Shown here: piece after piece, positions 1-64,000 of the stretch | Layout: every line of letters begins with the position of its first letter | Position numbering within the stretch: position 1 is the stretch's first letter | Assembly: GCA_958295755.1 (NCBI GenBank) | Contig: OY282367.1 | Coordinates: 1,058,022-1,122,021, forward strand | Source of the DNA: an uncultured Acidimicrobiales bacterium | GTDB lineage: Bacteria; Actinomycetota; Acidimicrobiia; Acidimicrobiales; Hopanoidiivorantaceae | Direction: 5' to 3' | Length of the DNA stretch: 64,000 nt | Program-made: the position numbers and the translations under genes | The notes under the pieces: generated by a model | What the model was told of the DNA's origin: nothing | Database searches by the model: none | The model's input: only the letters and a program-made list of their open reading frames with translations

Positions 1-2
1 TG

Positions 3-509
3 GCGACCTTGCGAGCTGGCGTATTGCCTCTTTTAGCACCTAGAAAAGCCAAACCTGCCGTCATTTCTGTTCAACCTTGTATGCCTCGCAAGCGCATACA
101 ACTGCTCTCTCGCCAACGTGACGATAACAGCGACGAGCTGGCGAACGCAGATGTGGTGATCGGAATCGGTCAAGGCGTAGACATAGACGACTACCCCTTG
201 CTCCAAGACCTCTGCCACCGGTTAGGTGCCACTCTGTGTGCCACTCGCAAGGTGACTGATAGAGGTTGGTTGCCTCGCGCGCGGCAAGTGGGCATCACAG
301 GCCACTCCATCTCGCCTCGTCTATATATAGCCATCGGTCTCGCAGGAAACTTCAATCACACTGTGGGTGTGCGCACATCAGGCACCGTTGTGGCTATTAA
401 CTGCGACTCAGAAGCACCTATTTTTCAAACTTGTGACATAGGAATGGTGGGTGACTGGCACGAGCTGTTGCCCCCGCTTGTGGAAGCACTGCTAAGCCAA
501 ACTGCTTAG
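3..509 (+). CDS. etfA: Electron transfer flavoprotein alpha subunit, C-terminal part (5' end outside window)
   Basis: This is the C-terminal FAD-binding half of an ETF alpha subunit, which accepts electrons from acyl-CoA and related dehydrogenases and passes them to the quinone pool. The frame is open to the left edge, so the real start is outside the window; an internal TTG at 9 is not taken as the start. The family signature is clear: a GWLPRARQVG run, then TGHSISP, YIAIGLAGNFNH and the VGVRTSGTVVAIN loop that contacts FAD. The gene ends with TAG and is followed by a convergent metallo-hydrolase after about 20 bases. EtfB would be expected just upstream. Confidence 0.9.
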   Translation, partial: ATLRAGVLPLLAPRKAKPAVISVQPCMPRKRIQLLSRQRDDNSDELANADVVIGIGQGVDIDDYPLLQDLCHRLGATLCATRKVTDRGWLPRARQVGITGHSISPRLYIAIGLAGNFNHTVGVRTSGTVVAINCDSEAPIFQTCDIGMVGDWHELLPPLVEALLSQTA

Positions 510-531
510 CCAGGCTATTTAGCCAAATTGT

Positions 532-1413
532 TTAGCCTGCGACTGCCTCAGCTCTAAACTCCCAGCTTTCGCCTGCCGAACGAATGTGACCGCAGGTGGG
601 ACCACCGAAATGGGTGCCGAAGACTGTAACATCGGTGTCGCCGTATTTTTTGGCGAAATCCCGTCGGGTCTGAGTTGCCATCTGCGGGTCTTCGTCGGCG
701 TCCATCCCCCATTGCGGCTCGGCGAATTGAATTGGATGGTGTGCCATATCGCCCGTTATCACACCTTCTTCCCCACCCGATGAGAGACGCACGCTGGCAT
801 GGCCTGGTGTGTGCCCCGGTGTAGGTTCAAGCCAGACTTCACCTGTAACTTGATGGTCACTATCTACCAAATCTGCCAGCCCGGCGTCTACCACAGGCTG
901 AACGGCATCGCCGAAAGTGAAAGCAAAACCTTTCTCTTCTGCACCCGCCCAGAATTCGTATTCTTGCCTGCCGAAGAGGTAGCGGGCTTGAGGGAAGGTG
1001 GGCACCCATTCGCCGTCTTTGAGCACGGTGTTCCAACCCACATGGTCAAAATGTAGATGCGTGCAGACAACGGTGTCGATGTCGGCAGGTTCATAGCCGG
1101 CGTCGGCAAGGGCGGTGAGGAAGCCGTCGCCGATGTTGCTGATTCTGTCATAGCCGGGGATAACTCTGTTGCCGAGGCAGGTGTCTACCATGATCGTCTG
1201 CCCTTCGGACTCCAGCACGAAAGCGTGGATAGACAAATGAAAGAGTCCGTTGTCGTTCAGGAAGTGCGGCTTTAGCCAGCTTTCGTGTTTGGCCACATCG
1301 TCTGCGTTGTAGCTTTTGTGGAACATCTGGGCTGGGTCGGTTTCTGACAAGATTTCTCGCACCAAAGTGATCTGCATATCACCTAGACGCCACTTGAGAT
1401 TATTTTCCGACAT
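532..1413 (-). CDS. MBL-fold metallo-hydrolase
   Basis: Metallo-beta-lactamase superfamily hydrolase of 293 residues; the substrate is not predictable. The metal-binding signature is visible as THLHFDH (HxHxDH), with further ligands in the TPGHTPGH, TGDMAHH and FGTHFGG segments. The open frame runs upstream to 1524, but the start chosen is the ATG at 1411-1413 because AAGGAG lies at the right spacing before it and homology begins close to this point. The longer start would also run into the neighbouring nucleotidyltransferase gene. It could be a lactonase or another small-ester hydrolase; the family is certain, the reaction is not. Confidence 0.85.
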   Translation of the reverse strand: MSENNLKWRLGDMQITLVREILSETDPAQMFHKSYNADDVAKHESWLKPHFLNDNGLFHLSIHAFVLESEGQTIMVDTCLGNRVIPGYDRISNIGDGFLTALADAGYEPADIDTVVCTHLHFDHVGWNTVLKDGEWVPTFPQARYLFGRQEYEFWAGAEEKGFAFTFGDAVQPVVDAGLADLVDSDHQVTGEVWLEPTPGHTPGHASVRLSSGGEEGVITGDMAHHPIQFAEPQWGMDADEDPQMATQTRRDFAKKYGDTDVTVFGTHFGGPTCGHIRSAGESWEFRAEAVAG

Positions 1414-1462
1414 TTTGACTCCTTTTGGTTGGGTTGGTGCTGGGTGGCTGATATTGGGGTAG

Positions 1463-2524
1463 CTAGTGTCGGGCAGCTCGCAGATGAGACACTGCTTCAA
1501 CGGTAGCATTGTCGGCGATGACACTCACTTCTTCTACCACCGCACCTGCCTTCACTACCGCACCCTCCCCCAAGATGGAAGAGCGCACCACTGCTTCGGC
1601 TTCAACCCAGCTGGACGGCAGTAAAACAGAATCTTCAACCACTGCCCCTTCGTCTATACGCACATTAGCCATGACCATGCTGCCTGTGACCTTAGAATCA
1701 GTAGCAACTGTGGCTGAAGGGTGGATTCTAGCTTCAGGAGGGTTTGAGGCTTCAGGATTGCTTGAGACCGACAAGAACTGGGCTTGCCTGTAGCTCTCTG
1801 GTGTTCCGACATCTAGCCAAGCTGCTTCGCTTTGGAAGGCAAACAATGAATTTTCTAGTGCCAACTGCGGGAAAATCTCGCGCTCCAGAGACACTGGGCG
1901 ACCTTCGGGAATTCGTGCCAGCACAGACGGCTCCATCACATAGATACCTGCATTGATCCAGCTGCTTGGAGGGTTGCCTAGTTTTTCGCCTTTGGGGGGC
2001 TTTTCCAGGAAGTTTTTCACTCGCCCGTCGTCATCGGTTATCACCACGCCGAACTGAGAAGGATCTAACACAGCAGTGAGAGCGAGAGTGGCTTCAGCCC
2101 CGCTTCTGCGATGCTGGTCAACAAGGTCTGCACAGGAAATTTGGGTAAAGATATCGCCGTTCATCGCCAGAAACGTGCGAGAGACTTCACATTGTGAGGC
2201 AGCATATCTGAGTGCCCCTGCTGTGCCTAGCGGCTCTGGCTCTACGGCGCAGACGAAGGGCAGGTCGGCGCAGATGTTGCGGGGGTAGGCGTTGATTATG
2301 CTGTCGGGCTGGTAGCCCATGGAGAATATTGCTTGATTTATTAGAGGCGAGTTAACTTGAGGCGAGGCGTGATCTTGTTTACTAGCAAGCTGCTGTTTGG
2401 CAAGCCAGGCCATGATATGTTCCAGCATCGGACGATCTCCAATCGGGAGCATATGTTTGGGGCGAGTGAGCGTGAGCGGACGAAGGCGAGTTCCAAAACC
2501 CCCGACAAGCAAAATAGCTTTCAA
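1463..2524 (-). CDS. Sugar-phosphate nucleotidyltransferase (mannose-1-phosphate guanylyltransferase-like)
   Basis: NTP_transferase family enzyme of about 353 residues, expected to make an NDP-sugar from a sugar 1-phosphate. The N-terminus has the nucleotide-binding signature LVGGFGTRLRPLT and a following RPKHMLPI segment. The C-terminal third shows hexapeptide-type repeats of a left-handed beta-helix. The open frame extends another 98 codons upstream, but those codons are the shadow of the neighbour's Thr-rich repeats. The most plausible start is TTG at 2524, two bases after the TGA of the upstream gene, suggesting translational coupling; no strong ribosome site is seen. GDP-mannose is a guess favoured by the GDP-mannose dehydratase gene 4 kb away. 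Confidence 0.8.
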   Translation of the reverse strand: MKAILLVGGFGTRLRPLTLTRPKHMLPIGDRPMLEHIMAWLAKQQLASKQDHASPQVNSPLINQAIFSMGYQPDSIINAYPRNICADLPFVCAVEPEPLGTAGALRYAASQCEVSRTFLAMNGDIFTQISCADLVDQHRRSGAEATLALTAVLDPSQFGVVITDDDGRVKNFLEKPPKGEKLGNPPSSWINAGIYVMEPSVLARIPEGRPVSLEREIFPQLALENSLFAFQSEAAWLDVGTPESYRQAQFLSVSSNPEASNPPEARIHPSATVATDSKVTGSMVMANVRIDEGAVVEDSVLLPSSWVEAEAVVRSSILGEGAVVKAGAVVEEVSVIADNATVEAVSHLRAARH

Positions 2525-2525
2525 A

Positions 2526-3629
2526 TCAGTTGTCTGGTGCCACTGAAGTTGTGGACTCCGGAGTTGCAGTCTCTGGAGTAGTGGTGGTAGTTTCCGGGCT
2601 GGCGGTAGTTGTAGTCTCAGGGCTAGTGGTGGTCGTAGCATCCGCAATAGTGGTCGTAGTCTCAGTGCTAGTGGTGGTCGTAGCATCCGGAATAGTAGTA
2701 GCACCAGGGCTAGTAGTAGTCGTAGATCCAGGGCTGGCAGTGGTCGTAGCACCAGGGCCAGTAGTGGTCGTAGGCACTGCAATAGTAGTAGTCGTAGCGT
2801 CCGGCGAGTTTGGTGCATCCGGGTCTATGGGGCTCTGCGGGCTGAGACCTCGCCCAAGCTCCACACGATCATCAGGCGGAGGCGGAATATCGGCTCCCTC
2901 TGGAGCACGGGCGAATACAAATGCCTCTTGGTCGGCAAAGAACCTGACATCGTCTAGGTCTTCGGTATAAATCACAGGATCTCTCTCTAGCTGGGAAGAG
3001 CGGTGCCAGCGGGCGACTTGAATGATCACTGGTTCTCCGTCACATTCCACGGGAACTGTCTCTGTCTGTTCGTTGCCGTCGTCATCCAAAACTGGATTGC
3101 CTTCTTCGTCTACGATTGTCCGCTCTTCTTCAATGCCTAACTCTCGGCCGCCAGGCATTACGATGGCATCTTCGGATATTTCAGCCCCCATCTCGTTCAG
3201 AAACGCCTTTACTTGAGCATTGCGTCCTGATGTTCTATCAAAGAACGGGTGAATATGGATGACGCCATCTTGGTGCGAATGAATGCCTTCCTCGTCTCTG
3301 CTGGATTGGAAAGACTGTTCAAAAATCGGGTCATCGGCTGTTCCGCCATTCACGCAATCCCAAACGGCATACGGCGAGTGCCAGTGATCTTCGTTCTGGC
3401 GAGGGCGAGCGGCTGATTCACGGTTGTTAGCGGCGAAAGCTACCAAGGCAACGCCCAAAACGCAGATGATGGCGATTATCGACGCGAATCCTAAGCGAGG
3501 TCTGCGGAAACGCTTAGCCGCTCCACTTTGCTGGGCCGTCCGCGCTGCTCTGCGTACAGCACGAGAAGCATCTCTTTGAATATCAGCTGCAGCTTTGCCT
3601 TGGTTTTTTGTGTCTTTTCTTTTTGCCAC
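2526..3629 (-). CDS. Membrane-anchored protein with conserved extracellular domain and Thr-rich repeat tail
   Basis: Protein of 367 residues of unknown function. A basic N-terminus (about 50 residues) precedes one membrane segment (around 50-68). A conserved domain of about 200 residues follows, with His-rich patches (DHWHSPYAVWDC, GIHSHQDGVIHIHPF) and a GRNAQVKAFL segment. The last 90 residues are a low-complexity Thr/Pro/Ala stalk built from repeated TTTT blocks. The start is GTG at 3629. The stop is two bases before the proposed TTG of the nucleotidyltransferase, so the two may form an operon. I infer a cell-surface protein from the layout; the His clusters could bind metal. Confidence 0.75.
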   Translation of the reverse strand: MAKRKDTKNQGKAAADIQRDASRAVRRAARTAQQSGAAKRFRRPRLGFASIIAIICVLGVALVAFAANNRESAARPRQNEDHWHSPYAVWDCVNGGTADDPIFEQSFQSSRDEEGIHSHQDGVIHIHPFFDRTSGRNAQVKAFLNEMGAEISEDAIVMPGGRELGIEEERTIVDEEGNPVLDDDGNEQTETVPVECDGEPVIIQVARWHRSSQLERDPVIYTEDLDDVRFFADQEAFVFARAPEGADIPPPPDDRVELGRGLSPQSPIDPDAPNSPDATTTTIAVPTTTTGPGATTTASPGSTTTTSPGATTIPDATTTTSTETTTTIADATTTTSPETTTTASPETTTTTPETATPESTTSVAPDN

Positions 3630-3701
3630 CGTAGTCAGCTTATCTTTGAGATGGGTTGTTTCAGCTTTGCGGCTGAGATTTTTTGAGGCTTCAAGTTTTG
3701 A

Positions 3702-4577
3702 TTAGCTTGTGGGAAAGCGCAGATGCACGATGTCGCCAGCGGTGAACTCCTGCAGCTGTTCTGAGGCACTTTCAGTTTCTACCAGTAGCGAACCACTGAG
3801 ACTAATATCTTTGGCAATCCCGCACACTTGCCCTTCTGGATTTTGCACTGTACCTTCTGTACCTTCTGGCGAATTTGCTGTCACCGCCACACGCCTGCCT
3901 AAAGTAGCAGAGCGTTGCTTGACTTCGTCGCGCAGCTTTGCTGACCAATCGGGCTGGGTGAGGCAAGAGTAACGTTGGTCAAAATTGCAGAGCAGTCTAA
4001 CGAGCAGTTCGGCTCGGTCTGGCAAAGTAGTTGCTGTACTTTCATCACAGGCTTGGCTACCTGTAGCCCGCTCAGCCAAAGCCTTCAACGAAACAGGCAT
4101 CTGCATGAACCCGGGCGGTAAAGCGGTGGGCCACGATACATTCAGACCAATTCCTATGACCACCGCTTCAGTGTCTACTGCAGTTCCTACTTCGGCTAGC
4201 ACCCCGGCAAGTTTCATGTCGCTTACTACTACATCGTTTGGCCATTTGAGACGGGCATTTGCACCTGTTGTCTCTTGGCAAATATCTGCCACCGCCAGCC
4301 CTGCCATATGCGTTAACCAACCGAACTCGGAAGGTTCGCAATTCGGACGCAACAGCAACGACATCAACAACGATGCCCTTGGAGGAGATTCCCACTTGCG
4401 ACCGTGGCGCCCTCGTCCATGAGTTTGATAATCGGCTATTCGCACGATGCCCTCTGGTGCGCCTTCTCGCCCACGCAGGTCGGCATTTGTGGAGGCGGTG
4501 CGTTCTACCCATTCCACTTGGTTGAAGCGGGTTTTGCCCAATCTCTTTAGTTGTGTCTCGTCGAAAAGTTGTCTCAT
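3702..4577 (-). CDS. birA: Biotin--[acetyl-CoA-carboxylase] ligase
   Basis: Biotin protein ligase of 291 residues, which activates biotin with ATP and attaches it to the lysine of a biotin carboxyl carrier domain. The catalytic core is evident: TASTNADL, the biotin/AMP loop GRGRHGRKW, and KWPNDVVV. A short C-terminal SH3-like BPL_C domain follows. There is no N-terminal DNA-binding domain, so it is not a BirA repressor. It lies divergent from the biotin carboxylase/BCCP gene at 4746, its probable substrate. ATG at 4577 fits the family start. Confidence 0.92.
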   Translation of the reverse strand: MRQLFDETQLKRLGKTRFNQVEWVERTASTNADLRGREGAPEGIVRIADYQTHGRGRHGRKWESPPRASLLMSLLLRPNCEPSEFGWLTHMAGLAVADICQETTGANARLKWPNDVVVSDMKLAGVLAEVGTAVDTEAVVIGIGLNVSWPTALPPGFMQMPVSLKALAERATGSQACDESTATTLPDRAELLVRLLCNFDQRYSCLTQPDWSAKLRDEVKQRSATLGRRVAVTANSPEGTEGTVQNPEGQVCGIAKDISLSGSLLVETESASEQLQEFTAGDIVHLRFPTS

Positions 4578-4745
4578 ATTGTTGGACGCGGTGATTTTGT
4601 AGGTTGTCTATCTGAAGCGTATTTGCGAAGTAGTTCTATTTTGCGCTATTCTTGCTAGATTGCCATAGTTCGCCATAGGATGACTTAGCCCTGAAAAAAT
4701 AACTCTCCAAAATAGTAAAACCACAGCAAGTAAAACCACATCACA

Positions 4746-6479
4746 ATGAAAAAAATACTCATAGCCAATAGGGGGGAGATCGCAGTGCGTGTGATTCGTG
4801 CCTGCAAAGAACTTGACATCTCTACCGTAGCGGTATATTCCGAGCTAGACCGCAGTGCCTTGCATGTGCGCTTGGCCGATGAAGCCTACGCTCTGGGCGG
4901 ACAGACCGCCGCCGAAAGCTACTTACGCACCGACGCCATCATGAATGCTATTTTGCAAAGCGGTGCCGACGGGGTGCACCCTGGCTATGGATTTTTGAGC
5001 GAAAACGGCGACTTTGCTAAAGCTGTAGCTGAACAAGGTACTATTTTCATCGGTCCGCCACCTGAAGCTATCGCTGTAATGGGCGACAAAATCTCTGCTA
5101 GAGAGGCTGCCGAGAAAGTCGGAGTGCTAAGCGTGCCAGGTGCTACCGACCCAGTTACTGAAGCTTCTCAGGTAGAAGCTTTTGCCAAAGAACACGGATA
5201 TCCAGTGGCTGTAAAAGCGGCGTATGGAGGTGGTGGCAGAGGTATGAAAGTCATCAACGAGGGTGACAACATAGACGCCGCTATAACTTCGGCCGCCCGT
5301 GAAGCACTTTCTTATTTCGGGCGCGACGAACTTTATCTGGAGCGTTATCTCAAAGCCCCTCGCCATGTGGAAGTGCAAGTTTTGGCTGATGCTTACGGCA
5401 ACTGCGTGCATCTCGGCACACGCGATTGTTCGGCACAACGTCGCCACCAGAAACTCATTGAAGAGGCACCTGCACCGGGCATAGACCTCGAGATCTTAGA
5501 AGCTATGGGCCAAGCTGCGGTAACGGTAGCTCTGGGCTGTGGCTATCGCAATGCTGGCACAGTAGAGTTTCTTTACGAAGACGGACATTTCTATTATTTA
5601 GAGATGAATACCCGTCTGCAAGTTGAACACCCGGTAACAGAGATGGTCTTTGATGTAGATCTCGTGGCCGAACAAATCAGCATCGCCCAGGGTGAGCCTC
5701 TCTCGTTTACTCAAAGCGATGTGAAGCCAAGAGGTCACGCTATTGAAGTGCGAGTAAATGCCGAAGACCCTGCTGATGGGGCGTTTTTGCCTTCACCTGG
5801 CACAATCACCTCACTACGCCTTCCAGACGGCTATGGCACTCGGTTTGATGCTGGCTATGAATCGGGCGATGAGGTTTCGCCTCACTACGACAACCTTGTG
5901 GGCAAGCTTGTATGTTGGGGAGCCGACCGAGAAACTGCTCGGCGTCGCACTTTGCGAGCACTGGAAGAAATGTCAGTAGAAGGCATTGCCACAACTGTGC
6001 CAGCTGCCAGAGCAATCCTCCAACACGACGACTTTGCCAACTTGACACATTCCACCAAGTGGGTAGAAGAGACACTAGATCTGAGCGACATAGCTACGAC
6101 CCCTCTAACTCCGCCCGATACGGCTGGCGACTCGCCTCGCACATTAGATGTGGAGGTGGACTCCAAGAAGTTTGCAGTAACTGTCTGGTTGCCTGATGTT
6201 GCTCCAGCAGGTCAAGCTACTAGAACTCGGCGAGCTTCAGCAAGCGCAGCTCTGGGGGGAGGTGGTAGCGGTAGCATTTCGGTGCCCATGCAGGGAACAG
6301 TTATTTCTGTGCTCGTCTCGGTTGGAGATGAAGTAGAGGCGGGTCAGCCCTTGCTGGTGCTGGAAGCTATGAAAATGGAAAATAACATCAACGCCGACAA
6401 AGCCGGCACCGTCACAGAAATAAGAGTCTCCGAAGGCGACTCTGTAGGTAGCGGCGACATCGTTGCCATCATTGAGTAG
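4746..6479 (+). CDS. Acyl-CoA carboxylase alpha subunit (biotin carboxylase + BCCP)
   Basis: Fused biotin carboxylase and biotin carboxyl carrier protein of 577 residues, the alpha chain of an acetyl- or propionyl-CoA carboxylase. From the N-terminus: the pre-ATP-grasp MKKILIANRGEIAVRVIRAC, ATP-grasp with the GGGGRGM loop and EMNTRLQVEHPVTE, the biotin carboxylase C domain, a Gly/Ser linker, and a biotinyl domain with EAMKMEN whose Lys carries biotin. No carboxyltransferase beta gene is adjacent, so the partner is elsewhere. There is no clear Shine-Dalgarno before the ATG. The stop codon lies inside a 17-base tandem repeat. Confidence 0.93.
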   Translation: MKKILIANRGEIAVRVIRACKELDISTVAVYSELDRSALHVRLADEAYALGGQTAAESYLRTDAIMNAILQSGADGVHPGYGFLSENGDFAKAVAEQGTIFIGPPPEAIAVMGDKISAREAAEKVGVLSVPGATDPVTEASQVEAFAKEHGYPVAVKAAYGGGGRGMKVINEGDNIDAAITSAAREALSYFGRDELYLERYLKAPRHVEVQVLADAYGNCVHLGTRDCSAQRRHQKLIEEAPAPGIDLEILEAMGQAAVTVALGCGYRNAGTVEFLYEDGHFYYLEMNTRLQVEHPVTEMVFDVDLVAEQISIAQGEPLSFTQSDVKPRGHAIEVRVNAEDPADGAFLPSPGTITSLRLPDGYGTRFDAGYESGDEVSPHYDNLVGKLVCWGADRETARRRTLRALEEMSVEGIATTVPAARAILQHDDFANLTHSTKWVEETLDLSDIATTPLTPPDTAGDSPRTLDVEVDSKKFAVTVWLPDVAPAGQATRTRRASASAALGGGGSGSISVPMQGTVISVLVSVGDEVEAGQPLLVLEAMKMENNINADKAGTVTEIRVSEGDSVGSGDIVAIIE

Positions 6480-6513
6480 CTGCTCTTATTGAGTAGTTGC
6501 TCTTATTGAGTAA
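6471..6513. repeat. 17-bp tandem duplication carrying the stop codon
   Basis: The unit ATTGAGTAGCTGCTCTT is present twice (one mismatch) plus a partial third copy. The first copy contains the TAG of the acyl-CoA carboxylase gene, so the duplication supplies extra stop-like triplets in the 3' flank. Confidence 0.85.
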
Positions 6514-6531
6514 CTAGCCTCTCTGAAAGTC

Positions 6532-7527
6532 TTATTTTTTATGTGACTCATTTTCTAGGAAGCGGCGCAAGCGTTCTCTATCAGAGCGAACCATTTCGGC
6601 TACTAGTTCGCCGAAACTCATCTGAGGCTTCCAGCCGAGTTTTTGCTGAGCTTTAGAAGGATCAGCTACAAGATAGTCCACATCGGAAGGACGGTCATGG
6701 GCGGGATCATGGCGCACATAGTTTTGCCAATCCAAGCCGGCCTCGGTGAATGCCAGCTCGCAGAAATCGCGCACAGAATGCGCTTCGCCAGTGCCGATCA
6801 CAAAATCCTCTGGCTCAGACGACTGCAGCATCATCCACATCGCTTCGGCGTAGTCTCCGGCAAAACCCCAATCTCGGCGAGCATCTAAGTTGCCCAGATA
6901 CAGGTATTCTTGCAGCCCTGCTTGGATTGCTGCCACAGCGCGGGTGATTTTGCGAGTTACGAAGTTCTCGCCACGGCGAGGGCTTTCGTGATTAAACAAG
7001 ATGCCGCTAGTTGTGAACATGCCGTAGGCTTCTCGGTAGTTCACGGTGGTGTGATGGGCATAGGCTTTAGCGCAAGCATACGGTGAACGAGGGTGAAATG
7101 GCGTATTTTCATTCTGCGGAGGCGATGACACTCCAAACATCTCAGAAGATGAGGCTTGGTAAAACTTCGCCCCAGGACATACCGCCCGCAAGGCTTCCAG
7201 CATCCGCAAAGTTCCCAGACCTGTCACATTAGCAGTGTGCTCAGCAACCCTGAACGACACACCCACATCGCTCTGGGCAGCCAAATGATAGACCTCATCT
7301 GGTTGGACTTCTTCTAAGTGTCTCAGCAGAGATGGCGAATCGGTAACATCGCCGTAGCGCAACTTGAAGCGGTCTTGGAGGATTCCCTCTAATCGCCATG
7401 TGGAATGCTGTGGGGAGGAGGATCGGCGTAGTAGTCCGTGCACCTCATAGCCTTTTGACAGCAACAACTCTGCCAAGTAGGATCCGTCTTGGCCACTCAC
7501 GCCTGTTATAAAAGCCCTTTTTTGCAT
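6532..7527 (-). CDS. gmd: GDP-mannose 4,6-dehydratase
   Basis: Short-chain (extended SDR) dehydratase of 331 residues converting GDP-mannose to GDP-4-keto-6-deoxymannose, the first step to GDP-fucose or GDP-rhamnose. The Rossmann motif is [15 protein letters not shown]; the RRSSS segment is typical of Gmd; catalytic residues are in ASSSEMFG and the Y-x-x-x-K of [31 protein letters not shown] is diagnostic. Length equals the family norm. It stands alone, but a nucleotidyltransferase at 1.5-2.5 kb may supply the substrate. No downstream fucose synthase is present in the window. Confidence 0.93.
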
Positions 7528-7677
7528 AAATTCAAACTATCTGAATGAGAGGCTTAAGCGTAGGATGTGAAGGCATAAACATAGGATGTGTTTGCAAGTG
7601 TTCCACTTTACCTACATTCATGTAATTTATTCGCTTGCAATGTGTAGGTAAGCAAATACGATTTAAAGCAGAAAGTT

Positions 7678-10569
7678 ATGTCGCTGTCTTTTCTTAAACT
7701 CTGCAGGCGATTTTCGGTTCTTGCCGTGATGGGACTGCTCGGCACCCTGCTCGTGCCGCTCATCGCCACACCTTCCAATGCACAGACGACCACTCCAATA
7801 GGCACTCGCGTGGCTGGAGGCCAAACAGACGCCCAGATTCTGCAGCTGGCCAACGCTGGTAATACCTCCACACAGATACTCAGATCTCTCTACCCCAACG
7901 CCACTTTATCTTCCCTGTCTTCGCCTTATCCTCGCCCTCGTGTGTTTTTGGCGGAAACCAACGAGAGCGTCTTTCGCCCTGAAGGTGCCAACAGAGTCAC
8001 CGTTGACGATCAGACTCTTTTCCGCGCCACACCTGGTTCGGATATCCGCATCGCTCTGCGTCAAAACCGCTGGCATGTGTTTAATCCCAACCCACTCTGC
8101 CCTACTGATGGATGCACCGGCGATGTGCTGCGAGTGCTTTTCGGCACTGCCACTTCGGTTTATGTTTCGGCTACGGGCAAAAGCTACTTCCACGGGCGAT
8201 TCACACTTTTCAAATCGCGAGCCAACTCGTTCAGAATCGTTTTGGACTATTTGAATCTGGAGGACTATCTGAAAGGGTTGAACGTTTCCACTTGGTCGTG
8301 GCCATCAGAGGCTTTGCGTGCCCGCGCCATTGAAGCTCGCAGTCAGGTGATGGCAACTTATAATTCCCGCGCTGGTAGCCTCACTTGGCAAGAACCGTTT
8401 GATCTGTATTCCGGATCTCCCGATTTGCCTTATCTGGGTGACGATGTAGAGCGAAATACCGGAGCTGGAGCGTGGTTGAATGCGGTTATCGCTACTTCTG
8501 GCAATGTGCTTTCCAGCACTGCCGGAGGGACCCCGCTCACACCTCCCAATCCAGCACCTCCCACCACAGCACCCCCTGTGCCTCAACAGCCTGCGCCTAC
8601 TACCACTCCCCCACCCCCCACAACTGCTGCTCCGACTGCCGGTGGCAACAGCGTAACTTTCTCGGGTCGAGGCTGGGGCCATGGTGTAGGAATGAGCCAA
8701 TACGGAGCACACGGGCGAGCAGCTGCGGGGCATAGCTACTCGCAGATACTCAACTTCTACTACCCCGGCTCTACCTTGTCAACACAGGGTGTGCCACTCA
8801 ACGACTTGCGCATCTATTTGCGACTAGCCAGCTTGACCACATACACCCCTTATGGCAATGCCAGCGTGCAAGTCGACAATCAAGTCTTAACCACGGTGTC
8901 GCCGAGATCGGCGATTTCAGTGAGACTCAGCGGCAACAACTGGCACATTTCTGTGGGCAATACCAGCTACTGCCCTGCCGCAGGCTGCACCGGATCAAGG
9001 GTTCATCTGAATTTCGCCACCGGCTCATCTATTTATGTGCAGGCGATGGGTCGCAGCTATCAGCACGGGAGAATCACCCTCAGCAAACATAACGCCTCCA
9101 CCTATCGCATAGTGCTAGACAGCATCGGCATGGAAGACTATCTGCGTGGCATAGCTGAAATGCCAACTGATTGGAGCGTAGAGGCGCAAAAAGTACAGGC
9201 TGTGGCGGCCAGATCATACGCATACGCGGTTGTATATAATCGCCGCAACGATCCGAACTGGAGACTGCCATTTGATTTGTACGCCAGTACCAACGACCAG
9301 AACTATATAGGCGACACTCGCGAGAACAATCCCAACTCGGGTTCGTGGTTCACAGCTATTTCCACCACTTCCAACCAAGTGTTGCTTTACAACGGAGCAC
9401 ATGTAGTAGCTCATTACGGCTCTTCCAACGGAGGCTATATGAGCGAAGACACTTTCCGTAGCCTAGCTAACCGAAAGCCGTATTTGCGAGCCGCGCCCGA
9501 CCCCTACGATAGCTATACCAACCCGTTTGCCACTTGGCAGGTTACATTCTCCAATGCCGATATCAGCAGGTGGCTGAACAGCTACAACGACACCGCTGTG
9601 GGCACGCTCATCAGTGTTGCGATTAGTGGCACGCGTGAGACTTCTGGGCGAGTTAACCCAGCCACTGTGACGATAAGAGGCACTTCAGGCACGAAGACCG
9701 TGAGTGGTTCGCGCTTTTATGCTGTGGTAAACGCAGGAAGCCTGCGTCAGAGCAACAACTATTCCAGAACTTTGCGCTCGACCCTGTTTAATGTGGGCAA
9801 TGTGCCACCATCTGTGCCCGATAGCGTAACTCCGAGCCAACCGACACCGCCGACCACCATGCCTCCCACCGTGCAGCCCACGCCTACTACCGCACCGTCG
9901 ACCCCGACCGAAAGAGTAGACCTCACCGGCAACTTCATTTCGCTTACCTATGAAGGCAACACTTTGTATGCTAGGGGCACAGCGGTTGCTATCCCCAGCA
10001 ACAATCTCTCAATCTCATTCTTGATTGATGAAGAACGAGTGCTGGCAGGCGAGCTGAACGAGCAACGCACTGTTCAGGTCAGTAGCTTCAGGTCGGTAAC
10101 CGGCAACTACGGCTTCCGCAATGCCCTGCAGCTGACCCGTGGCCCACATTCAGTGTGTCTATTCGCTAGCGACGGTGAGAACGAGATACTTGTGGACTGT
10201 CGCACCATTGGCATGCGACCTCCGCTACCTAAAGCCGACTTCGTGGCACTGAGTTCGCCCGCTTCAGGCCAGATCACAGCAAGAGGCTGGGCTTACGACA
10301 TCGATAACATTAGCGAACCTGTGCAAATCCGTTTGCTCATCCGTCGCCTCCCTGATGGCACTGCCACATATCTGCCCGTCATTCGTGCCGATAGGGAACA
10401 CGCCGCCTACACAGAAGATGTCAACCAACTAGCAGGCCAGAGAGCTTGGGAGGTAACCCTAAGCGATGCTAACCCAGGCGTCCACGAAGTATGCGCTTGG
10501 GCAGCCGACACCAACCCATCAGAAACTCGCTCTACCTTCATGGGCTGCCGCACAATAACAGTCAGCTAA
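7678..10569 (+). CDS. SpoIID/LytB-domain secreted protein with duplicated core
   Basis: Secreted protein of 963 residues related to SpoIID/LytB amidase-enhancer and glycan-cleaving proteins of the cell wall. A signal peptide covers about residues 1-36 (cleavage near SNAQ). The SpoIID-type core occurs twice. The first copy (about 85-280) has LNLEDYLKGL and degenerate flanks. The second (about 325-690) has the hallmark GRGWGHGVGMSQYGAHG, MEDYLRGIAEMPTDW and VQAVAARSYAY. A Pro/Thr-rich linker separates the copies and another precedes two C-terminal beta-sandwich-like domains. The function is inferred to be peptidoglycan remodelling outside sporulation. Confidence 0.85.
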   Translation: MSLSFLKLCRRFSVLAVMGLLGTLLVPLIATPSNAQTTTPIGTRVAGGQTDAQILQLANAGNTSTQILRSLYPNATLSSLSSPYPRPRVFLAETNESVFRPEGANRVTVDDQTLFRATPGSDIRIALRQNRWHVFNPNPLCPTDGCTGDVLRVLFGTATSVYVSATGKSYFHGRFTLFKSRANSFRIVLDYLNLEDYLKGLNVSTWSWPSEALRARAIEARSQVMATYNSRAGSLTWQEPFDLYSGSPDLPYLGDDVERNTGAGAWLNAVIATSGNVLSSTAGGTPLTPPNPAPPTTAPPVPQQPAPTTTPPPPTTAAPTAGGNSVTFSGRGWGHGVGMSQYGAHGRAAAGHSYSQILNFYYPGSTLSTQGVPLNDLRIYLRLASLTTYTPYGNASVQVDNQVLTTVSPRSAISVRLSGNNWHISVGNTSYCPAAGCTGSRVHLNFATGSSIYVQAMGRSYQHGRITLSKHNASTYRIVLDSIGMEDYLRGIAEMPTDWSVEAQKVQAVAARSYAYAVVYNRRNDPNWRLPFDLYASTNDQNYIGDTRENNPNSGSWFTAISTTSNQVLLYNGAHVVAHYGSSNGGYMSEDTFRSLANRKPYLRAAPDPYDSYTNPFATWQVTFSNADISRWLNSYNDTAVGTLISVAISGTRETSGRVNPATVTIRGTSGTKTVSGSRFYAVVNAGSLRQSNNYSRTLRSTLFNVGNVPPSVPDSVTPSQPTPPTTMPPTVQPTPTTAPSTPTERVDLTGNFISLTYEGNTLYARGTAVAIPSNNLSISFLIDEERVLAGELNEQRTVQVSSFRSVTGNYGFRNALQLTRGPHSVCLFASDGENEILVDCRTIGMRPPLPKADFVALSSPASGQITARGWAYDIDNISEPVQIRLLIRRLPDGTATYLPVIRADREHAAYTEDVNQLAGQRAWEVTLSDANPGVHEVCAWAADTNPSETRSTFMGCRTITVS

Positions 10570-10613
10570 TTCAGCAGTAGCTATAGCTCAAATTCTCCCC
10601 TCCCCCATAGAGA

Positions 10614-11786
10614 TTATTGTGGTGGGGCTAGGGGGGCGGGGGCGCAGGGGCCTTCTAGGTCGGCTATTTGGATGCGGTCGCGGTTGGCCCAGGTGATCTG
10701 GTTGCTGGCGTCGGGGTGGATTTTGTATTCTTGGAAGGTCATCTCGGTGGCGTCAAAGGCTAGGATTCGCCCGATTAGAGTGTCGCCGTAGCCGAGGATT
10801 AGTTTTAGAGCTTCTATGGCTTGCAAGGTGCCTACCACTCCGGGGAGGGCACCTAGAACACCGGCTTCGGCGCAGCTGGGGGCTAGCTCTGCAGGTGGAG
10901 CTTCGGGTACCATGTCGCGGTAAGTGGGTCCTTCCATGGGATGAAAGACGCTCACCATACCTTCAAAGCGAAAGATAGAGCCGTGCACCACAGGGATGCC
11001 CAGCTTGACTGAGGCGTCATTTAGCAGATAGCGCACAGGGAAGTTGTCGGCCCCGTCCACTACTATGTCGTACTCTTTGATGACATCTAGCACATTGCTG
11101 GCTTCTAAGTGCAGATCGTGTGAGACCACATTCACATCTGGGTTGAGAGCAGTGAGAGTCTTCTTAGCTGAATCCACTTTGCGCTCGCCTAGGCGATCCA
11201 AGTTGTGGAGAATTTGACGCTGCAGGTTGGATGCATCCACCACATCCATATCCACGATGCCTATGGTGCCTACGCCTGCCGCAGCTAGATACAGTGCTGC
11301 TGGTGAGCCAAGGCCTCCTGCTCCAAGGCACAGCACTTTGGCATTTAGCAGTTTTTGCTGACCCTCTTCGCCTACTTCTGGCAACAGTAGATGGCGATGA
11401 TAGCGGTTGCGCTGTTCAGGGCTAAGTGATGCTGGCACAGCCCAGTCGCGACCTTCGTCTTTCCATTTGTTAAAACCGCCGTCCATAGAGACCACATCGG
11501 TGTAGCCGAGATGCTTTAAGCTCTCTGCGGCAAACGCGGAGCGTACTCCCCCGGCGCAGAAGGCTACTATCTGAGCGTCTTTGTCGGATATGCGGGCTTC
11601 CACGCTCACTTCCAACATCCCTCGGGGAATGTGGATAGCACCTGGGATTTCGCCTTGTTCGTGCTCGTCGGTTTCGCGCACATCTAACATGATCGCACCA
11701 TTGTTGCGCATGTCGCTACCAGCGGCTGTGTCGACCTCGCGAATTCGTGTTTTGGTTTCTTTGAGAATGTCTCTGATCGTTGGCAT
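10614..11786 (-). CDS. Rhodanese-ThiF/MoeB-type adenylyltransferase
   Basis: Protein of 390 residues with an N-terminal rhodanese domain (about 20-115, active-site Cys in AFCAGGVRS) and a C-terminal E1-like ThiF/MoeB domain (about 125-380: RYHRHLLLPEVGEEGQ, LGAGGLGSPAALYLAAAGVG, DNFPVRYLLNDA, APSCAEAG). Such enzymes adenylate the C-terminal glycine of a sulfur carrier (MoaD, ThiS, CysO) and pass on sulfur. The domain order is the reverse of the common MoeB-rhodanese fusion. Both zinc-binding CxxC pairs of MoeB appear replaced: the first site reads PTYRDM and no CxxC is seen near the C-terminus. The sulfur-carrier partner is unknown. Confidence 0.88.
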   Translation of the reverse strand: MPTIRDILKETKTRIREVDTAAGSDMRNNGAIMLDVRETDEHEQGEIPGAIHIPRGMLEVSVEARISDKDAQIVAFCAGGVRSAFAAESLKHLGYTDVVSMDGGFNKWKDEGRDWAVPASLSPEQRNRYHRHLLLPEVGEEGQQKLLNAKVLCLGAGGLGSPAALYLAAAGVGTIGIVDMDVVDASNLQRQILHNLDRLGERKVDSAKKTLTALNPDVNVVSHDLHLEASNVLDVIKEYDIVVDGADNFPVRYLLNDASVKLGIPVVHGSIFRFEGMVSVFHPMEGPTYRDMVPEAPPAELAPSCAEAGVLGALPGVVGTLQAIEALKLILGYGDTLIGRILAFDATEMTFQEYKIHPDASNQITWANRDRIQIADLEGPCAPAPLAPPQ

Positions 11787-11840
11787 GTTTAATACTCTAC
11801 CAGACTAGTCAAGAATTGCCACAACCAAGAATTGCCACAG

Positions 11841-12641
11841 CTATGAATTGACGATCTGTGGCAACACTTCGCTGGTATTGGCATGGATGACGAGCGTGGA
11901 CAGATCGTCCATCATTGTCGGCTCGGCATTGATGATAATAACATCGGCTCCGTTGCGATGGGCGATGGGCACACAGTCGGCTACGGGATAGACCTGCAAA
12001 CTTGTGCCGACAGCCAGTAGCAAGTCGCACACTTGGGCGGCCGCGTCGGCTCGCATGAGGTCTTGAGGCACGAGGCTTTGACCAAAAGAAATAGTCGCCG
12101 ACTTCAAAATGCCACCGCAGATGAGACAGGGCGGGTCTTCCTCACCTGCTCGCACTCTCTCCAGTGCTACTTCCATCGGATTTTCGTCACCACACGAAAG
12201 GCAGCGCACTCGCCGAGTGGTGCCGTGTATTTCTACCAGTAGCTCTGGGGACGTGCCTGCCTGTTCGTGGAGTCCGTCTATGTTTTGCGTGATGAGGGTG
12301 TGGAGCTTGCCTTGCTGTTCCAGTTCTACTAGGGCACGGTGGCCATCGTTCGGTTCTTTGTCGGCCCAGATTCTGCCTTCTGTGTAGCGTTTCCAGCTAC
12401 GTTTGCGTACTTCAGGGTCAGAGAGGTAGTAGGAGATGGTGGAAAGCTTCTCGGCTTCTGGGTCTTTCGTCCAGACGCCTTGCGGGCCTCTGAAGTCGGG
12501 GATACCAGAGTCGGTGGAGATGCCTGCGCCGCTCAGCACCACCACACGCTCGGCTACCGCAATGAGGCTACGGGCTTGAGCAATCTGCGAGGCAAGATCG
12601 CCTGTCTGTGAGAAATTATAGGCATCGGCTAGGGAAGGCAT
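11841..12641 (-). CDS. cobB: Sir2-family NAD-dependent protein deacylase
   Basis: Sirtuin of 266 residues removing acyl groups from lysine using NAD. The NAD-binding signature GAGISTDSGIPDFRG, the catalytic QNIDGLHEQAG and IHGTT, and two zinc-binding Cys pairs (CLSC, CLIC) are all intact. Length and order match bacterial sirtuins. The ATG at 12641 is followed by a short leader typical of actinobacterial copies. The stop is followed by a duplicated CAAGAATTGCCACA element in the gap to the rhodanese-ThiF gene. The substrate cannot be read from sequence. Confidence 0.9.
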   Translation of the reverse strand: MPSLADAYNFSQTGDLASQIAQARSLIAVAERVVVLSGAGISTDSGIPDFRGPQGVWTKDPEAEKLSTISYYLSDPEVRKRSWKRYTEGRIWADKEPNDGHRALVELEQQGKLHTLITQNIDGLHEQAGTSPELLVEIHGTTRRVRCLSCGDENPMEVALERVRAGEEDPPCLICGGILKSATISFGQSLVPQDLMRADAAAQVCDLLLAVGTSLQVYPVADCVPIAHRNGADVIIINAEPTMMDDLSTLVIHANTSEVLPQIVNS

Positions 12642-12718
12642 GCAAAAAGTCTAAACAGTCGTGCAGCACCTTTGATGTAAAACAACTTAAGACATTCACC
12701 TAACAGAAAGAGAGACAA

Positions 12719-13405
12719 ATGACAACCATACTCATCCCTGAATCAACTGCTACCCCGTCCACTCCAACCCAGACAAGCTCAGCGGTGGATACGCCAACAC
12801 AGGCTACGCCTCAGACCGACCAACAAACTCACGACATGCTGTGGATTGAGCCTTGGGATGACCCTGTGACCGATCCACTAGGGCATGATCCTGTTTCCAA
12901 GTATGTGGAGCTTTTTTGGTTGCCGATTTTGGGGCCAAGTAGTCTCTGGCTACTACGCCGAGTGTCGCTGATGCTGCAAGATTCCCCAAGTGGCTTCAGT
13001 GTGAAGACTTGTGACTTGGCTCAAGAGATAGGTTTGGGTAGCTGGCGCGGACCGCGTTCTCCCTTTATGCGGGCCATAGAACGATGCTGTGACTTCAAAC
13101 TGGCTGTCTGCCGGGAAGAAAGCTTTTTATATGTGCGTCGCCGTATGCCAATTCTCGGTCGACGTCTCGTGCATCGCCTCCCACAGCGGCTACGCGAGCT
13201 GCATGACAACTGGAAGTTCACTCATGATCAAGGCAGTGATAGCAATCCGCTCCTGCGCGCTCGTAACTTAGCCTTGGCACTGTTGGCTGCGGGCGACACT
13301 CCAGAAGCTGCTGAACAGACATTGCTGGCGTGGGGGTTACATCCGGCTATCGCCCCCGATGCTGTCTATTGGGCTAATAGTCGACTTTCGGCTCAGGTAG
13401 AGTGA
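12719..13405 (+). CDS. Conserved protein of unknown function
   Basis: Protein of 228 residues, not assigned to a function. After a Thr/Pro/Gln-rich N-terminal 40 residues comes a conserved globular part with YVELFWLPILGPSSLWLLRR, DLAQEIGLG, RAIERCCDF and RRRMPILGRRLVHRLPQRLR. The alternating helices and basic segments suggest a helix-turn-helix-like fold; this is inference. An AG-rich stretch (AGAAAGAGAG) precedes the ATG. The 3' end overlaps the convergent membrane-protein gene by 32 bases. Confidence 0.6.
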   Translation: MTTILIPESTATPSTPTQTSSAVDTPTQATPQTDQQTHDMLWIEPWDDPVTDPLGHDPVSKYVELFWLPILGPSSLWLLRRVSLMLQDSPSGFSVKTCDLAQEIGLGSWRGPRSPFMRAIERCCDFKLAVCREESFLYVRRRMPILGRRLVHRLPQRLRELHDNWKFTHDQGSDSNPLLRARNLALALLAAGDTPEAAEQTLLAWGLHPAIAPDAVYWANSRLSAQVE

Positions 13406-14627
13406 GATACTGTCTTCGCACAGCTAGTACTTCACGTAGCTTCGCCGTCATGTCGTTGAAGAAATGCTCACGGTAATCTTCGTCGGTCATGGTGGAAACT
13501 ACGAACTGCAAGCTTGCGAATGAGGCGATAAAGCCTGCCACAGCAAGCAGCTGCCATGTGATCATCACTTCGCCTCCCAAAATATAGCCAGTCCATATTT
13601 CGCTTATGTGATCGTCTGCTAACCACTGCTCTATCGTTGCCCTGCGAATAGCGAAAATACCCAGCAGGAAGAAGAATATACCTATGACTAGCCCAGCCAT
13701 TAGAAAACGCACTACTTGGCTCAAGAACAACAGCAGCTCAATGTTAGAAGTGGCTCCTCGGCTAAGAGGGACACCAACGAATTCCTCTTTTCCGACTTCT
13801 TCATCTAGCTCCACATCAGTAAGAGGTGATTCAGTGCTAGACACTATCTCGCGCACTTCTTCCCAAGAATGAAATCGTTCCAATGACAATACCTCATCTG
13901 GTATGCGAGTGAAAATAAAAATGACACCGCTGACTGTGATCATGCCGACATTGATCACATAGAAAAGCGGAGTGTAGTCAGAAGCTATCTGCCACATCTC
14001 AGTATTCAGAAAGAAGAAGCCCGCAAACAGCAACGACATCGGCAAAGACCTAGCGATGAGGCGAACCATATCGCGAGCCTGTACCCACATGAATTCAAGC
14101 GTCCAACGCAACATCGGCACCACCCCATAGCTTGTGAGGACATAGCCACCAATAACTAAGATGATGTTCAAAATTACCACAGCCAAAAAAACGAAGAAAA
14201 TTCTGTTAGCAGAAATCATCGATAGCAGCGCGGGTACAAAAATGAAAACTCCTATCTCCATAGCCCCCACTCTCTTGGGCAAAGCAAAAATACGTCTTTT
14301 CTGGATCAAATTGAGCAGCAATCCGCTTCCTATTGCAGCTAAGAAGAATAGACCGATTATCTCTGCTTGCACCCAGCCGCTAAAGCGATTTCCAAAACCG
14401 AAACCAACCTCGGCAAAAAACACGATTATCAAAAATGGCGTCATCCGTGTGAAGATGTCTTGCGTTGCTGAATAGTCATCTATGAGATGAGGCAGACCTT
14501 GGCGAATAAGCCAGACCTCGGTGTCGGCTCTTAAGTCGTCTCTAGTGTCTGCGCTATCGTTGTTGTCTGCCTTTTCAGCAGCTCGCCTTTCGCGCCTTTT
14601 GATAGCTCGCTTCCTTGAAAATATCAT
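13374..14627 (-). CDS. Polytopic membrane protein of unknown function
   Basis: Membrane protein of about 417 residues with roughly eight hydrophobic segments and a very basic N-terminus (RKRAIKRRERRAAEK). I do not recognise the family. A soluble acidic loop lies between segments six and seven (SWEEVREIVSSTESPLTDVELDEEVGKEE). ATG at 14627 is preferred over TTG at 14642 because GGAG lies 9 bases before it. Its 3' end overlaps the convergent gene at 12719-13405. Neighbours give no functional hint. Confidence 0.65.
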   Translation of the reverse strand: MIFSRKRAIKRRERRAAEKADNNDSADTRDDLRADTEVWLIRQGLPHLIDDYSATQDIFTRMTPFLIIVFFAEVGFGFGNRFSGWVQAEIIGLFFLAAIGSGLLLNLIQKRRIFALPKRVGAMEIGVFIFVPALLSMISANRIFFVFLAVVILNIILVIGGYVLTSYGVVPMLRWTLEFMWVQARDMVRLIARSLPMSLLFAGFFFLNTEMWQIASDYTPLFYVINVGMITVSGVIFIFTRIPDEVLSLERFHSWEEVREIVSSTESPLTDVELDEEVGKEEFVGVPLSRGATSNIELLLFLSQVVRFLMAGLVIGIFFFLLGIFAIRRATIEQWLADDHISEIWTGYILGGEVMITWQLLAVAGFIASFASLQFVVSTMTDEDYREHFFNDMTAKLREVLAVRRQYLTLPEPKVDY

Positions 14628-14747
14628 AGTACCATGCTCCAAACGCCGTGCCTTTATGCCGTGCCCTTATTGCGGGATTATACTCTTACACTTAGATCTC
14701 AAATTAGATTGACAGCTTAATATCTAGTTGGATTTCTATTGAATTTC

Positions 14748-15716
14748 TCATAACTGGCAAAGCTTCTTGTATGCTTCTTTGGGTGAATGGCGTTTGTTCA
14801 GCACCGCCCACACTTCTTCGGCTACCGGCATAGATACTCCGTGTTCTCGCCCTAACTCTACGGCAGATTCAGCGGTGCGGATACCTTCGGCTACCTGGTA
14901 GGTTTCATCAGCCACCTCAGAAAGTTCACGACCTGAGCCGATCTCGATGCCGACATACAGATTGCGGCTTTGCTGGCTAAAACAGGTGGTCATCAAATCA
15001 CCGATACCTGCTAGGCCGGCGAAGGTCTCATCTCTTGCCCCCATTGCCACGCCGAGATGGGTAATTTCTGAAAGACCCTGCGTGACCAGAGCAGCCTGTG
15101 TATTGCGCCCGCCACCTTGCCCCACTGCTATGCCTACAGCCAGTGCCACCACATTTTTTAAGCCGCCACCTAGTTCCACACCGATTGTGTCGTCTGTGAC
15201 GGCAACTTGGAGTGTCTGGGTACTGAATAAGTTTTGCAAGTGTGTCGCCAAGGCGAGATTCTTGCTCGCCACTACCACTGCTGTGCTGTGCCCCACCATG
15301 ACTTCTTTAGCCAAGCTGGGGCCAGACAGGGCAGCGATAGAACAACTGGGTAAAGTTTCGGCAAGCACTTCCGTCATCCTCAGGTGCGTCTGTTGTTCTA
15401 GCCCTTTAGTGAGGCTCACTAGCAGAGTTTCAGAAGCAATGTGTGGGGTGAATTCTTGCATCACGCTGCGCACGGCGTGAGAAGGCACCGCCACGGCGAT
15501 AATTTCAGCATTGGCTAGGGCTTCGGAAATATCGGTAGAGGCTCTTAGGGCTTCAGGCAAGAGTAACCCGGGGAGGTAGCGAGGGTTCTCGTGGTGAGTA
15601 TTGATGGCATCGGCTATCTCAGAACTGCGACACCAGAGAGTCGTGGTTGCCTTCGATGAAACTTGCGAAGCTATCGTTGTGCCCCACGAACCTCCCCCTA
15701 TCACTGCAATTTGCAT
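14748..15716 (-). CDS. gpsA: Glycerol-3-phosphate dehydrogenase [NAD(P)+]
   Basis: Cytoplasmic enzyme of 322 residues reducing dihydroxyacetone phosphate to sn-glycerol 3-phosphate for phospholipid synthesis. The NAD-binding motif GGGSWGTTIASQ opens the protein; VSLTKGLE, ALSGPSLAKEV, GVELGGGLKNVVALAVG and GLAGIGDLMTTC follow, all family signatures including the catalytic Lys of GGGLKN. Length is normal. It is transcribed away from cofC, with only 59 bases between the two starts. Confidence 0.94.
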   Translation of the reverse strand: MQIAVIGGGSWGTTIASQVSSKATTTLWCRSSEIADAINTHHENPRYLPGLLLPEALRASTDISEALANAEIIAVAVPSHAVRSVMQEFTPHIASETLLVSLTKGLEQQTHLRMTEVLAETLPSCSIAALSGPSLAKEVMVGHSTAVVVASKNLALATHLQNLFSTQTLQVAVTDDTIGVELGGGLKNVVALAVGIAVGQGGGRNTQAALVTQGLSEITHLGVAMGARDETFAGLAGIGDLMTTCFSQQSRNLYVGIEIGSGRELSEVADETYQVAEGIRTAESAVELGREHGVSMPVAEEVWAVLNKRHSPKEAYKKLCQL

Positions 15717-15775
15717 AGCAGTTATTTTAGTTGGTAAGTGTCAACTAAGCAAATCGCTTGTTCTAGTCTCTTCAT

Positions 15776-16495
15776 ATGGGTGACCAAAAAGATTATTTGA
15801 GTGCGAAGACGGACAAGCACGATGTTGGCGTAGGCCTAGGCATGGTTGGGGCAGACATGATTGGTGTAGGCATGATTGTGCCAGTCAAGGCTTTTGCCCA
15901 TGCAAAGCAGAGGCTGGCTCCACAGCTTTCCCAATCTGAACGGGCCGACTTGGCACGCAGCATGGCTACTCATGTGATATCGGTGGCGGCACCTTTTGAA
16001 GTGTTCGTGGTTTGTGATGACGATGAAGTAGCGAGATGGGCAAAAGGCTTGGGTACAGAGGTACTCATGTGCACTGGGGCGGGGCTGAACCCGGCTGTAG
16101 CCCAAGGGGTGGAACATTTGAGGCATCTAGGCTTTCGCCAAGCTATCGTCGCGCACGGAGACTTGCCATTCGCCTCTGGATTTACGCAATTCATAGACGA
16201 CGAGAGATGCGTCGGTATTGCACCCGACCGCTGGGAAAACGGCACAAATGTGCTGAGCGTACCGACGGACTGCAGTTTCGAATTCAAGTATGGACCTGGC
16301 TCATTTCACCGTCACATTCAAGAGACAGACCGCCTAGGGCTACCTGCCAAGATATATCGAGATTCCGCTCTAGCTTTCGACGTAGACCTCCCTCGCGACC
16401 TCATAGACCCCCCAGGACCTCAAGATGCTGGAAGCCCTAACATGCTAGAACTAGCCGAGTTAAATCAAGACCACCCACGTTATTTCCCAAATTAG
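15776..16495 (+). CDS. cofC: 2-phospho-L-lactate / phosphoenolpyruvate guanylyltransferase (F420 biosynthesis)
   Basis: CofC/FbiD-type nucleotidyltransferase of up to 239 residues, making the guanylylated lactyl or enolpyruvyl precursor of coenzyme F420. Recognisable parts are IVPVKAFAHAKQRLAP, FVVCDDDEV, GLNPAVAQGV, HGDLPFA and the NVLSVP region. The first 30 residues are Gly/Met-rich and poorly conserved, so an internal ATG near 15869 is also possible. Presence of this gene fits an F420-using actinobacterium; the luciferase-like gene at 18.8-19.9 kb could be F420- or FMN-dependent. The last 59 bases overlap the convergent gene. Confidence 0.85.
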   Translation: MGDQKDYLSAKTDKHDVGVGLGMVGADMIGVGMIVPVKAFAHAKQRLAPQLSQSERADLARSMATHVISVAAPFEVFVVCDDDEVARWAKGLGTEVLMCTGAGLNPAVAQGVEHLRHLGFRQAIVAHGDLPFASGFTQFIDDERCVGIAPDRWENGTNVLSVPTDCSFEFKYGPGSFHRHIQETDRLGLPAKIYRDSALAFDVDLPRDLIDPPGPQDAGSPNMLELAELNQDHPRYFPN

Positions 16496-17093
16496 GTGGT
16501 GGATCATCGCCTGCAGAGCGCGTTCTTCGATCTATCTCTTCTTTCCTTCGCAGTACTGATTCTCTCTGATCTTCGTTTAGTTTACATATATCTTGAAAGA
16601 AGATGCAGGTCCCCCCTTTAAGGGCTATAACTGTGTCATGGCTTTCTAGCAGCTTATAGTCAGAACCAGGGCTATTCGTTGAATAGACAAGTGAACTAAA
16701 GTCATCGTTTGACAATCCTAGGCTTGTGGGATCCTTCAATTTTCCCCAGCAACGAGGTTGGCATCTTCCTGCGTCCCCAGTGATGCTAAGGACATATTCT
16801 TCGCCCAGACTGCACCGCCATGTGTAGCTTATATTCCCATCATCATCAATAATGCCATAGCGAGACTCGCCACTTTCAACATTGCTAGAAGAATCCGCTA
16901 AGTTATCTTCATTATTGCGCGACAGCGAGATGAGAATAACAGTTGCGCCAACAGCTACTAGCACAAGTACAGCTGTAACGATCAAAGTCTGCAAGGTGAA
17001 GCCGCTAGATGAGCGGAAAGCCAACCGCTTTCTAAGTAGCAATCCGATAGTTGCTGAGGCACAGATAATTGCCATAGCTATGACAGCTGTCAT
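16437..17093 (-). CDS. Pilin-like (N-methylation-type) membrane protein, unknown function
   Basis: Protein of 218 residues. After two short N-terminal hydrophobic stretches comes SSGFTLQTLIVTAVLV, which looks like a type IV prepilin cleavage/methylation site (G, then FTL) followed by a hydrophobic helix. Position +5 is Thr instead of the usual Glu. The exported part contains spaced Cys residues that could form disulfides. ATG at 17093 is chosen because TAGGAG precedes it at ideal spacing; an upstream in-frame start at 17156 lacks a site. Base composition is AT-rich upstream. No pilus assembly genes are adjacent. The pilin assignment is inference. Confidence 0.55.
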   Translation of the reverse strand: MTAVIAMAIICASATIGLLLRKRLAFRSSSGFTLQTLIVTAVLVLVAVGATVILISLSRNNEDNLADSSSNVESGESRYGIIDDDGNISYTWRCSLGEEYVLSITGDAGRCQPRCWGKLKDPTSLGLSNDDFSSLVYSTNSPGSDYKLLESHDTVIALKGGTCIFFQDICKLNEDQRESVLRRKEEIDRRTRSAGDDPPPNLGNNVGGLDLTRLVLAC

Positions 17094-17239
17094 ATTTACT
17101 CCTAACTGTGAAATCTTATAATAAACTTTTAATAAGTATATACGATACAAGAACAATTAAGCAACATTATATAAGCATTTTCTTGTTTGCTAGTTACTAG
17201 CATTTGAGAAACCGATTAAGAGCTTGCGGTCTCTTGGCC

Positions 17240-18082
17240 CTAGCTTTCGGGGCGTTTGCCTTGGAGGACTTCCTTGCCGAGTGCGGGTTCTACGAAAGCT
17301 GTAAAGACTGGGCCTCGGCGGAGGCTGTGTCCACCGTCTACATTGATGATTTCACCTGTTATCCAGCGGGACTCCGGGCCTATCAGAAATCTAGCTAAGT
17401 TGCCTACATCTTCAGGCTGGCCTACATCAGCCATGGGGGTGTTATCTATGTAGCTGTCATAGACTGGGCCTTCTCGGGGGATATTCTCCATTATCTCGGT
17501 GGCAATGAAGCCGGGTCGGATAGCGTTGAAGCGGATGTTGGATGGGCCGTATTCATCGGCGGCGTTGCGGCAGATAGCCTCTATGCCAGCCTTACCTGCG
17601 GTGTAGGCACCGAACCAGAGATGTGTCTGATGTCCGGCGATAGACGACATCCCCACGAAAGATCCTCCGCCAGCTTCGACCATATATGGAACAGAATGCT
17701 TCACGCAGAGCATCGTGCCAAGCACATTTAGATGCAGCACCCGGAGATATTCTGAGGTGTCTTGCAGATGGTATGGCCCCATACCACCGCCTCCTCCAGC
17801 GTTGGCGACCACTCCGTTGAGCGTGCCTGTGAGATCGGCAGCCAGAGCCACCACGGAAGCAACCGAGTCTTCATCAGTTACATCGCAGATGGCGTATTGA
17901 ACGCTTCCGCCGTTGGCGATCTTATCTTTTAGTCGCTCAGCTGAGTCGACCAAAGTAGCTTCGGTGCGCCCGCAGATAGTAACCGCTGCGCCATCAGCCA
18001 CTAATGCCGCCGCGCAAGCATGGCCGATACCTGTGCCGCCTCCCGTGACTAGTACGCCGTAGTCTTTCAATGTTGCATTCAT
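17240..18082 (-). CDS. SDR family oxidoreductase
   Basis: Classical short-chain dehydrogenase of 280 residues. The cofactor motif is TGGGTGIGHACA, NAG is present in VVANAGGGGG, and the catalytic set is S (GMSSIAG) and Y-x-x-x-K (YTAGKAGIEA). A GGAGGAG site lies just before the ATG. The C-terminus has the common WITGEIINVDGG. The 3' neighbours are a lipoprotein and a luciferase-like oxidoreductase on the same strand. The substrate is unknown; enoyl or 3-hydroxyacyl chemistry is typical in this context. Confidence 0.85.
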   Translation of the reverse strand: MNATLKDYGVLVTGGGTGIGHACAAALVADGAAVTICGRTEATLVDSAERLKDKIANGGSVQYAICDVTDEDSVASVVALAADLTGTLNGVVANAGGGGGMGPYHLQDTSEYLRVLHLNVLGTMLCVKHSVPYMVEAGGGSFVGMSSIAGHQTHLWFGAYTAGKAGIEAICRNAADEYGPSNIRFNAIRPGFIATEIMENIPREGPVYDSYIDNTPMADVGQPEDVGNLARFLIGPESRWITGEIINVDGGHSLRRGPVFTAFVEPALGKEVLQGKRPES

Positions 18083-18150
18083 GTGCTCCTCCCATCAACT
18101 TTAGTTAGATTACCACCCTATCTCCAAAAAAGATGAGAGCTAAAGATGCG

Positions 18151-18249
18151 AATTCAGGCGATGTAAATTCAGGCGATGTAAATTCAGGCGATGTAAATTC
18201 AGGCGATGTAAATTCAGGCGATGTAAATTCAGGCGATGTAAATTCAGGC
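18151..18249. repeat. 15-bp tandem repeat, six full copies plus a partial
   Basis: The unit AATTCAGGCGATGTA is repeated six times without mismatch (18151-18240) and followed by nine more matching bases. It lies in the gap between the lipoprotein stop and the SDR start. The unit length is a multiple of three and stays open on the minus strand as a Ser-Pro-Glu-Phe-Thr repeat, but that frame lacks a credible start, so I treat it as a non-coding minisatellite. Confidence 0.95.
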
Positions 18250-18268
18250 ACTGGGAGCTTTGCCGAGC

Positions 18269-18790
18269 TTAGCGGGCGATGGCGTTCCCCCAGATAATCC
18301 ACCAACCTTCCGTATCGGAGCCTTCTATCCCAACTGAATAAAGCGGTATCTCAGGCGGAGGCTCCCCAACCTGATATGTATAAATCTGACGCTCGCCTTC
18401 GTCTGACACCCTAGGCTCTCGTGCACAAATAACGTTTGTATCAATCGTTATGCCGGTGCAACCGATGACTAACTCATAGCCGAGCGACCACTCTGGCGCA
18501 TCTCTATTATGAAGTAGATAGTCTTTGAGAGCGTCCTCAGCGGTAGGGCTAGGGTCATCCACAGATGGCCACAGCACTGAGGGCAATTCGGTAATGCCAG
18601 CGGGTACGGTTACAATAACAGGGGCAGTATTTGGCGCAGGTGGTGCTTCCTGTGTTTCGGCGGAGGTAGATGCCTGCGAAATCTCGCTCTCTGGATCTCC
18701 TGTACTAGAACAAGCCGCCGCTGCAAATAACAGTGCAACCAAAAGCAGTGCAACCAATGACGAGGGGCTAAGGCACTTGATATAGCGCAT
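18269..18790 (-). CDS. Lipoprotein of unknown function
   Basis: Exported protein of 173 residues with a lipoprotein signal: hydrophobic core LVALLLVALLFAAAAC, the Cys being the lipobox residue, followed by SSTGDPE. A Pro/Thr/Ala linker leads to a small C-terminal domain with two Cys (GCTGIT, VICARE) and WWIIWG. It may have an NTF2- or DUF-type fold, but I do not recognise it. Start at 18790 is set by GGGGGAG four bases upstream. The start overlaps the luciferase-like gene by 23 bases, implying co-transcription. Confidence 0.7.
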   Translation of the reverse strand: MRYIKCLSPSSLVALLLVALLFAAAACSSTGDPESEISQASTSAETQEAPPAPNTAPVIVTVPAGITELPSVLWPSVDDPSPTAEDALKDYLLHNRDAPEWSLGYELVIGCTGITIDTNVICAREPRVSDEGERQIYTYQVGEPPPEIPLYSVGIEGSDTEGWWIIWGNAIAR

Positions 18791-19943
18791 CAGGCTCCCC
18801 CAACTCCAACGGCCCACCAGCTTCTTCTCTTAAACGTGTGGTTCGGTGCTTAGAGTCTTTGTCAAAGTGCGGAATCACATGATCTCCGAACAGCCTTATA
18901 GTCTCTGTGGCATATTCCATGGGCAGCTGCACGGGCATGCCGAAAGCTACTTGGTCGCAACCGATGTCGGCATAGGCTTTCGTCTGCTGCAGCACCTCAT
19001 CGGGATCGCCGCAGAGGAAAAACCCGGCATCTATCTGCTGGTTGATCGTAGCTATATCAGGATCAGGTAGCAGACCGGGCCAGGTGGGGACTCCCTCTGG
19101 TTTGGGAAAGGTGTCGTGATACTTGAATACGAGCGACTGAAGATAGCTGATCCCGTAGAGGTTGGCTGCCACCTCACGAGCTTTCTGCCCATCTTCTAGG
19201 CAGATCACGCCGTTGGTGATCATTACGTTGTCGTTCACATAGTCGCCTACTGGTTCTGCGTTACCGATGGCTTTTTTGTAGGCCTTCACATGTTCTTCCA
19301 TCTCAAATATGGCACTCACATTGAAGCCGAGCACGCCCATGCCGTGCCGAGCTGCCTTTTCGTAGGTAGGTGTGTTGCCTGCGGCCACCCACATGGCGGG
19401 GTGTGTATGCACATAGGGCTTGGGCAAGATGTTGAATCCGCCCCAGGTGCCCTCTTCGGCGGTTGTGAAAGCTGTGCCGTCGTGAGAGTATTCAGTCTGT
19501 CCCCACATCTTGCGGAACTCCCAGACCACTTCTTCCCAGTTAGATTTGGTCTCTTCAGGATTGATGCCAAAACCGCCTATCTCGTGGCTACCTGCGCCAC
19601 GACCAGTGCCGAATTCAAAGCGCCCTTTGGAGACATGATCCAACATGGCAACCCGTTCAGCGAGTTTGATGGGATGATTCACGATGGGGTTGAGGTTGAA
19701 AATGCCTGAGCCGAGGTGTATCTGCTTGGTTTGAGCGAAGGCGTAGCCCATAAAAACCTCGCTTGCGGAGGTGTGCGAGTAGTCCTCTAGGAAGTGGTGC
19801 TCGGAGACCCATACATACTTCCAGTTATGCTGGTCGGCCACGCGGATGATCTCTAAGTCGTCCATGAGGCTTTGATGCTCCCAATAGGGGCTACGAGCAC
19901 CGCCTCGGCGAGGATGTCCTTGAACAAAAAGTGAAAATTCCAT
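18768..19943 (-). CDS. LLM-class flavin-dependent oxidoreductase (luciferase-like)
   Basis: Bacterial luciferase-like monooxygenase of 391 residues with a TIM-barrel fold. Typical segments are DDLEIIRVADQHNWKYVWVSEHHF near the N-terminus, HPIKLAERVAMLDHVSKGR, FGTGRGAGSHEIGGFG and MWVAAGNTPTYEKAARHG. It uses FMN or F420 to oxidise an unknown substrate. It is co-oriented with, and overlaps, the downstream lipoprotein gene. Confidence 0.88.
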   Translation of the reverse strand: MEFSLFVQGHPRRGGARSPYWEHQSLMDDLEIIRVADQHNWKYVWVSEHHFLEDYSHTSASEVFMGYAFAQTKQIHLGSGIFNLNPIVNHPIKLAERVAMLDHVSKGRFEFGTGRGAGSHEIGGFGINPEETKSNWEEVVWEFRKMWGQTEYSHDGTAFTTAEEGTWGGFNILPKPYVHTHPAMWVAAGNTPTYEKAARHGMGVLGFNVSAIFEMEEHVKAYKKAIGNAEPVGDYVNDNVMITNGVICLEDGQKAREVAANLYGISYLQSLVFKYHDTFPKPEGVPTWPGLLPDPDIATINQQIDAGFFLCGDPDEVLQQTKAYADIGCDQVAFGMPVQLPMEYATETIRLFGDHVIPHFDKDSKHRTTRLREEAGGPLELGEPDALYQVP

Positions 19944-20028
19944 AAGAGTACGCTTTACCTTTCTTTTTATGTGTCTTTTTATGTGCGTTTTATTGCGCGG
20001 TTTGCTTTTCTATATATCTGTTTGCAGA

Positions 20029-20955
20029 TTATCCGATAAGTGTGGGATTTATAGGACACCCTGTGGCTCCCGGTATCACTAGCGGCGAGACGCACATGAA
20101 GCCTTCGTAGCATTCCTCGGCTGCCATCTCGGCGAAGTTCAAGAATTCTAGCATGTAGATGCCTGCACCCACGAGGAGTACTTTATGGATACCTAGAAAA
20201 TCGTTTCTGTCAAAAGGCACAACTTCCACGGCGGCGTTGTCGGCACCTACAGCAACGATGTCTTGAGACACAAGCCATTCGGCAGCCGAAAAACCGATAC
20301 CTGCCTGAGCGAAAGGTACATCTGGGGCACTCTCAAACCACATATCCAGATAGCCGGTGCGGATGAGAGCGATGTCGCCCGAGCGCAACTCTACGCCTTG
20401 CGCCGCCGCGCAGCCCTGCAAGTCGTCTGCGGTGATGTTGCGGCCGAGTTCCACCCATTTTTCATCGCCGAAGTATTTCACCATGTCAAATAACACTGCT
20501 CGACTGGCGATAGCTCGAACTTTTTCTATGCCTAGATGTTGTGCTCCCGTATGGGTTTTCATGATGCTTGCTTCAAAGTCGTTATAGTGGCGGCTTTCGC
20601 CGTAGACATGGCAGAGGGCATCCATATGGGAGGTGGTATGAGAAGCAAATACCAAGATGTCTTCATGGGCACCTGTGCCAGCATCGCAACCGTAGTCGGC
20701 GTACATGCCTTCGTCTAGCTCGTTTTGAAGGGTGAGACGCATTGGGGTGCCTCTGTAGTCCATGAGAGGTACACCTTGGGACTGGATAGGAATTCCGAGG
20801 CTATAGACCTTGCCTGTGGTGATGGAAGCTGCCGCCTGCTGGACAACTTCTGGGGTCAGCAGATTGAGGGCACCTCGTTCGTCATCTTCCCCCCAGCGTC
20901 CCCAGTTGGTGGCTTGCCAGTTGCGCTGTTCAGTTGTGGCTTCTGGTGTACTCAT
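20029..20955 (-). CDS. Cyclase family protein (kynurenine formamidase-like metal hydrolase)
   Basis: Protein of 308 residues of the KynB/cyclase family. The metal-binding signature is ASHTTSHMDALCHVYG, matching the family H-x3-H-x-D-x3-H pattern. WGEDDERGALNLLTPE at the N-terminus and SGDIALIRTGY and GIGFSAAEWLVSQDIVAVGADN further on are usual for actinobacterial members. A GGAGGAAAG site precedes the ATG. The substrate is unknown; the family opens or closes amide and lactone rings. It sits in a catabolic-type gene neighbourhood. Confidence 0.85.
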   Translation of the reverse strand: MSTPEATTEQRNWQATNWGRWGEDDERGALNLLTPEVVQQAAASITTGKVYSLGIPIQSQGVPLMDYRGTPMRLTLQNELDEGMYADYGCDAGTGAHEDILVFASHTTSHMDALCHVYGESRHYNDFEASIMKTHTGAQHLGIEKVRAIASRAVLFDMVKYFGDEKWVELGRNITADDLQGCAAAQGVELRSGDIALIRTGYLDMWFESAPDVPFAQAGIGFSAAEWLVSQDIVAVGADNAAVEVVPFDRNDFLGIHKVLLVGAGIYMLEFLNFAEMAAEECYEGFMCVSPLVIPGATGCPINPTLIG

Positions 20956-21053
20956 TGCTTTCCTCCGTAATGGCTTTTTGTAGTAACTTTTTTGCGCTTC
21001 AGTTTTAGATTAGCAAACCACTACTTGGATTTTCCTCCAACTAGATTATTGCC

Positions 21054-21806
21054 CTATTTGGATTTTTTATTTTTTTGAGCTTTTCGCTGTGCTCGTCGGT
21101 CGTCCCAGGCCTTTTCTATCTGATCGGTGCGACGTTCTAACAGTTTCATCAAGCCGGGGAACTCTGGCACTTCTCGCAAACGGCGGACGAGATACCACAC
21201 GCAAAGCCAGAACACCAACAACCCAGCAGGCCAATTCACGACAAGACGGATAAAGACATAGCCGTTCACATCGTTGATGTTGTAGAGCCAGATATCAAAG
21301 CCTGCACTTATGGCGTAGTAGATGCTGGCGGCGTAGGCGATTTTATCTAAAGCGTCTTTGAAGACAGGATGTGAGCGGGTCGCCTTGTCAAACTCAAAGA
21401 CATATGGCACAACCAAAGCCAACAAGTTACGCCCTCGCCAAGCCATAAATGCTATGGCCGCAGCGATGCAGAACTTGGTGGCGATACCGATGCCAAAATA
21501 AACGGCAGCACTGTCGGTGACTATGCCGATGACACCTCGTGCAATAATGTATGCCGTGACGACAGGAAGGAACTTACCGATAGGAAGACGGCGGCGGCGA
21601 CGACTAACTGCCACCTTCAACGACCAGAGACTGGCCGCGCCAATAGCCCACCCGAGACCTAGCCGGTTGTTGAAAATCAAGAACAGAATTACCGGCATGA
21701 GAGCATCTAGCCCAGCAAACAGGTTTTGGGCAGATGCTTCTGGGAGTTGCAGTTCTCCCTCTTCTTCTGTTCCTGTTTCTTCAGTCACTTCTTCATCTCT
21801 AGTCAT
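21054..21806 (-). CDS. DUF3159-type integral membrane protein
   Basis: Membrane protein of 250 residues with an acidic N-terminus (about 25 residues) and about six hydrophobic helices, ending in a Lys/Arg-rich tail. The NLFAGLDALMPVILFLIFNNRLGLGWAIGAA start, the RRLPIGKFLPVVTAYIIARG segment and FEFDKATRSHPVFKDAL fit DUF3159, a family I associate with actinobacteria; this is recognition, not a search. The open frame extends to 21938 inside the next gene; the ATG at 21806 gives the normal family length. Function unknown. Confidence 0.75.
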   Translation of the reverse strand: MTRDEEVTEETGTEEEGELQLPEASAQNLFAGLDALMPVILFLIFNNRLGLGWAIGAASLWSLKVAVSRRRRRLPIGKFLPVVTAYIIARGVIGIVTDSAAVYFGIGIATKFCIAAAIAFMAWRGRNLLALVVPYVFEFDKATRSHPVFKDALDKIAYAASIYYAISAGFDIWLYNINDVNGYVFIRLVVNWPAGLLVFWLCVWYLVRRLREVPEFPGLMKLLERRTDQIEKAWDDRRAQRKAQKNKKSK

Positions 21807-21850
21807 GAACTTTCTTTGCTTTGAGTTTCTTGTGCCAGTCTTGTGGAATT

Positions 21851-22609
21851 TTAACGAGAGAGGGCAGCCCACTGCTCGGCTATCTCTCGGGTGCCGAAGA
21901 CCTCCAGTTCCAAATCGTCTATACTTCTGCGCTCCCATATGAACAAGGCTAAATCTGACGCTGAGCCGCGCACTGCCGCATCACCTTTGGAATGTTCCAA
22001 GCTCACCGAAATGCTATTGCCCTCGGGCGATGCTGTCCATTCTCCTTCACCGCCGATGCGATGCAGATGTAAAGTGCCTTCGGGAATGGGGCGATCCCAG
22101 CGGGCGATGGTGAAGGGCAACACCACTTGCAGAAGCTCATCTATGTTGTCGGCTGCTAAGTCGTCATCGAGTGGTTGGGTCTCGCCGACAGCGTTCTCGG
22201 CATCCCAGCGGTGGATAAGAGTTTCATGTGCCATGCGCCGATGGTAGAAAGCTCCGTTCTGGTATGGGTCGCCTGCCCATGACCATACTGGTTCGTCTGG
22301 AGCGATGTCTTTTAATGCTGTCGCCACATTCTCCAATGCCTCTTCGTACCACGCCAACACAGCTTCGCCTTGAGGCGGCTTCGGGATTTCCTCAGCAGGT
22401 ACGACTTCAGACGCGCGACGCACCACATGCTCACGCACCGAGCAGTAGACCCGCCCAATGTGACCTATCAGACGATGCATATCCCAACCGGGACACGAAG
22501 GCACTTCGGCGTCCAAGCTATGAGAGGCTGCTGCGATTGTTGCCGCGCCATCTCGGTGAAGAGCTGCGATGTATTGCTCTTGGCTGAGGAGCGTATCGGA
22601 AGAGACCAT
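21851..22609 (-). CDS. Mycothiol-dependent maleylpyruvate isomerase family protein
   Basis: DinB-like four-helix protein of 252 residues with the MDMPI N-terminal domain (CPGWDMHRLIGHIGRVYCSVREH) and C-terminal domain. Expected metal-binding residues are in DMHRLIGHI and MAHETLIHRWDAE. Family members use mycothiol, the actinobacterial thiol, as cofactor. ATG at 22609 is chosen over the TTG three bases upstream. It is divergent from the SDR at 22645 across a 35-base gap. Confidence 0.85.
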   Translation of the reverse strand: MVSSDTLLSQEQYIAALHRDGAATIAAASHSLDAEVPSCPGWDMHRLIGHIGRVYCSVREHVVRRASEVVPAEEIPKPPQGEAVLAWYEEALENVATALKDIAPDEPVWSWAGDPYQNGAFYHRRMAHETLIHRWDAENAVGETQPLDDDLAADNIDELLQVVLPFTIARWDRPIPEGTLHLHRIGGEGEWTASPEGNSISVSLEHSKGDAAVRGSASDLALFIWERRSIDDLELEVFGTREIAEQWAALSR

Positions 22610-22644
22610 CAAATGGATTCTATTTGAAACTATGATAGATAGCT

Positions 22645-23445
22645 ATGACAACTATAGCAATGACAGGTTCAGCTTCGGGCATTGGTGCCGCCACCAGAGA
22701 AATTCTTGAAGCAGGCGGTAGCGAGGTCATAGGCATCGATCTTCGGGGCGCAGAAATTGTGGCAGATCTTTCTACACCTGAAGGGCGTGAGAAAGCCATA
22801 TCGGAAACACTGGAACGCACCGATGGCAACCTTGACGGATTAGTAACAGCGGCTGGCATAGGCCCGCCAAATAATCCGCACAAGATGCTTTCAGTCAATT
22901 GCTTCGGCACCTTGACTCTCTTGGAAGGTCTGCGCGAAGCTTTAGCTACCAGCGGAGGTGTCGCCAAGGTCGTGGCGATATCATCTAACTCCACCACGAC
23001 TGTTCCGGATATTCCTGCTGAGCTAGTGGCAATGTGTTTGGCAGGCGATGAGCAAGGGGCACTAGATTTGCTTGACGGCTACGGTGAGGCAGCCCAGAAC
23101 TACGCCTATGCTGGCGGCAAAACTGCTGTGGCACGATTTGTGCGTCGCAACGCCCCCACAGAACCTTGGGCGGGTTCAGGCATCCGTCTCAACGCCATAG
23201 CCCCCGGTGCCACTCTCACACCTCTACTACAAGCGGGGTTAGATTCAGATGATTTTGGCCCTATGATCAAGTCGTTTCCTGTGCCCACAGGAGGTTTCGG
23301 CACCCCTCATCAGGTAGCAGCCTGGATTGCCCATATGATGAGTGACGACGCCGACTTTTTGTGTGGTTCTGTCATCTTCGTAGATGGTGGCACTGACGCT
23401 CTGGTGCGTCCAGACTCGTGGCCCGACACCTATGAGATGCAATAA
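22645..23445 (+). CDS. SDR family oxidoreductase (hydroxysteroid dehydrogenase-like)
   Basis: Short-chain dehydrogenase of 266 residues. The cofactor loop is TGSASGIGAATRE with an acidic residue after beta-2 (IGIDLRG), favouring NAD. NAG is replaced by the TAAGIG segment; catalytic residues are SSNS and Y-x-x-x-K in YAYAGGKTAVARF. The insertion between Ser and Tyr and the overall pattern resemble 3-alpha-hydroxysteroid dehydrogenase/carbonyl reductases. No ribosome site is visible; a TATGAT eight bases before the ATG suggests a nearly leaderless transcript. Confidence 0.83.
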   Translation: MTTIAMTGSASGIGAATREILEAGGSEVIGIDLRGAEIVADLSTPEGREKAISETLERTDGNLDGLVTAAGIGPPNNPHKMLSVNCFGTLTLLEGLREALATSGGVAKVVAISSNSTTTVPDIPAELVAMCLAGDEQGALDLLDGYGEAAQNYAYAGGKTAVARFVRRNAPTEPWAGSGIRLNAIAPGATLTPLLQAGLDSDDFGPMIKSFPVPTGGFGTPHQVAAWIAHMMSDDADFLCGSVIFVDGGTDALVRPDSWPDTYEMQ

Positions 23446-23519
23446 GATACCGCACGATATGCAACAAGAGACCATAATAAGAGACAATAATTAAGAGACC
23501 AGGCCCTAGGAGGCAACAA

Positions 23520-23975
23520 ATGAATATCTTCGCCCAAAGTGACCCCACCTTTTCTCTCGGCACAGACGCGATTCGTACTTGGTTGCACTTGATTGCGATT
23601 TTCGTGTGGGTTGGAGGGCAGATCACTCTCGGTCTCTTGGTGCCTGTGCTACGCAAGCTTGGAAATGACGCTCCTGGCCAAGTGGCAAGGAGATTCAATC
23701 GTTTCGCCTGGCCGTTCTTTGCTTTAGCAGTGCTTACTGGTTTGTGGAGCATGGGTTCGGAGTGGGGCGACTCTACAACTAGTTGGAAAATATGGCTGTT
23801 CATCAAAGTCGTGGTGGTAGCCTTGACCGGCTACACAGCGTGGCAGCACACCCAAGCCGCCAAAAACACCGACCCCGACAAAGCTCGCACCAATAGAGCA
23901 GTATTTGGCGGAGCTACTTTGCTGCTGTCTCTATTTGCTGCGTTGTTGGGCGTCGGGTTGAGTGCTGTCGGCTGA
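23520..23975 (+). CDS. CopD-like small membrane protein
   Basis: Four-helix membrane protein of 151 residues. The pattern WLHLIAIFVWVGGQI, then LVPVLRKLG, RFNRFAWPFFALAVLTGLW and WLFIKVVVVALTGY resembles the CopD domain of copper-resistance and haem-containing membrane proteins. The His in WLHLI and others may bind haem or copper; this is inference. An AGGAGG site precedes the ATG at ideal spacing. The stop codon is embedded in a three-copy tandem repeat. Confidence 0.7.
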   Translation: MNIFAQSDPTFSLGTDAIRTWLHLIAIFVWVGGQITLGLLVPVLRKLGNDAPGQVARRFNRFAWPFFALAVLTGLWSMGSEWGDSTTSWKIWLFIKVVVVALTGYTAWQHTQAAKNTDPDKARTNRAVFGGATLLLSLFAALLGVGLSAVG

Positions 23976-24004
23976 TTGCTGTCGGCTGATTGCTGTCGGC
24001 TGAT
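23963..24004. repeat. 14-bp tandem repeat (three copies) containing the stop codon
   Basis: TGCTGTCGGCTGAT is repeated three times without mismatch. The first copy encodes the last residues and the TGA of the CopD-like gene; the other two lie in the gap before the next gene. Confidence 0.92.
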
Positions 24005-24036
24005 TAAAGTAGCACCTACCACAAGGAGATGCTGAT

Positions 24037-24522
24037 ATGACACCAGAAGAGATAGCCGACAGGATTGCTATTGACGACTTGATGACTCGCTATGTGGATG
24101 CCATAGACACCAAAAACTGGGACCTCCTAGACACCGTATTTGCCCCAGATGCCATCTTGGACTACTCCACATCTGGTGGGCCAGATGCCAAGGGACCTTA
24201 TCCGCAAATCAAGGAATGGCTACAGGGTGCTTTGGCTGTTTTCTCTCTCACCCAGCACATGATCGGAAAATCGGCTGTGGAGTTGAACGGAGATACTGCT
24301 CAATGTCGCACTATCTTTCACAATCCTATGATTTTGCCAGTAGATGAAACTGGCCGCTATAACCCCGAAGGCAAGGGGCAGTCAGTGTTTGTGGTAGGCG
24401 GCTGGTATATGGACACATGCAAGAAGACTCCTGACGGCTGGCGCATCGTGCACAAATACGAACAACAGGCATTTATGAGTGGTGACTTCCCAGAAGGTTT
24501 TGCCGTTCCCGAGACAGAATAG
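24037..24522 (+). CDS. SnoaL/NTF2-like family protein
   Basis: Protein of 161 residues with the cone-shaped NTF2-like fold seen in SnoaL, ketosteroid isomerases and dehydratases. The N-terminal pattern (IAIDDLMTRYVDAIDTKNWDLLDTVF followed by ILDYSTSGGP) and a C-terminal sheet with GGWYMDTCKKTPDGWRIVHK are typical. The D/H pair used by catalytic members is partly present, so it may be an isomerase or dehydratase; no reaction can be fixed. An AAGGAG site precedes the ATG. Confidence 0.78.
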   Translation: MTPEEIADRIAIDDLMTRYVDAIDTKNWDLLDTVFAPDAILDYSTSGGPDAKGPYPQIKEWLQGALAVFSLTQHMIGKSAVELNGDTAQCRTIFHNPMILPVDETGRYNPEGKGQSVFVVGGWYMDTCKKTPDGWRIVHKYEQQAFMSGDFPEGFAVPETE

Positions 24523-24566
24523 CAGCTGAATAGCGGCTTAGAGAAATAGCACCTAGGAAATAGCAC

Positions 24567-25361
24567 CTAGGAATCTGGCAAGGCGGGACGCCATTGGACG
24601 CCGTTGATATGACCGCCACCATCTACAAAGAGTGTGTTGCCTGTGATATAGGCTGAGTCTTCGGTTGCCAAAAAGAGTGCTGCGCCGCCGATATCGGCTT
24701 CAGGATCGCCCATGCGAGGAATGGGTTTTTGCTTATTTAACTCTTCAGCCAGTTCAGGGTTGGCCGAGCGAAACGCCTCATAAGATTCTGTGGCTGCGGC
24801 GGGACAGATGATATTGCAACGGATATTGTACGGTCCCCATTCCACAGCAGCAGTGCGGCTCAAGGCGCGAATAGATTCTTTGGCCATGTTGTATTCCACT
24901 GTGAACATGTGAGCGTTCACGCCGTTCAGCGAGCCGAAGTTCACAATGGAGCCTCCTCCGGCAGCTTTCATATGAGGGAATGCCGCACACATCGCCCACC
25001 AAGCCGCCAGTGGACCAACCGCGAAAGCGTGCTGCATGCCTTCGTCGGCTTTTACTTCCACTCTGCTAACTCGTCCGCCACCCCAAGCATTGTTGACGAG
25101 CACATCAATCTTGCCCCACTCTTGCACGCAAAGTTCCACAGATGCCTCAGCCCCACTGCGAATGGCTACATCGGCGTGGCAAAAAATAGCCTCTCCGCCT
25201 GAATCGTTGATCTCTTGAGCGGCTTTTTCACCTGCGTCAGCATTGAAATCGTTGACGACCACTTTTGCTCCTTCTGAGGCAAATCGTCGCGCCAAACCTC
25301 TGCCGATTCCTAGCCCAGCTCCTGTAACTACAGCCGCCTTGCCTTCAAGTCGATTGCCCAT
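24567..25361 (-). CDS. SDR family oxidoreductase
   Basis: Short-chain dehydrogenase of 264 residues with TGAGLGIGRGLARRFA, NDF after beta-2, VNNAWGGG, S (FGSLNG) and Y-x-x-x-K (YNMAKESIRAL). The C-terminal YITGNTLFVDGGGH is standard. Its ATG overlaps the TAA of the upstream enoyl-CoA hydratase gene by one base, so the two are translated together, suggesting consecutive beta-oxidation-like steps. The 3' flank has a duplicated GAAATAGCACCTAG element. Confidence 0.85.
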   Translation of the reverse strand: MGNRLEGKAAVVTGAGLGIGRGLARRFASEGAKVVVNDFNADAGEKAAQEINDSGGEAIFCHADVAIRSGAEASVELCVQEWGKIDVLVNNAWGGGRVSRVEVKADEGMQHAFAVGPLAAWWAMCAAFPHMKAAGGGSIVNFGSLNGVNAHMFTVEYNMAKESIRALSRTAAVEWGPYNIRCNIICPAAATESYEAFRSANPELAEELNKQKPIPRMGDPEADIGGAALFLATEDSAYITGNTLFVDGGGHINGVQWRPALPDS

Positions 25362-26131
25362 TATTTTTCCTTTCCTGCTTTGTTCGCTTTCCTGTCTCCG
25401 CGTAAAAATGCGTCTCTGGCCGCATCGCCCTCTCCTTGGAGGTTCAACTGGAATGTAAAACCCTGCTCAAAGCGGTAACTACGGGTGACATTCACAGGGT
25501 CTATGCCGTTGAGCGAGCGTTTTGCCGCTCTGATGACAGCGGGCTGCTTTGCGGCTATCTCTGAAGCCAACGCCACAGCTTCCGTGAGCAGATCGTCTTT
25601 GGGCACTACTTTCCAAACCGATCCGTAGCTTGCTAGCTCTTCGGCTTGTGCTGGCTCGCAAGTGTAGAGCATTTGACGAGCGCGATGCTGAGGCACGAGG
25701 CGACATAAGTGGGTGGCTGCTCCGAGAGCACCGTTGTCGACTTCGGGTAGCCCGAAACCTACGCCACTGGCTGCGAGAATAACATCGGAGTTTCCTACTA
25801 ATCCGATGCCTGTGCCGAGGCAGAAGTCGTTGACAGCAGCAATAACAGGCACCGCGCACTCATACACAGCACGAAATACCTCATAACACGACTCGTTAGA
25901 TTTGACGATACCTTCGTTGCCAGACATGGCTTGCATTTCTTTGATGTCTACGCCAGCACAGAAACCTCGCCCTTCGGCGGTAAGTATCGCCACTCGCACT
26001 TCTTCTCGGGTTTTGTAAGAATCTAAAAGCTCAGCGAGTCGGTAGGTGTCGCCGATATTGAGGGCATTCACCGGTGGGTTGTCCATCGTGAGGGTAGCTA
26101 TGCCATCGTTTATTGCTTCGTGTATCGGCAT
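25361..26131 (-). CDS. Enoyl-CoA hydratase/isomerase family protein
   Basis: Crotonase-fold enzyme of 256 residues hydrating or isomerising an enoyl-CoA. The MDNPPVNALNI start, GRGFCAGVDIKEM oxyanion-hole segment and FCLGTGIGLVGNSDVILAA are typical. Catalytic Glu positions of classical hydratase are not both conserved (GLPEVDNGALG), so the exact reaction is open. An AAAAGGA site precedes the ATG. It lies in an operon-like run: OB-fold protein, thiolase, this gene, SDR. Confidence 0.85.
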   Translation of the reverse strand: MPIHEAINDGIATLTMDNPPVNALNIGDTYRLAELLDSYKTREEVRVAILTAEGRGFCAGVDIKEMQAMSGNEGIVKSNESCYEVFRAVYECAVPVIAAVNDFCLGTGIGLVGNSDVILAASGVGFGLPEVDNGALGAATHLCRLVPQHRARQMLYTCEPAQAEELASYGSVWKVVPKDDLLTEAVALASEIAAKQPAVIRAAKRSLNGIDPVNVTRSYRFEQGFTFQLNLQGEGDAARDAFLRGDRKANKAGKEK

Positions 26132-26207
26132 AGTTGCGTCCTTTTCTTATGTATGGCTTTGCTGTGTATGGCTTTGCTGTGTATGGCAGATAGGGCAGGC
26201 GTATCGG

Positions 26208-27452
26208 TCACCGAGTCACGATCACAGATGAGCCGTGTCCGTACATGCCGTGGTTGATAGAGAGACCTACCTTGGCATCTGGCACTTGACGTTCGCCTGC
26301 TTCGCCGCGTAACTGCCAAGTCAATTCGCAAACTTGAGCTATAGCTTGAGCAGGTACGGCTTCGCCGAAAGCCCCTAAACCTCCAGAGGGGTTTACCGGA
26401 ATGCGTCCGCCTAGAGAAGTGTCGCCTGAGTGCAACAGCTTTGTAGCGTCGCCACGTTCGCACAGACCGATATATTCATACCAGTCAAGCTCGTAAGCTG
26501 ACGACAAATCATAAACCTCGGCGCAGTCCAGATCGTCTGGCCCGACTGCTGCTTCTTCATAGGCTCGCCCGGCGATGGTAGCTTTGAAACTCTCATCAGT
26601 ACTGCCGACTTCAGCCCACGAATCTGATGCCATATAGGGTAGCTCTATGACCGTGTTGGGATAAGTGGGGCTGACTGTGGAGATACCAGAAACTCGCACG
26701 GGAGATTGCACGCCTTTGCTACGGGCATATTCCAAACTGGAAACAACTAAAGCTGCTCCGCCATCAGAAGTTGCACAGATTTCAAGCAGTCGTAGCGGGT
26801 CGGCAACCATTGGCGAATTTTCTATGTCTTCCGGGTGGTATTCCTTGGTGTAGCGGGCGTTGGGGTTGGTCACGGCGTGACGGGAATTCTTTACTTTGAC
26901 TTGAGCAAAATCTTCTGGGGTATCGCCGAAGAGCTCCATACGACGGCGAGCGTATAGGGCAAAATAGGCAGGGTTTGTGGCCCCTAAAAGCCTGAAGCGG
27001 AGCCAGTCGGTATCGTCAGGGCGGTCACCGACATTGGGGGCTAAGAAACCCTTTGGTGTGGTGTCGGCCCCCACCACTAGCGCGACATCGCACACACCTG
27101 CCAGAATTTGTGCGCGGGCGATGCTCAGTGCTGTAGCCCCTGAAGCGCAAGCGGCGTAGGAGCTGGCTAGTTGGCAACCGGTGAAACCTAGAGCGTTGGC
27201 AAAGGTAGAGGCTGAGACATAGCCGGGATAACCGCAACGAATGGTGTTGGCACCCGATACGAACTGGATTTCATCCCAAGCTACATCAGCATCGCCGAGA
27301 GCGTCTCGTGCAGCTTTCACGCCGTATTCTACGAAAGAGCGACCCCACTTGCCCCAAGGGTGCATCCCCACACCCAAGATCGCTATATCTTCCACTCTTG
27401 TAGCAGATGCTGTTGTTGTAGGCATTGTTGTTGTAGGTACTGTCTCAGGCAT
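26208..27452 (-). CDS. Thiolase family protein (acetyl-CoA acetyltransferase / lipid-transfer type)
   Basis: Thiolase-like protein of 414 residues. The start (IAILGVGMHPWGKWGRSFVEYG), the Cys region SSYAACASGATAL, DCAEVYDLSSAYELDWYEYIG and the C-terminal NPSGGLGAFGEAV and SINHGMYGHG match the SCP-x/lipid-transfer subfamily that works with an OB-fold partner. ATG at 27452 is chosen over one at 27500 because GGAGG lies seven bases before it; it overlaps the partner gene by eight bases. Probable role: thiolytic or retro-aldol cleavage in side-chain degradation of a steroid-like or branched acyl-CoA. Confidence 0.85.
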   Translation of the reverse strand: MPETVPTTTMPTTTASATRVEDIAILGVGMHPWGKWGRSFVEYGVKAARDALGDADVAWDEIQFVSGANTIRCGYPGYVSASTFANALGFTGCQLASSYAACASGATALSIARAQILAGVCDVALVVGADTTPKGFLAPNVGDRPDDTDWLRFRLLGATNPAYFALYARRRMELFGDTPEDFAQVKVKNSRHAVTNPNARYTKEYHPEDIENSPMVADPLRLLEICATSDGGAALVVSSLEYARSKGVQSPVRVSGISTVSPTYPNTVIELPYMASDSWAEVGSTDESFKATIAGRAYEEAAVGPDDLDCAEVYDLSSAYELDWYEYIGLCERGDATKLLHSGDTSLGGRIPVNPSGGLGAFGEAVPAQAIAQVCELTWQLRGEAGERQVPDAKVGLSINHGMYGHGSSVIVTR

Positions 27453-27978
27453 TGCTCGGCCTCCATTCCCATGAGATGTATTCGTGTTCATCGTCTTCAT
27501 AAAGCGTTGTCAGCCCGAGATGCACCTTCATGCCGATGTGCATATCTTCCAATGAGACATCTTCGGACATCGGCCCTAGAACCACGATTTTCTCTGGTAG
27601 CTCAACTGCTGCTAGCACGAATGGCTCCCAGGGGTCGCGTGTCACCACATAGGGGGCTGGTGGCGGATAGGAAGCTGTGGTGTAAGACCAAACTGTGCCA
27701 GTTGAGCTCAGAAGTACTTCTTGGCGCACTACTTGCTGAGTTGCTTGCTCGCTGTTGGAGGTGCTACTTCTTCCTGCTGTTGGGCTTACTGCTTCTCGCA
27801 TCCGTGCTGCGGTGCCTGCTGGATCGGCACCAGCCAGATCTTTGGGGAAAAAATAACTTTCTCGCCCTGTGCCTTTGCCGCCGATGAGACGGGGGTTTTC
27901 TTCGTCCATCGTGAAAAGACCTTCTACGGCTGGAACACGCGTTTTTTGAAATGTCATGGCTTTGCCTAGTTTAGTCAT
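27445..27978 (-). CDS. DUF35 OB-fold protein, thiolase partner, lacking zinc ribbon cysteines
   Basis: Protein of 177 residues of the OB-fold (DUF35) family that partners thiolases or aldolases. PRLIGGKGTGRESYFFP occupies the place of the rubredoxin-like zinc ribbon, and the OB-fold follows (LSSTGTVWSYTTASYPPPAPYV ... PFVLAAVELPEKIVVLGPM). There is no cysteine in the protein, so no zinc ribbon can form. The gene overlaps the thiolase start by eight bases. ATG at 27957 is an alternative start. Confidence 0.82.
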   Translation of the reverse strand: MTKLGKAMTFQKTRVPAVEGLFTMDEENPRLIGGKGTGRESYFFPKDLAGADPAGTAARMREAVSPTAGRSSTSNSEQATQQVVRQEVLLSSTGTVWSYTTASYPPPAPYVVTRDPWEPFVLAAVELPEKIVVLGPMSEDVSLEDMHIGMKVHLGLTTLYEDDEHEYISWEWRPSNA

Positions 27979-28011
27979 CTGGCTAGTTCGGATGCTTCGC
28001 TAATACTCAAA

Positions 28012-29850
28012 TCACCACTCATCATCCATATCGCTACTCAAGTCAACTTCATCATCATCCCAACCACTCAAATCAACCCCATCATCAGCCAAACCAACCT
28101 CGCCCAAACCATCCCAACCACTCAAATCATCATCAGCTAAATCAACCTTGCCCGCACCTCCACTCAAATCATCATCATCCCAACCACTCAAATCAACCCC
28201 ATCATCAGCCAGATCAACCTTGCCCAAACCATCACCGCCACTCAAATCATCATCAAGCAAGTCATAGTTACTCAGGTCATCACTATTCAGATAATTACTC
28301 AAACCATCATCAGCCAGGTCAATATCGCCCAAACCATCACCGCCACCCAAATCATCATCAAGCAAGTCATAGTTGCTCAAATCATCATCTAAGTTGTCGC
28401 TTGTTGTCTCCTTGCCTGTTCGGTTTTCCTTCAGCGAAGCCAAAGGCGCAAAACCCACTCCAGAAGAGGTTTTCTCAGTAGCCACCACAGCTCTGCGGAT
28501 TGACTTAGACCCGTATCGGTTGCGAATGGCATCTACAACGCGATCCAACTTGCCAACTGCCTTCCCACCCCCTGTAGCCGCCGCAGCCCTCTTACCTCCA
28601 GCTGTCCCTCGTGCCTCTGCTTTCCTTCCTGACTTTGCCTTCCTGCCCCCTGCAGTCCCCGCCGCTGCCTTCCCTCTCCCTGCTTTCCCGCCCCCAGTCT
28701 TCCCTCTCCCAGTAGCCCCCGCCCCTGCCCCCGCAAACCGCGAGTCGCCTGATAGATCACCAAATGACATCTGAGACGAACCGTCATCACTCAGATCCGA
28801 CACTTTCACCCCAACTAGTCGGACACCCATTGAAACATCGTGCTTATCTAAGAGAGCCATGGCTTCAGCAGCTATAACCTGAGTGCTTTGAGTGGGAGTA
28901 GGAAGCTTGATGCCTGTTGTGTAGGAGGTGAAGTCGCCGTGGCGCACTCTGATACCAACATGGCGAGTATATTTCTCGGCTGCTCGCAACCTCGTGCCAA
29001 CTTTCTCAGAGAGTACCCAGATCGCTTTGCGGATTTCTTCGTGTGTAGTGCGATCTTCTAGGAAAGTCATCTCATGGCTCATAGATTTAGCCTCTTGTTT
29101 TTCGGCAATCGTGTTGCTATCTATGCCTCGAGCCAGCTGGGCTATGTGTGTGCCGTGTGACTTCCCTAAAGCACCCACGAGAGTAGCTACTGGCATAGCG
29201 GCAAGATCGCCGACTGTCTCAGCTCCGAGCTTGCGAATGACTTTTTCAGTGGCAGGGCCAACGCCCCAGAGCGCACCGACTGGCATCGGGTGAAGGAAGT
29301 CAAGCTCTTCTCCCGCCTCTACTAGCAATACGCCTTGTCCTGGCTTGGTTCCGTCCATGGATGGCGTAGGTTTGGCTGCCTTGGATGCCAGCTTTGCGAT
29401 CATTTTGTTGGTAGCTACCCCTATAGAACAAAGCACATTTTCTTTCTCATGGATACTTTCGCGGATGAGCTTGGCCATTTCCAGCGGACTGCCGAAGATT
29501 TTTTGACAACCTCTTACATCCAAAAACGCCTCGTCTATGGAAATTTGCTCTACATCGGGCGTGAAGCTCAACAGCACCTTCATTATCTTCTTGCTGACTG
29601 CGGCATACAAATCCAAGTTGCCCGACAGAAAAATTAAATCGGGGCAGAGTCGGCGGGCAAGGGTGGAGGGCGTGGCCGAGAACACTCCGTAAGCACGAGC
29701 TTCATAAGATGCCGCTGCCACCACACCTCTGCTTCCGTGGCTTCCGACCACCACAGGCTTTCCACGCAGATCAGGATACCGATTAAGCTCTAGTTGCACG
29801 AAGAAGGCGTCCATATCTACATGCATGATGTTGGTGAGAGTTTCAGTCAT
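28012..29850 (-). CDS. dinB: DNA polymerase IV with long acidic repeat tail
   Basis: Y-family translesion polymerase of 612 residues. The polymerase core is complete: HVDMDAFFVQLE, SYEARAYGV, the catalytic SIDEAFLDV, helix-hairpin-helix GVGPATEKVIRKLG and little-finger domain. A clamp-binding-like QMSFGDL follows near residue 355. Then comes a Gly/Ala/Lys/Arg-rich basic linker, a short conserved LDRVVDAIRNRYGSKSIRRA, and about 128 residues (485-612) of highly acidic Leu-Asp-Asp repeats with no counterpart in ordinary DinB (about 350-420 residues). The acidic tail is encoded by tandem DNA repeats and probably disordered. Confidence 0.88.
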   Translation of the reverse strand: MTETLTNIMHVDMDAFFVQLELNRYPDLRGKPVVVGSHGSRGVVAAASYEARAYGVFSATPSTLARRLCPDLIFLSGNLDLYAAVSKKIMKVLLSFTPDVEQISIDEAFLDVRGCQKIFGSPLEMAKLIRESIHEKENVLCSIGVATNKMIAKLASKAAKPTPSMDGTKPGQGVLLVEAGEELDFLHPMPVGALWGVGPATEKVIRKLGAETVGDLAAMPVATLVGALGKSHGTHIAQLARGIDSNTIAEKQEAKSMSHEMTFLEDRTTHEEIRKAIWVLSEKVGTRLRAAEKYTRHVGIRVRHGDFTSYTTGIKLPTPTQSTQVIAAEAMALLDKHDVSMGVRLVGVKVSDLSDDGSSQMSFGDLSGDSRFAGAGAGATGRGKTGGGKAGRGKAAAGTAGGRKAKSGRKAEARGTAGGKRAAAATGGGKAVGKLDRVVDAIRNRYGSKSIRRAVVATEKTSSGVGFAPLASLKENRTGKETTSDNLDDDLSNYDLLDDDLGGGDGLGDIDLADDGLSNYLNSDDLSNYDLLDDDLSGGDGLGKVDLADDGVDLSGWDDDDLSGGAGKVDLADDDLSGWDGLGEVGLADDGVDLSGWDDDEVDLSSDMDDEW

Positions 29851-29993
29851 GATGGCACCGCCAATAAACTAGGGCAATAAACTCTACTATTTCTAAACAT
29901 GAATTAAAGAATACGCAGGGGTGTGATACGCATGCCTTCTGTCAACCATCTAAGCACTCAATGCGTCTTAATGGTGCATGAGAGTTTTAAAGT

Positions 29994-30578
29994 ATGAACA
30001 AGCACGCCAAACATTTTGCAAACTCAGAAAACTCTGCTCCAGAACAGAGATCTCAAGAGCAAGCATCGCAAGTTGTCCAGCTTTCCGTGGTGCAAGACAA
30101 GTTGAGCAAAGATCAGCTCGTTTCTCTCTTCAACGACCATTACGACTCTCTCGTACGCCTTGCTTCGTTCTTATTGGATGACACGGAGAGCTGCGAAGAA
30201 GTAGTGCAGGATGCTTTCGTGAAGCTTTTTACAGTTGCCGAGCCTACCGTCGGCAAAGAAGCCGCTTATCTGCGGACTATGGTGTTGAACGGTGCCCGTT
30301 CGCGTATGCGCAAACGGATGGTGCGTAGGCGTTTCGTGCATGAATTGCCCGAGCCGATCGCCTCGGCGGAAACAGACGCCCTGAGCCGCCACGAACGAGA
30401 AAACATGATACGAGCACTCCGTCGCCTGCCAAAGCGACAGTCAGAAGTTTTGATGCTGCGGTTCTACAACGACCTCAGCGAAGCCGAAATCGCCGAGACC
30501 TTGGATATCTCCACCGGCTCGGTAAAGACTCATACCAGCCGCGGACTAACTAGCCTGCGAGCATTCCTTTCTGCGTGA
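29994..30578 (+). CDS. RNA polymerase sigma factor, sigma-70 (ECF-type)
   Basis: Sigma factor of 194 residues with region 2 (FNDHYDSLVRLASFLLDDTESCEEVVQDAFVKLF) and region 4 (LPKRQSEVLMLRFYNDLSEAEIAETLDISTGSVKTHTSRGL). Region 3 is absent, so it belongs to the ECF group. The N-terminal 35 residues are Ser/Gln-rich. The ATG lacks a Shine-Dalgarno and follows TTTTAAAGT closely, consistent with a short leader. The next gene, 31 bases downstream, encodes a membrane protein likely to act as its anti-sigma or signal partner. Confidence 0.88.
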   Translation: MNKHAKHFANSENSAPEQRSQEQASQVVQLSVVQDKLSKDQLVSLFNDHYDSLVRLASFLLDDTESCEEVVQDAFVKLFTVAEPTVGKEAAYLRTMVLNGARSRMRKRMVRRRFVHELPEPIASAETDALSRHERENMIRALRRLPKRQSEVLMLRFYNDLSEAEIAETLDISTGSVKTHTSRGLTSLRAFLSA

Positions 30579-30609
30579 GTATGAGATAGAAGAGTATGGG
30601 ACAGACGAG

Positions 30610-31836
30610 ATGACATCCGACCGCGAAGCTCGCAATCAGGAGACAGAACAACTTCTGCGAAAGGCGTTGCAGCAGCACGCTCAAAGGGTCAAACCTTCCC
30701 CTGATGCTTTCTTCAGCATCAATCAACGAATCGCCCGCAAGGAAGAAGGATTCAAGCTACCTAGAATGTTGCGCCTGCAGCCATCTATGGTGGCCAGCAT
30801 CTTGTTGCTCATCGCCCTCAGTGTGGTAACGACTTTACTGCTAACCAGAGGCGATAACAGTACACAGTCTGTGAATGTAGGAGCGACTCCGTCTTCCACC
30901 ATTCCTGAAGATCCGTCGCCTGAGCCGCCTCCCCCCGCAACCAATCCAGAACCGCCAGAATCTAACCCTCCCGGCATAGTATCGGTAGAACCTACTGTTC
31001 AGACAGGGACAAGTGAGCCAGCCACTAACCCGCCTGAGCCGCCCGCTACTGTTTCACCGCCTGCCCCGACCACACCTGCCCCGACCACAACCCTGGTGGA
31101 ACCACCAACCACCGAACCTCCTCCTCCACCTCCTGACACTGCTTATGCAATACGCCCGTTGCAGATTGCCAGCAAGGGACAAGTTATCGTTTATAAAGAT
31201 CACGACACTCAGAGCGAACAGCTTGGCGTTATACCTGTGTCTTTAGATGAAGGCATTTATCTGGCCACAAGTGTGCGAGCTACCGACTATGACGGCAACC
31301 ATTGGAGCGAAGTCGTTCTGCCTACGGGTGAAACCGGCTGGGTAGAGCTGGAAACAGTGGCTATCGTGCCCTCAACTCTCAGCGAAACCCAGAAGGGCGA
31401 CTTGGTTTCAGTGGGATATCAGTTGCTAGGCGTGGTTGCTACTAACGAAGCTAGTAAAAGCGATTCGGAGTCTCCCATCTTTCTGCCTAGCACCAATAGC
31501 TTGAATGTTTCCAGTAGAGGCGTCTATGTAGCTTCAGTTGTTGGAGGTGGTACTATATATAACCGCTATAGTCCGAGTGAATTTTTGGCTGCTTTCGGGA
31601 CTGAGGAGTCTGACAACCCAATAATCACTTCTTTGTATTCGCAGTTGGTGTGCTTGACTGGCGAAACCAATGTGACATTGGGCGACGACTCAGACATTGA
31701 TGCGCCCGTTGCCATGCAGGTACTTCCTTATGTGGCTATAACTGGCATAAGTGAAGGCAATACCTGTACGGTTCTCATACATTTTGATTACCTTAGAGGT
31801 CAGGCCGAAATCATCGGCTTCTCCGTGTATAGCTAA
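30610..31836 (+). CDS. Membrane protein with Pro-rich stalk and SH3-like extracellular domain (probable anti-sigma partner)
   Basis: Protein of 408 residues. A cytosolic N-terminus of about 60 residues (TEQLLRKALQQHAQRVKPSPDAFFSI) resembles the start of short anti-sigma factors. One membrane helix (about 62-80) and a Pro/Thr stalk (about 95-175) follow. Next is an SH3b-like domain (VIVYKDHDTQSEQLGVIP ... GETGWVELE) and a final beta-rich region. Its place directly after the sigma gene supports an anti-sigma role, but no zinc-binding anti-sigma motif is seen. The stop is flanked by a 20-base duplicated element. Confidence 0.7.
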   Translation: MTSDREARNQETEQLLRKALQQHAQRVKPSPDAFFSINQRIARKEEGFKLPRMLRLQPSMVASILLLIALSVVTTLLLTRGDNSTQSVNVGATPSSTIPEDPSPEPPPPATNPEPPESNPPGIVSVEPTVQTGTSEPATNPPEPPATVSPPAPTTPAPTTTLVEPPTTEPPPPPPDTAYAIRPLQIASKGQVIVYKDHDTQSEQLGVIPVSLDEGIYLATSVRATDYDGNHWSEVVLPTGETGWVELETVAIVPSTLSETQKGDLVSVGYQLLGVVATNEASKSDSESPIFLPSTNSLNVSSRGVYVASVVGGGTIYNRYSPSEFLAAFGTEESDNPIITSLYSQLVCLTGETNVTLGDDSDIDAPVAMQVLPYVAITGISEGNTCTVLIHFDYLRGQAEIIGFSVYS

Positions 31837-31877
31837 TATCCATAGCTAGTATCCTGGCATAGCTAATATCCATAGCT
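31828..31877. repeat. Imperfect direct repeat carrying the stop codon
   Basis: ATAGCTAATATCCATAGCTA occurs twice, about 10 bases apart. The first copy contains the TAA of the preceding gene. Same type as the elements at 6.5 kb and 24.0 kb. Confidence 0.8.
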
Positions 31878-31883
31878 AAGAAC

Positions 31884-31961
31884 TGGTCGGGCTGCCGGGA
31901 TTTGAACCCGGGACCTTTGGTCCCCCAGACCAACGCGCTAACCAAGCTGCGCCACAGCCCG
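31884..31961 (-). tRNA. tRNA-Pro (anticodon GGG)
   Basis: The minus strand folds as a standard cloverleaf. The acceptor is CGGGCTG paired with CAGCCCG. A D-arm follows. The anticodon stem TTGGT/ACCAA holds the loop CTGGGGG (anticodon GGG), and the T-arm is CCGGG-TTCAAAT-CCCGG. A 3' ACCA is encoded, so the CCA end is genomic. It reads Pro codons CCC and CCU. Confidence 0.96.
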
Positions 31962-32043
31962 ATGATTTGATGCTATCTGAATTGGGCTAGATTTTGCTTC
32001 CTCTGCCGGTATGTCCTTTGCTTTCTCTGCCGGTATGCCCTTC

Positions 32044-32295
32044 TCAAAAAATTCTGAAGCCGAGCTGCACAAAACGCCAAATCAAATAGCCCGCAGTGGC
32101 AATACAGAGCAACCAAAAATGCCAAGGCACTTTGGTGGCAGGCTCAACTACAGGTTTCTTAGCTTCAAGTTTCACAGCCTCAGGTTTCGCAGTCTCGTCT
32201 ATCTCCCCCACAAGCACTCCACAGGTCGGACAGTTGCCCCCAGAAGTGAGAGTGTTGGGATTGTAAAACTGCTCGCACGGCTCACACCATGGCAT
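32044..32295 (-). CDS. Small zinc-ribbon membrane protein
   Basis: Protein of 83 residues with an N-terminal zinc ribbon (two CxxC knuckles, CEPC and CPTC) and one C-terminal membrane helix (FWLLCIATAGYLIWRFV). Likely a tail-anchored cytosolic zinc-ribbon protein; its role is unknown. It is 21 bases downstream of the PP2C phosphatase stop, on the same strand, so probably co-transcribed. Confidence 0.7.
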   Translation of the reverse strand: MPWCEPCEQFYNPNTLTSGGNCPTCGVLVGEIDETAKPEAVKLEAKKPVVEPATKVPWHFWLLCIATAGYLIWRFVQLGFRIF

Positions 32296-32316
32296 CGCCC
32301 TGCCTCCTGACTTGCT

Positions 32317-33480
32317 TCAGTCTTTTTCTTCGGCATCCATTTCGGCAGTCCAGCGGATGGCAAAGATAGAGAGGTCGTCGTCTATGCTGCCTCGAGCGAA
32401 CTTCTGAGCTTCGTCGCGCAAAAGCTCACACAGCTGCTGAGGGTGCATCGTGGGGTCGTTTCGTATGAACTGAGCCACGCGGTCTTCTCCAAACAGCTCT
32501 CCGCCTCGCATTTCGTCTGGGGAGGTCTCACGTCTGGCTTCTGTCAATCCATCGGAATAGAGCACAACGGTATCGTCGGGATGAAGTGGTATCTCTTTGC
32601 TGTAATAAGAGACATCTTTCTCCAGCATTACCAGCGGGCCTGTGCGTCGTAACGGATAAGCCTCTTGCTCGTGCCAAAGCCAAACGGTGGGGTGCCCAGC
32701 TGAGGCATATCTGAAAGTCTCGGCTTCGGTGTCAAACATTAGCACGACCATAGAGATGAACTCTTCAGGCCGATCGGTCAGATACATCTGATTATTCAGC
32801 TCTTGGAGAGCTTGAGCAGGGTCGCGATATGCCCTAAGCAGAATGCGCAGCAAGAACTTCGCCAAAAACGCCGTGATAGCCGACTCCACACCGTGTCCTG
32901 AAACATCACCCAACACTGCTGCTGTGCGAGTGGGTGAGACTTGGTAGATATCATAAAAGTCGCCAGCCATTAGCCCCGAACCTGGTTGATAGACACGACC
33001 TGTCTCAAAGCCGGTTAACTTCTCCAGCTTCTCGGGCGAAAGCCTCTCAGCCCAGGCTTTGGGCGCCGATTCAGCCTGCGATAAAGTCTCTTCCGCCTTG
33101 ACTTCTATGGCAAAACGCTCACGAAGCAAAATGGCGTTCTTGAGCGACTCTCTGCCCCACCACAGAGCCGATACCAACGCCGGAACCACCACCAACAAAT
33201 ACAGTGTTGCCCAGTTGAGATTGTCGGTTATACCAACGGTAGCCGAGGATACCGCCAAAAAGAAATACAGCACAGCAGCGTGTGTCTCTTTTAGAAAGTT
33301 GGTGCGAGAGATCTTCATGGCGTCTTGTTTGCGGCGCACTGTAGCTTCGCTGTCTTCTTCTGTTATCACCTCGCGTTCTACGCGGCGCATATGGTCGAAG
33401 CGATAAGAGGCAGAGCGTCCCCACACGGCTGCCGCGATGAGACACGCTATTGCAACGATGGTTAAGAAGAATGAAGTCAT
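32317..33480 (-). CDS. PP2C/SpoIIE-type serine/threonine phosphatase, membrane-bound
   Basis: Protein of 387 residues. One helix at the N-terminus and two more at about 70-115 form the membrane part. The SpoIIE phosphatase domain follows from about residue 155: GDFYDIYQVSPTRTAAVLGDVSGHG holds metal-binding Asp residues, and VVLYSDGLTEAR and DDDLSIFAIRW hold the others. Such enzymes dephosphorylate anti-sigma antagonists or other regulators. It lies between der and a zinc-ribbon gene on the same strand; the signal and target are unknown. Confidence 0.87.
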   Translation of the reverse strand: MTSFFLTIVAIACLIAAAVWGRSASYRFDHMRRVEREVITEEDSEATVRRKQDAMKISRTNFLKETHAAVLYFFLAVSSATVGITDNLNWATLYLLVVVPALVSALWWGRESLKNAILLRERFAIEVKAEETLSQAESAPKAWAERLSPEKLEKLTGFETGRVYQPGSGLMAGDFYDIYQVSPTRTAAVLGDVSGHGVESAITAFLAKFLLRILLRAYRDPAQALQELNNQMYLTDRPEEFISMVVLMFDTEAETFRYASAGHPTVWLWHEQEAYPLRRTGPLVMLEKDVSYYSKEIPLHPDDTVVLYSDGLTEARRETSPDEMRGGELFGEDRVAQFIRNDPTMHPQQLCELLRDEAQKFARGSIDDDLSIFAIRWTAEMDAEEKD

Positions 33481-33501
33481 TGAATAGTTATGGTACTCAA
33501 T

Positions 33502-35028
33502 TCAAGAGGAACGGAGGCGTACCCTCATGCGCAAGGGCGTAGCTCCGAAGCTGAACTCTTCTCTCAGTTTGCGTTCTAAGTAGCGCACATAGGTGGGCGG
33601 GAGCTTGCGATTCACGAACAGCAAGAAGGTGGGCGGGTCGGTGGCACCTTGTGTGGCGTATAGCACTCTGGCTCCGCCGGGTGCGCTGTGGGCAGCTTGG
33701 GCTTCACGGATGGTTTTATTTACAAGACGGGTGGGAACGCGCTTGCGATAGTCTTCCACCACGCCGCTGAGGGCTGGAAATATCTTTTGGATGCCTCTGC
33801 CCGACAGGGCTGTGATAGGAAACACCGAGCCATCGCCCACGAAACTCAGTCGCCGCTGTACGTCGTCTTTCACAGTGGCACGTTGTTCTGTGGTGAGTAG
33901 CTCCCACTTGTTGAGTAGTAGCAGTACGGGGCAGCCTGCGTTGTCCACTCGCTCGGCTAGGCGTAGGTCTTGGTGGGTGATACCTTTGGTGGCGTCTATA
34001 ATGAGCAACACGATGTCGGCTTGGTCGATAGAGCGCAAGGCTCGCAGGGCTGCGTATCGTTCGGTCTCTTGGTCTATTCGGGCTTTGCGGCGCAGGCCTG
34101 CAGTGTCGACGAAACGGATGGGACCTAGCTCTGTTTGGACGATGGAATCTACTGAGTCTCGGGTGGTGCCTGGTTCGTCGTGCACTACCGAACGCGCCTC
34201 ACCCACAAATTTGTTGAAGAGCGTGGATTTGCCGACATTAGGCATGCCTACGATGGCGACCGAAACTGTGACATCAGTGGAAGAGGTGTTGGAGATGGCT
34301 GAATCTGTATGAGAGGTGTTGGAGATGGGTGGGTCGGAGATGGCTGAATCTGTATGAGAGGTGTCGGAGATGGCTGAGGTTGAAGATATGGATGTGGCTG
34401 AATCTGTGTGCGCGGTGTCGGAGATAGCTGGGTCGGAGATTGCTGAGTTAGAGATTGCCGAGCCGGAAGAAGCGGCAGTATCAGAAGTTGCCTCGGGATT
34501 ATAAATCTGTTTCACCACTTCGTCCAGCACATCGGCTGTGCCTCGTCCGTGCAGCGCGCTGAGCGGCCAAGGGTTGCCAAAGCCCAAGTTGACGAACTCC
34601 CATGCCATAGCTTCTTGCCGAGGGCTGTCGGCTTTGTTGCTCACGAGCAGCACTGGCACATGTTGGCGGTGGAGGAAGGCTGCCATATCGGCGTCTTCTT
34701 GAGTTACCCCCAATGTGGCGTCAACCACGAATAGCAGCAGGTTGGCCGTAGAGATAGCATATTCGCTCTGAGCAGAGACTTTGTGATCTATGTCGCTACC
34801 TGCCTGTAGCCATCCGCCTGTGTCTATGAGCAGAAATTCCCAGCCTTGCCAATCTACGACCACCTCTTTGCGGTCGCGCGTGACTCCGGGGCGAGCTTCT
34901 ACGATGGCAACCCTGCGACCTGCGATCCTGTTGAGCAAAGTGGATTTTCCCACATTAGGTCGCCCGATAATGGCAACTTTAGGTAGGGAGCGGTGATCGT
35001 TATTCTTACCAGAAGCACCATCAGCCAT
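33502..35028 (-). CDS. der: Ribosome-associated GTPase Der (EngA) with expanded inter-domain linker
   Basis: Double-GTPase of 508 residues needed for 50S ribosome assembly. GTPase domain 1 (GRPNVGKSTLLNRI, DTGGW, SNKAD) and domain 2 (GMPNVGKSTLFNKF, DTAGLRRK, LNKWEL) are intact, followed by the KH-like domain (PPTYVRYLERKLREEF). Der proteins are usually about 440-490 residues. Here the linker between the GTPase domains is expanded to about 85 residues of repeating Ala/Ile/Ser/Asp/Thr units (AISDTSHTDSA-type), encoded by imperfect tandem repeats at about 34270-34500. Confidence 0.93.
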   Translation of the reverse strand: MADGASGKNNDHRSLPKVAIIGRPNVGKSTLLNRIAGRRVAIVEARPGVTRDRKEVVVDWQGWEFLLIDTGGWLQAGSDIDHKVSAQSEYAISTANLLLFVVDATLGVTQEDADMAAFLHRQHVPVLLVSNKADSPRQEAMAWEFVNLGFGNPWPLSALHGRGTADVLDEVVKQIYNPEATSDTAASSGSAISNSAISDPAISDTAHTDSATSISSTSAISDTSHTDSAISDPPISNTSHTDSAISNTSSTDVTVSVAIVGMPNVGKSTLFNKFVGEARSVVHDEPGTTRDSVDSIVQTELGPIRFVDTAGLRRKARIDQETERYAALRALRSIDQADIVLLIIDATKGITHQDLRLAERVDNAGCPVLLLLNKWELLTTEQRATVKDDVQRRLSFVGDGSVFPITALSGRGIQKIFPALSGVVEDYRKRVPTRLVNKTIREAQAAHSAPGGARVLYATQGATDPPTFLLFVNRKLPPTYVRYLERKLREEFSFGATPLRMRVRLRSS

Positions 35029-35166
35029 GATTTGATGCTAACTTTCGGAATCAGATATTGCCTTAGATGTGCTCAGATATTGCCTTTGACGTGCGCCTGC
35101 GATGCTTCCGCAAGTGCTTTATCAAGATATGAGGTGCCTTTGCCAGATATGAGTTTGCGCTAACCT

Positions 35167-36207
35167 ATGAATATGAAGGTGGATAAAATCCTGCTGGCTG
35201 CCCCTCGGGGTTTTTGTGCAGGTGTAGAGATGGCTATCAAAGCTCTGGCTGTGTTGGTGCATGCCTTTGAACCGCCTGTGTATTGCTATCACGAGATAGT
35301 CCACAACAAGTTGATAGTCCGCCGTTTTGAAGATTTCGGGGTCATCTTCGTGAACGACATCAAAGAAGTGCCTGAAGGCTCTCCTCTGATGCTTAGCGCG
35401 CACGGGTCGGCACCAGAAGTAGTGAGCCACGCCCACGCTGTTGGTGGCTATGTGGTGGATTCTGTCTGTCCGCTTGTTACGAAAGTGCATCACGAGGTGA
35501 AAGTGCGGTCTAAGAAGGGCTACCAGATCGTCTATATAGGTCATTACGGACACGAGGAGGCAGCTGGCACCATCGCTGTAGCACCCGACACTATGCACCT
35601 AGTGGAATCGGTAGATGATGTGATTAATTTGCCCCAGTTTGAAGAGCCTGTGGCGTTGCTAGCACAGACTACCTTGAGCCAGCGAGACTGGTGGGACATT
35701 GCAGCCAACGCTCAACGGCGTTTTGAAGATATGTGGATGCCGGGTCGTAGCGATCTCTGTTTCGCCACCACCAACCGCCAAGCCGCCTTGGAAGAAATCG
35801 CCCCGCTGTGCGATGCTTTTGTTATTGTCGGCTCAGCCAATTCTTCCAATACACAAGCTCTGCAGAAACTAGCCACGCAAGTGGGCTGCCAGCGGGTGTT
35901 TCGCATCAACACCGCAGAAGAGTTGCCGTCTGACTTGCATGGGACTGTTGGTGTAACTGCTGGGGCATCGGCTCCTGACGAGCTGGTTCAAGAAGTGGTA
36001 GATTTGCTCAACCCGACTCACGGAACCGAAGAGATATCGGTTATCTCCGAAGACGAATATTTTCCTCCCCCAAGGCAGCTACGAGATCTGATAAGTGCGA
36101 TTACCAACTGGTCGTCAAGCATGCTAGGCGGCGATTTGACCGATGGCGTCAGCGGCGACCGCAAAGTCGACGCCAGCACCGTGCTGGAGTCCATGTCTAC
36201 TCGGTAA
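35167..36207 (+). CDS. ispH: 4-hydroxy-3-methylbut-2-enyl diphosphate reductase
   Basis: IspH (LytB) of 346 residues, the last enzyme of the MEP isoprenoid pathway, making IPP and DMAPP with a [4Fe-4S] cluster. The three cluster cysteines are in PRGFCAGVEMA, DSVCPLVTKVH and SDLCFATTNRQ; substrate residues include EIVHNK, LSAHGSAPE and the SNSSNT motif. ATG at 35173 is a possible alternative start. The gene is divergent from der. Its 3' end is the left boundary of the accessory island. Confidence 0.94.
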   Translation: MNMKVDKILLAAPRGFCAGVEMAIKALAVLVHAFEPPVYCYHEIVHNKLIVRRFEDFGVIFVNDIKEVPEGSPLMLSAHGSAPEVVSHAHAVGGYVVDSVCPLVTKVHHEVKVRSKKGYQIVYIGHYGHEEAAGTIAVAPDTMHLVESVDDVINLPQFEEPVALLAQTTLSQRDWWDIAANAQRRFEDMWMPGRSDLCFATTNRQAALEEIAPLCDAFVIVGSANSSNTQALQKLATQVGCQRVFRINTAEELPSDLHGTVGVTAGASAPDELVQEVVDLLNPTHGTEEISVISEDEYFPPPRQLRDLISAITNWSSSMLGGDLTDGVSGDRKVDASTVLESMSTR

Positions 36208-36464
36208 GGTGGTGGCTGGAGACTGGTTTAATATCAGCATCCCACATCTATTTGCTAGACTTACAAATCGCTCTGCCTGCTGGGTCTATGAGATGCAAGT
36301 CTGGCAGGGTGTCGGTAGCTAGTGCTGCTATTCGTGTGCGGTTGGATGGCGAGGGTATCGTTATCGCTTCTGTGGTATGTTTCGGGTTTGTCGGCCTGTG
36401 ACGCAGAGATCTGTCAGTGTGTTGGTGGCTAGTGTGGTGAAGGGGAGTTGTTGGGTTTGATTGA

Positions 36465-39400
36465 TTAGGATCGCAGCGGCGCGACTCTGGGGATTGCTCG
36501 GCAAGCTTGACTGGTGCCTGCTCCTTTGAGATCTGCTGGGATTGATGTTGCGAGGCAGACGAAGATTGTGCTGCTGGATGGGCAAGATACGAGTACTGCC
36601 CCCCCCCCGTCTATTTCATGGTTCGCGGCATCGCTCTTGCTGCGTTTATCCCCGACAGGCAGTGAAGGTCCGCTAGAACTACTGATGCCAGTACCGTAAC
36701 TTTCGCCACGCTTGACGGAGTCGTTATCAGAATTGATATCTTGGAAGGTTGCGGGTTGGGCGTCCGGTGATATGGAGGTCGGGAAGAGTGCTGGTCGCGA
36801 AGGTTGTGAACGGGAGTTGGACGTCGCGCATGACGAGAATCGTTGCTGTGAGCTTCTGAGCACCCCCCCCCCGCTTATCTCGTTCGCGGTATCGCTCTGG
36901 TCTGTTGCCCTGCCGCTGTCGAGTGAAGATCTGGGATCGTGTCGGTTGCTATCGTGTTGAACATTGCCATATTCGCTGGAGCCGTCAACAGTATCGCCGT
37001 CTGGTAATGACTCGGAGACCCCCCCCCGCAGATTATTCAAATCAGATATCGTGCCCGATGCTAAAACAGAGTCGTTTGTTCCTCTTCCTGAGCCACTCGT
37101 GAAACCCACAGACTCGCTCTCTTCGTTGCGGGGAAACATGGCTGACACTGTTTTCACAGACTGGAGGATTCGTGGATCTTCGTAGAGCCAGAGTTTCGTG
37201 AAAGGTCTGTAAAGAACCTCTCTTATTCTCCATTCTTCAAAAACTACAGATTCGCGTTTTTTAAGCGGAGATCTAAGTTGAGTAACCCCAGATAACTGAT
37301 GTTCTTTCATTATCGGAGTTACTATTTCGTTGGTTAGTTTCGTTATATGGTTGAGATTATTGATGTCATCTAAGGCATCTTGATAGCGAGATAGGAGTGT
37401 TCGGATTTTGTCTTCTAGAGCTTCTCGGCTCCAGGAGTAGGCCCAAACGTCGCAGTTAGTCTTAACGCCCGAGGCGTGGCTACTGGCTGCGACATGTGTG
37501 CTTACTCCTGCGAAATCTTTGTCTTTGAGGCGGCTGGTCTCCACGACAGGCATCATCGCCTCAAACTGAGGATCGGGCAAGCAAGTCCAATCGTGCTTCG
37601 GAGTAACAGGTATACTTTCCGCTCCCTCCCAATAGATATCGCCTATCTCTTCCAGCCACTTCCATTTTTCATCTAAAGAGCAATATTCTGGCACCTCCAT
37701 ATATTGGACATTTGCTGGTTGTGATAGGTCTTTGGCAGGGTTGCGGACAAGGAATGTTATCTGGACACCATTGCGAGAACCACCACCGAAAATTCCGTCG
37801 CCTTCCTTTCGGCGTTCTTTTCCGCTCTTGTAGGCGTTGCCACGCAAATTCACCACGAAAATATCTGTGAACTCATCACGAAAAACTCCCCTAGCTCCAG
37901 CAAGAGAAGTGCCTTCAGCCAAGCTATTCGGATGCACAAAAGCAACGACAGACGGATGATCTTTCTGCCCTTCTGCTTCAGAAGCAGATGGGTTAACAAT
38001 CCTGTCTGAAGCCCACCGCAATGCCTGAATATAAAGATTCCCATAGGCATTGCCGCCAGGGGAGGAACCTGTAACACGCTTGTGCTCAGCTACGAAAGTT
38101 TCTTTAACCCTTTTTTCTACTTCTGGATTAGATTTTTTGTCCGCTCCTTCTCCCGCCTTGTCTTTGCCAGACGACCACGGCGGGTTCCCGAAAACAACAT
38201 ACATGGGCTTTTCATCCTGAACACTGCGCCTGCCGCTTGTTCCCCACAGACTACCTTGTGCGGGGAAATCCTCGAAAGTGTCCGAAAGACACAGCCCTGC
38301 GAATTCTTTATACTCATCTGAGGAGAGCCTGTCGTGTCGCGCCTGCTCTATCGTCAAAGCAGCCACATAATATGCGAGAAGGACTAGCTCGTTGGCGTGC
38401 AGTTCTTCACTGTATTTCCTCTCCAGATCTTCATCAGGTACGAAAGGATTCCCTTCAAGATCTATGCCTGTTAGCAGTCTTGCCAAAAAAGTGCCTGTAC
38501 CGCTAAACGGGTCTAACACATGAACATTCTCACTGCCGATGTCTCTGCCGAACTCTTGACGACAAATAGCAGCACAGGAGCGGACTATGAAATCAACAAT
38601 CTCTACGGGAGTATAAACAATACCTAGCTCGTCTACAGTCCCAGGCATTGCTTCAGCGAAAAACCCGTCATAGATAGATTTAAGAACATCTAGCCTGTCC
38701 ACAGATGAGACCGCACCTTCAAAAGCTCTGCCCATAGCTTCGTAAGCTCTGTTCAGACGGACTGTTTCTTCTGGGAACGGATTCTGCGGGTTTTGCCTTA
38801 GTTTCTCCAACATTTCTCGTATCGCTATGCTGACGAGGTTTTTGTCGGCGAAATGTGCCTTGCCTAGCATTTTGTCGAAGATCGGTATAGTGACGACATG
38901 CTGGGCTAGCATTTCTCTGGCTTGGTCAATGGTGATGTCTTTTGAAACAGATTCCTGAAGTCTTTTGGTGAAGTCTTCTAGGTGCTGTTTATGCTCTGCC
39001 GATGCTGTCAATTCTTTTAGTTTCGTTGCGATATTCGCGGCTACTCTGGCTGCGTGTTTGCCCCAGCCTGGGTATGTGCCTGTATCGCCACAAAACTTGA
39101 CGACTTTTGAAGCAACCTCTCGCTTCAGCTCTTCGTAAAACAACCTTCCCGTCTCCGTAGATGTGTCGGTTCTATCGGGTGTCGGATCAGTGAGGCGTCT
39201 GATAGACCTGATAGTGATCGGACCTTTTTCTTCCATCACAGCTGGGTGCTTCAGATATTCGTCCATTCTCTCGTCGTGCGAACGCAAAGCCTTCACAACC
39301 CTGTAGAGCTTCTTCCAGTCGCTACTTTCCAGCCACTTGTCTGGGTCTTCTTCGTCGGGAACAAATACAGGCAGTACCACATAGCCTTTGGCCTTGCCTT

Positions 39401-41207
39401 CGGTCTTGCGCATGACACGCCCTATCTGCTGGGCTATATCTACCGCGCTGCTACGGCTATCCAAAAATATCACCGCGTCCAAAGAGGGCACATTCACGCC
39501 TTCTGAAAACACACCTACATTAGCAACAACACTGCACTTGCCATGCTCATCTGATTTTCGCAGAGCGTTTATAGCTGCGATCCGCTGATCTGAGGGGGTT
39601 TCGGCTTCCACATGGGTCACATCTAGCTTCAAACGAGTTTCTGTGGATCCCTGCACCTGTTCTATTTTGTCGTTAATATCCTGCCACTCATCGGCAACCC
39701 AGCTACTGTTCGCCACTTCGTTTAGATAACAAATAGCCGAGGTGAGATGCCCGTCGGTTACGCTTCCTGTGGGATGGTCTACTGACGCCTCTTCTGTTTC
39801 AGGTGATGACAAAGCGTCCCAAGCTCCTACCAATCTAATGAGATCGTCCATCGCCACAGGTTTTTCTTTCCACACAACCATCCCGTCTTGTATCGGCAGA
39901 GAATCTCTGAAAGCTTCGCGGCTACCTGTGACCACCAGCACCTCATAGTCAGACAGATAACCTTGCTTTATAGCATCGGAGAAGCTCATGCTGTCTAGAA
40001 CCTTGCCGTAAACCTTTTCATCTGCCATGTCGTAGCTGTCGGGTTGGTCATCTAGGTCTTCGCTGGCTTTTTTGTCGGCGAACACACGTGGTGTGGCTGT
40101 GAAAAATAGTCTTTTCTCTGCTGGGATATCGCTGTCGTGTAGTGGCATCACGAACCCGCTTGTGCGTGGCTTATCCCGCCCAGAAGTTCTGTGAGCCTCG
40201 TCTAATATCATCAGGTCAAACTCGAACCCTGCAGCGAAAGTCTCTATAGCCTGTTTTATTTTCGGCGAAGATTGATATGTGCTGAAAAGGACACGCATAG
40301 CAGAATCAGGGGCAGGCTTAGCCAACCACTCGCCTATCTTGCGAGGATCTGTTGTGACAGGCATGACTAGCTCGGCCATATATCCAGCCACATCAGGATC
40401 GGCGTCTTCTGTCTTAGCTACGCTAGGGTCCGAGCACACCCCGAAGTATTGCAAAGGAATAGAACGCTGTTCCAACCACTCCTGCATCGTCTGATGAACC
40501 AAACCGAGCGACGGCACAAGATACAGAACTGTTTTGCCTTGCCCAGCGTAGTCTTCGGCTGTGCGTAAAGACACGAACATTTTCCCTGTGCCGCAAGGCA
40601 AAATTATCTGCCCCCGACTGGCATCGCTTTCAGTAAAGGCTTGTATAGCGGCTTCTCTGGCTTTTGTCTGATAGTCGCGTTCTTGCAATTTCGGCGGCGA
40701 GGGTATCTGAAGGTTAGAGAAATCGTCTACCCAGTCGTTCCAATCGTCTACCCAATCTTCCATCGTCCCCGTGTATAGCACTTGACACATTTGCGGAGAC
40801 TTCAGCAGAGCTTGAGTTGCTGTGGATGTCACTTTGGCGTTAGTGGTCAGCAAACCCGAAGAGAATACCTGATTAGATCCCTGGACATCTACCAGAAATT
40901 TGGCTATCTCGCCTTTCCCGACAGATGAATCCTTGTTCCAGTGTTTACATTGTATCGCACAGTATCCGCCGCCCCAAGCATCAGTTTGTTTGGCAACAAT
41001 ATCTATCCCGTTCACTTCTGGAAGCCCCGTCAAGTCTTTGTCGGGCCATTCGCTCCACAGCCACACTTTCTCGAAACGCTCTTTGCCGTAAGCCCCGGGG
41101 TGCTCCTGGAAAATTTTCTGGACGAGCCTTTCGAACCTGTTTCCTTTTTGCTTGCTGTTTGGATCGTCAGCAACAAGTTTCGCTAAAGCTTCGGTGATAT
41201 TAGCCAT
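36465..41207 (-). CDS. Type ISP-like restriction-modification enzyme, large subunit, phase-variable 3' end
   Basis: Protein of 1580 residues as read here. Mrr-like nuclease: about 60-95, GIDIVAKQ ... AIQCKHW, a D-QxK site. SF2 helicase: LPCGTGKM about 203, ILDEAH about 334, FTATPR about 369, QQIGRVMRK about 593. Coupler. N6-adenine methylase: DPFSGTGTF about 899, NPPWSSG about 1008. Then the beginning of a target recognition domain (YRPFTKLWLYEDPR about 1370). This order is that of Type ISP enzymes, which translocate on DNA and cut. From about residue 1395, after poly-G tract 1, the sequence is Ser/Asp-rich and unlike the family until ending D. ATG at 41207 overlaps the upstream TGA (TGATG); a longer frame to 41291 is a shadow. 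Confidence 0.85.
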   Translation of the reverse strand: MANITEALAKLVADDPNSKQKGNRFERLVQKIFQEHPGAYGKERFEKVWLWSEWPDKDLTGLPEVNGIDIVAKQTDAWGGGYCAIQCKHWNKDSSVGKGEIAKFLVDVQGSNQVFSSGLLTTNAKVTSTATQALLKSPQMCQVLYTGTMEDWVDDWNDWVDDFSNLQIPSPPKLQERDYQTKAREAAIQAFTESDASRGQIILPCGTGKMFVSLRTAEDYAGQGKTVLYLVPSLGLVHQTMQEWLEQRSIPLQYFGVCSDPSVAKTEDADPDVAGYMAELVMPVTTDPRKIGEWLAKPAPDSAMRVLFSTYQSSPKIKQAIETFAAGFEFDLMILDEAHRTSGRDKPRTSGFVMPLHDSDIPAEKRLFFTATPRVFADKKASEDLDDQPDSYDMADEKVYGKVLDSMSFSDAIKQGYLSDYEVLVVTGSREAFRDSLPIQDGMVVWKEKPVAMDDLIRLVGAWDALSSPETEEASVDHPTGSVTDGHLTSAICYLNEVANSSWVADEWQDINDKIEQVQGSTETRLKLDVTHVEAETPSDQRIAAINALRKSDEHGKCSVVANVGVFSEGVNVPSLDAVIFLDSRSSAVDIAQQIGRVMRKTEGKAKGYVVLPVFVPDEEDPDKWLESSDWKKLYRVVKALRSHDERMDEYLKHPAVMEEKGPITIRSIRRLTDPTPDRTDTSTETGRLFYEELKREVASKVVKFCGDTGTYPGWGKHAARVAANIATKLKELTASAEHKQHLEDFTKRLQESVSKDITIDQAREMLAQHVVTIPIFDKMLGKAHFADKNLVSIAIREMLEKLRQNPQNPFPEETVRLNRAYEAMGRAFEGAVSSVDRLDVLKSIYDGFFAEAMPGTVDELGIVYTPVEIVDFIVRSCAAICRQEFGRDIGSENVHVLDPFSGTGTFLARLLTGIDLEGNPFVPDEDLERKYSEELHANELVLLAYYVAALTIEQARHDRLSSDEYKEFAGLCLSDTFEDFPAQGSLWGTSGRRSVQDEKPMYVVFGNPPWSSGKDKAGEGADKKSNPEVEKRVKETFVAEHKRVTGSSPGGNAYGNLYIQALRWASDRIVNPSASEAEGQKDHPSVVAFVHPNSLAEGTSLAGARGVFRDEFTDIFVVNLRGNAYKSGKERRKEGDGIFGGGSRNGVQITFLVRNPAKDLSQPANVQYMEVPEYCSLDEKWKWLEEIGDIYWEGAESIPVTPKHDWTCLPDPQFEAMMPVVETSRLKDKDFAGVSTHVAASSHASGVKTNCDVWAYSWSREALEDKIRTLLSRYQDALDDINNLNHITKLTNEIVTPIMKEHQLSGVTQLRSPLKKRESVVFEEWRIREVLYRPFTKLWLYEDPRILQSVKTVSAMFPRNEESESVGFTSGSGRGTNDSVLASGTISDLNNLRGGVSESLPDGDTVDGSSEYGNVQHDSNRHDPRSSLDSGRATDQSDTANEISGGGVLRSSQQRFSSCATSNSRSQPSRPALFPTSISPDAQPATFQDINSDNDSVKRGESYGTGISSSSGPSLPVGDKRSKSDAANHEIDGGGAVLVSCPSSSTIFVCLATSIPADLKGAGTSQACRAIPRVAPLRS
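36599..36608 (-). repeat. Poly-G tract 3 (10 G on minus strand)
   Basis: Homopolymer of ten C on the plus strand inside the restriction gene. Length 10 leads to ending D, 11 to E, 9 to F. It lies two bases after the stop codon of ending C, so one cassette ends where the next switch begins. Confidence 0.9.
36863..36872 (-). repeat. Poly-G tract 2 (10 G on minus strand)
   Basis: Ten-base homopolymer inside the restriction gene. Length 10 keeps the current frame to tract 3; 11 gives ending B; 9 gives ending C. It lies two bases after the stop of ending A. Confidence 0.9.
37019..37027 (-). repeat. Poly-G tract 1 (9 G on minus strand)
   Basis: Nine-base homopolymer directly after the codons for SDLNNLR. 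Length 9 keeps the current frame; 8 leads to ending A, the most family-like C-terminus; 10 leads to a stop after about 12 codons. Confidence 0.9.
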
Positions 41208-41917
41208 CAGACCATCACTTTCTGCTTGGTTTCTTCTGGCAACGACGCTGGCAGAGCGGCTACTATTCTCGCAGTCTCGGTGGATACCCACACCAGTCTC
41301 CGAAGATGACGCACAAGCTCGAACGGACTGTCAGCCCAGAGGTGCCAGTTGTTGGGGTCGTCTGTTATCTTTGTGGTTTTGTCTTGTTTGTGTCTTAGGC
41401 TGTCTATCGCCCATTCCAGCGGGCTACGACCGGATATTGTGTAGTCTTGAGCTTCTTCGGGGATGTTAACAAGCTTGCATCTCGGGTTGATTTCTAAGAC
41501 AGTGAAATCATACTTGATTTCTGGGTCGTTGTTTTTGCCCCATTTGAGTTTTTCTAGCTTGTAGTCTTCATGCGGATTGAGAGATATGCCTTCGTTTTCT
41601 ATCCCGTCCACTTCGCATTTCACATCGGGATGCTCGGGACATGTTTCGTAGCCGATATGTAAATCCATAAGTTCTCTACCCGCCGCTCTGAACGCCTCGA
41701 AATCTGGAGCGAAAGGTATGCGGGGCAGACTCTTCTGAAGATGGCAATCGTATCTGTCCCGCCAGTCGGGGGCGTGCATCACACCGTAGAGATATTCCCA
41801 GATGTCGTCTTTGGTGATGTTGGTGTCGCCATAGTGTGCTTGAAACTCACTGAGGCACCAGTCGGTGATGTTGTCGGTGTCTTCAAGTTGTTCGTCGGCG
41901 AAAAGTTGTGTGGTCAT
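41207..41917 (-). CDS. Detached C-terminal specificity domain of the Type ISP enzyme
   Basis: Protein of 236 residues that matches what normally is the extreme C-terminus of single-chain Type ISP enzymes: NITDWCLSEFQAHYGD, ITKDDIWEYLYGVMHAPDWR, LQKSLPRIPFAPDFEAF, AAGRELMDLHIGYE, then SGRSPLEWAIDSLR, DDPNNW and VSTETARIVAALP. Here it is a separate gene placed before the large subunit, and its TGA shares one base with the large-subunit ATG. An AGGA site precedes the ATG at 41917. I infer that it assembles with the large subunit to complete the target recognition domain. Confidence 0.8.
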   Translation of the reverse strand: MTTQLFADEQLEDTDNITDWCLSEFQAHYGDTNITKDDIWEYLYGVMHAPDWRDRYDCHLQKSLPRIPFAPDFEAFRAAGRELMDLHIGYETCPEHPDVKCEVDGIENEGISLNPHEDYKLEKLKWGKNNDPEIKYDFTVLEINPRCKLVNIPEEAQDYTISGRSPLEWAIDSLRHKQDKTTKITDDPNNWHLWADSPFELVRHLRRLVWVSTETARIVAALPASLPEETKQKVMV

Positions 41918-41959
41918 TTCTTTGTTCCTATCTCTAGGTCTCTAGGCTGTTGCTCATTA

Positions 41960-41970
41960 CCCCCCCCCCC
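41960..41970. repeat. Intergenic 11-base C/G homopolymer between divergent operons
   Basis: Eleven C on the plus strand, 43 bases upstream of the small-subunit ATG and about 70 bases upstream of the -10 of the GHKL operon. On the minus strand it follows a TTTTTTGATGG stretch. It could alter promoter spacing for the restriction operon; no strong -10 is recognised there. Confidence 0.85.
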
Positions 41971-42041
41971 AGCCATCAAAAAAGCCTACCCTACTCCCCC
42001 TCGCCCTGCACCCTGCAAAAACTAGCCACACAAATCGGCGT

Positions 42042-42047
42042 TATAAT
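42042..42047 (+). promoter_or_regulatory. Probable -10 element (TATAAT) of the GHKL operon
   Basis: Perfect TATAAT 13 bases before the ATG at 42061. A transcript starting about seven bases later would have almost no leader, in keeping with the lack of a ribosome-binding site. No good -35 is seen. Confidence 0.5.
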
Positions 42048-42060
42048 AAGCCAAAATACT

Positions 42061-43959
42061 ATGCCAAATTCTTTGATATCCGACAAGCCCTCCAAGCTGC
42101 ATTTTCAGCCTCAGATTAACAGCAAGGGGTTTACTAACGAGCATATACAAGATAAGTCGGCGTCCGATTTGGAGGTCGTAGTGCGGGAACTTATGCAGAA
42201 CTCGCTTGACGCAAGGGCGGACAGAATCAGTATGCGTATTGTAGATATCCCAGTGGATGACATACCTGGAATAGCAGACTATAGGGCTGCTTTTGAGTCA
42301 GCTTGCGAAGTGCGGGAGAAAAATCTAGAGACTTCAGCTGTGGAAAAGCGGATAGCAGACCAGATAGGCACCATTCTGAACGGGAACACAGCTAATGTTC
42401 TGCTGTGCATTGACAACGGGAACGGGATTGCCGCTGAGGATATGAAAGCTGTATTGTGGTCTGGCAATACCACCAAAGGTAGAGATAGAGGCACTAGCGG
42501 CAGCTTCGGGGTGGGGCATTGCAGTGCTTTCAAGCTGTCAAATCTCAGATATGTCCTCTATGCCACCAGAAGCCGAGACAATAGCGGAAATTTATTAGAA
42601 CTTGTAGCGGGTTCCGCGGTTCTAGCAGAACACGAATCAGGTGGCGAGCCTAGGAGTCCAGAGGGGTTTTATGTAGCCGAACTAGTGAAAAGATCTGACA
42701 GGCAGAAAGCTACATATTCTCCCCCTGACGGGCAATCGGCTCAGTGGCTGAATGAGTCCACCAAGGAAGGTCTGATACCTGCCGGTGCCACCGGCACTAT
42801 TGTCGCTATTCTCGGTTTTCCTAGCGAAGCGGATATGGTTGACGGGATTTGCAAAGCGGCAACGAAAAATTTTTATGAAGCCTTTACAGAAGGCAAACTT
42901 TCTTTGAATGTGAAGAACGGCGATGAGTCTGACAAAATTATGCTCAAGACCATCTCGGAACACATGAAACAAATACAAAACGATAAAACCTCACCGAAGA
43001 AAGGACTATTGAAAGGTTCTTGGGCGGCAGCTCAACATCGCACGTTTAAATCAGGAGAGAAAATCATTGACGATAAAAACGCTACGGTAAGACTTCGCAA
43101 ATGGAAACACGAAGAATACGGCAATAGTGCGGCTCGAGATGTTGCTATATGCCGTAATGGGATGTGGATAGCTAGAAACGAAGCACCCAACTTGCTACCA
43201 CGCGATTTCAGCGAAACACAGCCTTTCCAATGTGTCATCTCGGTTAAAGCTGATAGCGACCTACATCAACTGGTTAAAGACGCTGAAGGACCTGAGCATA
43301 TCGGTTTAGCTTACCTTAAAGAAATGTCTAAAAAAGATAGCAAGTGGCTACGAGAAATTCTAGGAGAGTTTGCGGAGAAAATCAGGGAAGTGGCTGGAAA
43401 AATCGCTGATTCTGAAGAATATATTCTGCCAGATTTCGCGATGCTAACAGGAGGCAAAGAGGAAAATGCAGAACGACTACCAAACAAACCTAGACCAACA
43501 CCGCCAGACCCAGACGATCCACCACCGGCACCGCCCGAGCCGCGACCAGAACCTACTCCGCAACCATTCGTAGATAAGCCTTTCACAGACGGGCTGGTAG
43601 TTTCTATGCTGCCAATAGTAGACGGCGGGGTAGCACATAAACTTTTTTGTACTATAGAGATAGACCACGAAAAGGACATTCCCGGCAAACTTGGTTTTCG
43701 TGTGGGGTACAACACCGGCAGTGACGCATCTTGCGACAGGTGGCTACCAACAACCCATTTGAAAATCCAATCTGTGGAATGGCAAGCCGGCAGCCGAAGC
43801 GTCCGTGAAAATGAACTTGAAGGGGGTGTGATGTTCGTAGATGCGGCACACAGTATGACTTTGGAAATCGCATTGCAGAATCCGATAGACACGGCAGAAG
43901 CGAACGCTCTGAAGTTGGAGGCGATACAGCGCATAGATAAAGAAATGCCGAAACAATGA
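42061..43959 (+). CDS. GHKL (Hsp90/histidine-kinase-type) ATPase
   Basis: Protein of 632 residues with an N-terminal GHKL ATP-binding fold. N-box RELMQNSLDA is at about 43-52, DNGNGI (G1) at about 118-123, and the lid glycine box GTSGSFGVGH at about 147-156. The rest is unrecognised. A Pro/Glu/Arg-rich linker (about 480-510) separates the ATPase half from a C-terminal beta-rich domain. ATG at 42061 is preferred to the in-frame TTG at 41950, which would place the C-tract inside the coding sequence. It overlaps the next gene by ATGA. Three co-oriented overlapping genes divergent from a restriction operon suggest a defence module; the function is not known. Confidence 0.75.
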   Translation: MPNSLISDKPSKLHFQPQINSKGFTNEHIQDKSASDLEVVVRELMQNSLDARADRISMRIVDIPVDDIPGIADYRAAFESACEVREKNLETSAVEKRIADQIGTILNGNTANVLLCIDNGNGIAAEDMKAVLWSGNTTKGRDRGTSGSFGVGHCSAFKLSNLRYVLYATRSRDNSGNLLELVAGSAVLAEHESGGEPRSPEGFYVAELVKRSDRQKATYSPPDGQSAQWLNESTKEGLIPAGATGTIVAILGFPSEADMVDGICKAATKNFYEAFTEGKLSLNVKNGDESDKIMLKTISEHMKQIQNDKTSPKKGLLKGSWAAAQHRTFKSGEKIIDDKNATVRLRKWKHEEYGNSAARDVAICRNGMWIARNEAPNLLPRDFSETQPFQCVISVKADSDLHQLVKDAEGPEHIGLAYLKEMSKKDSKWLREILGEFAEKIREVAGKIADSEEYILPDFAMLTGGKEENAERLPNKPRPTPPDPDDPPPAPPEPRPEPTPQPFVDKPFTDGLVVSMLPIVDGGVAHKLFCTIEIDHEKDIPGKLGFRVGYNTGSDASCDRWLPTTHLKIQSVEWQAGSRSVRENELEGGVMFVDAAHSMTLEIALQNPIDTAEANALKLEAIQRIDKEMPKQ

Positions 43960-44774
43960 TTACACCAAAGATTCACGAAGGCGGTGCCGTCAACGATTTC
44001 GCTACCAAAAGCGCATATCGTGTGAAAGTCTCATATAACTCTGCGATGGGATATATCCATGTAGACAACAGGCTTATCAACATGGACTGGCTAACGGAAA
44101 CTGCACAAGGTGGCGATATCACTTGGACTGCCGAAATCGTGGTTCCCCGAGCTCTGTTATCCAATAGAAAAGAAGGCGACAGCGAAGGCCGTGTGTCGTT
44201 CGACTGGGATGAAAATTATAACCATCATCCCGCATACGTCCGCTCTGCCCTAGTAGCTAAACAGGATATTACTGTGCCGAAGAAGAACCTGTCAGCCGCT
44301 TGGCAACTGCCCAGAGTTCCGTCAGCCATCCCAGTCCCCGCAGGCAATATCATCGCCCGTAGCGCGGTGCACATCATAAGCGGCAAGACATCACAATTCT
44401 TGGCTTTTAAAACAGACGACGGAACATTACCAAAAAATAACGGAAGACACCACTCAGGTTTAATGAAAGTCGTAGACAGCGGACGAGATCCTCTCCTGTA
44501 CTATGCCCTAGTCTCTGAAGACATTTTTAAAGCCAAAGAAACAGATCGCAATCTGTGGGTTGCCGCTCTCTCGCGAGTGCTGACAATCATAAGCCAAGAA
44601 GAAAACTCTTGGAACGACCCCAAATATGATGGCATCAAACAAACATTGAAGAGCAAACTAAGAGAAGAGATGACATCCTGGAACGATCCTGAGTTTGACC
44701 CACTTCTAGTGGCTACACAATGGGAACCGTTCCATCCAGCGCAGAAAGGGGAAAACGATGAGCAAGATGACTGA
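43956..44774 (+). CDS. Unrecognised protein, middle gene of the GHKL operon
   Basis: Protein of 272 residues; I do not recognise a family. No membrane segment or signal peptide. It has a mixed beta-rich N-terminal half (YRVKVSYNSAMGYIHVDNRLI, WTAEIVVPRALL) and a helical C-terminal half ending in acidic residues. The start overlaps the ATPase stop by four bases (ATGA) and the end overlaps the third gene by 17, so the three products are made in fixed ratio and probably form a complex. Confidence 0.6.
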   Translation: MITPKIHEGGAVNDFATKSAYRVKVSYNSAMGYIHVDNRLINMDWLTETAQGGDITWTAEIVVPRALLSNRKEGDSEGRVSFDWDENYNHHPAYVRSALVAKQDITVPKKNLSAAWQLPRVPSAIPVPAGNIIARSAVHIISGKTSQFLAFKTDDGTLPKNNGRHHSGLMKVVDSGRDPLLYYALVSEDIFKAKETDRNLWVAALSRVLTIISQEENSWNDPKYDGIKQTLKSKLREEMTSWNDPEFDPLLVATQWEPFHPAQKGENDEQDD

Positions 44775-45648
44775 TATGGATCACGCGATATCCGCTCATG
44801 CCAAATGGCTCAAAAACGAAATCAAATTCCCCACAAAAGATGACGATATCACACATGGCAGACAGGAACTCCTAGACGCAGTAAATAGCTCTGCCGATGG
44901 CACGGTACTAGCCGAGTATTTAGATAAGAAACTGGGCTTAGAACGGGTAGTAACTTCAACGCTCCCGATTCTCTCTCTGCCAATGAGTTTGTCTTGGGAA
45001 AACATGGCGACATCAGATAACAAACAGGTCATAGCAGACTACTGGGACAGCTTAGATTTCGCCCCAGATAATTGGCTGGCCTCCCTCCCTGTGTATTGGG
45101 CGGCGGTGCACTATAAAGCCATAGCAGAAAACACCATTCAAGGTGATATAAGAAAGTATTTTGAAAATAAACCACAAAATACAATAGAAGCATCCAATCT
45201 GGCTATACACCGTTTAGGTTCCGCGCCTCAACGGTACGGCTACTATGCTACAATGCAACAGTGCCAAACAGGAAGAATTTGGTGGGAGAGACACATTTCT
45301 AAAAAAGTGGCAGTTGTACCCAAATGTGCATTATCAGAAAGCCGAGCCTACGAGATCGCCCAAAAGCACACCGCATTTTACAACCAAGTATTGGCTATGT
45401 CTATAGCCAATCTAACAACACTAAACTCTGCTGAGATGCTTGCCGCACTATTCAGCATCGCAGACAGCGTATCCAACAACAAAATCGGCGGAATTAAACC
45501 ATCCGCCTTTAACGATGAACCTCTTATCCGTAAATGGATAAGAGAAATAGGCAAAACATTCTACGCGACAATTCCAGAATATATGGAATGGCAAGCAGTT
45601 CTGAAGGGTCTAGAAAACTCACTGCGTAAAGCAATATCCCAAAGATAG
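44758..45648 (+). CDS. Unrecognised protein, third gene of the GHKL operon
   Basis: Protein of 296 residues, mostly helical, no membrane segment. Recognisable features are few: WWERHISKK, a PKCALSESRAYEIAQKH helix and a C-terminal KWIREIGKTFY ... WQAVLKGLENSLRK. An AAAGGGG site precedes the ATG. It ends 38 bases before a convergent gene. The codon use is AT-richer than the flanking housekeeping genes, consistent with transfer. Confidence 0.6.
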   Translation: MSKMTDMDHAISAHAKWLKNEIKFPTKDDDITHGRQELLDAVNSSADGTVLAEYLDKKLGLERVVTSTLPILSLPMSLSWENMATSDNKQVIADYWDSLDFAPDNWLASLPVYWAAVHYKAIAENTIQGDIRKYFENKPQNTIEASNLAIHRLGSAPQRYGYYATMQQCQTGRIWWERHISKKVAVVPKCALSESRAYEIAQKHTAFYNQVLAMSIANLTTLNSAEMLAALFSIADSVSNNKIGGIKPSAFNDEPLIRKWIREIGKTFYATIPEYMEWQAVLKGLENSLRKAISQR

Positions 45649-45685
45649 ACATCATACTAATTTGACAAATGAATGCCCCGCCTGT

Positions 45686-46513
45686 TTAACGGTAGCAATA
45701 TCGTTGCACTGCTTTCGGGGGAACGTTCCACAAAACTCCAAATTGTTTGTCTTCCCAGAAAACCTTGTTTTGAGGCATAAGCATGTCCAGCCAGATATTC
45801 CCGTCCTCCGCGCACAGGGAAGCGTACTCGGCGAGTTCGCTAAGCCAGTCTCTGCCGTCGGTGTCTTCTTCTGAAAGCAAGCTTGCTATGCTGGCAATCC
45901 TTCTTGCTCCGTCTTGCATGCCTATCTGCTCAGAAAGTTCCACTATCTCGTCTGCTCGGAAATTGGCGATACGCACTGCCGATATGATCCAGTCGGGCAC
46001 ACGGTTGACGCAATGATAAAATCCGCAGTCCAAAAGCGACCGAGCCGGTGAAGATATCCAAGTGAACTCACCTACCCGTATCGAGCCTAGCCGCAGTGTC
46101 TCTTCAGTCTCGTATATGTGATAAAGCACTCTCCCATCAAGCCCAGCTGTGTCGCTCTTCGGTTCGGGAGCATTCACGACATGACAGCCCAGCACAGGAG
46201 TGAAAGCAGTTTTAGCCAGTGCAGTCTCGCAAGATATGCGTCTAGGAGTGTCTCCGTAGGCTGTCCGATGGGGCATTTCGTACTGCTCTAAACACAGCCC
46301 TGGCACGTACTCTATCCTCTCTCCTGCGGAAGCAGATGCTTCGCTAGAATTTTCAGATCCGTTTACAAACAAGTCTCTGGCGAAAGACGTCAGACGGTAA
46401 TCGCCTACACGTCGAGCTTCTTCTGTAAAAGCGAACCAGTCGCCACTACTAACGAACGGCGACTGCCCGCCACCGAACACGGCCACCTGTTCTCGGCCTA
46501 GCAGAGACTTCAT
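45686..46513 (-). CDS. AbiEi-like protein (possible antitoxin-type regulator)
   Basis: Protein of 275 residues. The segment RVGEFTWISSPARSLLDCGFY and the later ARRIASIASLL resemble the C-terminal part of AbiEi-family antitoxins of type IV toxin-antitoxin systems; the N-terminal winged-helix part is less clear. No AbiEii nucleotidyltransferase toxin gene is adjacent, so if the family call is right it is an orphan. There is no Shine-Dalgarno at the ATG. It faces the GHKL operon tail to tail. Confidence 0.4.
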   Translation of the reverse strand: MKSLLGREQVAVFGGGQSPFVSSGDWFAFTEEARRVGDYRLTSFARDLFVNGSENSSEASASAGERIEYVPGLCLEQYEMPHRTAYGDTPRRISCETALAKTAFTPVLGCHVVNAPEPKSDTAGLDGRVLYHIYETEETLRLGSIRVGEFTWISSPARSLLDCGFYHCVNRVPDWIISAVRIANFRADEIVELSEQIGMQDGARRIASIASLLSEEDTDGRDWLSELAEYASLCAEDGNIWLDMLMPQNKVFWEDKQFGVLWNVPPKAVQRYCYR

Positions 46514-46699
46514 ATTTTAATGCTACTAAGGAATTGCATATCAAGGGAATAGCCGCTCGTAACGACTGCTATGCGCGGCTTAAGCGAAGACGGGAGCGAA
46601 AAACGGCGGGGTTTCCTATTGCGCTGACAAGTTCACAAATATTCGTGCTCGCATCTCCGCAATGCCTCTTTCATGTTTTCTTTGTCTTTCTTGGTACGA

Positions 46700-46870
46700 G
46701 TCTTGTTGATGGATCTAAGACGTGCAAGTCTGCTATCTGGTTGACGGCTAGAGCGGCTATTCGGGTTCTGTTTGATGGCGGAGCTAACGCTATGCCTGTC
46801 TGGGCACGGCGCGGGTTTGTCTGCCTGTGACGCAAAGGTCTGCCAGAGTATCTACCTTCAGTGGTTAAGC
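46700..46870 (-). pseudogene. Remnant copy of restriction-gene ending cassettes
   Basis: The minus strand carries, in two frames, fragments matching endings E and F of the array at 36.2-36.6 kb: DTLADLCVTGRQTRAVPR in one frame, and SNRTRIAALAVNQIADLH ending in RKTKKT in the other. The DNA is visibly similar over about 150 bases and in the same orientation as the array 10 kb to the left. No start codon or rest of the gene is attached. It is either a donor cassette or debris of a former gene copy. Confidence 0.65.
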
Positions 46871-46884
46871 TAGGAGATACACAG

Positions 46885-48093
46885 CTAAGTTTGCAGTTCT
46901 GCATAAGTATCTATCTTGGTTGCTTGCTTATTGGAATACGCTAGCGCAATATCGTGTAAAGCCCATATACTTAGAGATCTGCTAAATACAGGGCGGGTGC
47001 CCATAATTTCGGGAGACATATCGCATTGCAATATATACTGTCCGAATTGGTGTATTAATGCACCGATTTCATTGGTAGTACTTTCTAAGATATCAGCCGT
47101 AGGTTCAGAACACTGGATTATTGGGGTAGTGTAAATTTTACGGTCAACATGTACTTGCGTTTTGTTTACATATTTTTTTAATTCGACAATTGCAGAGTCC
47201 TTTCTTATCGTCTCTAAAGTCTTTTGAAGCTCGTTAATGACTGTGCCAACTTCTTGTATATACTGCTCAGGTGAAGAATCTAAATATTTGCATAAAGTGT
47301 TAGTTACGACTCTATCATTTGATATGCGTTCACTCCACTTCTTACCAAGATCTAATAAATTTTTTAAGCTGTAGTCACTTTTCCCTTCATCAAACAGAAA
47401 TTTGCGGCAGTCTATTGCTAGTCCGGGTTTGAGATCCCATGGCGATATAACTGAATGCCCGTATCTTTCGTATATGAAATTGTTGAAATCTCTGTTAATA
47501 TCCATGGTGGAAAAATATTCGCGAGTTTGCAATCTTATCATGTTGTGGTGCATAGCACCAAACAGTCTCAATAAAGTTACATACTCTTCGGCCAATTCGC
47601 ACAATTGATTGTCATTTATGGATGAGGCTAGCCTCAAAAAAGAATTATTAGATTTTTTATCTGTGGGCGTAATACCTTTCGGTATAGAGGGATTTCCATA
47701 TGATAAAACTTTGATGCTGTACATTTTTTGGGCGGCAGACATCCGCCTGACTGGGTGTGTACTACCCCAGGCATATGAAGGAAGGCCAGATATCTTCTGG
47801 CTGTCTTCACCGCAACGCAAAGTCGCTTCTAAATATATTTCCCCCCAATCTTGCTCAAAGCCAGGGAAGCCGAAGAGTCTGCCTCTACTATCTCTGTGCC
47901 TATCACCTGTTATATCTTCAAGGTATTCCATTCGATACTCAAGATCGTTATCCCTCAAATGGATATGAAAATCTCCAGTCTCTATCTCGTGGTCAGTGCC
48001 AGAAATTGCTACATCTAAAACTTCTGATACTTCCACAAGCTGATCGAAAGATCTACCTAGCTTAAGGCCTAGTAATTCGCATTTGGGTATCAT
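46885..48093 (-). CDS. Unrecognised AT-rich protein
   Basis: Protein of 402 residues with no family I recognise. The N-terminal half has beta-type segments (FHIHLRDNDLEYRMEYLED, WGEIYLEATLRCGEDS); the C-terminal half is helical (SAIVELKKYVNK, TNEIGALIHQFGQYILQ). No membrane helix. ATG at 48093 is chosen over GTG at 48102 because AGAAGG lies eight bases before it. Base composition is clearly AT-richer than housekeeping genes. It pairs with the small membrane-protein gene upstream on the same strand. Confidence 0.6.
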   Translation of the reverse strand: MIPKCELLGLKLGRSFDQLVEVSEVLDVAISGTDHEIETGDFHIHLRDNDLEYRMEYLEDITGDRHRDSRGRLFGFPGFEQDWGEIYLEATLRCGEDSQKISGLPSYAWGSTHPVRRMSAAQKMYSIKVLSYGNPSIPKGITPTDKKSNNSFLRLASSINDNQLCELAEEYVTLLRLFGAMHHNMIRLQTREYFSTMDINRDFNNFIYERYGHSVISPWDLKPGLAIDCRKFLFDEGKSDYSLKNLLDLGKKWSERISNDRVVTNTLCKYLDSSPEQYIQEVGTVINELQKTLETIRKDSAIVELKKYVNKTQVHVDRKIYTTPIIQCSEPTADILESTTNEIGALIHQFGQYILQCDMSPEIMGTRPVFSRSLSIWALHDIALAYSNKQATKIDTYAELQT

Positions 48094-48156
48094 TAGAGAC
48101 ACCTTCTTGTCTGGGATGATAGATACATATAGATTATTGTGACATAAACAATGTTC

Positions 48157-48570
48157 TTACATATTTGTGGTGTTATTGCCTACAGCGTGCATGATATTAT
48201 GCAAATATACCATTTGAAGTTCAGCAATTGTGATATGTGTGGCTATAATGTCAATATTTTCTCCAATATCTGGCATATACTCCAAAAGAGTTCGTCTGTT
48301 AGTGTCAAAACATCTCCAGAAACTACTAGATATATATGACATAATGGCAGGAGTGTTATCCACTATAGCCCACGGATACGCCTGGCTGGCAATTCGGGCT
48401 TGCCAGTATGACTCGTCGCCCATTTCGGCTAGTAGCCCAGCTAAGTCTCGCGGGGCGTTAGCATACTTTCGGCGTAAGGCTCGACGTTGCAGCCAGTTCA
48501 ATGCCGTAAAGATGGCACTCCCTGTAACCGCGATGATTACTCCTGAGATTATAGCTGTTCCAAAGCTCAT
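48157..48570 (-). CDS. Small membrane-anchored protein, unknown
   Basis: Protein of 137 residues with one N-terminal membrane helix (AIISGVIIAVTGSAIFTAL), a basic patch (WLQRRALRRKY) facing the cytosol, and a helical domain with several Trp and Tyr. An AAAGGA site lies seven bases before the ATG. It is 63 bases upstream of the 402-residue gene, likely the same transcript. No function recognised. Confidence 0.55.
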   Translation of the reverse strand: MSFGTAIISGVIIAVTGSAIFTALNWLQRRALRRKYANAPRDLAGLLAEMGDESYWQARIASQAYPWAIVDNTPAIMSYISSSFWRCFDTNRRTLLEYMPDIGENIDIIATHITIAELQMVYLHNIMHAVGNNTTNM

Positions 48571-48766
48571 GGCAGTGTCCTTTCTAATTCTTCCGGTAGT
48601 CTTGCTAGTATTTCAGAGATTTCGTATTCGACTTGTATCGGCTTCTATATCATGATCAGCACTCGGCCGAGTTGTCTCTAATATAGTGGGTGACAGATAA
48701 TATCATAACTTTAACTATATCGTGAAAAACAGGTTCAATACTTGCGTCACTACTGCTACAGCCCCG
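48571..48766. other. AT-rich intergenic stretch
   Basis: About 200 bases without a credible gene; it presumably holds the promoter of the two-gene unit to the left. No terminator hairpin was identified with confidence. Confidence 0.4.
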
Positions 48767-51700
48767 CTATGAAGCTTTTGGTTGGTAAGTACGGCATAGA
48801 TGCTCGCAGAAGTTTGTGCTGGTTGTCTTGACCGATTGGATTTCTAGCAGGGTTTCCCTGGCTACTATGTCTGGAGCGTCGGGCGGTGTGTTCAGCCACA
48901 GTATGTCGCCTGGCTGTTTTCGCTGGGAGAGTGGAGTCAAAAATCTGTAAACAGTTTCGTTCGTGTCTGGATGGTTAACATAGTCAGCAAAAGGATATTC
49001 GGCTGGGTCTTCTAGTAGCGGTTTGCCTGTATCTGGCAATACTGGCGGCAGTGGAGGTTTTCTGTCTTGATGTGCGGCTTCGGCGTGTGCCTGTTGGATA
49101 TTGAGTATTTCTTTGTAGCGGGAGACAGGCAAACAGAAAGGACGGATGGGATAGAAGTCTAAATGGCTGTCCCAAGCGACAGAATCGTCTGCCTCAGAAA
49201 ATGCAGTCTCTCCCCAACCCTCTATTGTTGTTACCGACACCATGTGGCATTTTTCTTCAAACAGTAGTTCTCCGTACCAGTAAATCTTCAGAACTAACTT
49301 TGAAGGACGCAGAATTTCGCTCGGGTTCAGAGGAGAAAATGTTTTGACTGATTCGTCTGTAAATTTGACGCTAAGAGCCATCTTGCCGTAGCGTCCCTCT
49401 CCAATCATGAGTTCCGCTAACTCACCTTTGGCTAAAGTTGCATTCTGGCGATCTGAGATTTCTGCCTCCACAGGAGACTTCCCCACTAAACCCAATAGAG
49501 TCATGTCACCTCCGCATTTTTGGCAAAAATGTTTGAAAAGGTGAAGGCCAGGATACAAAATTCTACTAGGCATGCTGTAAGGCAGATCGCAGATATGTTC
49601 CTCTATATCCTTTGGTGTGTTCAAGCGAAATCCCCAGTTTTTTTCAGCCTGCATCCTTTGCTGCCTATTTAAATCAGCGTTGTCGTAAGCTTCTTTTATT
49701 TTAGCCCCTAGTATTTCAGCCTCTGTTTCGGATTTACGTAAAAATGCTAGCAGCGTTTCGGGTTTCATTCCGAAAACCTGTGTAGATACCAGCCGCAGAA
49801 TTTCAGCGATAACGTCTATAGCACGGCGAGACATAACCTCTTCGCCACCATCATTAAATCCAATTTTCTTGATATACCAGCTTTGTCCATCTATATCTTC
49901 TCTGTTATGGGCCATGGCATTGCGAACTGTAGTTATATATGTAGCCAGCTGCATATCTGATGTTTGCTGTGCCGCTAGTTTTGCGATCAAGTTCAAATCA
50001 TTTTTTCTTCCATCCCTGTTCTGGTAGTCAGGATGGTTGCGAAAATCTTTCCATAACTTATTTGGTTTGCGGAAACCGGCTAGCCGCCTTTCAATGTCAC
50101 GTAACACTTCCAGTTGGTGTTGCTTGAAAAGACAGTCTGCGTCATAAACGCTGTGCAAATCAACATCTGCTGCCTCCTTGATGACATCTAGCAGGACGGG
50201 CAAAGATGGAGTATATCCCTTATACCATTGCTCGCCTCTCAGCTCTTTGAACTCCTTGACCCTGCTTTTCGGTTCGGGCTGCAGAAAGGAGTCAAGAGCC
50301 GAGAACAATGCAATTACCGTGTTCCTGCCAACCAGCTCTCTGTATTCATCGGTCGGAAAGCTGAGGGCAAACGGGCCTAGATATTTGTTCCACACTCCAA
50401 TGCTTTTCCATATATGCCAGTTCTTGAGCACATCCGCGAATTCGGAGAGTAGCCAATCCCAATGAGATTCGAGTTCATGCGCCACAGATATTTCACGCCC
50501 CTGATGGCCTGAAAATCGCCCAGACAGAGCAGCGAAATTGGTAGCAGATACGTCTGAGCTTTTGGGAGGCACTTGAGAGTTATATTCAGTCGGAAAATAT
50601 CCTGTGCTACTAGGTTCAGGGCTGAAATGAACGATCAACTTTTCGCAATCTCCGCCAGTAAAGGCTAAAGACACATTTTCTCTTGGTGTCCGTAGTTTTA
50701 TCTTCCCGTCTTCGAGCACGAAAAATTCGAACGCCGAGAAACCATAGTCGTATCGATCTGATGTCGGCAAAGTCAAAAGCGGATGTGCCCCGGTTTTAGC
50801 CACAGCATCAGCGATCTCTTGTTTGCGGGATTTCTTCATGGCAGCAGACAAAGGGCGAGAAACTGTGTCGGACGAGTAAGGCGGAGGCGCAGCATCTTGA
50901 GCTAGCTTCCGTGCAGTTTTCTCTACAGCATCACCTATCTTGTAGACATCCCTTGCTTCCCAAATTTTCGCTCTGTGTCCGTTCTCTTTTCTATGTGTTT
51001 GCTTATTGGACGATATGATTTCGTGGTCTTCCAGTTTGGTTATCAGCCGTAGCACAGTTTTCTCCGACACATCCCCCAGACCATTTCGCAAACCGTGCAC
51101 CGTGAACGCAGGATTATGAGATATCCACTTCAGAGCTTTTCTGAGATTCTGGCGTTGAGGAAGAGATGAGCCTGTCTCGTCCGCCCATCTTTCTACAACT
51201 CTGTCGCGCTCAGATGCGTGTTCGCCTACGGCTTCAGCTGCAGCCCAGAGAGCTATTGCGTGAAGCCTTACAGGAAAATCTATATCCCCAGCAGCGTAAG
51301 CTTCAAAACCCTCTAGGTATCTCTGCCTTATTCCATGCAGAGCAGCGGAAACAGGCACAGGACACCGATCTGCGGACAGCAACATCCTCTGCATTGCCGC
51401 CCTTCCTGTTCTTCCATTGCCGTCACAGAAAGGATGTATGCATTCGAACTGCAGATGGGCGAGAGCTATTCGCAGCACAGTGTCAATATCTTCGCGGGCG
51501 GTGAAAGCTACCCAATCTGCCATCAACTCTGGAAGCCTTTCGGGAAGCGGGCCCACATATTCGGCTTCTACTATGTCGTGAGCCTGAGAGACATGCACCT
51601 CTTCGTCGTCTTCGCGGAAACGCCCAGCATGGTCCTCCTCAGACATTATTATTGAGTGATCCTCCAGCAGAGATCGCATTGATATTCGATGGTCTGGGGA

Positions 51701-52072
51701 ATGCAATATCTGCATAAGGCATTCAAGGTTGCGGAGTGTCTGCAATGCCCACGGCTTGGACATCGCCCCAGCCGAAGCCAAGCACACATTCCGTAAGCTG
51801 CTACTTTTGCCTTCTATCCGTGAAGAGTTCACAGCCTCGGTTCTCAACAGTAGCCCTTCCATCACACCACCCAGCCCCGTAGTGCCGTTTCTGCGAGGGA
51901 TGTGCGCCTGTGCTGTTCTGACTATTTCACGGGTATCTGACGACAACTGAGGGATATCCCTGTCGGCGATAAAGGGTGGAACAGCAAACTGAACCTGCTT
52001 GGTTATGGTTTTCAGGTTGCTAGTCTGCCCTGTTCTCTGCCTGATGTCGTAGTCAAACTCTGCCCATTGCAT
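48767..52072 (-). CDS. Fic-domain protein fused to a large C-terminal region with HEPN-type motif
   Basis: Protein of 1101 residues. An N-terminal inhibitory helix NSSRIEG (about 82-88, the S/T-x3-E-G/N motif) precedes a Fic core with a complete active site HPFCDGNGRTGR (213-224), typical of AMP-transferring Fic enzymes. A winged helix (about 305-355) follows. The remaining 740 residues are not standard for Fic proteins; within them TTVRNAMAHNRED (about 715-727) has the R-N-x3-H motif of HEPN ribonucleases or related all-helical domains, and a single CQKCG knuckle lies near 855. The ATG directly follows a TATAAT, so the mRNA is probably leaderless. Combination of AMPylation and RNase-like parts suggests toxin or phage-defence function; this is inference. 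Confidence 0.8.
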   Translation of the reverse strand: MQWAEFDYDIRQRTGQTSNLKTITKQVQFAVPPFIADRDIPQLSSDTREIVRTAQAHIPRRNGTTGLGGVMEGLLLRTEAVNSSRIEGKSSSLRNVCLASAGAMSKPWALQTLRNLECLMQILHSPDHRISMRSLLEDHSIIMSEEDHAGRFREDDEEVHVSQAHDIVEAEYVGPLPERLPELMADWVAFTAREDIDTVLRIALAHLQFECIHPFCDGNGRTGRAAMQRMLLSADRCPVPVSAALHGIRQRYLEGFEAYAAGDIDFPVRLHAIALWAAAEAVGEHASERDRVVERWADETGSSLPQRQNLRKALKWISHNPAFTVHGLRNGLGDVSEKTVLRLITKLEDHEIISSNKQTHRKENGHRAKIWEARDVYKIGDAVEKTARKLAQDAAPPPYSSDTVSRPLSAAMKKSRKQEIADAVAKTGAHPLLTLPTSDRYDYGFSAFEFFVLEDGKIKLRTPRENVSLAFTGGDCEKLIVHFSPEPSSTGYFPTEYNSQVPPKSSDVSATNFAALSGRFSGHQGREISVAHELESHWDWLLSEFADVLKNWHIWKSIGVWNKYLGPFALSFPTDEYRELVGRNTVIALFSALDSFLQPEPKSRVKEFKELRGEQWYKGYTPSLPVLLDVIKEAADVDLHSVYDADCLFKQHQLEVLRDIERRLAGFRKPNKLWKDFRNHPDYQNRDGRKNDLNLIAKLAAQQTSDMQLATYITTVRNAMAHNREDIDGQSWYIKKIGFNDGGEEVMSRRAIDVIAEILRLVSTQVFGMKPETLLAFLRKSETEAEILGAKIKEAYDNADLNRQQRMQAEKNWGFRLNTPKDIEEHICDLPYSMPSRILYPGLHLFKHFCQKCGGDMTLLGLVGKSPVEAEISDRQNATLAKGELAELMIGEGRYGKMALSVKFTDESVKTFSPLNPSEILRPSKLVLKIYWYGELLFEEKCHMVSVTTIEGWGETAFSEADDSVAWDSHLDFYPIRPFCLPVSRYKEILNIQQAHAEAAHQDRKPPLPPVLPDTGKPLLEDPAEYPFADYVNHPDTNETVYRFLTPLSQRKQPGDILWLNTPPDAPDIVARETLLEIQSVKTTSTNFCEHLCRTYQPKAS

Positions 52073-52078
52073 ATTTTC

Positions 52079-52084
52079 ATTATA
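52079..52084 (-). promoter_or_regulatory. Probable -10 (TATAAT) of the Fic gene, leaderless
   Basis: Perfect TATAAT on the minus strand, six bases before the Fic ATG, which puts transcription start at or next to the start codon. No ribosome-binding site is present and no -35 match is evident. Confidence 0.5.
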
Positions 52085-52268
52085 CTATCTGTTTCGCTTT
52101 TTGGCGCGAGATGTCTATAATCTTATTTTTTTATTTAAAATAGCAAAAATGCTTCTTGCCTGTCCAAAATAGACAGATAGATGGACAGCTAGATAAGGCG
52201 TCTATCATGTAAGGGGACTTACACTTGGTCTGCCCCTTTGGAAGCTATCTTATCATCATCGGGTTTGA

Positions 52269-53165
52269 TTAGAGCGTGTGGATTTCTTTTAATATGGAGA
52301 CGCAGATTTGGGATTGGTTCATGGAGTAGAGGTGGATGCCGGGGGCGGATTCGGCTAGTAGTTCTTGGCATTGGGTTATGGCATAGTCGGTGGCTATTTT
52401 GTGGCGGTCTTGAGTGGTGGCGGGTTCTAGGCGATCCCATAGTTGTCGGTCGATTTCGGTTCCGTTCATATTGGCGAAATGGGCGATGCGGTCGGGCGAT
52501 GTTACTGGCATGATGCCGGGGATTATGGGCTTGTAGCAACCTAGGGCGGCTAGTTCTTCTCGCAGTCTGAGATAGTGGGCTTTATCGAAGAAGAACTGGG
52601 TTATGGCGAAATCTGCGGCTGCTAGTTTTTCGGCTAGATAGCGACGGTCGGCTTGGCGGCTGGTGGAACGCGGATGGACTTCAGGGTGCGCTGCCACGCC
52701 GATACCGAAAACTACTGAGTGGTTGCGGATTTCGGCAACTAGCTCTGAGGCGTAGCGGAGTGTGCTGCTAGCTGCTTCATCCGATTCTTCGCGCTCCAAA
52801 GCTGCGACTGCTTCTGCTTCTTCTGGGGGGTCGCCTGCTAGGGCTAGGATATTGAAGACTCCAGAAGATGAGTAGCTATCTAGCAGGGCGCGTATTTGCT
52901 TGCGGTTGTGCTGGGCGCAAGTCAAGTGCGCCATCACCGGGAAGGGAGATTTCTGCTGCATCTCAATAACCACATCTCTGGTGGTGTCGGTTTTGCTACC
53001 ACCTGCGCCTGTAGTGACCGACACAAAAGCTGGGTTCAAAACCGACAAGTCGGCAAGAGTGCGATTTAGCTGCTCTACGCCCTTGGATGTGGCAGGTGGG
53101 AAGAACTCAAAAGAGAGTGTTCGCCTCTTGGCTAGGAGGTCACCGATTTTAGCTGTTGATGTCAT
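52269..53165 (-). CDS. metF: Methylenetetrahydrofolate reductase
   Basis: MetF of 298 residues, reducing 5,10-methylene-THF to 5-methyl-THF, the methyl donor for the upstream MetH. The start SFEFFPPATSKGVEQL, SVTTGAGGSKTDTT, ALAGDPP and the QFFFD motif are diagnostic. The open frame extends into metH, but ATG at 53165 gives family length and lies 58 bases after the metH stop. The N-terminal MTSTAKIGDLLAKRRT fits. The 3' end is the right boundary of the accessory island. Confidence 0.93.
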   Translation of the reverse strand: MTSTAKIGDLLAKRRTLSFEFFPPATSKGVEQLNRTLADLSVLNPAFVSVTTGAGGSKTDTTRDVVIEMQQKSPFPVMAHLTCAQHNRKQIRALLDSYSSSGVFNILALAGDPPEEAEAVAALEREESDEAASSTLRYASELVAEIRNHSVVFGIGVAAHPEVHPRSTSRQADRRYLAEKLAAADFAITQFFFDKAHYLRLREELAALGCYKPIIPGIMPVTSPDRIAHFANMNGTEIDRQLWDRLEPATTQDRHKIATDYAITQCQELLAESAPGIHLYSMNQSQICVSILKEIHTL

Positions 53166-53223
53166 AAGCCAATACTTGCCAGATGCAAAAGCCAATTTGT
53201 TGCCGACGCTCGTGCTCGCTCGA

Positions 53224-56200
53224 TTACTTCGCCACAAAGTATTTGGCTTGAGGATGGTGGCAAATCAAGGCTGAGGTAGTTTGTTCGGGCTGATACTGCC
53301 AGCTAGTATCTTCGCTCACGACAATGCCCAACTGATCGGCACCTAGCAACTCGGCGACTTTGGCGTTGTCTTCCAAATCGGGGCAGGCGGGATAACCCCA
53401 CGAGTAGCGTCCGCCTCTATAGCGTTGGCGGAACAGACCTGCTGTAGTGTCAGAATCTTCGCCGGCGAAACCCCACTCTTCGCGCACTCGCAGGTGCCAG
53501 TATTCGGCCAGAGCTTCAGCCATCTCCACACCTAGCCCGTGAGTATAGAGATAATCTTCGTAACGATTCTCAGCAAATAGACGTTGCGCTTCCACAGTTG
53601 CCTGTGCCCCCATTGTGACGATGTGAAAGGCTGCATAATCTTGCTCACCTTCGCCAGACCTGAAAAAATCAGCGATGCAGAGCCAAGGCGTAGCAGACTG
53701 CCTGGGGAAACTGAAGCGTGTCAGCTCTGAGCTACGGGTTTCGTCTTGCCAGATGATGAGGTCGTTGCCTTCGCTGTTGGCACAGAAATATCCGTAGACC
53801 ACGCCCGGTTCAAGCCAACCTTGCTCTTTGGCTTCAGCCAGCTTGCGCCTCAACAGAGGGCGCACTCGTTCGCGGAACTCTCCGTCGGTTTCGCCGCTTT
53901 CGGGACGCATCTGCCATTGATTGCGAAACAGAGCAGTCTCGTTAATGTATTCGGCGATGGCATCAACGGCGATACCTTTCACCAACCTTGCCCCCAAGAA
54001 CGGCGGCACAAAGATCGGATTGTCATCTGCGACATCGGGGGATGGCGAAACTAAGGTGACTTGAGATCCAGCACTTTCATCTTCCTCGCCAACTCCCCCA
54101 CCCTCGCCACCGATATCCCGAACCACCCGTCCTTCTGGAACCGTGCCGAAATCAGGGTCGTCTAAACCCTCACGCTTTATCTCTGCTAAGCGATCCATGA
54201 CTCTCAAACCTTCAAAAGCGTCCTTACCGTAGAACAGCCGACCTTCATATACCTCTCGCAAATCTCGCTCCACATAGCGGCGAGTCAAAGCTGCACCGCC
54301 TAGCAGCACGGGCAGGTCGCTGAGCCCTCGCGAGTTGAGTTCTACCAAGTTGTCGCGCATAATCAAAGTGCTTTTCACTAACAGGCCGCTCATACCGACA
54401 GCGTCAGCTTCTACTTCCAAAGCTTTTTCAATCATTTCATTTATTGAGACTTTGATGCCAAGGTTGAATACCTCATAGCCGTTGTTGGTCAAGATGATGT
54501 CGACCAAGTTTTTGCCGATGTCGTGCACATCACCTTTGACGGTGGCTATCACCAGCTTGCCTTTGGCTGAAGTTTCGGAGGTCTTCTCCAGATGGGGCTC
54601 CAGCCACGCCACCGAAGCTTTCATCGTCTCAGCCGACAACAGCACAAACGGCAGCTGCATCTCACCCGAGGCAAACAAATCCCCGACCGTTCTCATACCT
54701 TCCAGCAATATCTTGTTGATCACATCCAAAGCATCGATGCCATCGTCTAGAGCTTCTTGGAGGTCGTCTTCCAAGCCGTCTTTGTCGCCGTCCACGATGC
54801 GACTGGCAAGGCGTTCGTCTATCGCCATACTGCTACGATCTTCTTGAGTGGCTGCTGCGGTGGTTTTGTGGTCGGCGAAAAGCTCCAGCAGCTTCGCCAG
54901 AGGATCACCGTTGGGGTAGGAGTCATTGCGGCGATCCCAGATGAGGTCTCGGCACACTTCTAATGCTTCGCTATCAATGCGATGGAGAGGCAAAATCCGC
55001 CCCGGATGAACTATCGCCGAATCCAAACCAGAGTCAAGACACTCTTGCAGAAACACCGAGTTGAGCACATGGCGAACAGCAGGATTCAAACCGAAAGAGA
55101 CATTGGAAACGCCGAGAGTGGTGAAAACGCCAGGCATCTCAGCTTTTATCTGACGGATAGCTTCTATAGTGGCAATGCCGTCTCGCCGCAGAGAGTCATC
55201 ACCAGTAGAAAGCGGGAAAGTGAGAGCGTCAAAGATGAGATCGCCCGGGGCTAATCCGTAGCGTTCGGTAGCTAAAGCATAGAGACGGCGAGACACACGC
55301 ATCTTCCATTCCAAATCACGAGCTTGTCCCTCTTCGTCTATCAGCAAACAGATAACAGCGGTGCCGAACTCGCTGGCGAGTTTGAAAACCTTGTCGGCGC
55401 GAGAACCTTCGCCGTCGCCGTCTTCCAGATTGGCCGAGTTGAGCACCGAACGTCCGCCTATCCAGCGCAACCCTGCCTCCAGCACTTCAGGTTCTGTGGA
55501 ATCCAGAATTAATGGTGCGGCCACGCCTGTGGCGAAGCGGCGAGCCAGCTCGTCCATATCGCGAGTGCCGTCTCGCCCCACATAATCAACGCAGAGATCT
55601 ACGGCGTGTGCCCCCTCTGTTACTTGCTGGCGGGCCATCTGCATGCAAGCATCCCATTCTTCGGCGACCATAAGGTCCCTGAACTTCTTAGATCCGTTGG
55701 CGTTGGTGCGCTCAGAAATCATCAAAAACGCTGTGTCTTGCTTCAGCGTTACCGGGCTGTAGATAGATGTGATGGACGATGCTGCTTCGGGTGTGCGAGT
55801 AGCTGGGACGAGATGGGCGCAGCGGTCAATAACTGCGAGCAGATGTGCAGGTGTAGTGCCACAACAGCCGCCCACCACCGAGACGCCAAGCTCGGTGATG
55901 AACTGCTCGTGATATGTGGCTAGCTGTTCGGGGGTGAGGTCATAGACGGCTTCTGTGCCTTCTACTCTTGGCAGCCCTGCGTTGGGGAGACACGCAATAG
56001 GCATTTCAGTGGTTTGCGAAAGCACCCGCAAATGTTCGCTCATCTCGGCTGGGCCAGTAGCGCAGTTGAGACCGATCATGTCTATGCCAAGAGGGGCCAA
56101 AGCGTGGAGAGCGGCAGGAGTTTCTGTGCCTGTGAGCATCCGTCCATTGGTTTCTATGGTTATCTGAAGCTGAATCGGCAGAGTTTTGCCGCAAGCTTTC

Positions 56201-56751
56201 ATGGCCGAACGACAGCCGTTGATGGCAGCTTTGGCACCGAGCAGGTCATAGACGGTTTCTATGAGTAAGATGTCGACTCCGCCTTGAATGAGGGCAGCGG
56301 CTTGTTCGGCAAAAGCATCTAAAAGTTCTTGATAGGTGATCTGTCCGAGAGAGGCAAACTTAGTGCCCGGCCCAATAGAGCCTGCCACCCAGCGAGGCTT
56401 GCTGGGGGTTGAGTAGCTGTCGGCTACTTCACGGGCGATGCGGGCTGCTGCGAGGTTGATTTCAGTAGCTCGGTGGGCGATGCTGTATTCGCCTAGGGGC
56501 ACGGCGAAAGCACCGAAAGTGGCTGTCTCAATCACATCTACGCCGATCTCTAAAAACTCGCTGTGCATCTCGGCGATGATTTCGGGGCGAGTGATGCCTA
56601 GGAGTTCGTTGCAGCCTTCTAGCTCGGGGCCGCCGAAGTCATCAGCAGAGAGACCACGAGACTGAATATAGGTGCCGAACGCCCCGTCAAAGATAACGAC
56701 CCGCTCATGGGCTGCTTCAAGATAGCGATGAGTAGCAAGCTTGGAAGTCAT
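53224..56751 (-). CDS. metH: Cobalamin-dependent methionine synthase
   Basis: MetH of 1175 residues transferring methyl from methyl-THF to homocysteine. Domains in order: homocysteine-binding (FDGAFGTYIQ; zinc Cys in GLNCATGP and GGCCGTTPAH), pterin-binding (ISERTNANGSKKF, LDSTEPEV), cobalamin cap and B12-binding (VKGDVHDIGKN with the axial His), and the SAM-dependent activation domain (RYSWGYPACPDLED). All four are intact. ATG at 56751 overlaps the cmk-plsC stop by ATGA. The next gene is metF, so the folate methyl branch is co-transcribed. No cobalamin or SAM riboswitch is seen, as expected for an internal operon gene. Confidence 0.95.
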   Translation of the reverse strand: MTSKLATHRYLEAAHERVVIFDGAFGTYIQSRGLSADDFGGPELEGCNELLGITRPEIIAEMHSEFLEIGVDVIETATFGAFAVPLGEYSIAHRATEINLAAARIAREVADSYSTPSKPRWVAGSIGPGTKFASLGQITYQELLDAFAEQAAALIQGGVDILLIETVYDLLGAKAAINGCRSAMKACGKTLPIQLQITIETNGRMLTGTETPAALHALAPLGIDMIGLNCATGPAEMSEHLRVLSQTTEMPIACLPNAGLPRVEGTEAVYDLTPEQLATYHEQFITELGVSVVGGCCGTTPAHLLAVIDRCAHLVPATRTPEAASSITSIYSPVTLKQDTAFLMISERTNANGSKKFRDLMVAEEWDACMQMARQQVTEGAHAVDLCVDYVGRDGTRDMDELARRFATGVAAPLILDSTEPEVLEAGLRWIGGRSVLNSANLEDGDGEGSRADKVFKLASEFGTAVICLLIDEEGQARDLEWKMRVSRRLYALATERYGLAPGDLIFDALTFPLSTGDDSLRRDGIATIEAIRQIKAEMPGVFTTLGVSNVSFGLNPAVRHVLNSVFLQECLDSGLDSAIVHPGRILPLHRIDSEALEVCRDLIWDRRNDSYPNGDPLAKLLELFADHKTTAAATQEDRSSMAIDERLASRIVDGDKDGLEDDLQEALDDGIDALDVINKILLEGMRTVGDLFASGEMQLPFVLLSAETMKASVAWLEPHLEKTSETSAKGKLVIATVKGDVHDIGKNLVDIILTNNGYEVFNLGIKVSINEMIEKALEVEADAVGMSGLLVKSTLIMRDNLVELNSRGLSDLPVLLGGAALTRRYVERDLREVYEGRLFYGKDAFEGLRVMDRLAEIKREGLDDPDFGTVPEGRVVRDIGGEGGGVGEEDESAGSQVTLVSPSPDVADDNPIFVPPFLGARLVKGIAVDAIAEYINETALFRNQWQMRPESGETDGEFRERVRPLLRRKLAEAKEQGWLEPGVVYGYFCANSEGNDLIIWQDETRSSELTRFSFPRQSATPWLCIADFFRSGEGEQDYAAFHIVTMGAQATVEAQRLFAENRYEDYLYTHGLGVEMAEALAEYWHLRVREEWGFAGEDSDTTAGLFRQRYRGGRYSWGYPACPDLEDNAKVAELLGADQLGIVVSEDTSWQYQPEQTTSALICHHPQAKYFVAK

Positions 56752-58133
56752 GGAAGGTTCGGCGTGCCAGCCCACTGCTGAGCTTCGTCAAAGAGAGCTT
56801 GGATTTTGACTGAGAGATTTGCGGTGAAGGCGTCGCGGGAAGCTCTGGCCGACTTGCCTGTTTCTGGAGGCGGCATCGGTTCACCTAATATCATGCGGAT
56901 GCGATGCGGACGGGGCATTATTTTGCCGATGGGCATAACTTTCTGCGAACCACCTATACCTATGGGCACTACGGGGGCACCCGTTTTGGCGGATAGCCAA
57001 GCCACCCCATCGAATAAGGGTTGAAGCTTGGACCCTTCTTGGCGGGCACCTTCGGGGAACATGATGAGCACATCGCCGCGCTCTAATACTTTGATAGCAG
57101 TTGCTAGGGCACGGCGATCGAGTCTGTCGCGAGCCACCGGGAAGGCACCAAAAATTCTCATAAACGAGCTCCAGAAACGACTCTTGAAAAGCGAATCTTT
57201 AGCCATATAAAGAGACATACGACCCACAGCCATGCCTACGAGGAGCGTGTCGAGGTTGGAGCGGTGTCCGCCTGGTGCCACAATAACAGGACCAGTGGCG
57301 GGCAGATGATGTCGATTTCGTATTCTCTGGCGAAGATAAGGACCGCTGATGAGCAAACACAGCCTTCGCATAAAAGAATAGAACATCCGATTGCCGAGGC
57401 TGCGCTTTCGTCCGTAGTGTTTGGCGGCTGGGAAATCGTAAGCGGAGAAAGCTGGAGCGTCAGAGGTGGAGAGAGATGAAGCGTCAGAGGCACGGGTTTC
57501 AGATTGGATATGTCGTAATAGATGCTCTACAGTTTGTTCAACTGTGAAATCGGTGGTGTTTACCTCTATGGCATTTTCGGCTTTGCGCAGGGGGGAATGC
57601 TGACGGCCCTTGTCGGCTGCGTCTCGGCTTTGCAAAGTTGGTAGCACCTGAGTTTTTGTGGTACCAGTCTCATCGGCACGGCGGCTGGCCCTTGCTTCGG
57701 CTGAAGCTGTGAGATAGAACTTGTAGCGAGCATCTGGGAACACATCTGTGCCTATGTCGCGTCCTTCTACTACGCCACCCCCTCGGGTCTCAGCCCAGTC
57801 TTGCTGAAGCTGTCGAAGTCGCTTGCGCACGGCGGGATTGGCAGCAACAATAGATGCAGCCGCTGTAACTTTAGGCGTGCGTATTATTTCGGTGACATCG
57901 GTGTCGGCGACTGTGACTTTTGCTGGTGTGACAGTTACCTCAAAGTTTTCAAGCAGCTCTGCAACTTTGTTAACATCGTTCGGCTCTATTCCGCTATCTA
58001 AAACAAACCAAGCTGCTGCTCTATACATAGCACCTGTGTCGAGCACTTCGCCCCCCAACCGACTAGCTACCTCACTAGCTACTGTGCTCTTGCCCGAACC
58101 TGAAGGCCCGTCAATGGCGACTATGTAGTCCAT
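56748..58133 (-). CDS. cmk: Cytidylate kinase fused to 1-acylglycerol-3-phosphate acyltransferase
   Basis: Bifunctional protein of 461 residues. Residues 1-215 are cytidylate kinase (AIDGPSGSGKSTVA P-loop, LDTGAMYRA, RDIGTDVFPDA). After a linker, residues about 245-455 are a PlsC-type acyltransferase with the H-x4-D motif (GGHRSNLDTLL) and the FPEGARQEGSK motif. It therefore combines CMP phosphorylation with phosphatidic acid synthesis. The start at 58133 overlaps the aroA stop by 13 bases; an 88-codon N-terminal extension in the open frame is the shadow of aroA. Confidence 0.9.
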   Translation of the reverse strand: MDYIVAIDGPSGSGKSTVASEVASRLGGEVLDTGAMYRAAAWFVLDSGIEPNDVNKVAELLENFEVTVTPAKVTVADTDVTEIIRTPKVTAAASIVAANPAVRKRLRQLQQDWAETRGGGVVEGRDIGTDVFPDARYKFYLTASAEARASRRADETGTTKTQVLPTLQSRDAADKGRQHSPLRKAENAIEVNTTDFTVEQTVEHLLRHIQSETRASDASSLSTSDAPAFSAYDFPAAKHYGRKRSLGNRMFYSFMRRLCLLISGPYLRQRIRNRHHLPATGPVIVAPGGHRSNLDTLLVGMAVGRMSLYMAKDSLFKSRFWSSFMRIFGAFPVARDRLDRRALATAIKVLERGDVLIMFPEGARQEGSKLQPLFDGVAWLSAKTGAPVVPIGIGGSQKVMPIGKIMPRPHRIRMILGEPMPPPETGKSARASRDAFTANLSVKIQALFDEAQQWAGTPNLP

Positions 58134-59575
58134 TGGGCGGTAGTCCCTTGAGCACGCACTCCCAGAACGGCAGCATCTTCTAGAAATCTTGGATAGCTGG
58201 TGGCCACGGCTTCCCAACCACTGATGCTCACTTCGCTCCCTGCAGGCATAGCCATGGCTGACACAGCGGCCGACATCGCTATCCGGTGGTCGCCTGCGGC
58301 ATCTACTTGGCCGTGTTGCAAACCTCCGGTACCTTGAATAGTCAAAGTATCGCCTTCTGCTTCGATTTGGCCTCCGAGGGAGCGCAACAAGGTGCAAATG
58401 GAAGCCACTCTGTCGGATTCTTTCGTCCGTAGCTCGCCCACACCGTGAAATCTCGTGATGCCTTGGGCATAGGCGGCAGCTACGGCTAACACAGGTATTT
58501 CGTCGATGAGGCGAGGGACTTCTTTAGGACCTATATCGGTGGCGATGAGACTGCTCGTTTGGGCTCTGATACTTGGGATGCCTGATGGCGGGATACCTGG
58601 CGGCGGGATGCTTCGCGACGGCGCGTCTGAGAAACCTTCAGAAATGGAAGCGGAAATCTTCTGTTCAAATTCCATCTTGGCACCCATCCGCAACAACACA
58701 TCTATAAACCCCTCACGGCCGGGGCCGATATAGACATTTTCTACCACGATTTCGCTGGCCGGCGCACATAGGGCTGCGACTATCCAAAACGCTGACTGTG
58801 AAGGGTCGGCGGGGATACGCCAGATATGCGGTTGGATTTGGCTGGGACGCAATTTGGTTGTCTGATGAAACTCGCCCCCGTAGGTTACTGCTATGTCGGC
58901 TCCACATTTTGCCAACATCTCTTCTGTATGGATGCGGCTAGGCAGGAACTCACGCACGATAGTCTCGCCGTTCGCTCTCAAACCGGCGAGCAATATTGCT
59001 CCTTTTACTTGTGCGCTTGCCACGGGAAGTGTGTAGTCGATGCCTGAGAGGTTGCCTCCCTTTATTGCTAAAGGCGGGGCGGCTTTGCTGGGAACGGAAA
59101 TGGCTTGAGAAGCAGAAAGATCAGATTCAGAAGCATCAACCTCAGAGGCGGAAGCCACCTTAGCCCCCATCAGGCTGAGCGGCTCGACAATTCGCTGCAT
59201 CGGGCGGCTTCGCAGCGACTCGTCGCCATCCAAGATCACATCCATCTGATGCGCCGCGCAAACCCCCGCCAGAAGTCGCATGGAAGTGCCTGAGTTGCCT
59301 AAATATAACGGCTTAGACGGCTCGCTGAGTTTCCCGCCCACCACGCGAACTTCTGCCTCAGGCGAACCGAGCTCATCTGGCAGGCTGATCGCCGCACCCA
59401 TAGCAGACAGAGCAGAGGCGGTGCGCCCTACATCTTCGCCATCGGAAAGTCCGAATATCTGCGATTCGCCTTCCGCCAGTGCCGACAATATGAGTGCCCT
59501 GTGAGAAATAGATTTGTCGCCCGGCGGACGCACCTGGCCTCGCAGTGACGCTCCGCCTCTTACTTGGATTTCCAT
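58121..59575 (-). CDS. aroA: 3-phosphoshikimate 1-carboxyvinyltransferase (EPSP synthase)
   Basis: EPSP synthase of 484 residues, step six of the shikimate pathway. PPGDKSISHRALILSAL, LGNSGTSMRLLAG (PEP-binding), and DEIPVLAVAAAYAQG with RTKESDR near the C-terminus are intact. An insertion in the second lobe (repeated Pro-Gly-Ile, about residues 320-335) and an Ala/Ser-rich one near 150 make it longer than the usual 430-450. ATG at 59575 is preferred because AGAAGG lies just before it; 59602 is the alternative. Confidence 0.92.
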   Translation of the reverse strand: MEIQVRGGASLRGQVRPPGDKSISHRALILSALAEGESQIFGLSDGEDVGRTASALSAMGAAISLPDELGSPEAEVRVVGGKLSEPSKPLYLGNSGTSMRLLAGVCAAHQMDVILDGDESLRSRPMQRIVEPLSLMGAKVASASEVDASESDLSASQAISVPSKAAPPLAIKGGNLSGIDYTLPVASAQVKGAILLAGLRANGETIVREFLPSRIHTEEMLAKCGADIAVTYGGEFHQTTKLRPSQIQPHIWRIPADPSQSAFWIVAALCAPASEIVVENVYIGPGREGFIDVLLRMGAKMEFEQKISASISEGFSDAPSRSIPPPGIPPSGIPSIRAQTSSLIATDIGPKEVPRLIDEIPVLAVAAAYAQGITRFHGVGELRTKESDRVASICTLLRSLGGQIEAEGDTLTIQGTGGLQHGQVDAAGDHRIAMSAAVSAMAMPAGSEVSISGWEAVATSYPRFLEDAAVLGVRAQGTTAQWTT

Positions 59576-59682
59576 TTGACCTTCTATTTGACTTTCTTCC
59601 ATTCAACTTTGAGTTTCAAACTTCTATGCAACCTGCCCCTGTCTATTCAACTTTGCGTTTCAGACTTCTATTCGCTCTCCCG

Positions 59683-60759
59683 TCACTCCACAGGGCGGAT
59701 GGCGCAACGGTCGCCAGCGTCTTCCAACTGCTCCATAAGCTTGGTAGCTTCGTCGCTATCTACCAACATCACCAGAACTCCTCGCTCGCCTTCAGGAGAG
59801 TGAGCTATCTCCAAATCTCGGATATTTACTTGCATCTCAGATGCGATAGTAGTGAGACGGGCTATCTCGCCGGGTCGGTCGGCAATTACCACCCGCAACT
59901 CCACGAGCCTGTCAGCCGCTCCGACAGTGCCAGGCAAGTTGAGACGAGCTGAACGAGCCTGGCTGAGGTGATCCATCAGATGCTCGCGATTTCCATGCGC
60001 CACGGCGTTGCGCACTTCCCCCAAAGCTTCAATCAAGCTGTCGAGACCTTCGCAAATGGCATCGCTGTTTTCTATACAGATGTCGGGCCAGATGCCGGGG
60101 TGTCCGGCTGCTATGCGGGTCATGTCTCGGAAGCCGCCTGCTGCTAGGCGTTGAAGCTGCTGTCGTTGCTCGGCTTGTTCGTCGGCCAGCAACATTAGGG
60201 TGGCTGCTGTGAGATGGGGCACATGAGAGATGAGCGCAACGAGCTCATCGTGGCGTTCAGGAGGCAAGGTAATAACTTCGGCACCCATGCTGGCTACTGC
60301 GGAACGCACAAACATGTAGGCATCATCGGAGGTGGCCGTGGTAGGCGTGAGCACCCATATCGCCCCAGCAAACATGTCGGCACTTGCCCCAGATATACCT
60401 TCTTGTTCGCTACCAGCCATCGGATGGCCACCCACGAAGCGAGCGTCTCCTATGTCTTGCAGAAGAGGGGCTTTCACGCTACCGACATCGGTAACCCAGC
60501 CTGATGTTGCGCTTAAAGCTTCGGCTACGGCTTCGTGTATCTGGCTTACTGCTGTGGCTACGAAAGTGATATTTGAGCTCTTGTCTATGCCTGTGCTGTT
60601 GATGGCACCGATTTCTTGAGCTTGGGCTAAGCGGTCGAGATTGACATCGGTGCCACTCACATACCAGCCTGCTTTTTGCAAGGCCAAGCCGATTGATCCG
60701 CCTATTAGTCCTGTGCCGATGACGGTGGCGCGAGGCTGTGTATCTGAGAGGTTGTTCAT
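59683..60759 (-). CDS. tyrA: Prephenate dehydrogenase
   Basis: TyrA of 358 residues, oxidatively decarboxylating prephenate on the way to tyrosine. NAD-binding IGTGLIGGSIGLALQKAGW, DVGSVKAP and GGHPMAGSEQEGISGA are signature. A C-terminal ACT domain (RVVIADRPGEIARLTTIASEMQVNIRD region) implies feedback control by an amino acid. It sits between aroH and aroA, so the three aromatic genes are co-transcribed. Confidence 0.92.
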   Translation of the reverse strand: MNNLSDTQPRATVIGTGLIGGSIGLALQKAGWYVSGTDVNLDRLAQAQEIGAINSTGIDKSSNITFVATAVSQIHEAVAEALSATSGWVTDVGSVKAPLLQDIGDARFVGGHPMAGSEQEGISGASADMFAGAIWVLTPTTATSDDAYMFVRSAVASMGAEVITLPPERHDELVALISHVPHLTAATLMLLADEQAEQRQQLQRLAAGGFRDMTRIAAGHPGIWPDICIENSDAICEGLDSLIEALGEVRNAVAHGNREHLMDHLSQARSARLNLPGTVGAADRLVELRVVIADRPGEIARLTTIASEMQVNIRDLEIAHSPEGERGVLVMLVDSDEATKLMEQLEDAGDRCAIRPVE

Positions 60760-60773
60760 GGTATGTGGGCGGA

Positions 60774-61184
60774 TCAGTTGGTGTCTGCCAAGTCGGTGTC
60801 TGCCAAGTCGGGATCTACTAAGTCGGCACGCAGGACTGTGGCACCTTCTTGATACACAGGGTGAAGCTCAGATGGCGATTTTGAGGTATAGAAATGCAAC
60901 AACACCCGCACGCACAGCGGGGTGGCGTCGGTTACTGCCAGCTCTTGTGCGCCGAGTAGCGGCACATCTCCTAGGCCGAAGTTGCGAGCAGCGGTGGCGG
61001 GGAAGCCAGATGAGATGTCGTCGGTGGCAGTGAAAAATACACTCACTATGTCTTCGGGGGCAATGGCGTTGCGCGACATGAGGGTGTCGAGCAGGGTTGA
61101 GACCCTTTCTTCCATCTGCTGGGTGGTGTCTTCTTCTAGCGTGGTCGCGCCTCGCAGTGCTCGCAGAAGCATAGTCTTTTCCAT
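60774..61184 (-). CDS. aroH: Chorismate mutase, AroH type
   Basis: Trimeric AroH-class chorismate mutase of 136 residues, converting chorismate to prephenate, the substrate of the next gene, tyrA. Catalytic residues are recognisable in LLRALRGATT, FFTATDDISSGFPA, and the LCVRVLLHFYT segment. The C-terminus is extended by a short repeat (DLVDPDLADTDLADTN) coming from a 15-base tandem duplication that includes the coding end. Confidence 0.9.
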   Translation of the reverse strand: MEKTMLLRALRGATTLEEDTTQQMEERVSTLLDTLMSRNAIAPEDIVSVFFTATDDISSGFPATAARNFGLGDVPLLGAQELAVTDATPLCVRVLLHFYTSKSPSELHPVYQEGATVLRADLVDPDLADTDLADTN

Positions 61185-61247
61185 ATCGTTGATGCTAGCT
61201 TTGCGGTCTTGCCCTAGTTAGCTCTTGCGCCAGTTAGAGTTATTTCG

Positions 61248-62135
61248 CTAGTTAGATTTATCGCTGCTTTGGGGCTTTCGTGGCGCACTCTCTGCGGCCG
61301 CTCGTTCTAGGGAGCGAACTTCTTGGATAGTTAAATCTCGCCACTCCCCCGGTGCTAATTTGCCCGCTGTTAGTGGGCCGAAACGATGCCGCACCAGGCG
61401 GAGCACCTTGCAACCAATGTGCTCGCACATACGCCTCACTATGCGATTGCGTCCTTCGTGGATGGTGATACGCAACACATCAGGGGAAAGCAGCGACACC
61501 TTGGCGGGTGCTGTCATGCCGTCTTCCAGCTGGATGCCTTCGCGCAACAGGCGCAAGTCGCCGGGGCTAGGGCTGGAAGCTAAGTTAGCTGTGTAGCTTT
61601 TGGACACGCCGTAAGAAGGGTGTGTGAGGCGGTGGGCGAGGTCGCCGTCATTTGTGATGATGAGCACGCCTTCGGTTTCCATGTCTAAACGCCCCACAGG
61701 GAACACTCTCGGCTCTGATGGGAGGTTGTCTAATACGGTGGGGCGGCTGTGTGTATCGGACGCGGTGGTCACGACCCCTGCGGGTTTGTTAAGCAGATAG
61801 TAGACAAGACCAGGGCGCACCGCCACCGCCACATCATCTACCGCTATGGCATCTGTTGCAGGGTCGACCCGCTGGCCGAGTATGGCGACTTTGCTGTTGA
61901 CTGTAACTCTGCCTGCTGCGATTATGTCGTCACAAATTCGACGGCTCCCGAAGCCTGCGTTAGCGAGAACTCGCTGCAGTCGCACTGGTGTGCTAGCTGC
62001 TGCGCCTGGATTTGACAGGTCGGGATTTGACGGGTCGGAGTTTGATAGGTCGGGGTTTGACGGGGCGGGGTTGTCTGTCTGGTCACCTGACGGATCGTCT
62101 ATGGCGGGTTCTGTCGGTTCAGGGTCGTTTCCCAT
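61248..62135 (-). CDS. rluB: 23S rRNA pseudouridine synthase (RluB/RsuA family)
   Basis: RsuA/RluB-type pseudouridine synthase of 295 residues acting on 23S rRNA. S4 domain LQRVLANAGFGSRRICDDIIAAGRV comes first, then the catalytic GRLDMETEGVLIITNDG with the essential Asp, and NRIVRRMCEHIG. The N-terminal 50 residues are a Pro/Asn/Asp/Ser repeat (SNPDLSN type) from imperfect 15-base DNA repeats. ATG at 62135 overlaps the scpB stop as TGATG; GTG three bases upstream is also possible. Confidence 0.9.
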   Translation of the reverse strand: MGNDPEPTEPAIDDPSGDQTDNPAPSNPDLSNSDPSNPDLSNPGAAASTPVRLQRVLANAGFGSRRICDDIIAAGRVTVNSKVAILGQRVDPATDAIAVDDVAVAVRPGLVYYLLNKPAGVVTTASDTHSRPTVLDNLPSEPRVFPVGRLDMETEGVLIITNDGDLAHRLTHPSYGVSKSYTANLASSPSPGDLRLLREGIQLEDGMTAPAKVSLLSPDVLRITIHEGRNRIVRRMCEHIGCKVLRLVRHRFGPLTAGKLAPGEWRDLTIQEVRSLERAAAESAPRKPQSSDKSN

Positions 62136-62881
62136 CACGAAGAGGCAGCGAACAGCGACGCTTCCAGAGCCTCCACGGTCTCTTGATCGGGGGCGAACTG
62201 GCCCAACGGGGCTAGCTCTTCTACCGAGTCAATTCCCAACCGTTCCAAAAATAGCCGTGTGGTGCCATAGAGCACTGCCCTGCCGGGGCCGGGATCACGT
62301 GCCACTTCAGTCACCAAACCTCGCTGTTCCAAGGTGCGCATCACGCCGTCCACATTTACTCCTCTGATAGCTACGATTTGAGTGCGTGAGACGGGCTGGC
62401 GATAGGCGACCACGGCAAGTGTCTCTAAGGCGGCAGCAGAAAGCCTACCCGTCTGCCCACGCACCAGGAACTGCTCGACATGTGAGGAGAGGTCGGGATT
62501 GGTCTGAAAACGGTAGCCGCCAGCAACACGGGCTATCACAAAACCTCGCTGCTCGGTAGCTAAATCGGAAGCTAGTTCGTCACAGAGGAGTTCGGTTTCG
62601 GCTGGCGAACGTCCGATGGCGTCGCTGAGTGCGCGAGGCGAGATCGGCTCGTCGGCCACCATGAGGACGGCTTCTATCACGCGGCGCGCTGTGTGGTCAT
62701 CCAGTGGTGAGCCGGGTGCTGGGATAGCGGTTTCCAAGATTATTGGAGGTGCTTTATCCGGTTGCTTCGTCTCTAGATCTTCTTTCTTTGTCTCTAGCCC
62801 CAAAGCTGCGGCAACTATGTCTGCACCCTGAGTTGCTTCTGCTTCTTGTTCGAGCATCTCTGTGCCTGTTGAGTCAGCCAT
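62135..62881 (-). CDS. scpB: SMC-Scp complex subunit ScpB
   Basis: ScpB of 248 residues, the dimeric winged-helix subunit binding ScpA in the Smc-ScpAB chromosome condensin. Conserved: RRVIEAVLMVADEPIS, RGFVIARVAGGYRFQT, LSAAALETLAVVAYRQPVSRTQIVAIRGVNVDGVMRTL and YGTTRLFLERLGI. The N-terminal 45 residues are variable. It overlaps scpA by eight bases and rluB by one, the standard actinobacterial arrangement. Confidence 0.93.
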   Translation of the reverse strand: MADSTGTEMLEQEAEATQGADIVAAALGLETKKEDLETKQPDKAPPIILETAIPAPGSPLDDHTARRVIEAVLMVADEPISPRALSDAIGRSPAETELLCDELASDLATEQRGFVIARVAGGYRFQTNPDLSSHVEQFLVRGQTGRLSAAALETLAVVAYRQPVSRTQIVAIRGVNVDGVMRTLEQRGLVTEVARDPGPGRAVLYGTTRLFLERLGIDSVEELAPLGQFAPDQETVEALEASLFAASS

Positions 62882-63707
62882 TGTTCGATTCCTTGTTCGA
62901 TTCCTCTGCGGTTTGGCCTTCTCCGTAGTCTTCTATCTGCATCATTACGTTGTCTGTCTCATCTCCCGACCACTCAATTCCCGACCATTCAATTGTGATG
63001 TCGCCGAAGGTATGAATTTGGCGGAGTTCCACATGCCCTTGCCGCCAGAGTTCAAGCACGGCTAAGAAGTATATGACAAAACCCGCGCGACCGGGGAAAC
63101 GGCGAGACACATCTCTGAATAGCATCGTCCCTATGCGGGGCAACTCTTGGCAGAGATGTTCCAAGGCATCGCCGACTCTGAAGCGAATCGGAGCTAGATG
63201 GCTCACATCTACTCGCAAATCGACTTCTTTGTCGGAAGTGCGTAGGTAGGCTTCTAGTAAATCTGCGGGGGTGGTGCCTTCTAGCGGGTCGGGATAGAGA
63301 CCCCAGTAGCGTTCTTCCAAACCGACCTTTCGAGGGATGGAGCGGGCGGCGGATTCCATACGATTTTTCATGTGTTGGGAGGCGTGGCGGAAGGTGCGAC
63401 ATTCTATGAGGCGGGCTAGGAGAAGGTCTTTTTCTTCCCAGCGGTAGAGGTCGTCCAGCAGGTCATCATCGGCATCGGATGGCAACAAACAGCGGCTCTT
63501 GAGATGCATCAAGGTTGCAGCAACCACAAGGAAGTCGGTGATTTCGTCAAGGGGCAGGTTGTCTAGCTCTGCGATATAGGCGTCTATGACTTCCACGATG
63601 CGAATCTCCAAGATGTCGAATTCGCCATCTCTTACTATGTCAAGCAACAGGCGGACAGGGCCTGAAAACTCAGTGCCCGCAGACGACATCGTTGTGACTT
63701 CTAGCAT
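62874..63707 (-). CDS. scpA: Segregation and condensation protein ScpA
   Basis: ScpA kleisin of about 277 residues linking Smc heads. FSGPVRLLLDIVRDGEFDILEIRIVEVIDAYI and the EITDFLVVAATLMHLKSRCLLP segment are family hallmarks; the C-terminal winged helix (FVIYFLAVLELWRQGHVEL) is present. The start is uncertain: ATG at 63707 gives the usual short leader, 63689 and 63773 are alternatives, and none has a strong ribosome site. It heads the long minus-strand run. Confidence 0.9.
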   Translation of the reverse strand: MLEVTTMSSAGTEFSGPVRLLLDIVRDGEFDILEIRIVEVIDAYIAELDNLPLDEITDFLVVAATLMHLKSRCLLPSDADDDLLDDLYRWEEKDLLLARLIECRTFRHASQHMKNRMESAARSIPRKVGLEERYWGLYPDPLEGTTPADLLEAYLRTSDKEVDLRVDVSHLAPIRFRVGDALEHLCQELPRIGTMLFRDVSRRFPGRAGFVIYFLAVLELWRQGHVELRQIHTFGDITIEWSGIEWSGDETDNVMMQIEDYGEGQTAEESNKESNNG

Positions 63708-63838
63708 CACCGCTGATTTTAGCTGAAGCTCTGGGCTTTTATAAGTATCTGGGCATTTAAAAGTACCCGTCATTTAAAGCAATCTGAGCGTGTGCGCATA
63801 AAACGCCAAATAAATTGCTTAAAATACTATGTGTCTGT

Positions 63839-63844
63839 TATAAT
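63839..63844 (+). promoter_or_regulatory. Probable -10 (TATAAT) for the last, partial gene
   Basis: TATAAT with TTGCTT 18 bases upstream (63815-63820). A second TATAAT occurs at 63858-63863, so two start sites are possible. The region 63774-63929 is otherwise AT-rich and non-coding. Confidence 0.4.
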
Positions 63845-63929
63845 AAAACACAAGCTTTATAATAAAATGCAGATTTTACATTAGATGGCTAGATATATTC
63901 TCCTATAACACTCTTAGAAAGGTCAACAA

Positions 63930-64000
63930 ATGATTTTCAAAATACAAAGAGACCAAGGGCCGTCCAACTGGTCGATAGCACAGGCAATAGCGATTATAGT
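63930..64000 (+). CDS. Start of an unidentified gene (3' end outside window)
   Basis: ATG at 63930 with AGAAAGG seven bases upstream opens a frame that runs to the window edge (23 residues: MIFKIQRDQGPSNWS then a hydrophobic stretch). Too short to identify; possibly a membrane or exported protein. Confidence 0.45.
   Translation, partial: MIFKIQRDQGPSNWSIAQAIAII

What the first reader, a model, noticed from the sequence alone, without database searches (positions are those of the whole stretch)
36248..37027. Poly-G tracts that swap the C-terminus of a restriction enzyme among several encoded endings
Three G tracts (9, 10, 10) lie in the 3' part of the Type ISP-like gene. Translating every frame after each tract by hand gives six endings (A-F) with the same motif, A-[TS]-x4-D-L followed by R-x-[ILM]-P, the place where family members end this part of the recognition domain. 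Stops of A and C fall two bases before the next tract. The usual poly-G switch turns a gene on or off; here each slip would select another ending. Shared motifs in different frames, and paralogy of B and E, are hard to explain by chance or decay. The protein as sequenced reads through about 150 atypical residues to ending D.
Basis: partly seen in the sequence, partly recalled or inferred. Interest (0 to 1): 0.95.

Follow-up and report, generated by a model that had tools for sequence, protein, structure and literature searches.

The report
Reading-frame switch swaps enzyme's DNA reader
A bacterial gene resembling known DNA-marking and DNA-cutting enzymes carries three runs of Gs, each followed by several alternative protein endings written in different reading frames, so that gaining or losing a G would likely swap the part predicted to read the DNA target and so change which sequences the cell marks and attacks.

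Summary
Tracts G9, G10 and G10 lie in the 3' part of a Type ISP gene. A profile built from relatives finds endings A-F in the frames claimed (39-64 bits). Tract 1 also has a seventh, short ending, so all nine tract-frames lead to an ending or on to the next tract. A paralog in the same genome repeats the design; with window and paralog, 21 arrays in 20 loci hold 93 endings. Repeat units differ between relatives (G, C, GA, CA, tetra- and pentanucleotides) but sit at one junction. 66 of 66 listed relatives with an unsplit gene have neither repeat nor array there. Of 33 near-identical protein pairs, 25 end differently, and in 21 the tails fit homologous DNA read in two frames (13 at the same place). 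Changes in endings are mostly synonymous in the ending's own frame only. The missing 'guide' part is a separate gene upstream. By alignment to LlaGI/LlaBIII each ending carries Loop VI, which reads target position +3, so slippage is predicted to change specificity; this is untested. C-terminal phase variation and frameshift specificity switching are known; my searches listed no chained three-way selectors over overlapping, conserved recognition modules.

The parts
36465..41291 (-). Main Type ISP gene as sequenced (Mrr nuclease, helicase, coupler, methyltransferase, first part of recognition domain, read-through, ending D); likely start is the ATG that overlaps the stop of the upstream gene, near 41207
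   Evidence: ORF; Pfam and PADLOC matches; ATG overlapping upstream stop
41207..41917 (-). Separate upstream gene for the rest of the recognition domain (guide): Type_ISP_C profile positions 165-332 of 342
   Evidence: aligns to LlaGI, LlaBIII and 7lo5 C-termini; its TGA overlaps the ATG of the main gene (TGATG)
37019..37027 (-). Tract 1, G9
36863..36872 (-). Tract 2, G10
36599..36608 (-). Tract 3, G10
36985..37027 (-). Ending 0 (seventh): short end GGLRVITRRRYC after tract 1, completing the module that begins in the body
   Evidence: same kind of end is the terminus in P0035, P0038, P0052; weak 10.3-bit profile match of the preceding body part
36875..37018 (-). Ending A
   Evidence: 63.5 bits; frame 0 after tract 1
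36727..36862 (-). Ending B
   Evidence: 44.7 bits; frame 1 after tract 2
36611..36862 (-). Frame leading through B's DNA to ending C (motif 36623-36733)
   Evidence: 41.1 bits; frame 0 after tract 2
36465..36598 (-). Ending D
   Evidence: 39.3 bits; frame 2 after tract 3
36361..36598 (-). Frame leading to ending E (motif 36364-36480)
   Evidence: 53.8 bits; frame 1 after tract 3
36248..36598 (-). Frame leading to ending F (motif 36263-36373)
   Evidence: 48.5 bits; frame 0 after tract 3
41960..41970 (-). G11 tract 43 nt upstream of the guide gene's ATG; possible expression switch for the operon
   Evidence: function inferred only

Best explanation
The three G runs stand in front of seven alternative endings encoded one after another in different reading frames, and slippage of a run during DNA copying likely selects which ending completes this split Type ISP restriction-modification enzyme, which is predicted to change the DNA base it reads. 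Each tract has three outcomes: tract 1 leads to ending 0, to ending A, or on to tract 2; tract 2 leads to B, to C, or on to tract 3; tract 3 leads to D, E or F. Shown: the tracts, frames, endings and stops; homology of the endings to one segment of the Type ISP recognition domain; the separate guide gene; the same design at a paralog and in relatives; natural proteins with near-identical bodies whose tails fit homologous DNA in different frames; a synonymous excess in the ending frames. Inferred: the frame change arises by replication slippage; the guide polypeptide assembles with the main chain; the ending supplies Loop VI, reading position +3 (LlaGI numbering), so restriction and methylation specificity change together. 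Untested: enzyme activity, specificity, switching rate, and how self-cutting is avoided just after a switch.
For: Profile hits A-F in the claimed frames. All nine tract-frames are used: eight by profile hit or read-through, the ninth as ending 0. Paralog at G000:C1:280937-286035 with 4 tracts and 7 endings. 93 endings in 21 arrays; 88 of 93 open back across a repeat; of 72 consecutive pairs 69 change frame, and each of the 3 that do not has a repeat between. Repeat units at the same junction: G, C, GA, CA, tetra- and pentanucleotides. 66 of 66 unsplit relatives among 80 listed lack repeat and array there. 21 of 33 near-identical pairs fit homologous DNA in two frames, 13 of them at the same repeat; P0010 with P0011 and P0010 with P0015 each fit one DNA, 0 of 2000 shuffles do. 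16 homologous ending pairs: 103 synonymous to 78 non-synonymous changed codons in the ending frame, against 31:155 and 12:169. Loop VI residues fall inside the ending. Main gene covers Type_ISP_C 6-146, guide gene 165-332 of 342.
Against: No reads of this strain were examined; assembled homopolymer lengths can be wrong, and the near-identical pairs come from assemblies. 12 of 33 pairs showed no run of 20 or more, including P0011/P0015 (100% body identity, run of 7); 8 of 33 end alike; in 8 of the 21 positive pairs the shared cassette stands at a different place in the array, so rearrangement acts as well. Cassettes are shared between loci (88.6% DNA identity over 316 nt). Loop V, which reads +5 and +6, is in the constant body, and so by residue number is Loop IV, so only part of the target would change. 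As sequenced, the protein carries about 140 read-through residues before D. In the AlphaFold model of one-ending relative P0113 the ending is unresolved (pLDDT about 29-40). A sudden switch could expose unmodified self sites. L159 has an array without a repeat at the junction; L102 and L125 have repeats but no profile-level endings, nor has L129.
Confidence: 0.8

Rival explanations
1. The endings are a cassette store: recombination between loci and within arrays installs a new ending, and the tracts are by-products or recombination hot spots.
For: The tract-2 cassette is shared with the paralog at 88.6% DNA identity; close relative P0001 (90% over the queried stretch) has a tract-1 module of the paralog type and ending A behind a different cassette; in 8 of 21 positive near-identical pairs the shared cassette is at a different place in the array.
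Against: Consecutive endings not separated by a repeat are in different frames in every case, frames are open back to the repeat for 88 of 93 endings, and 13 near-identical pairs fit homologous DNA in two frames at the same repeat. A store for recombination needs none of this.
Confidence: 0.1
2. Slippage happens in transcription or translation, so one genotype makes a mixture of endings.
For: Runs of 9 or more G can make RNA polymerase or ribosomes slip (general knowledge, not tested here); all frames are usable, which suits a mixture.
Against: Relatives use GA, CA, tetra- and pentanucleotide repeats, which fit copy-number change in DNA; predicted proteins of near-identical relatives differ in frame, hence in assembled DNA.
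Confidence: 0.07
3. The tracts make an ordinary on/off switch and the extra endings are decaying duplicates of the 3' end.
For: On/off-type tracts do occur inside the body in relatives (frame breaks near body residues 417-439 in L107, L110, L112 and 903-913 in L117). A decayed pair of endings exists at 46686-46852.
Against: Synonymous excess in ending frames only, open frames in 35 cassettes where 5.4 would be expected (frames chosen after the fact), and natural proteins that end in many types.
Confidence: 0.03

Closest known systems
C-terminal phase variation (Neisseria gonorrhoeae; Helicobacter canadensis cited there; PMC5320596, passages seen)
   Same: A repeat near the 3' end switches the C-terminal residues between the three reading frames.
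   Different: In the passages and Table 3 seen, each gene has one repeat and the frames give tails of different length, with no shared homologous module mentioned. Here each tract-frame of the window leads to a homologous recognition module or to the next tract, and tracts are chained.
Frameshift specificity switching of Helicobacter pylori Type IIG enzymes JHP1272 / HP1353-HP1354 (PMC3936762, passages and section 33 seen)
   Same: Homopolymer tracts in a one-chain R-M gene; a frame correction changed specificity (GGWTAA to GGWCNA).
   Different: There one extra C-terminal domain is added or removed. Here up to seven alternatives replace one another inside the recognition core, in overlapping frames, and the rest of the domain is a separate gene; a specificity change is only predicted.
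Type ISP enzymes LlaGI and LlaBIII (PMC4872093, sections 15 and 18 and passages seen)
   Same: Same domain order; ending and guide gene align to their C-terminal halves.
   Different: They are single chains with one recognition segment; no repeats are described in the parts I read. Here the chain is split after the variable segment.
Type I HsdS systems that swap recognition domains by inversion or recombination (recalled)
   Same: One locus gives several DNA specificities.
   Different: They use recombination between gene copies, not reading-frame choice at repeats.

Membership tests
Type ISP restriction-modification enzyme | Mrr-family nuclease, SF2 helicase-like ATPase, coupler, gamma-class adenine methyltransferase | tested here: met
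   Pfam Mrr_cat_2, ResIII, Helicase_C, ISP_coupler above cut-off; N6_Mtase 19.5 bits, just under its 20.4 cut-off; NPPW motif in the sequence; relative P0010 matches LlaBIII at 9e-189
Type ISP restriction-modification enzyme | Recognition domain with core and guide in the same single polypeptide | tested here: not met
   Guide part is a separate gene 41917..41207 (Type_ISP_C 165-332/342); main gene stops at profile position 146 plus the ending. So: a split derivative, not a typical member
Type ISP restriction-modification enzyme | Methylation and cleavage activity | not testable with these tools
   No assay possible
C-terminal phase variation by simple sequence repeats | Repeat near the 3' end whose length sets the C-terminal frame | tested here: met
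C-terminal phase variation by simple sequence repeats | Repeat length varies between strains or cells | tested here: inconclusive
   Indirect only: near-identical proteins in different frames after the same repeat; no reads or same-strain genomes
Frameshift-mediated specificity switching (H. pylori Type IIG) | Different tract states give different methylated motifs | not testable with these tools
   Predicted from Loop VI content only

The most novel reading that the evidence does not exclude
One locus stores up to seven alternative DNA-reading modules in all three reading frames of overlapping DNA and addresses them with chained three-way repeat selectors, a genetic rotary switch for restriction-modification specificity. 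It sits on a split Type ISP enzyme in Acidimicrobiia, keeps its design while the repeat unit changes, and two loci in one genome give dozens of combined specificity states.
Probability: 0.72. Interest if true: 0.95.

Novelty: new variant of a known kind. Interest (0 to 1): 0.92.

Why it matters
If true, slipped-strand repeats do more than turn a gene on or off: they address a compact library of alternative protein modules written in overlapping frames. Phages would meet a population with many restriction specificities from one gene, and the methylome of a clone would be a mixture. It is also a natural case of overlapping frames held open together, and the swapped part is one mapped base-reading loop, so it offers natural sets of enzymes that differ in one recognition element, useful for the partly open Type ISP recognition code.

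Tried and rejected
A genome-contig scan with the window protein found no relative; a scan with alignment A1 did. AlphaFold of P0113 with a 40-row alignment left the ending at pLDDT about 29-40, so no fold search was run on it and it is not used as support. A three-way fit of P0010, P0011 and P0015 to one identical DNA failed at one base, which I explain by a substitution; the pairwise fits of P0010 with each hold. The repeat finder counted AACCAACCAACC inside a coding motif of L106 and L109 as a repeat; I ignore it. The totals (144 repeat-frames: 114 with endings, 3 read-through only, 27 neither) include those two, a tract at L103 8503 before the second gene, a tract cut by the contig end in L041, and the repeats of L102 and L125. 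Five of 93 endings have no repeat of 8 or more before them: in L104 and L106 (two each) short C6 and C7 tracts stand there, in L108 the frame is closed by a stop. Decay, assembly error and chance were considered; the reasons against are in the report.

Full report
What is there. On the minus strand a Type ISP gene (41291..36465) runs through G9 at 37019-37027, G10 at 36863-36872 and G10 at 36599-36608. It matches the Type ISP coupler, the ResIII helicase domain, Mrr nuclease and, at its end, Type_ISP_C, but only profile positions 6-146 of 342. The match stops next to tract 1. The missing part is not lost: the gene just upstream (41917..41207, 236 aa) matches Type_ISP_C 165-332 and aligns to the C-termini of 7lo5, LlaGI and LlaBIII. 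Its stop overlaps the likely ATG of the main gene (TGATG). So the enzyme is split, and the endings fill the gap between the two parts.

The endings. I took the C-termini of the 120 listed relatives (of 438 found); 107 of 120 carry the motif. After dropping 22 of the nearest proteins and duplicates, 85 made a 49-position HMM. Enumerating frames: tract 1 frame 0 gives A, frame 2 passes through, frame 1 gives a 12-residue end; tract 2 gives B, C and pass-through; tract 3 gives D, E and F. The 12-residue end is the tail of a module that begins in the body (that body part scores only 10.3 bits); relatives such as P0035 and P0038 end in the same way. All nine tract-frames are thus used.

Same design elsewhere. 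The genome (2.29 Mb, one contig) has a paralog at C1:280937-286035 with tracts of 9, 11, 10 and 10 G, seven profile-level endings and its own separate guide gene. An ending profile (A3) finds 15 matches in the genome: 6 here, 7 at the paralog, 2 in the decayed pair. I fetched 30 further loci: 20 have repeats near the junction, 10 do not. Of those 10, six have the guide part in the same ORF, one (L120) has it in the same frame after a single stop, and three do not reach the junction (contig end in L126 and L127, an earlier stop in L122). One search examined 22 loci, chosen for having repeats (the 20 plus window and paralog), 23 arrays: 21 hold endings, L102 and L125 do not. Of 93 endings of 20 bits or more, 88 are open back across a repeat. 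Of 72 consecutive pairs 60 step by -1, 9 by +1 and 3 by 0, and the three zeros have a repeat between them. Repeats at the junction are poly-G, poly-C, GA, CA, tetranucleotides (L114, L117) and a pentanucleotide (L115); the pattern, which also looked for units of three and six, listed none of those, which fits frame shifting.

Controls. 66 have the guide fused: 0 of 66 have a repeat or an ending array in the 1.3 kb after the body. 6 have repeats: four titled Acidimicrobiia or Acidimicrobiaceae (of which L129 shows no endings before its contig end), one titled only bacterium (L130), and one Thermoanaerobaculia (L159), whose repeat lies behind the endings, not at the junction. 7 more show neither fusion nor repeat. 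Among 395 genomes drawn from the class, 13 hold endings, the window's own included, so it is uncommon.

Is it switched in nature? 189 of the 198 proteins returned had the anchor used to cut body from tail. Among them 34 pairs have bodies at least 93% identical over more than 400 residues; one was dropped for a short tail. Of 33, 25 have last-48-residue identities under 60% and 8 do not. The last 700 body residues of P0011, P0012 and P0015 are 99.4-100% identical while their ends differ wholly. Testing whether two tails can be one DNA in two frames gave runs of 20-49 residues in 21 of 33 pairs; shuffled controls reached at most 11. 12 pairs gave no such run. In 13 of the 21 the run lies behind the same repeat, counted from the body, in both proteins; in 8 it does not, so cassettes have also been rearranged. 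P0153 and P0173 show it behind a repeat translated as HDTTR units. These are assemblies, so sequencing error in repeats cannot be excluded pair by pair.

Selection. For 16 reciprocal-best homologous ending pairs from different loci (70-98% DNA identity) changed codons were 103 synonymous and 78 not in the ending frame, 31 and 155 in frame +1, and 12 and 169 in +2. In the tract-2 cassette shared with the paralog, B's stretch has 7 synonymous and 4 non-synonymous changed codons in B's frame and 1 and 9 in each other frame; C's stretch has 3 and 1 in C's frame, 0 and 4 and 1 and 3 in the others. Random synonymous recoding of the nearest ending would leave all used frames open in 5.4 of 35 cassettes; all 35 are open, but I chose those frames after seeing them.

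How it likely works. P0097, with a short repeat-coded insert, aligns through its ending to LlaGI (E 4e-9) and LlaBIII (2e-6). The published base-contact residues fix the register: LlaGI H1368, G1372, Q1373 and LlaBIII N1360 (Loop VI, position +3) fall inside the ending, at D-L-x and the variable stretch after it; N1327 and R1329 of Loop V fall in the constant body just before the repeat (PMC4872093 sections 15 and 18; letters; the chain-to-residue offset is my reading). At the H1368 place the endings carry H 34, C 17, A 14, N 13, S 10, K 5, unread 2 (95 endings, the decayed pair included). In the window A-F carry H, H, H, K, C, H within six different loops. So a slip is predicted to swap Loop VI and change the reading of position +3 and perhaps its neighbours for both methylation and cleavage. 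The guide does not read bases in LlaGI, which may be why it can be a separate constant part.

What is known. C-terminal phase variation is a named class in Neisseria (PMC5320596, passages), and H. pylori JHP1272 changes specificity by a tract that adds a C-terminal domain (PMC3936762, passages and one section). Searches for Type ISP with phase variation or simple sequence repeats, Acidimicrobiia with phase variation, and related phrases listed nothing whose title or abstract start describes arrays of alternative recognition endings; I opened only three papers, and the library holds open-licence papers only. I therefore call it a new variant of a known kind, at its far edge.

Noticed in passing
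window 46686-46852, minus strand: Two isolated endings in different frames (37.7 and 29.9 bits) with no body and no repeat beside a 405-aa ORF; looks like a relic of a third array.
   Followed up: partly
window 41960-41970, minus strand: G11 tract 43 nt upstream of the guide gene; an upstream ATG reads through it to a TGA that overlaps the guide gene's ATG, so tract length may tune translation of the operon (read by eye).
   Followed up: no
L102 (G001:C48:7500-17000): A distant, fused Type ISP paralog in the same genus with two C9 tracts flanking the Loop VI segment; another frame after the first tract reads CPDLNILGGGTQTFPRF, possibly a simple two-way form.
   Followed up: partly
L107, L110, L112, L117: Extra G tracts at frame breaks inside the body, probably ordinary on/off switches.
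   Followed up: no
L159 (CATOTG010000007.1): Thermoanaerobaculia locus with three endings, neighbours in different frames, but no repeat at the junction, perhaps a switch frozen by repeat loss.
   Followed up: partly
L040 (G000:C1:926500-941500): Seven tracts of 9 or more G in 15 kb (8 nine-G matches, 0.13 expected) among ORFs; of six scanned, five had no Pfam match and one only weak ones; a possible cluster of other phase-variable genes.
   Followed up: partly
window 41953-43959 (+) and 52072..48767 (-): GHKL-ATPase gene like PADLOC PDC-M33A and a Fic-domain gene like SoFic lie beside the locus, suggesting a defence island.
   Followed up: no
P0073: A relative named as from a Thaumarchaeota MAG has a similar body, read-through and ending layout; transfer or mis-binning.
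   Followed up: no
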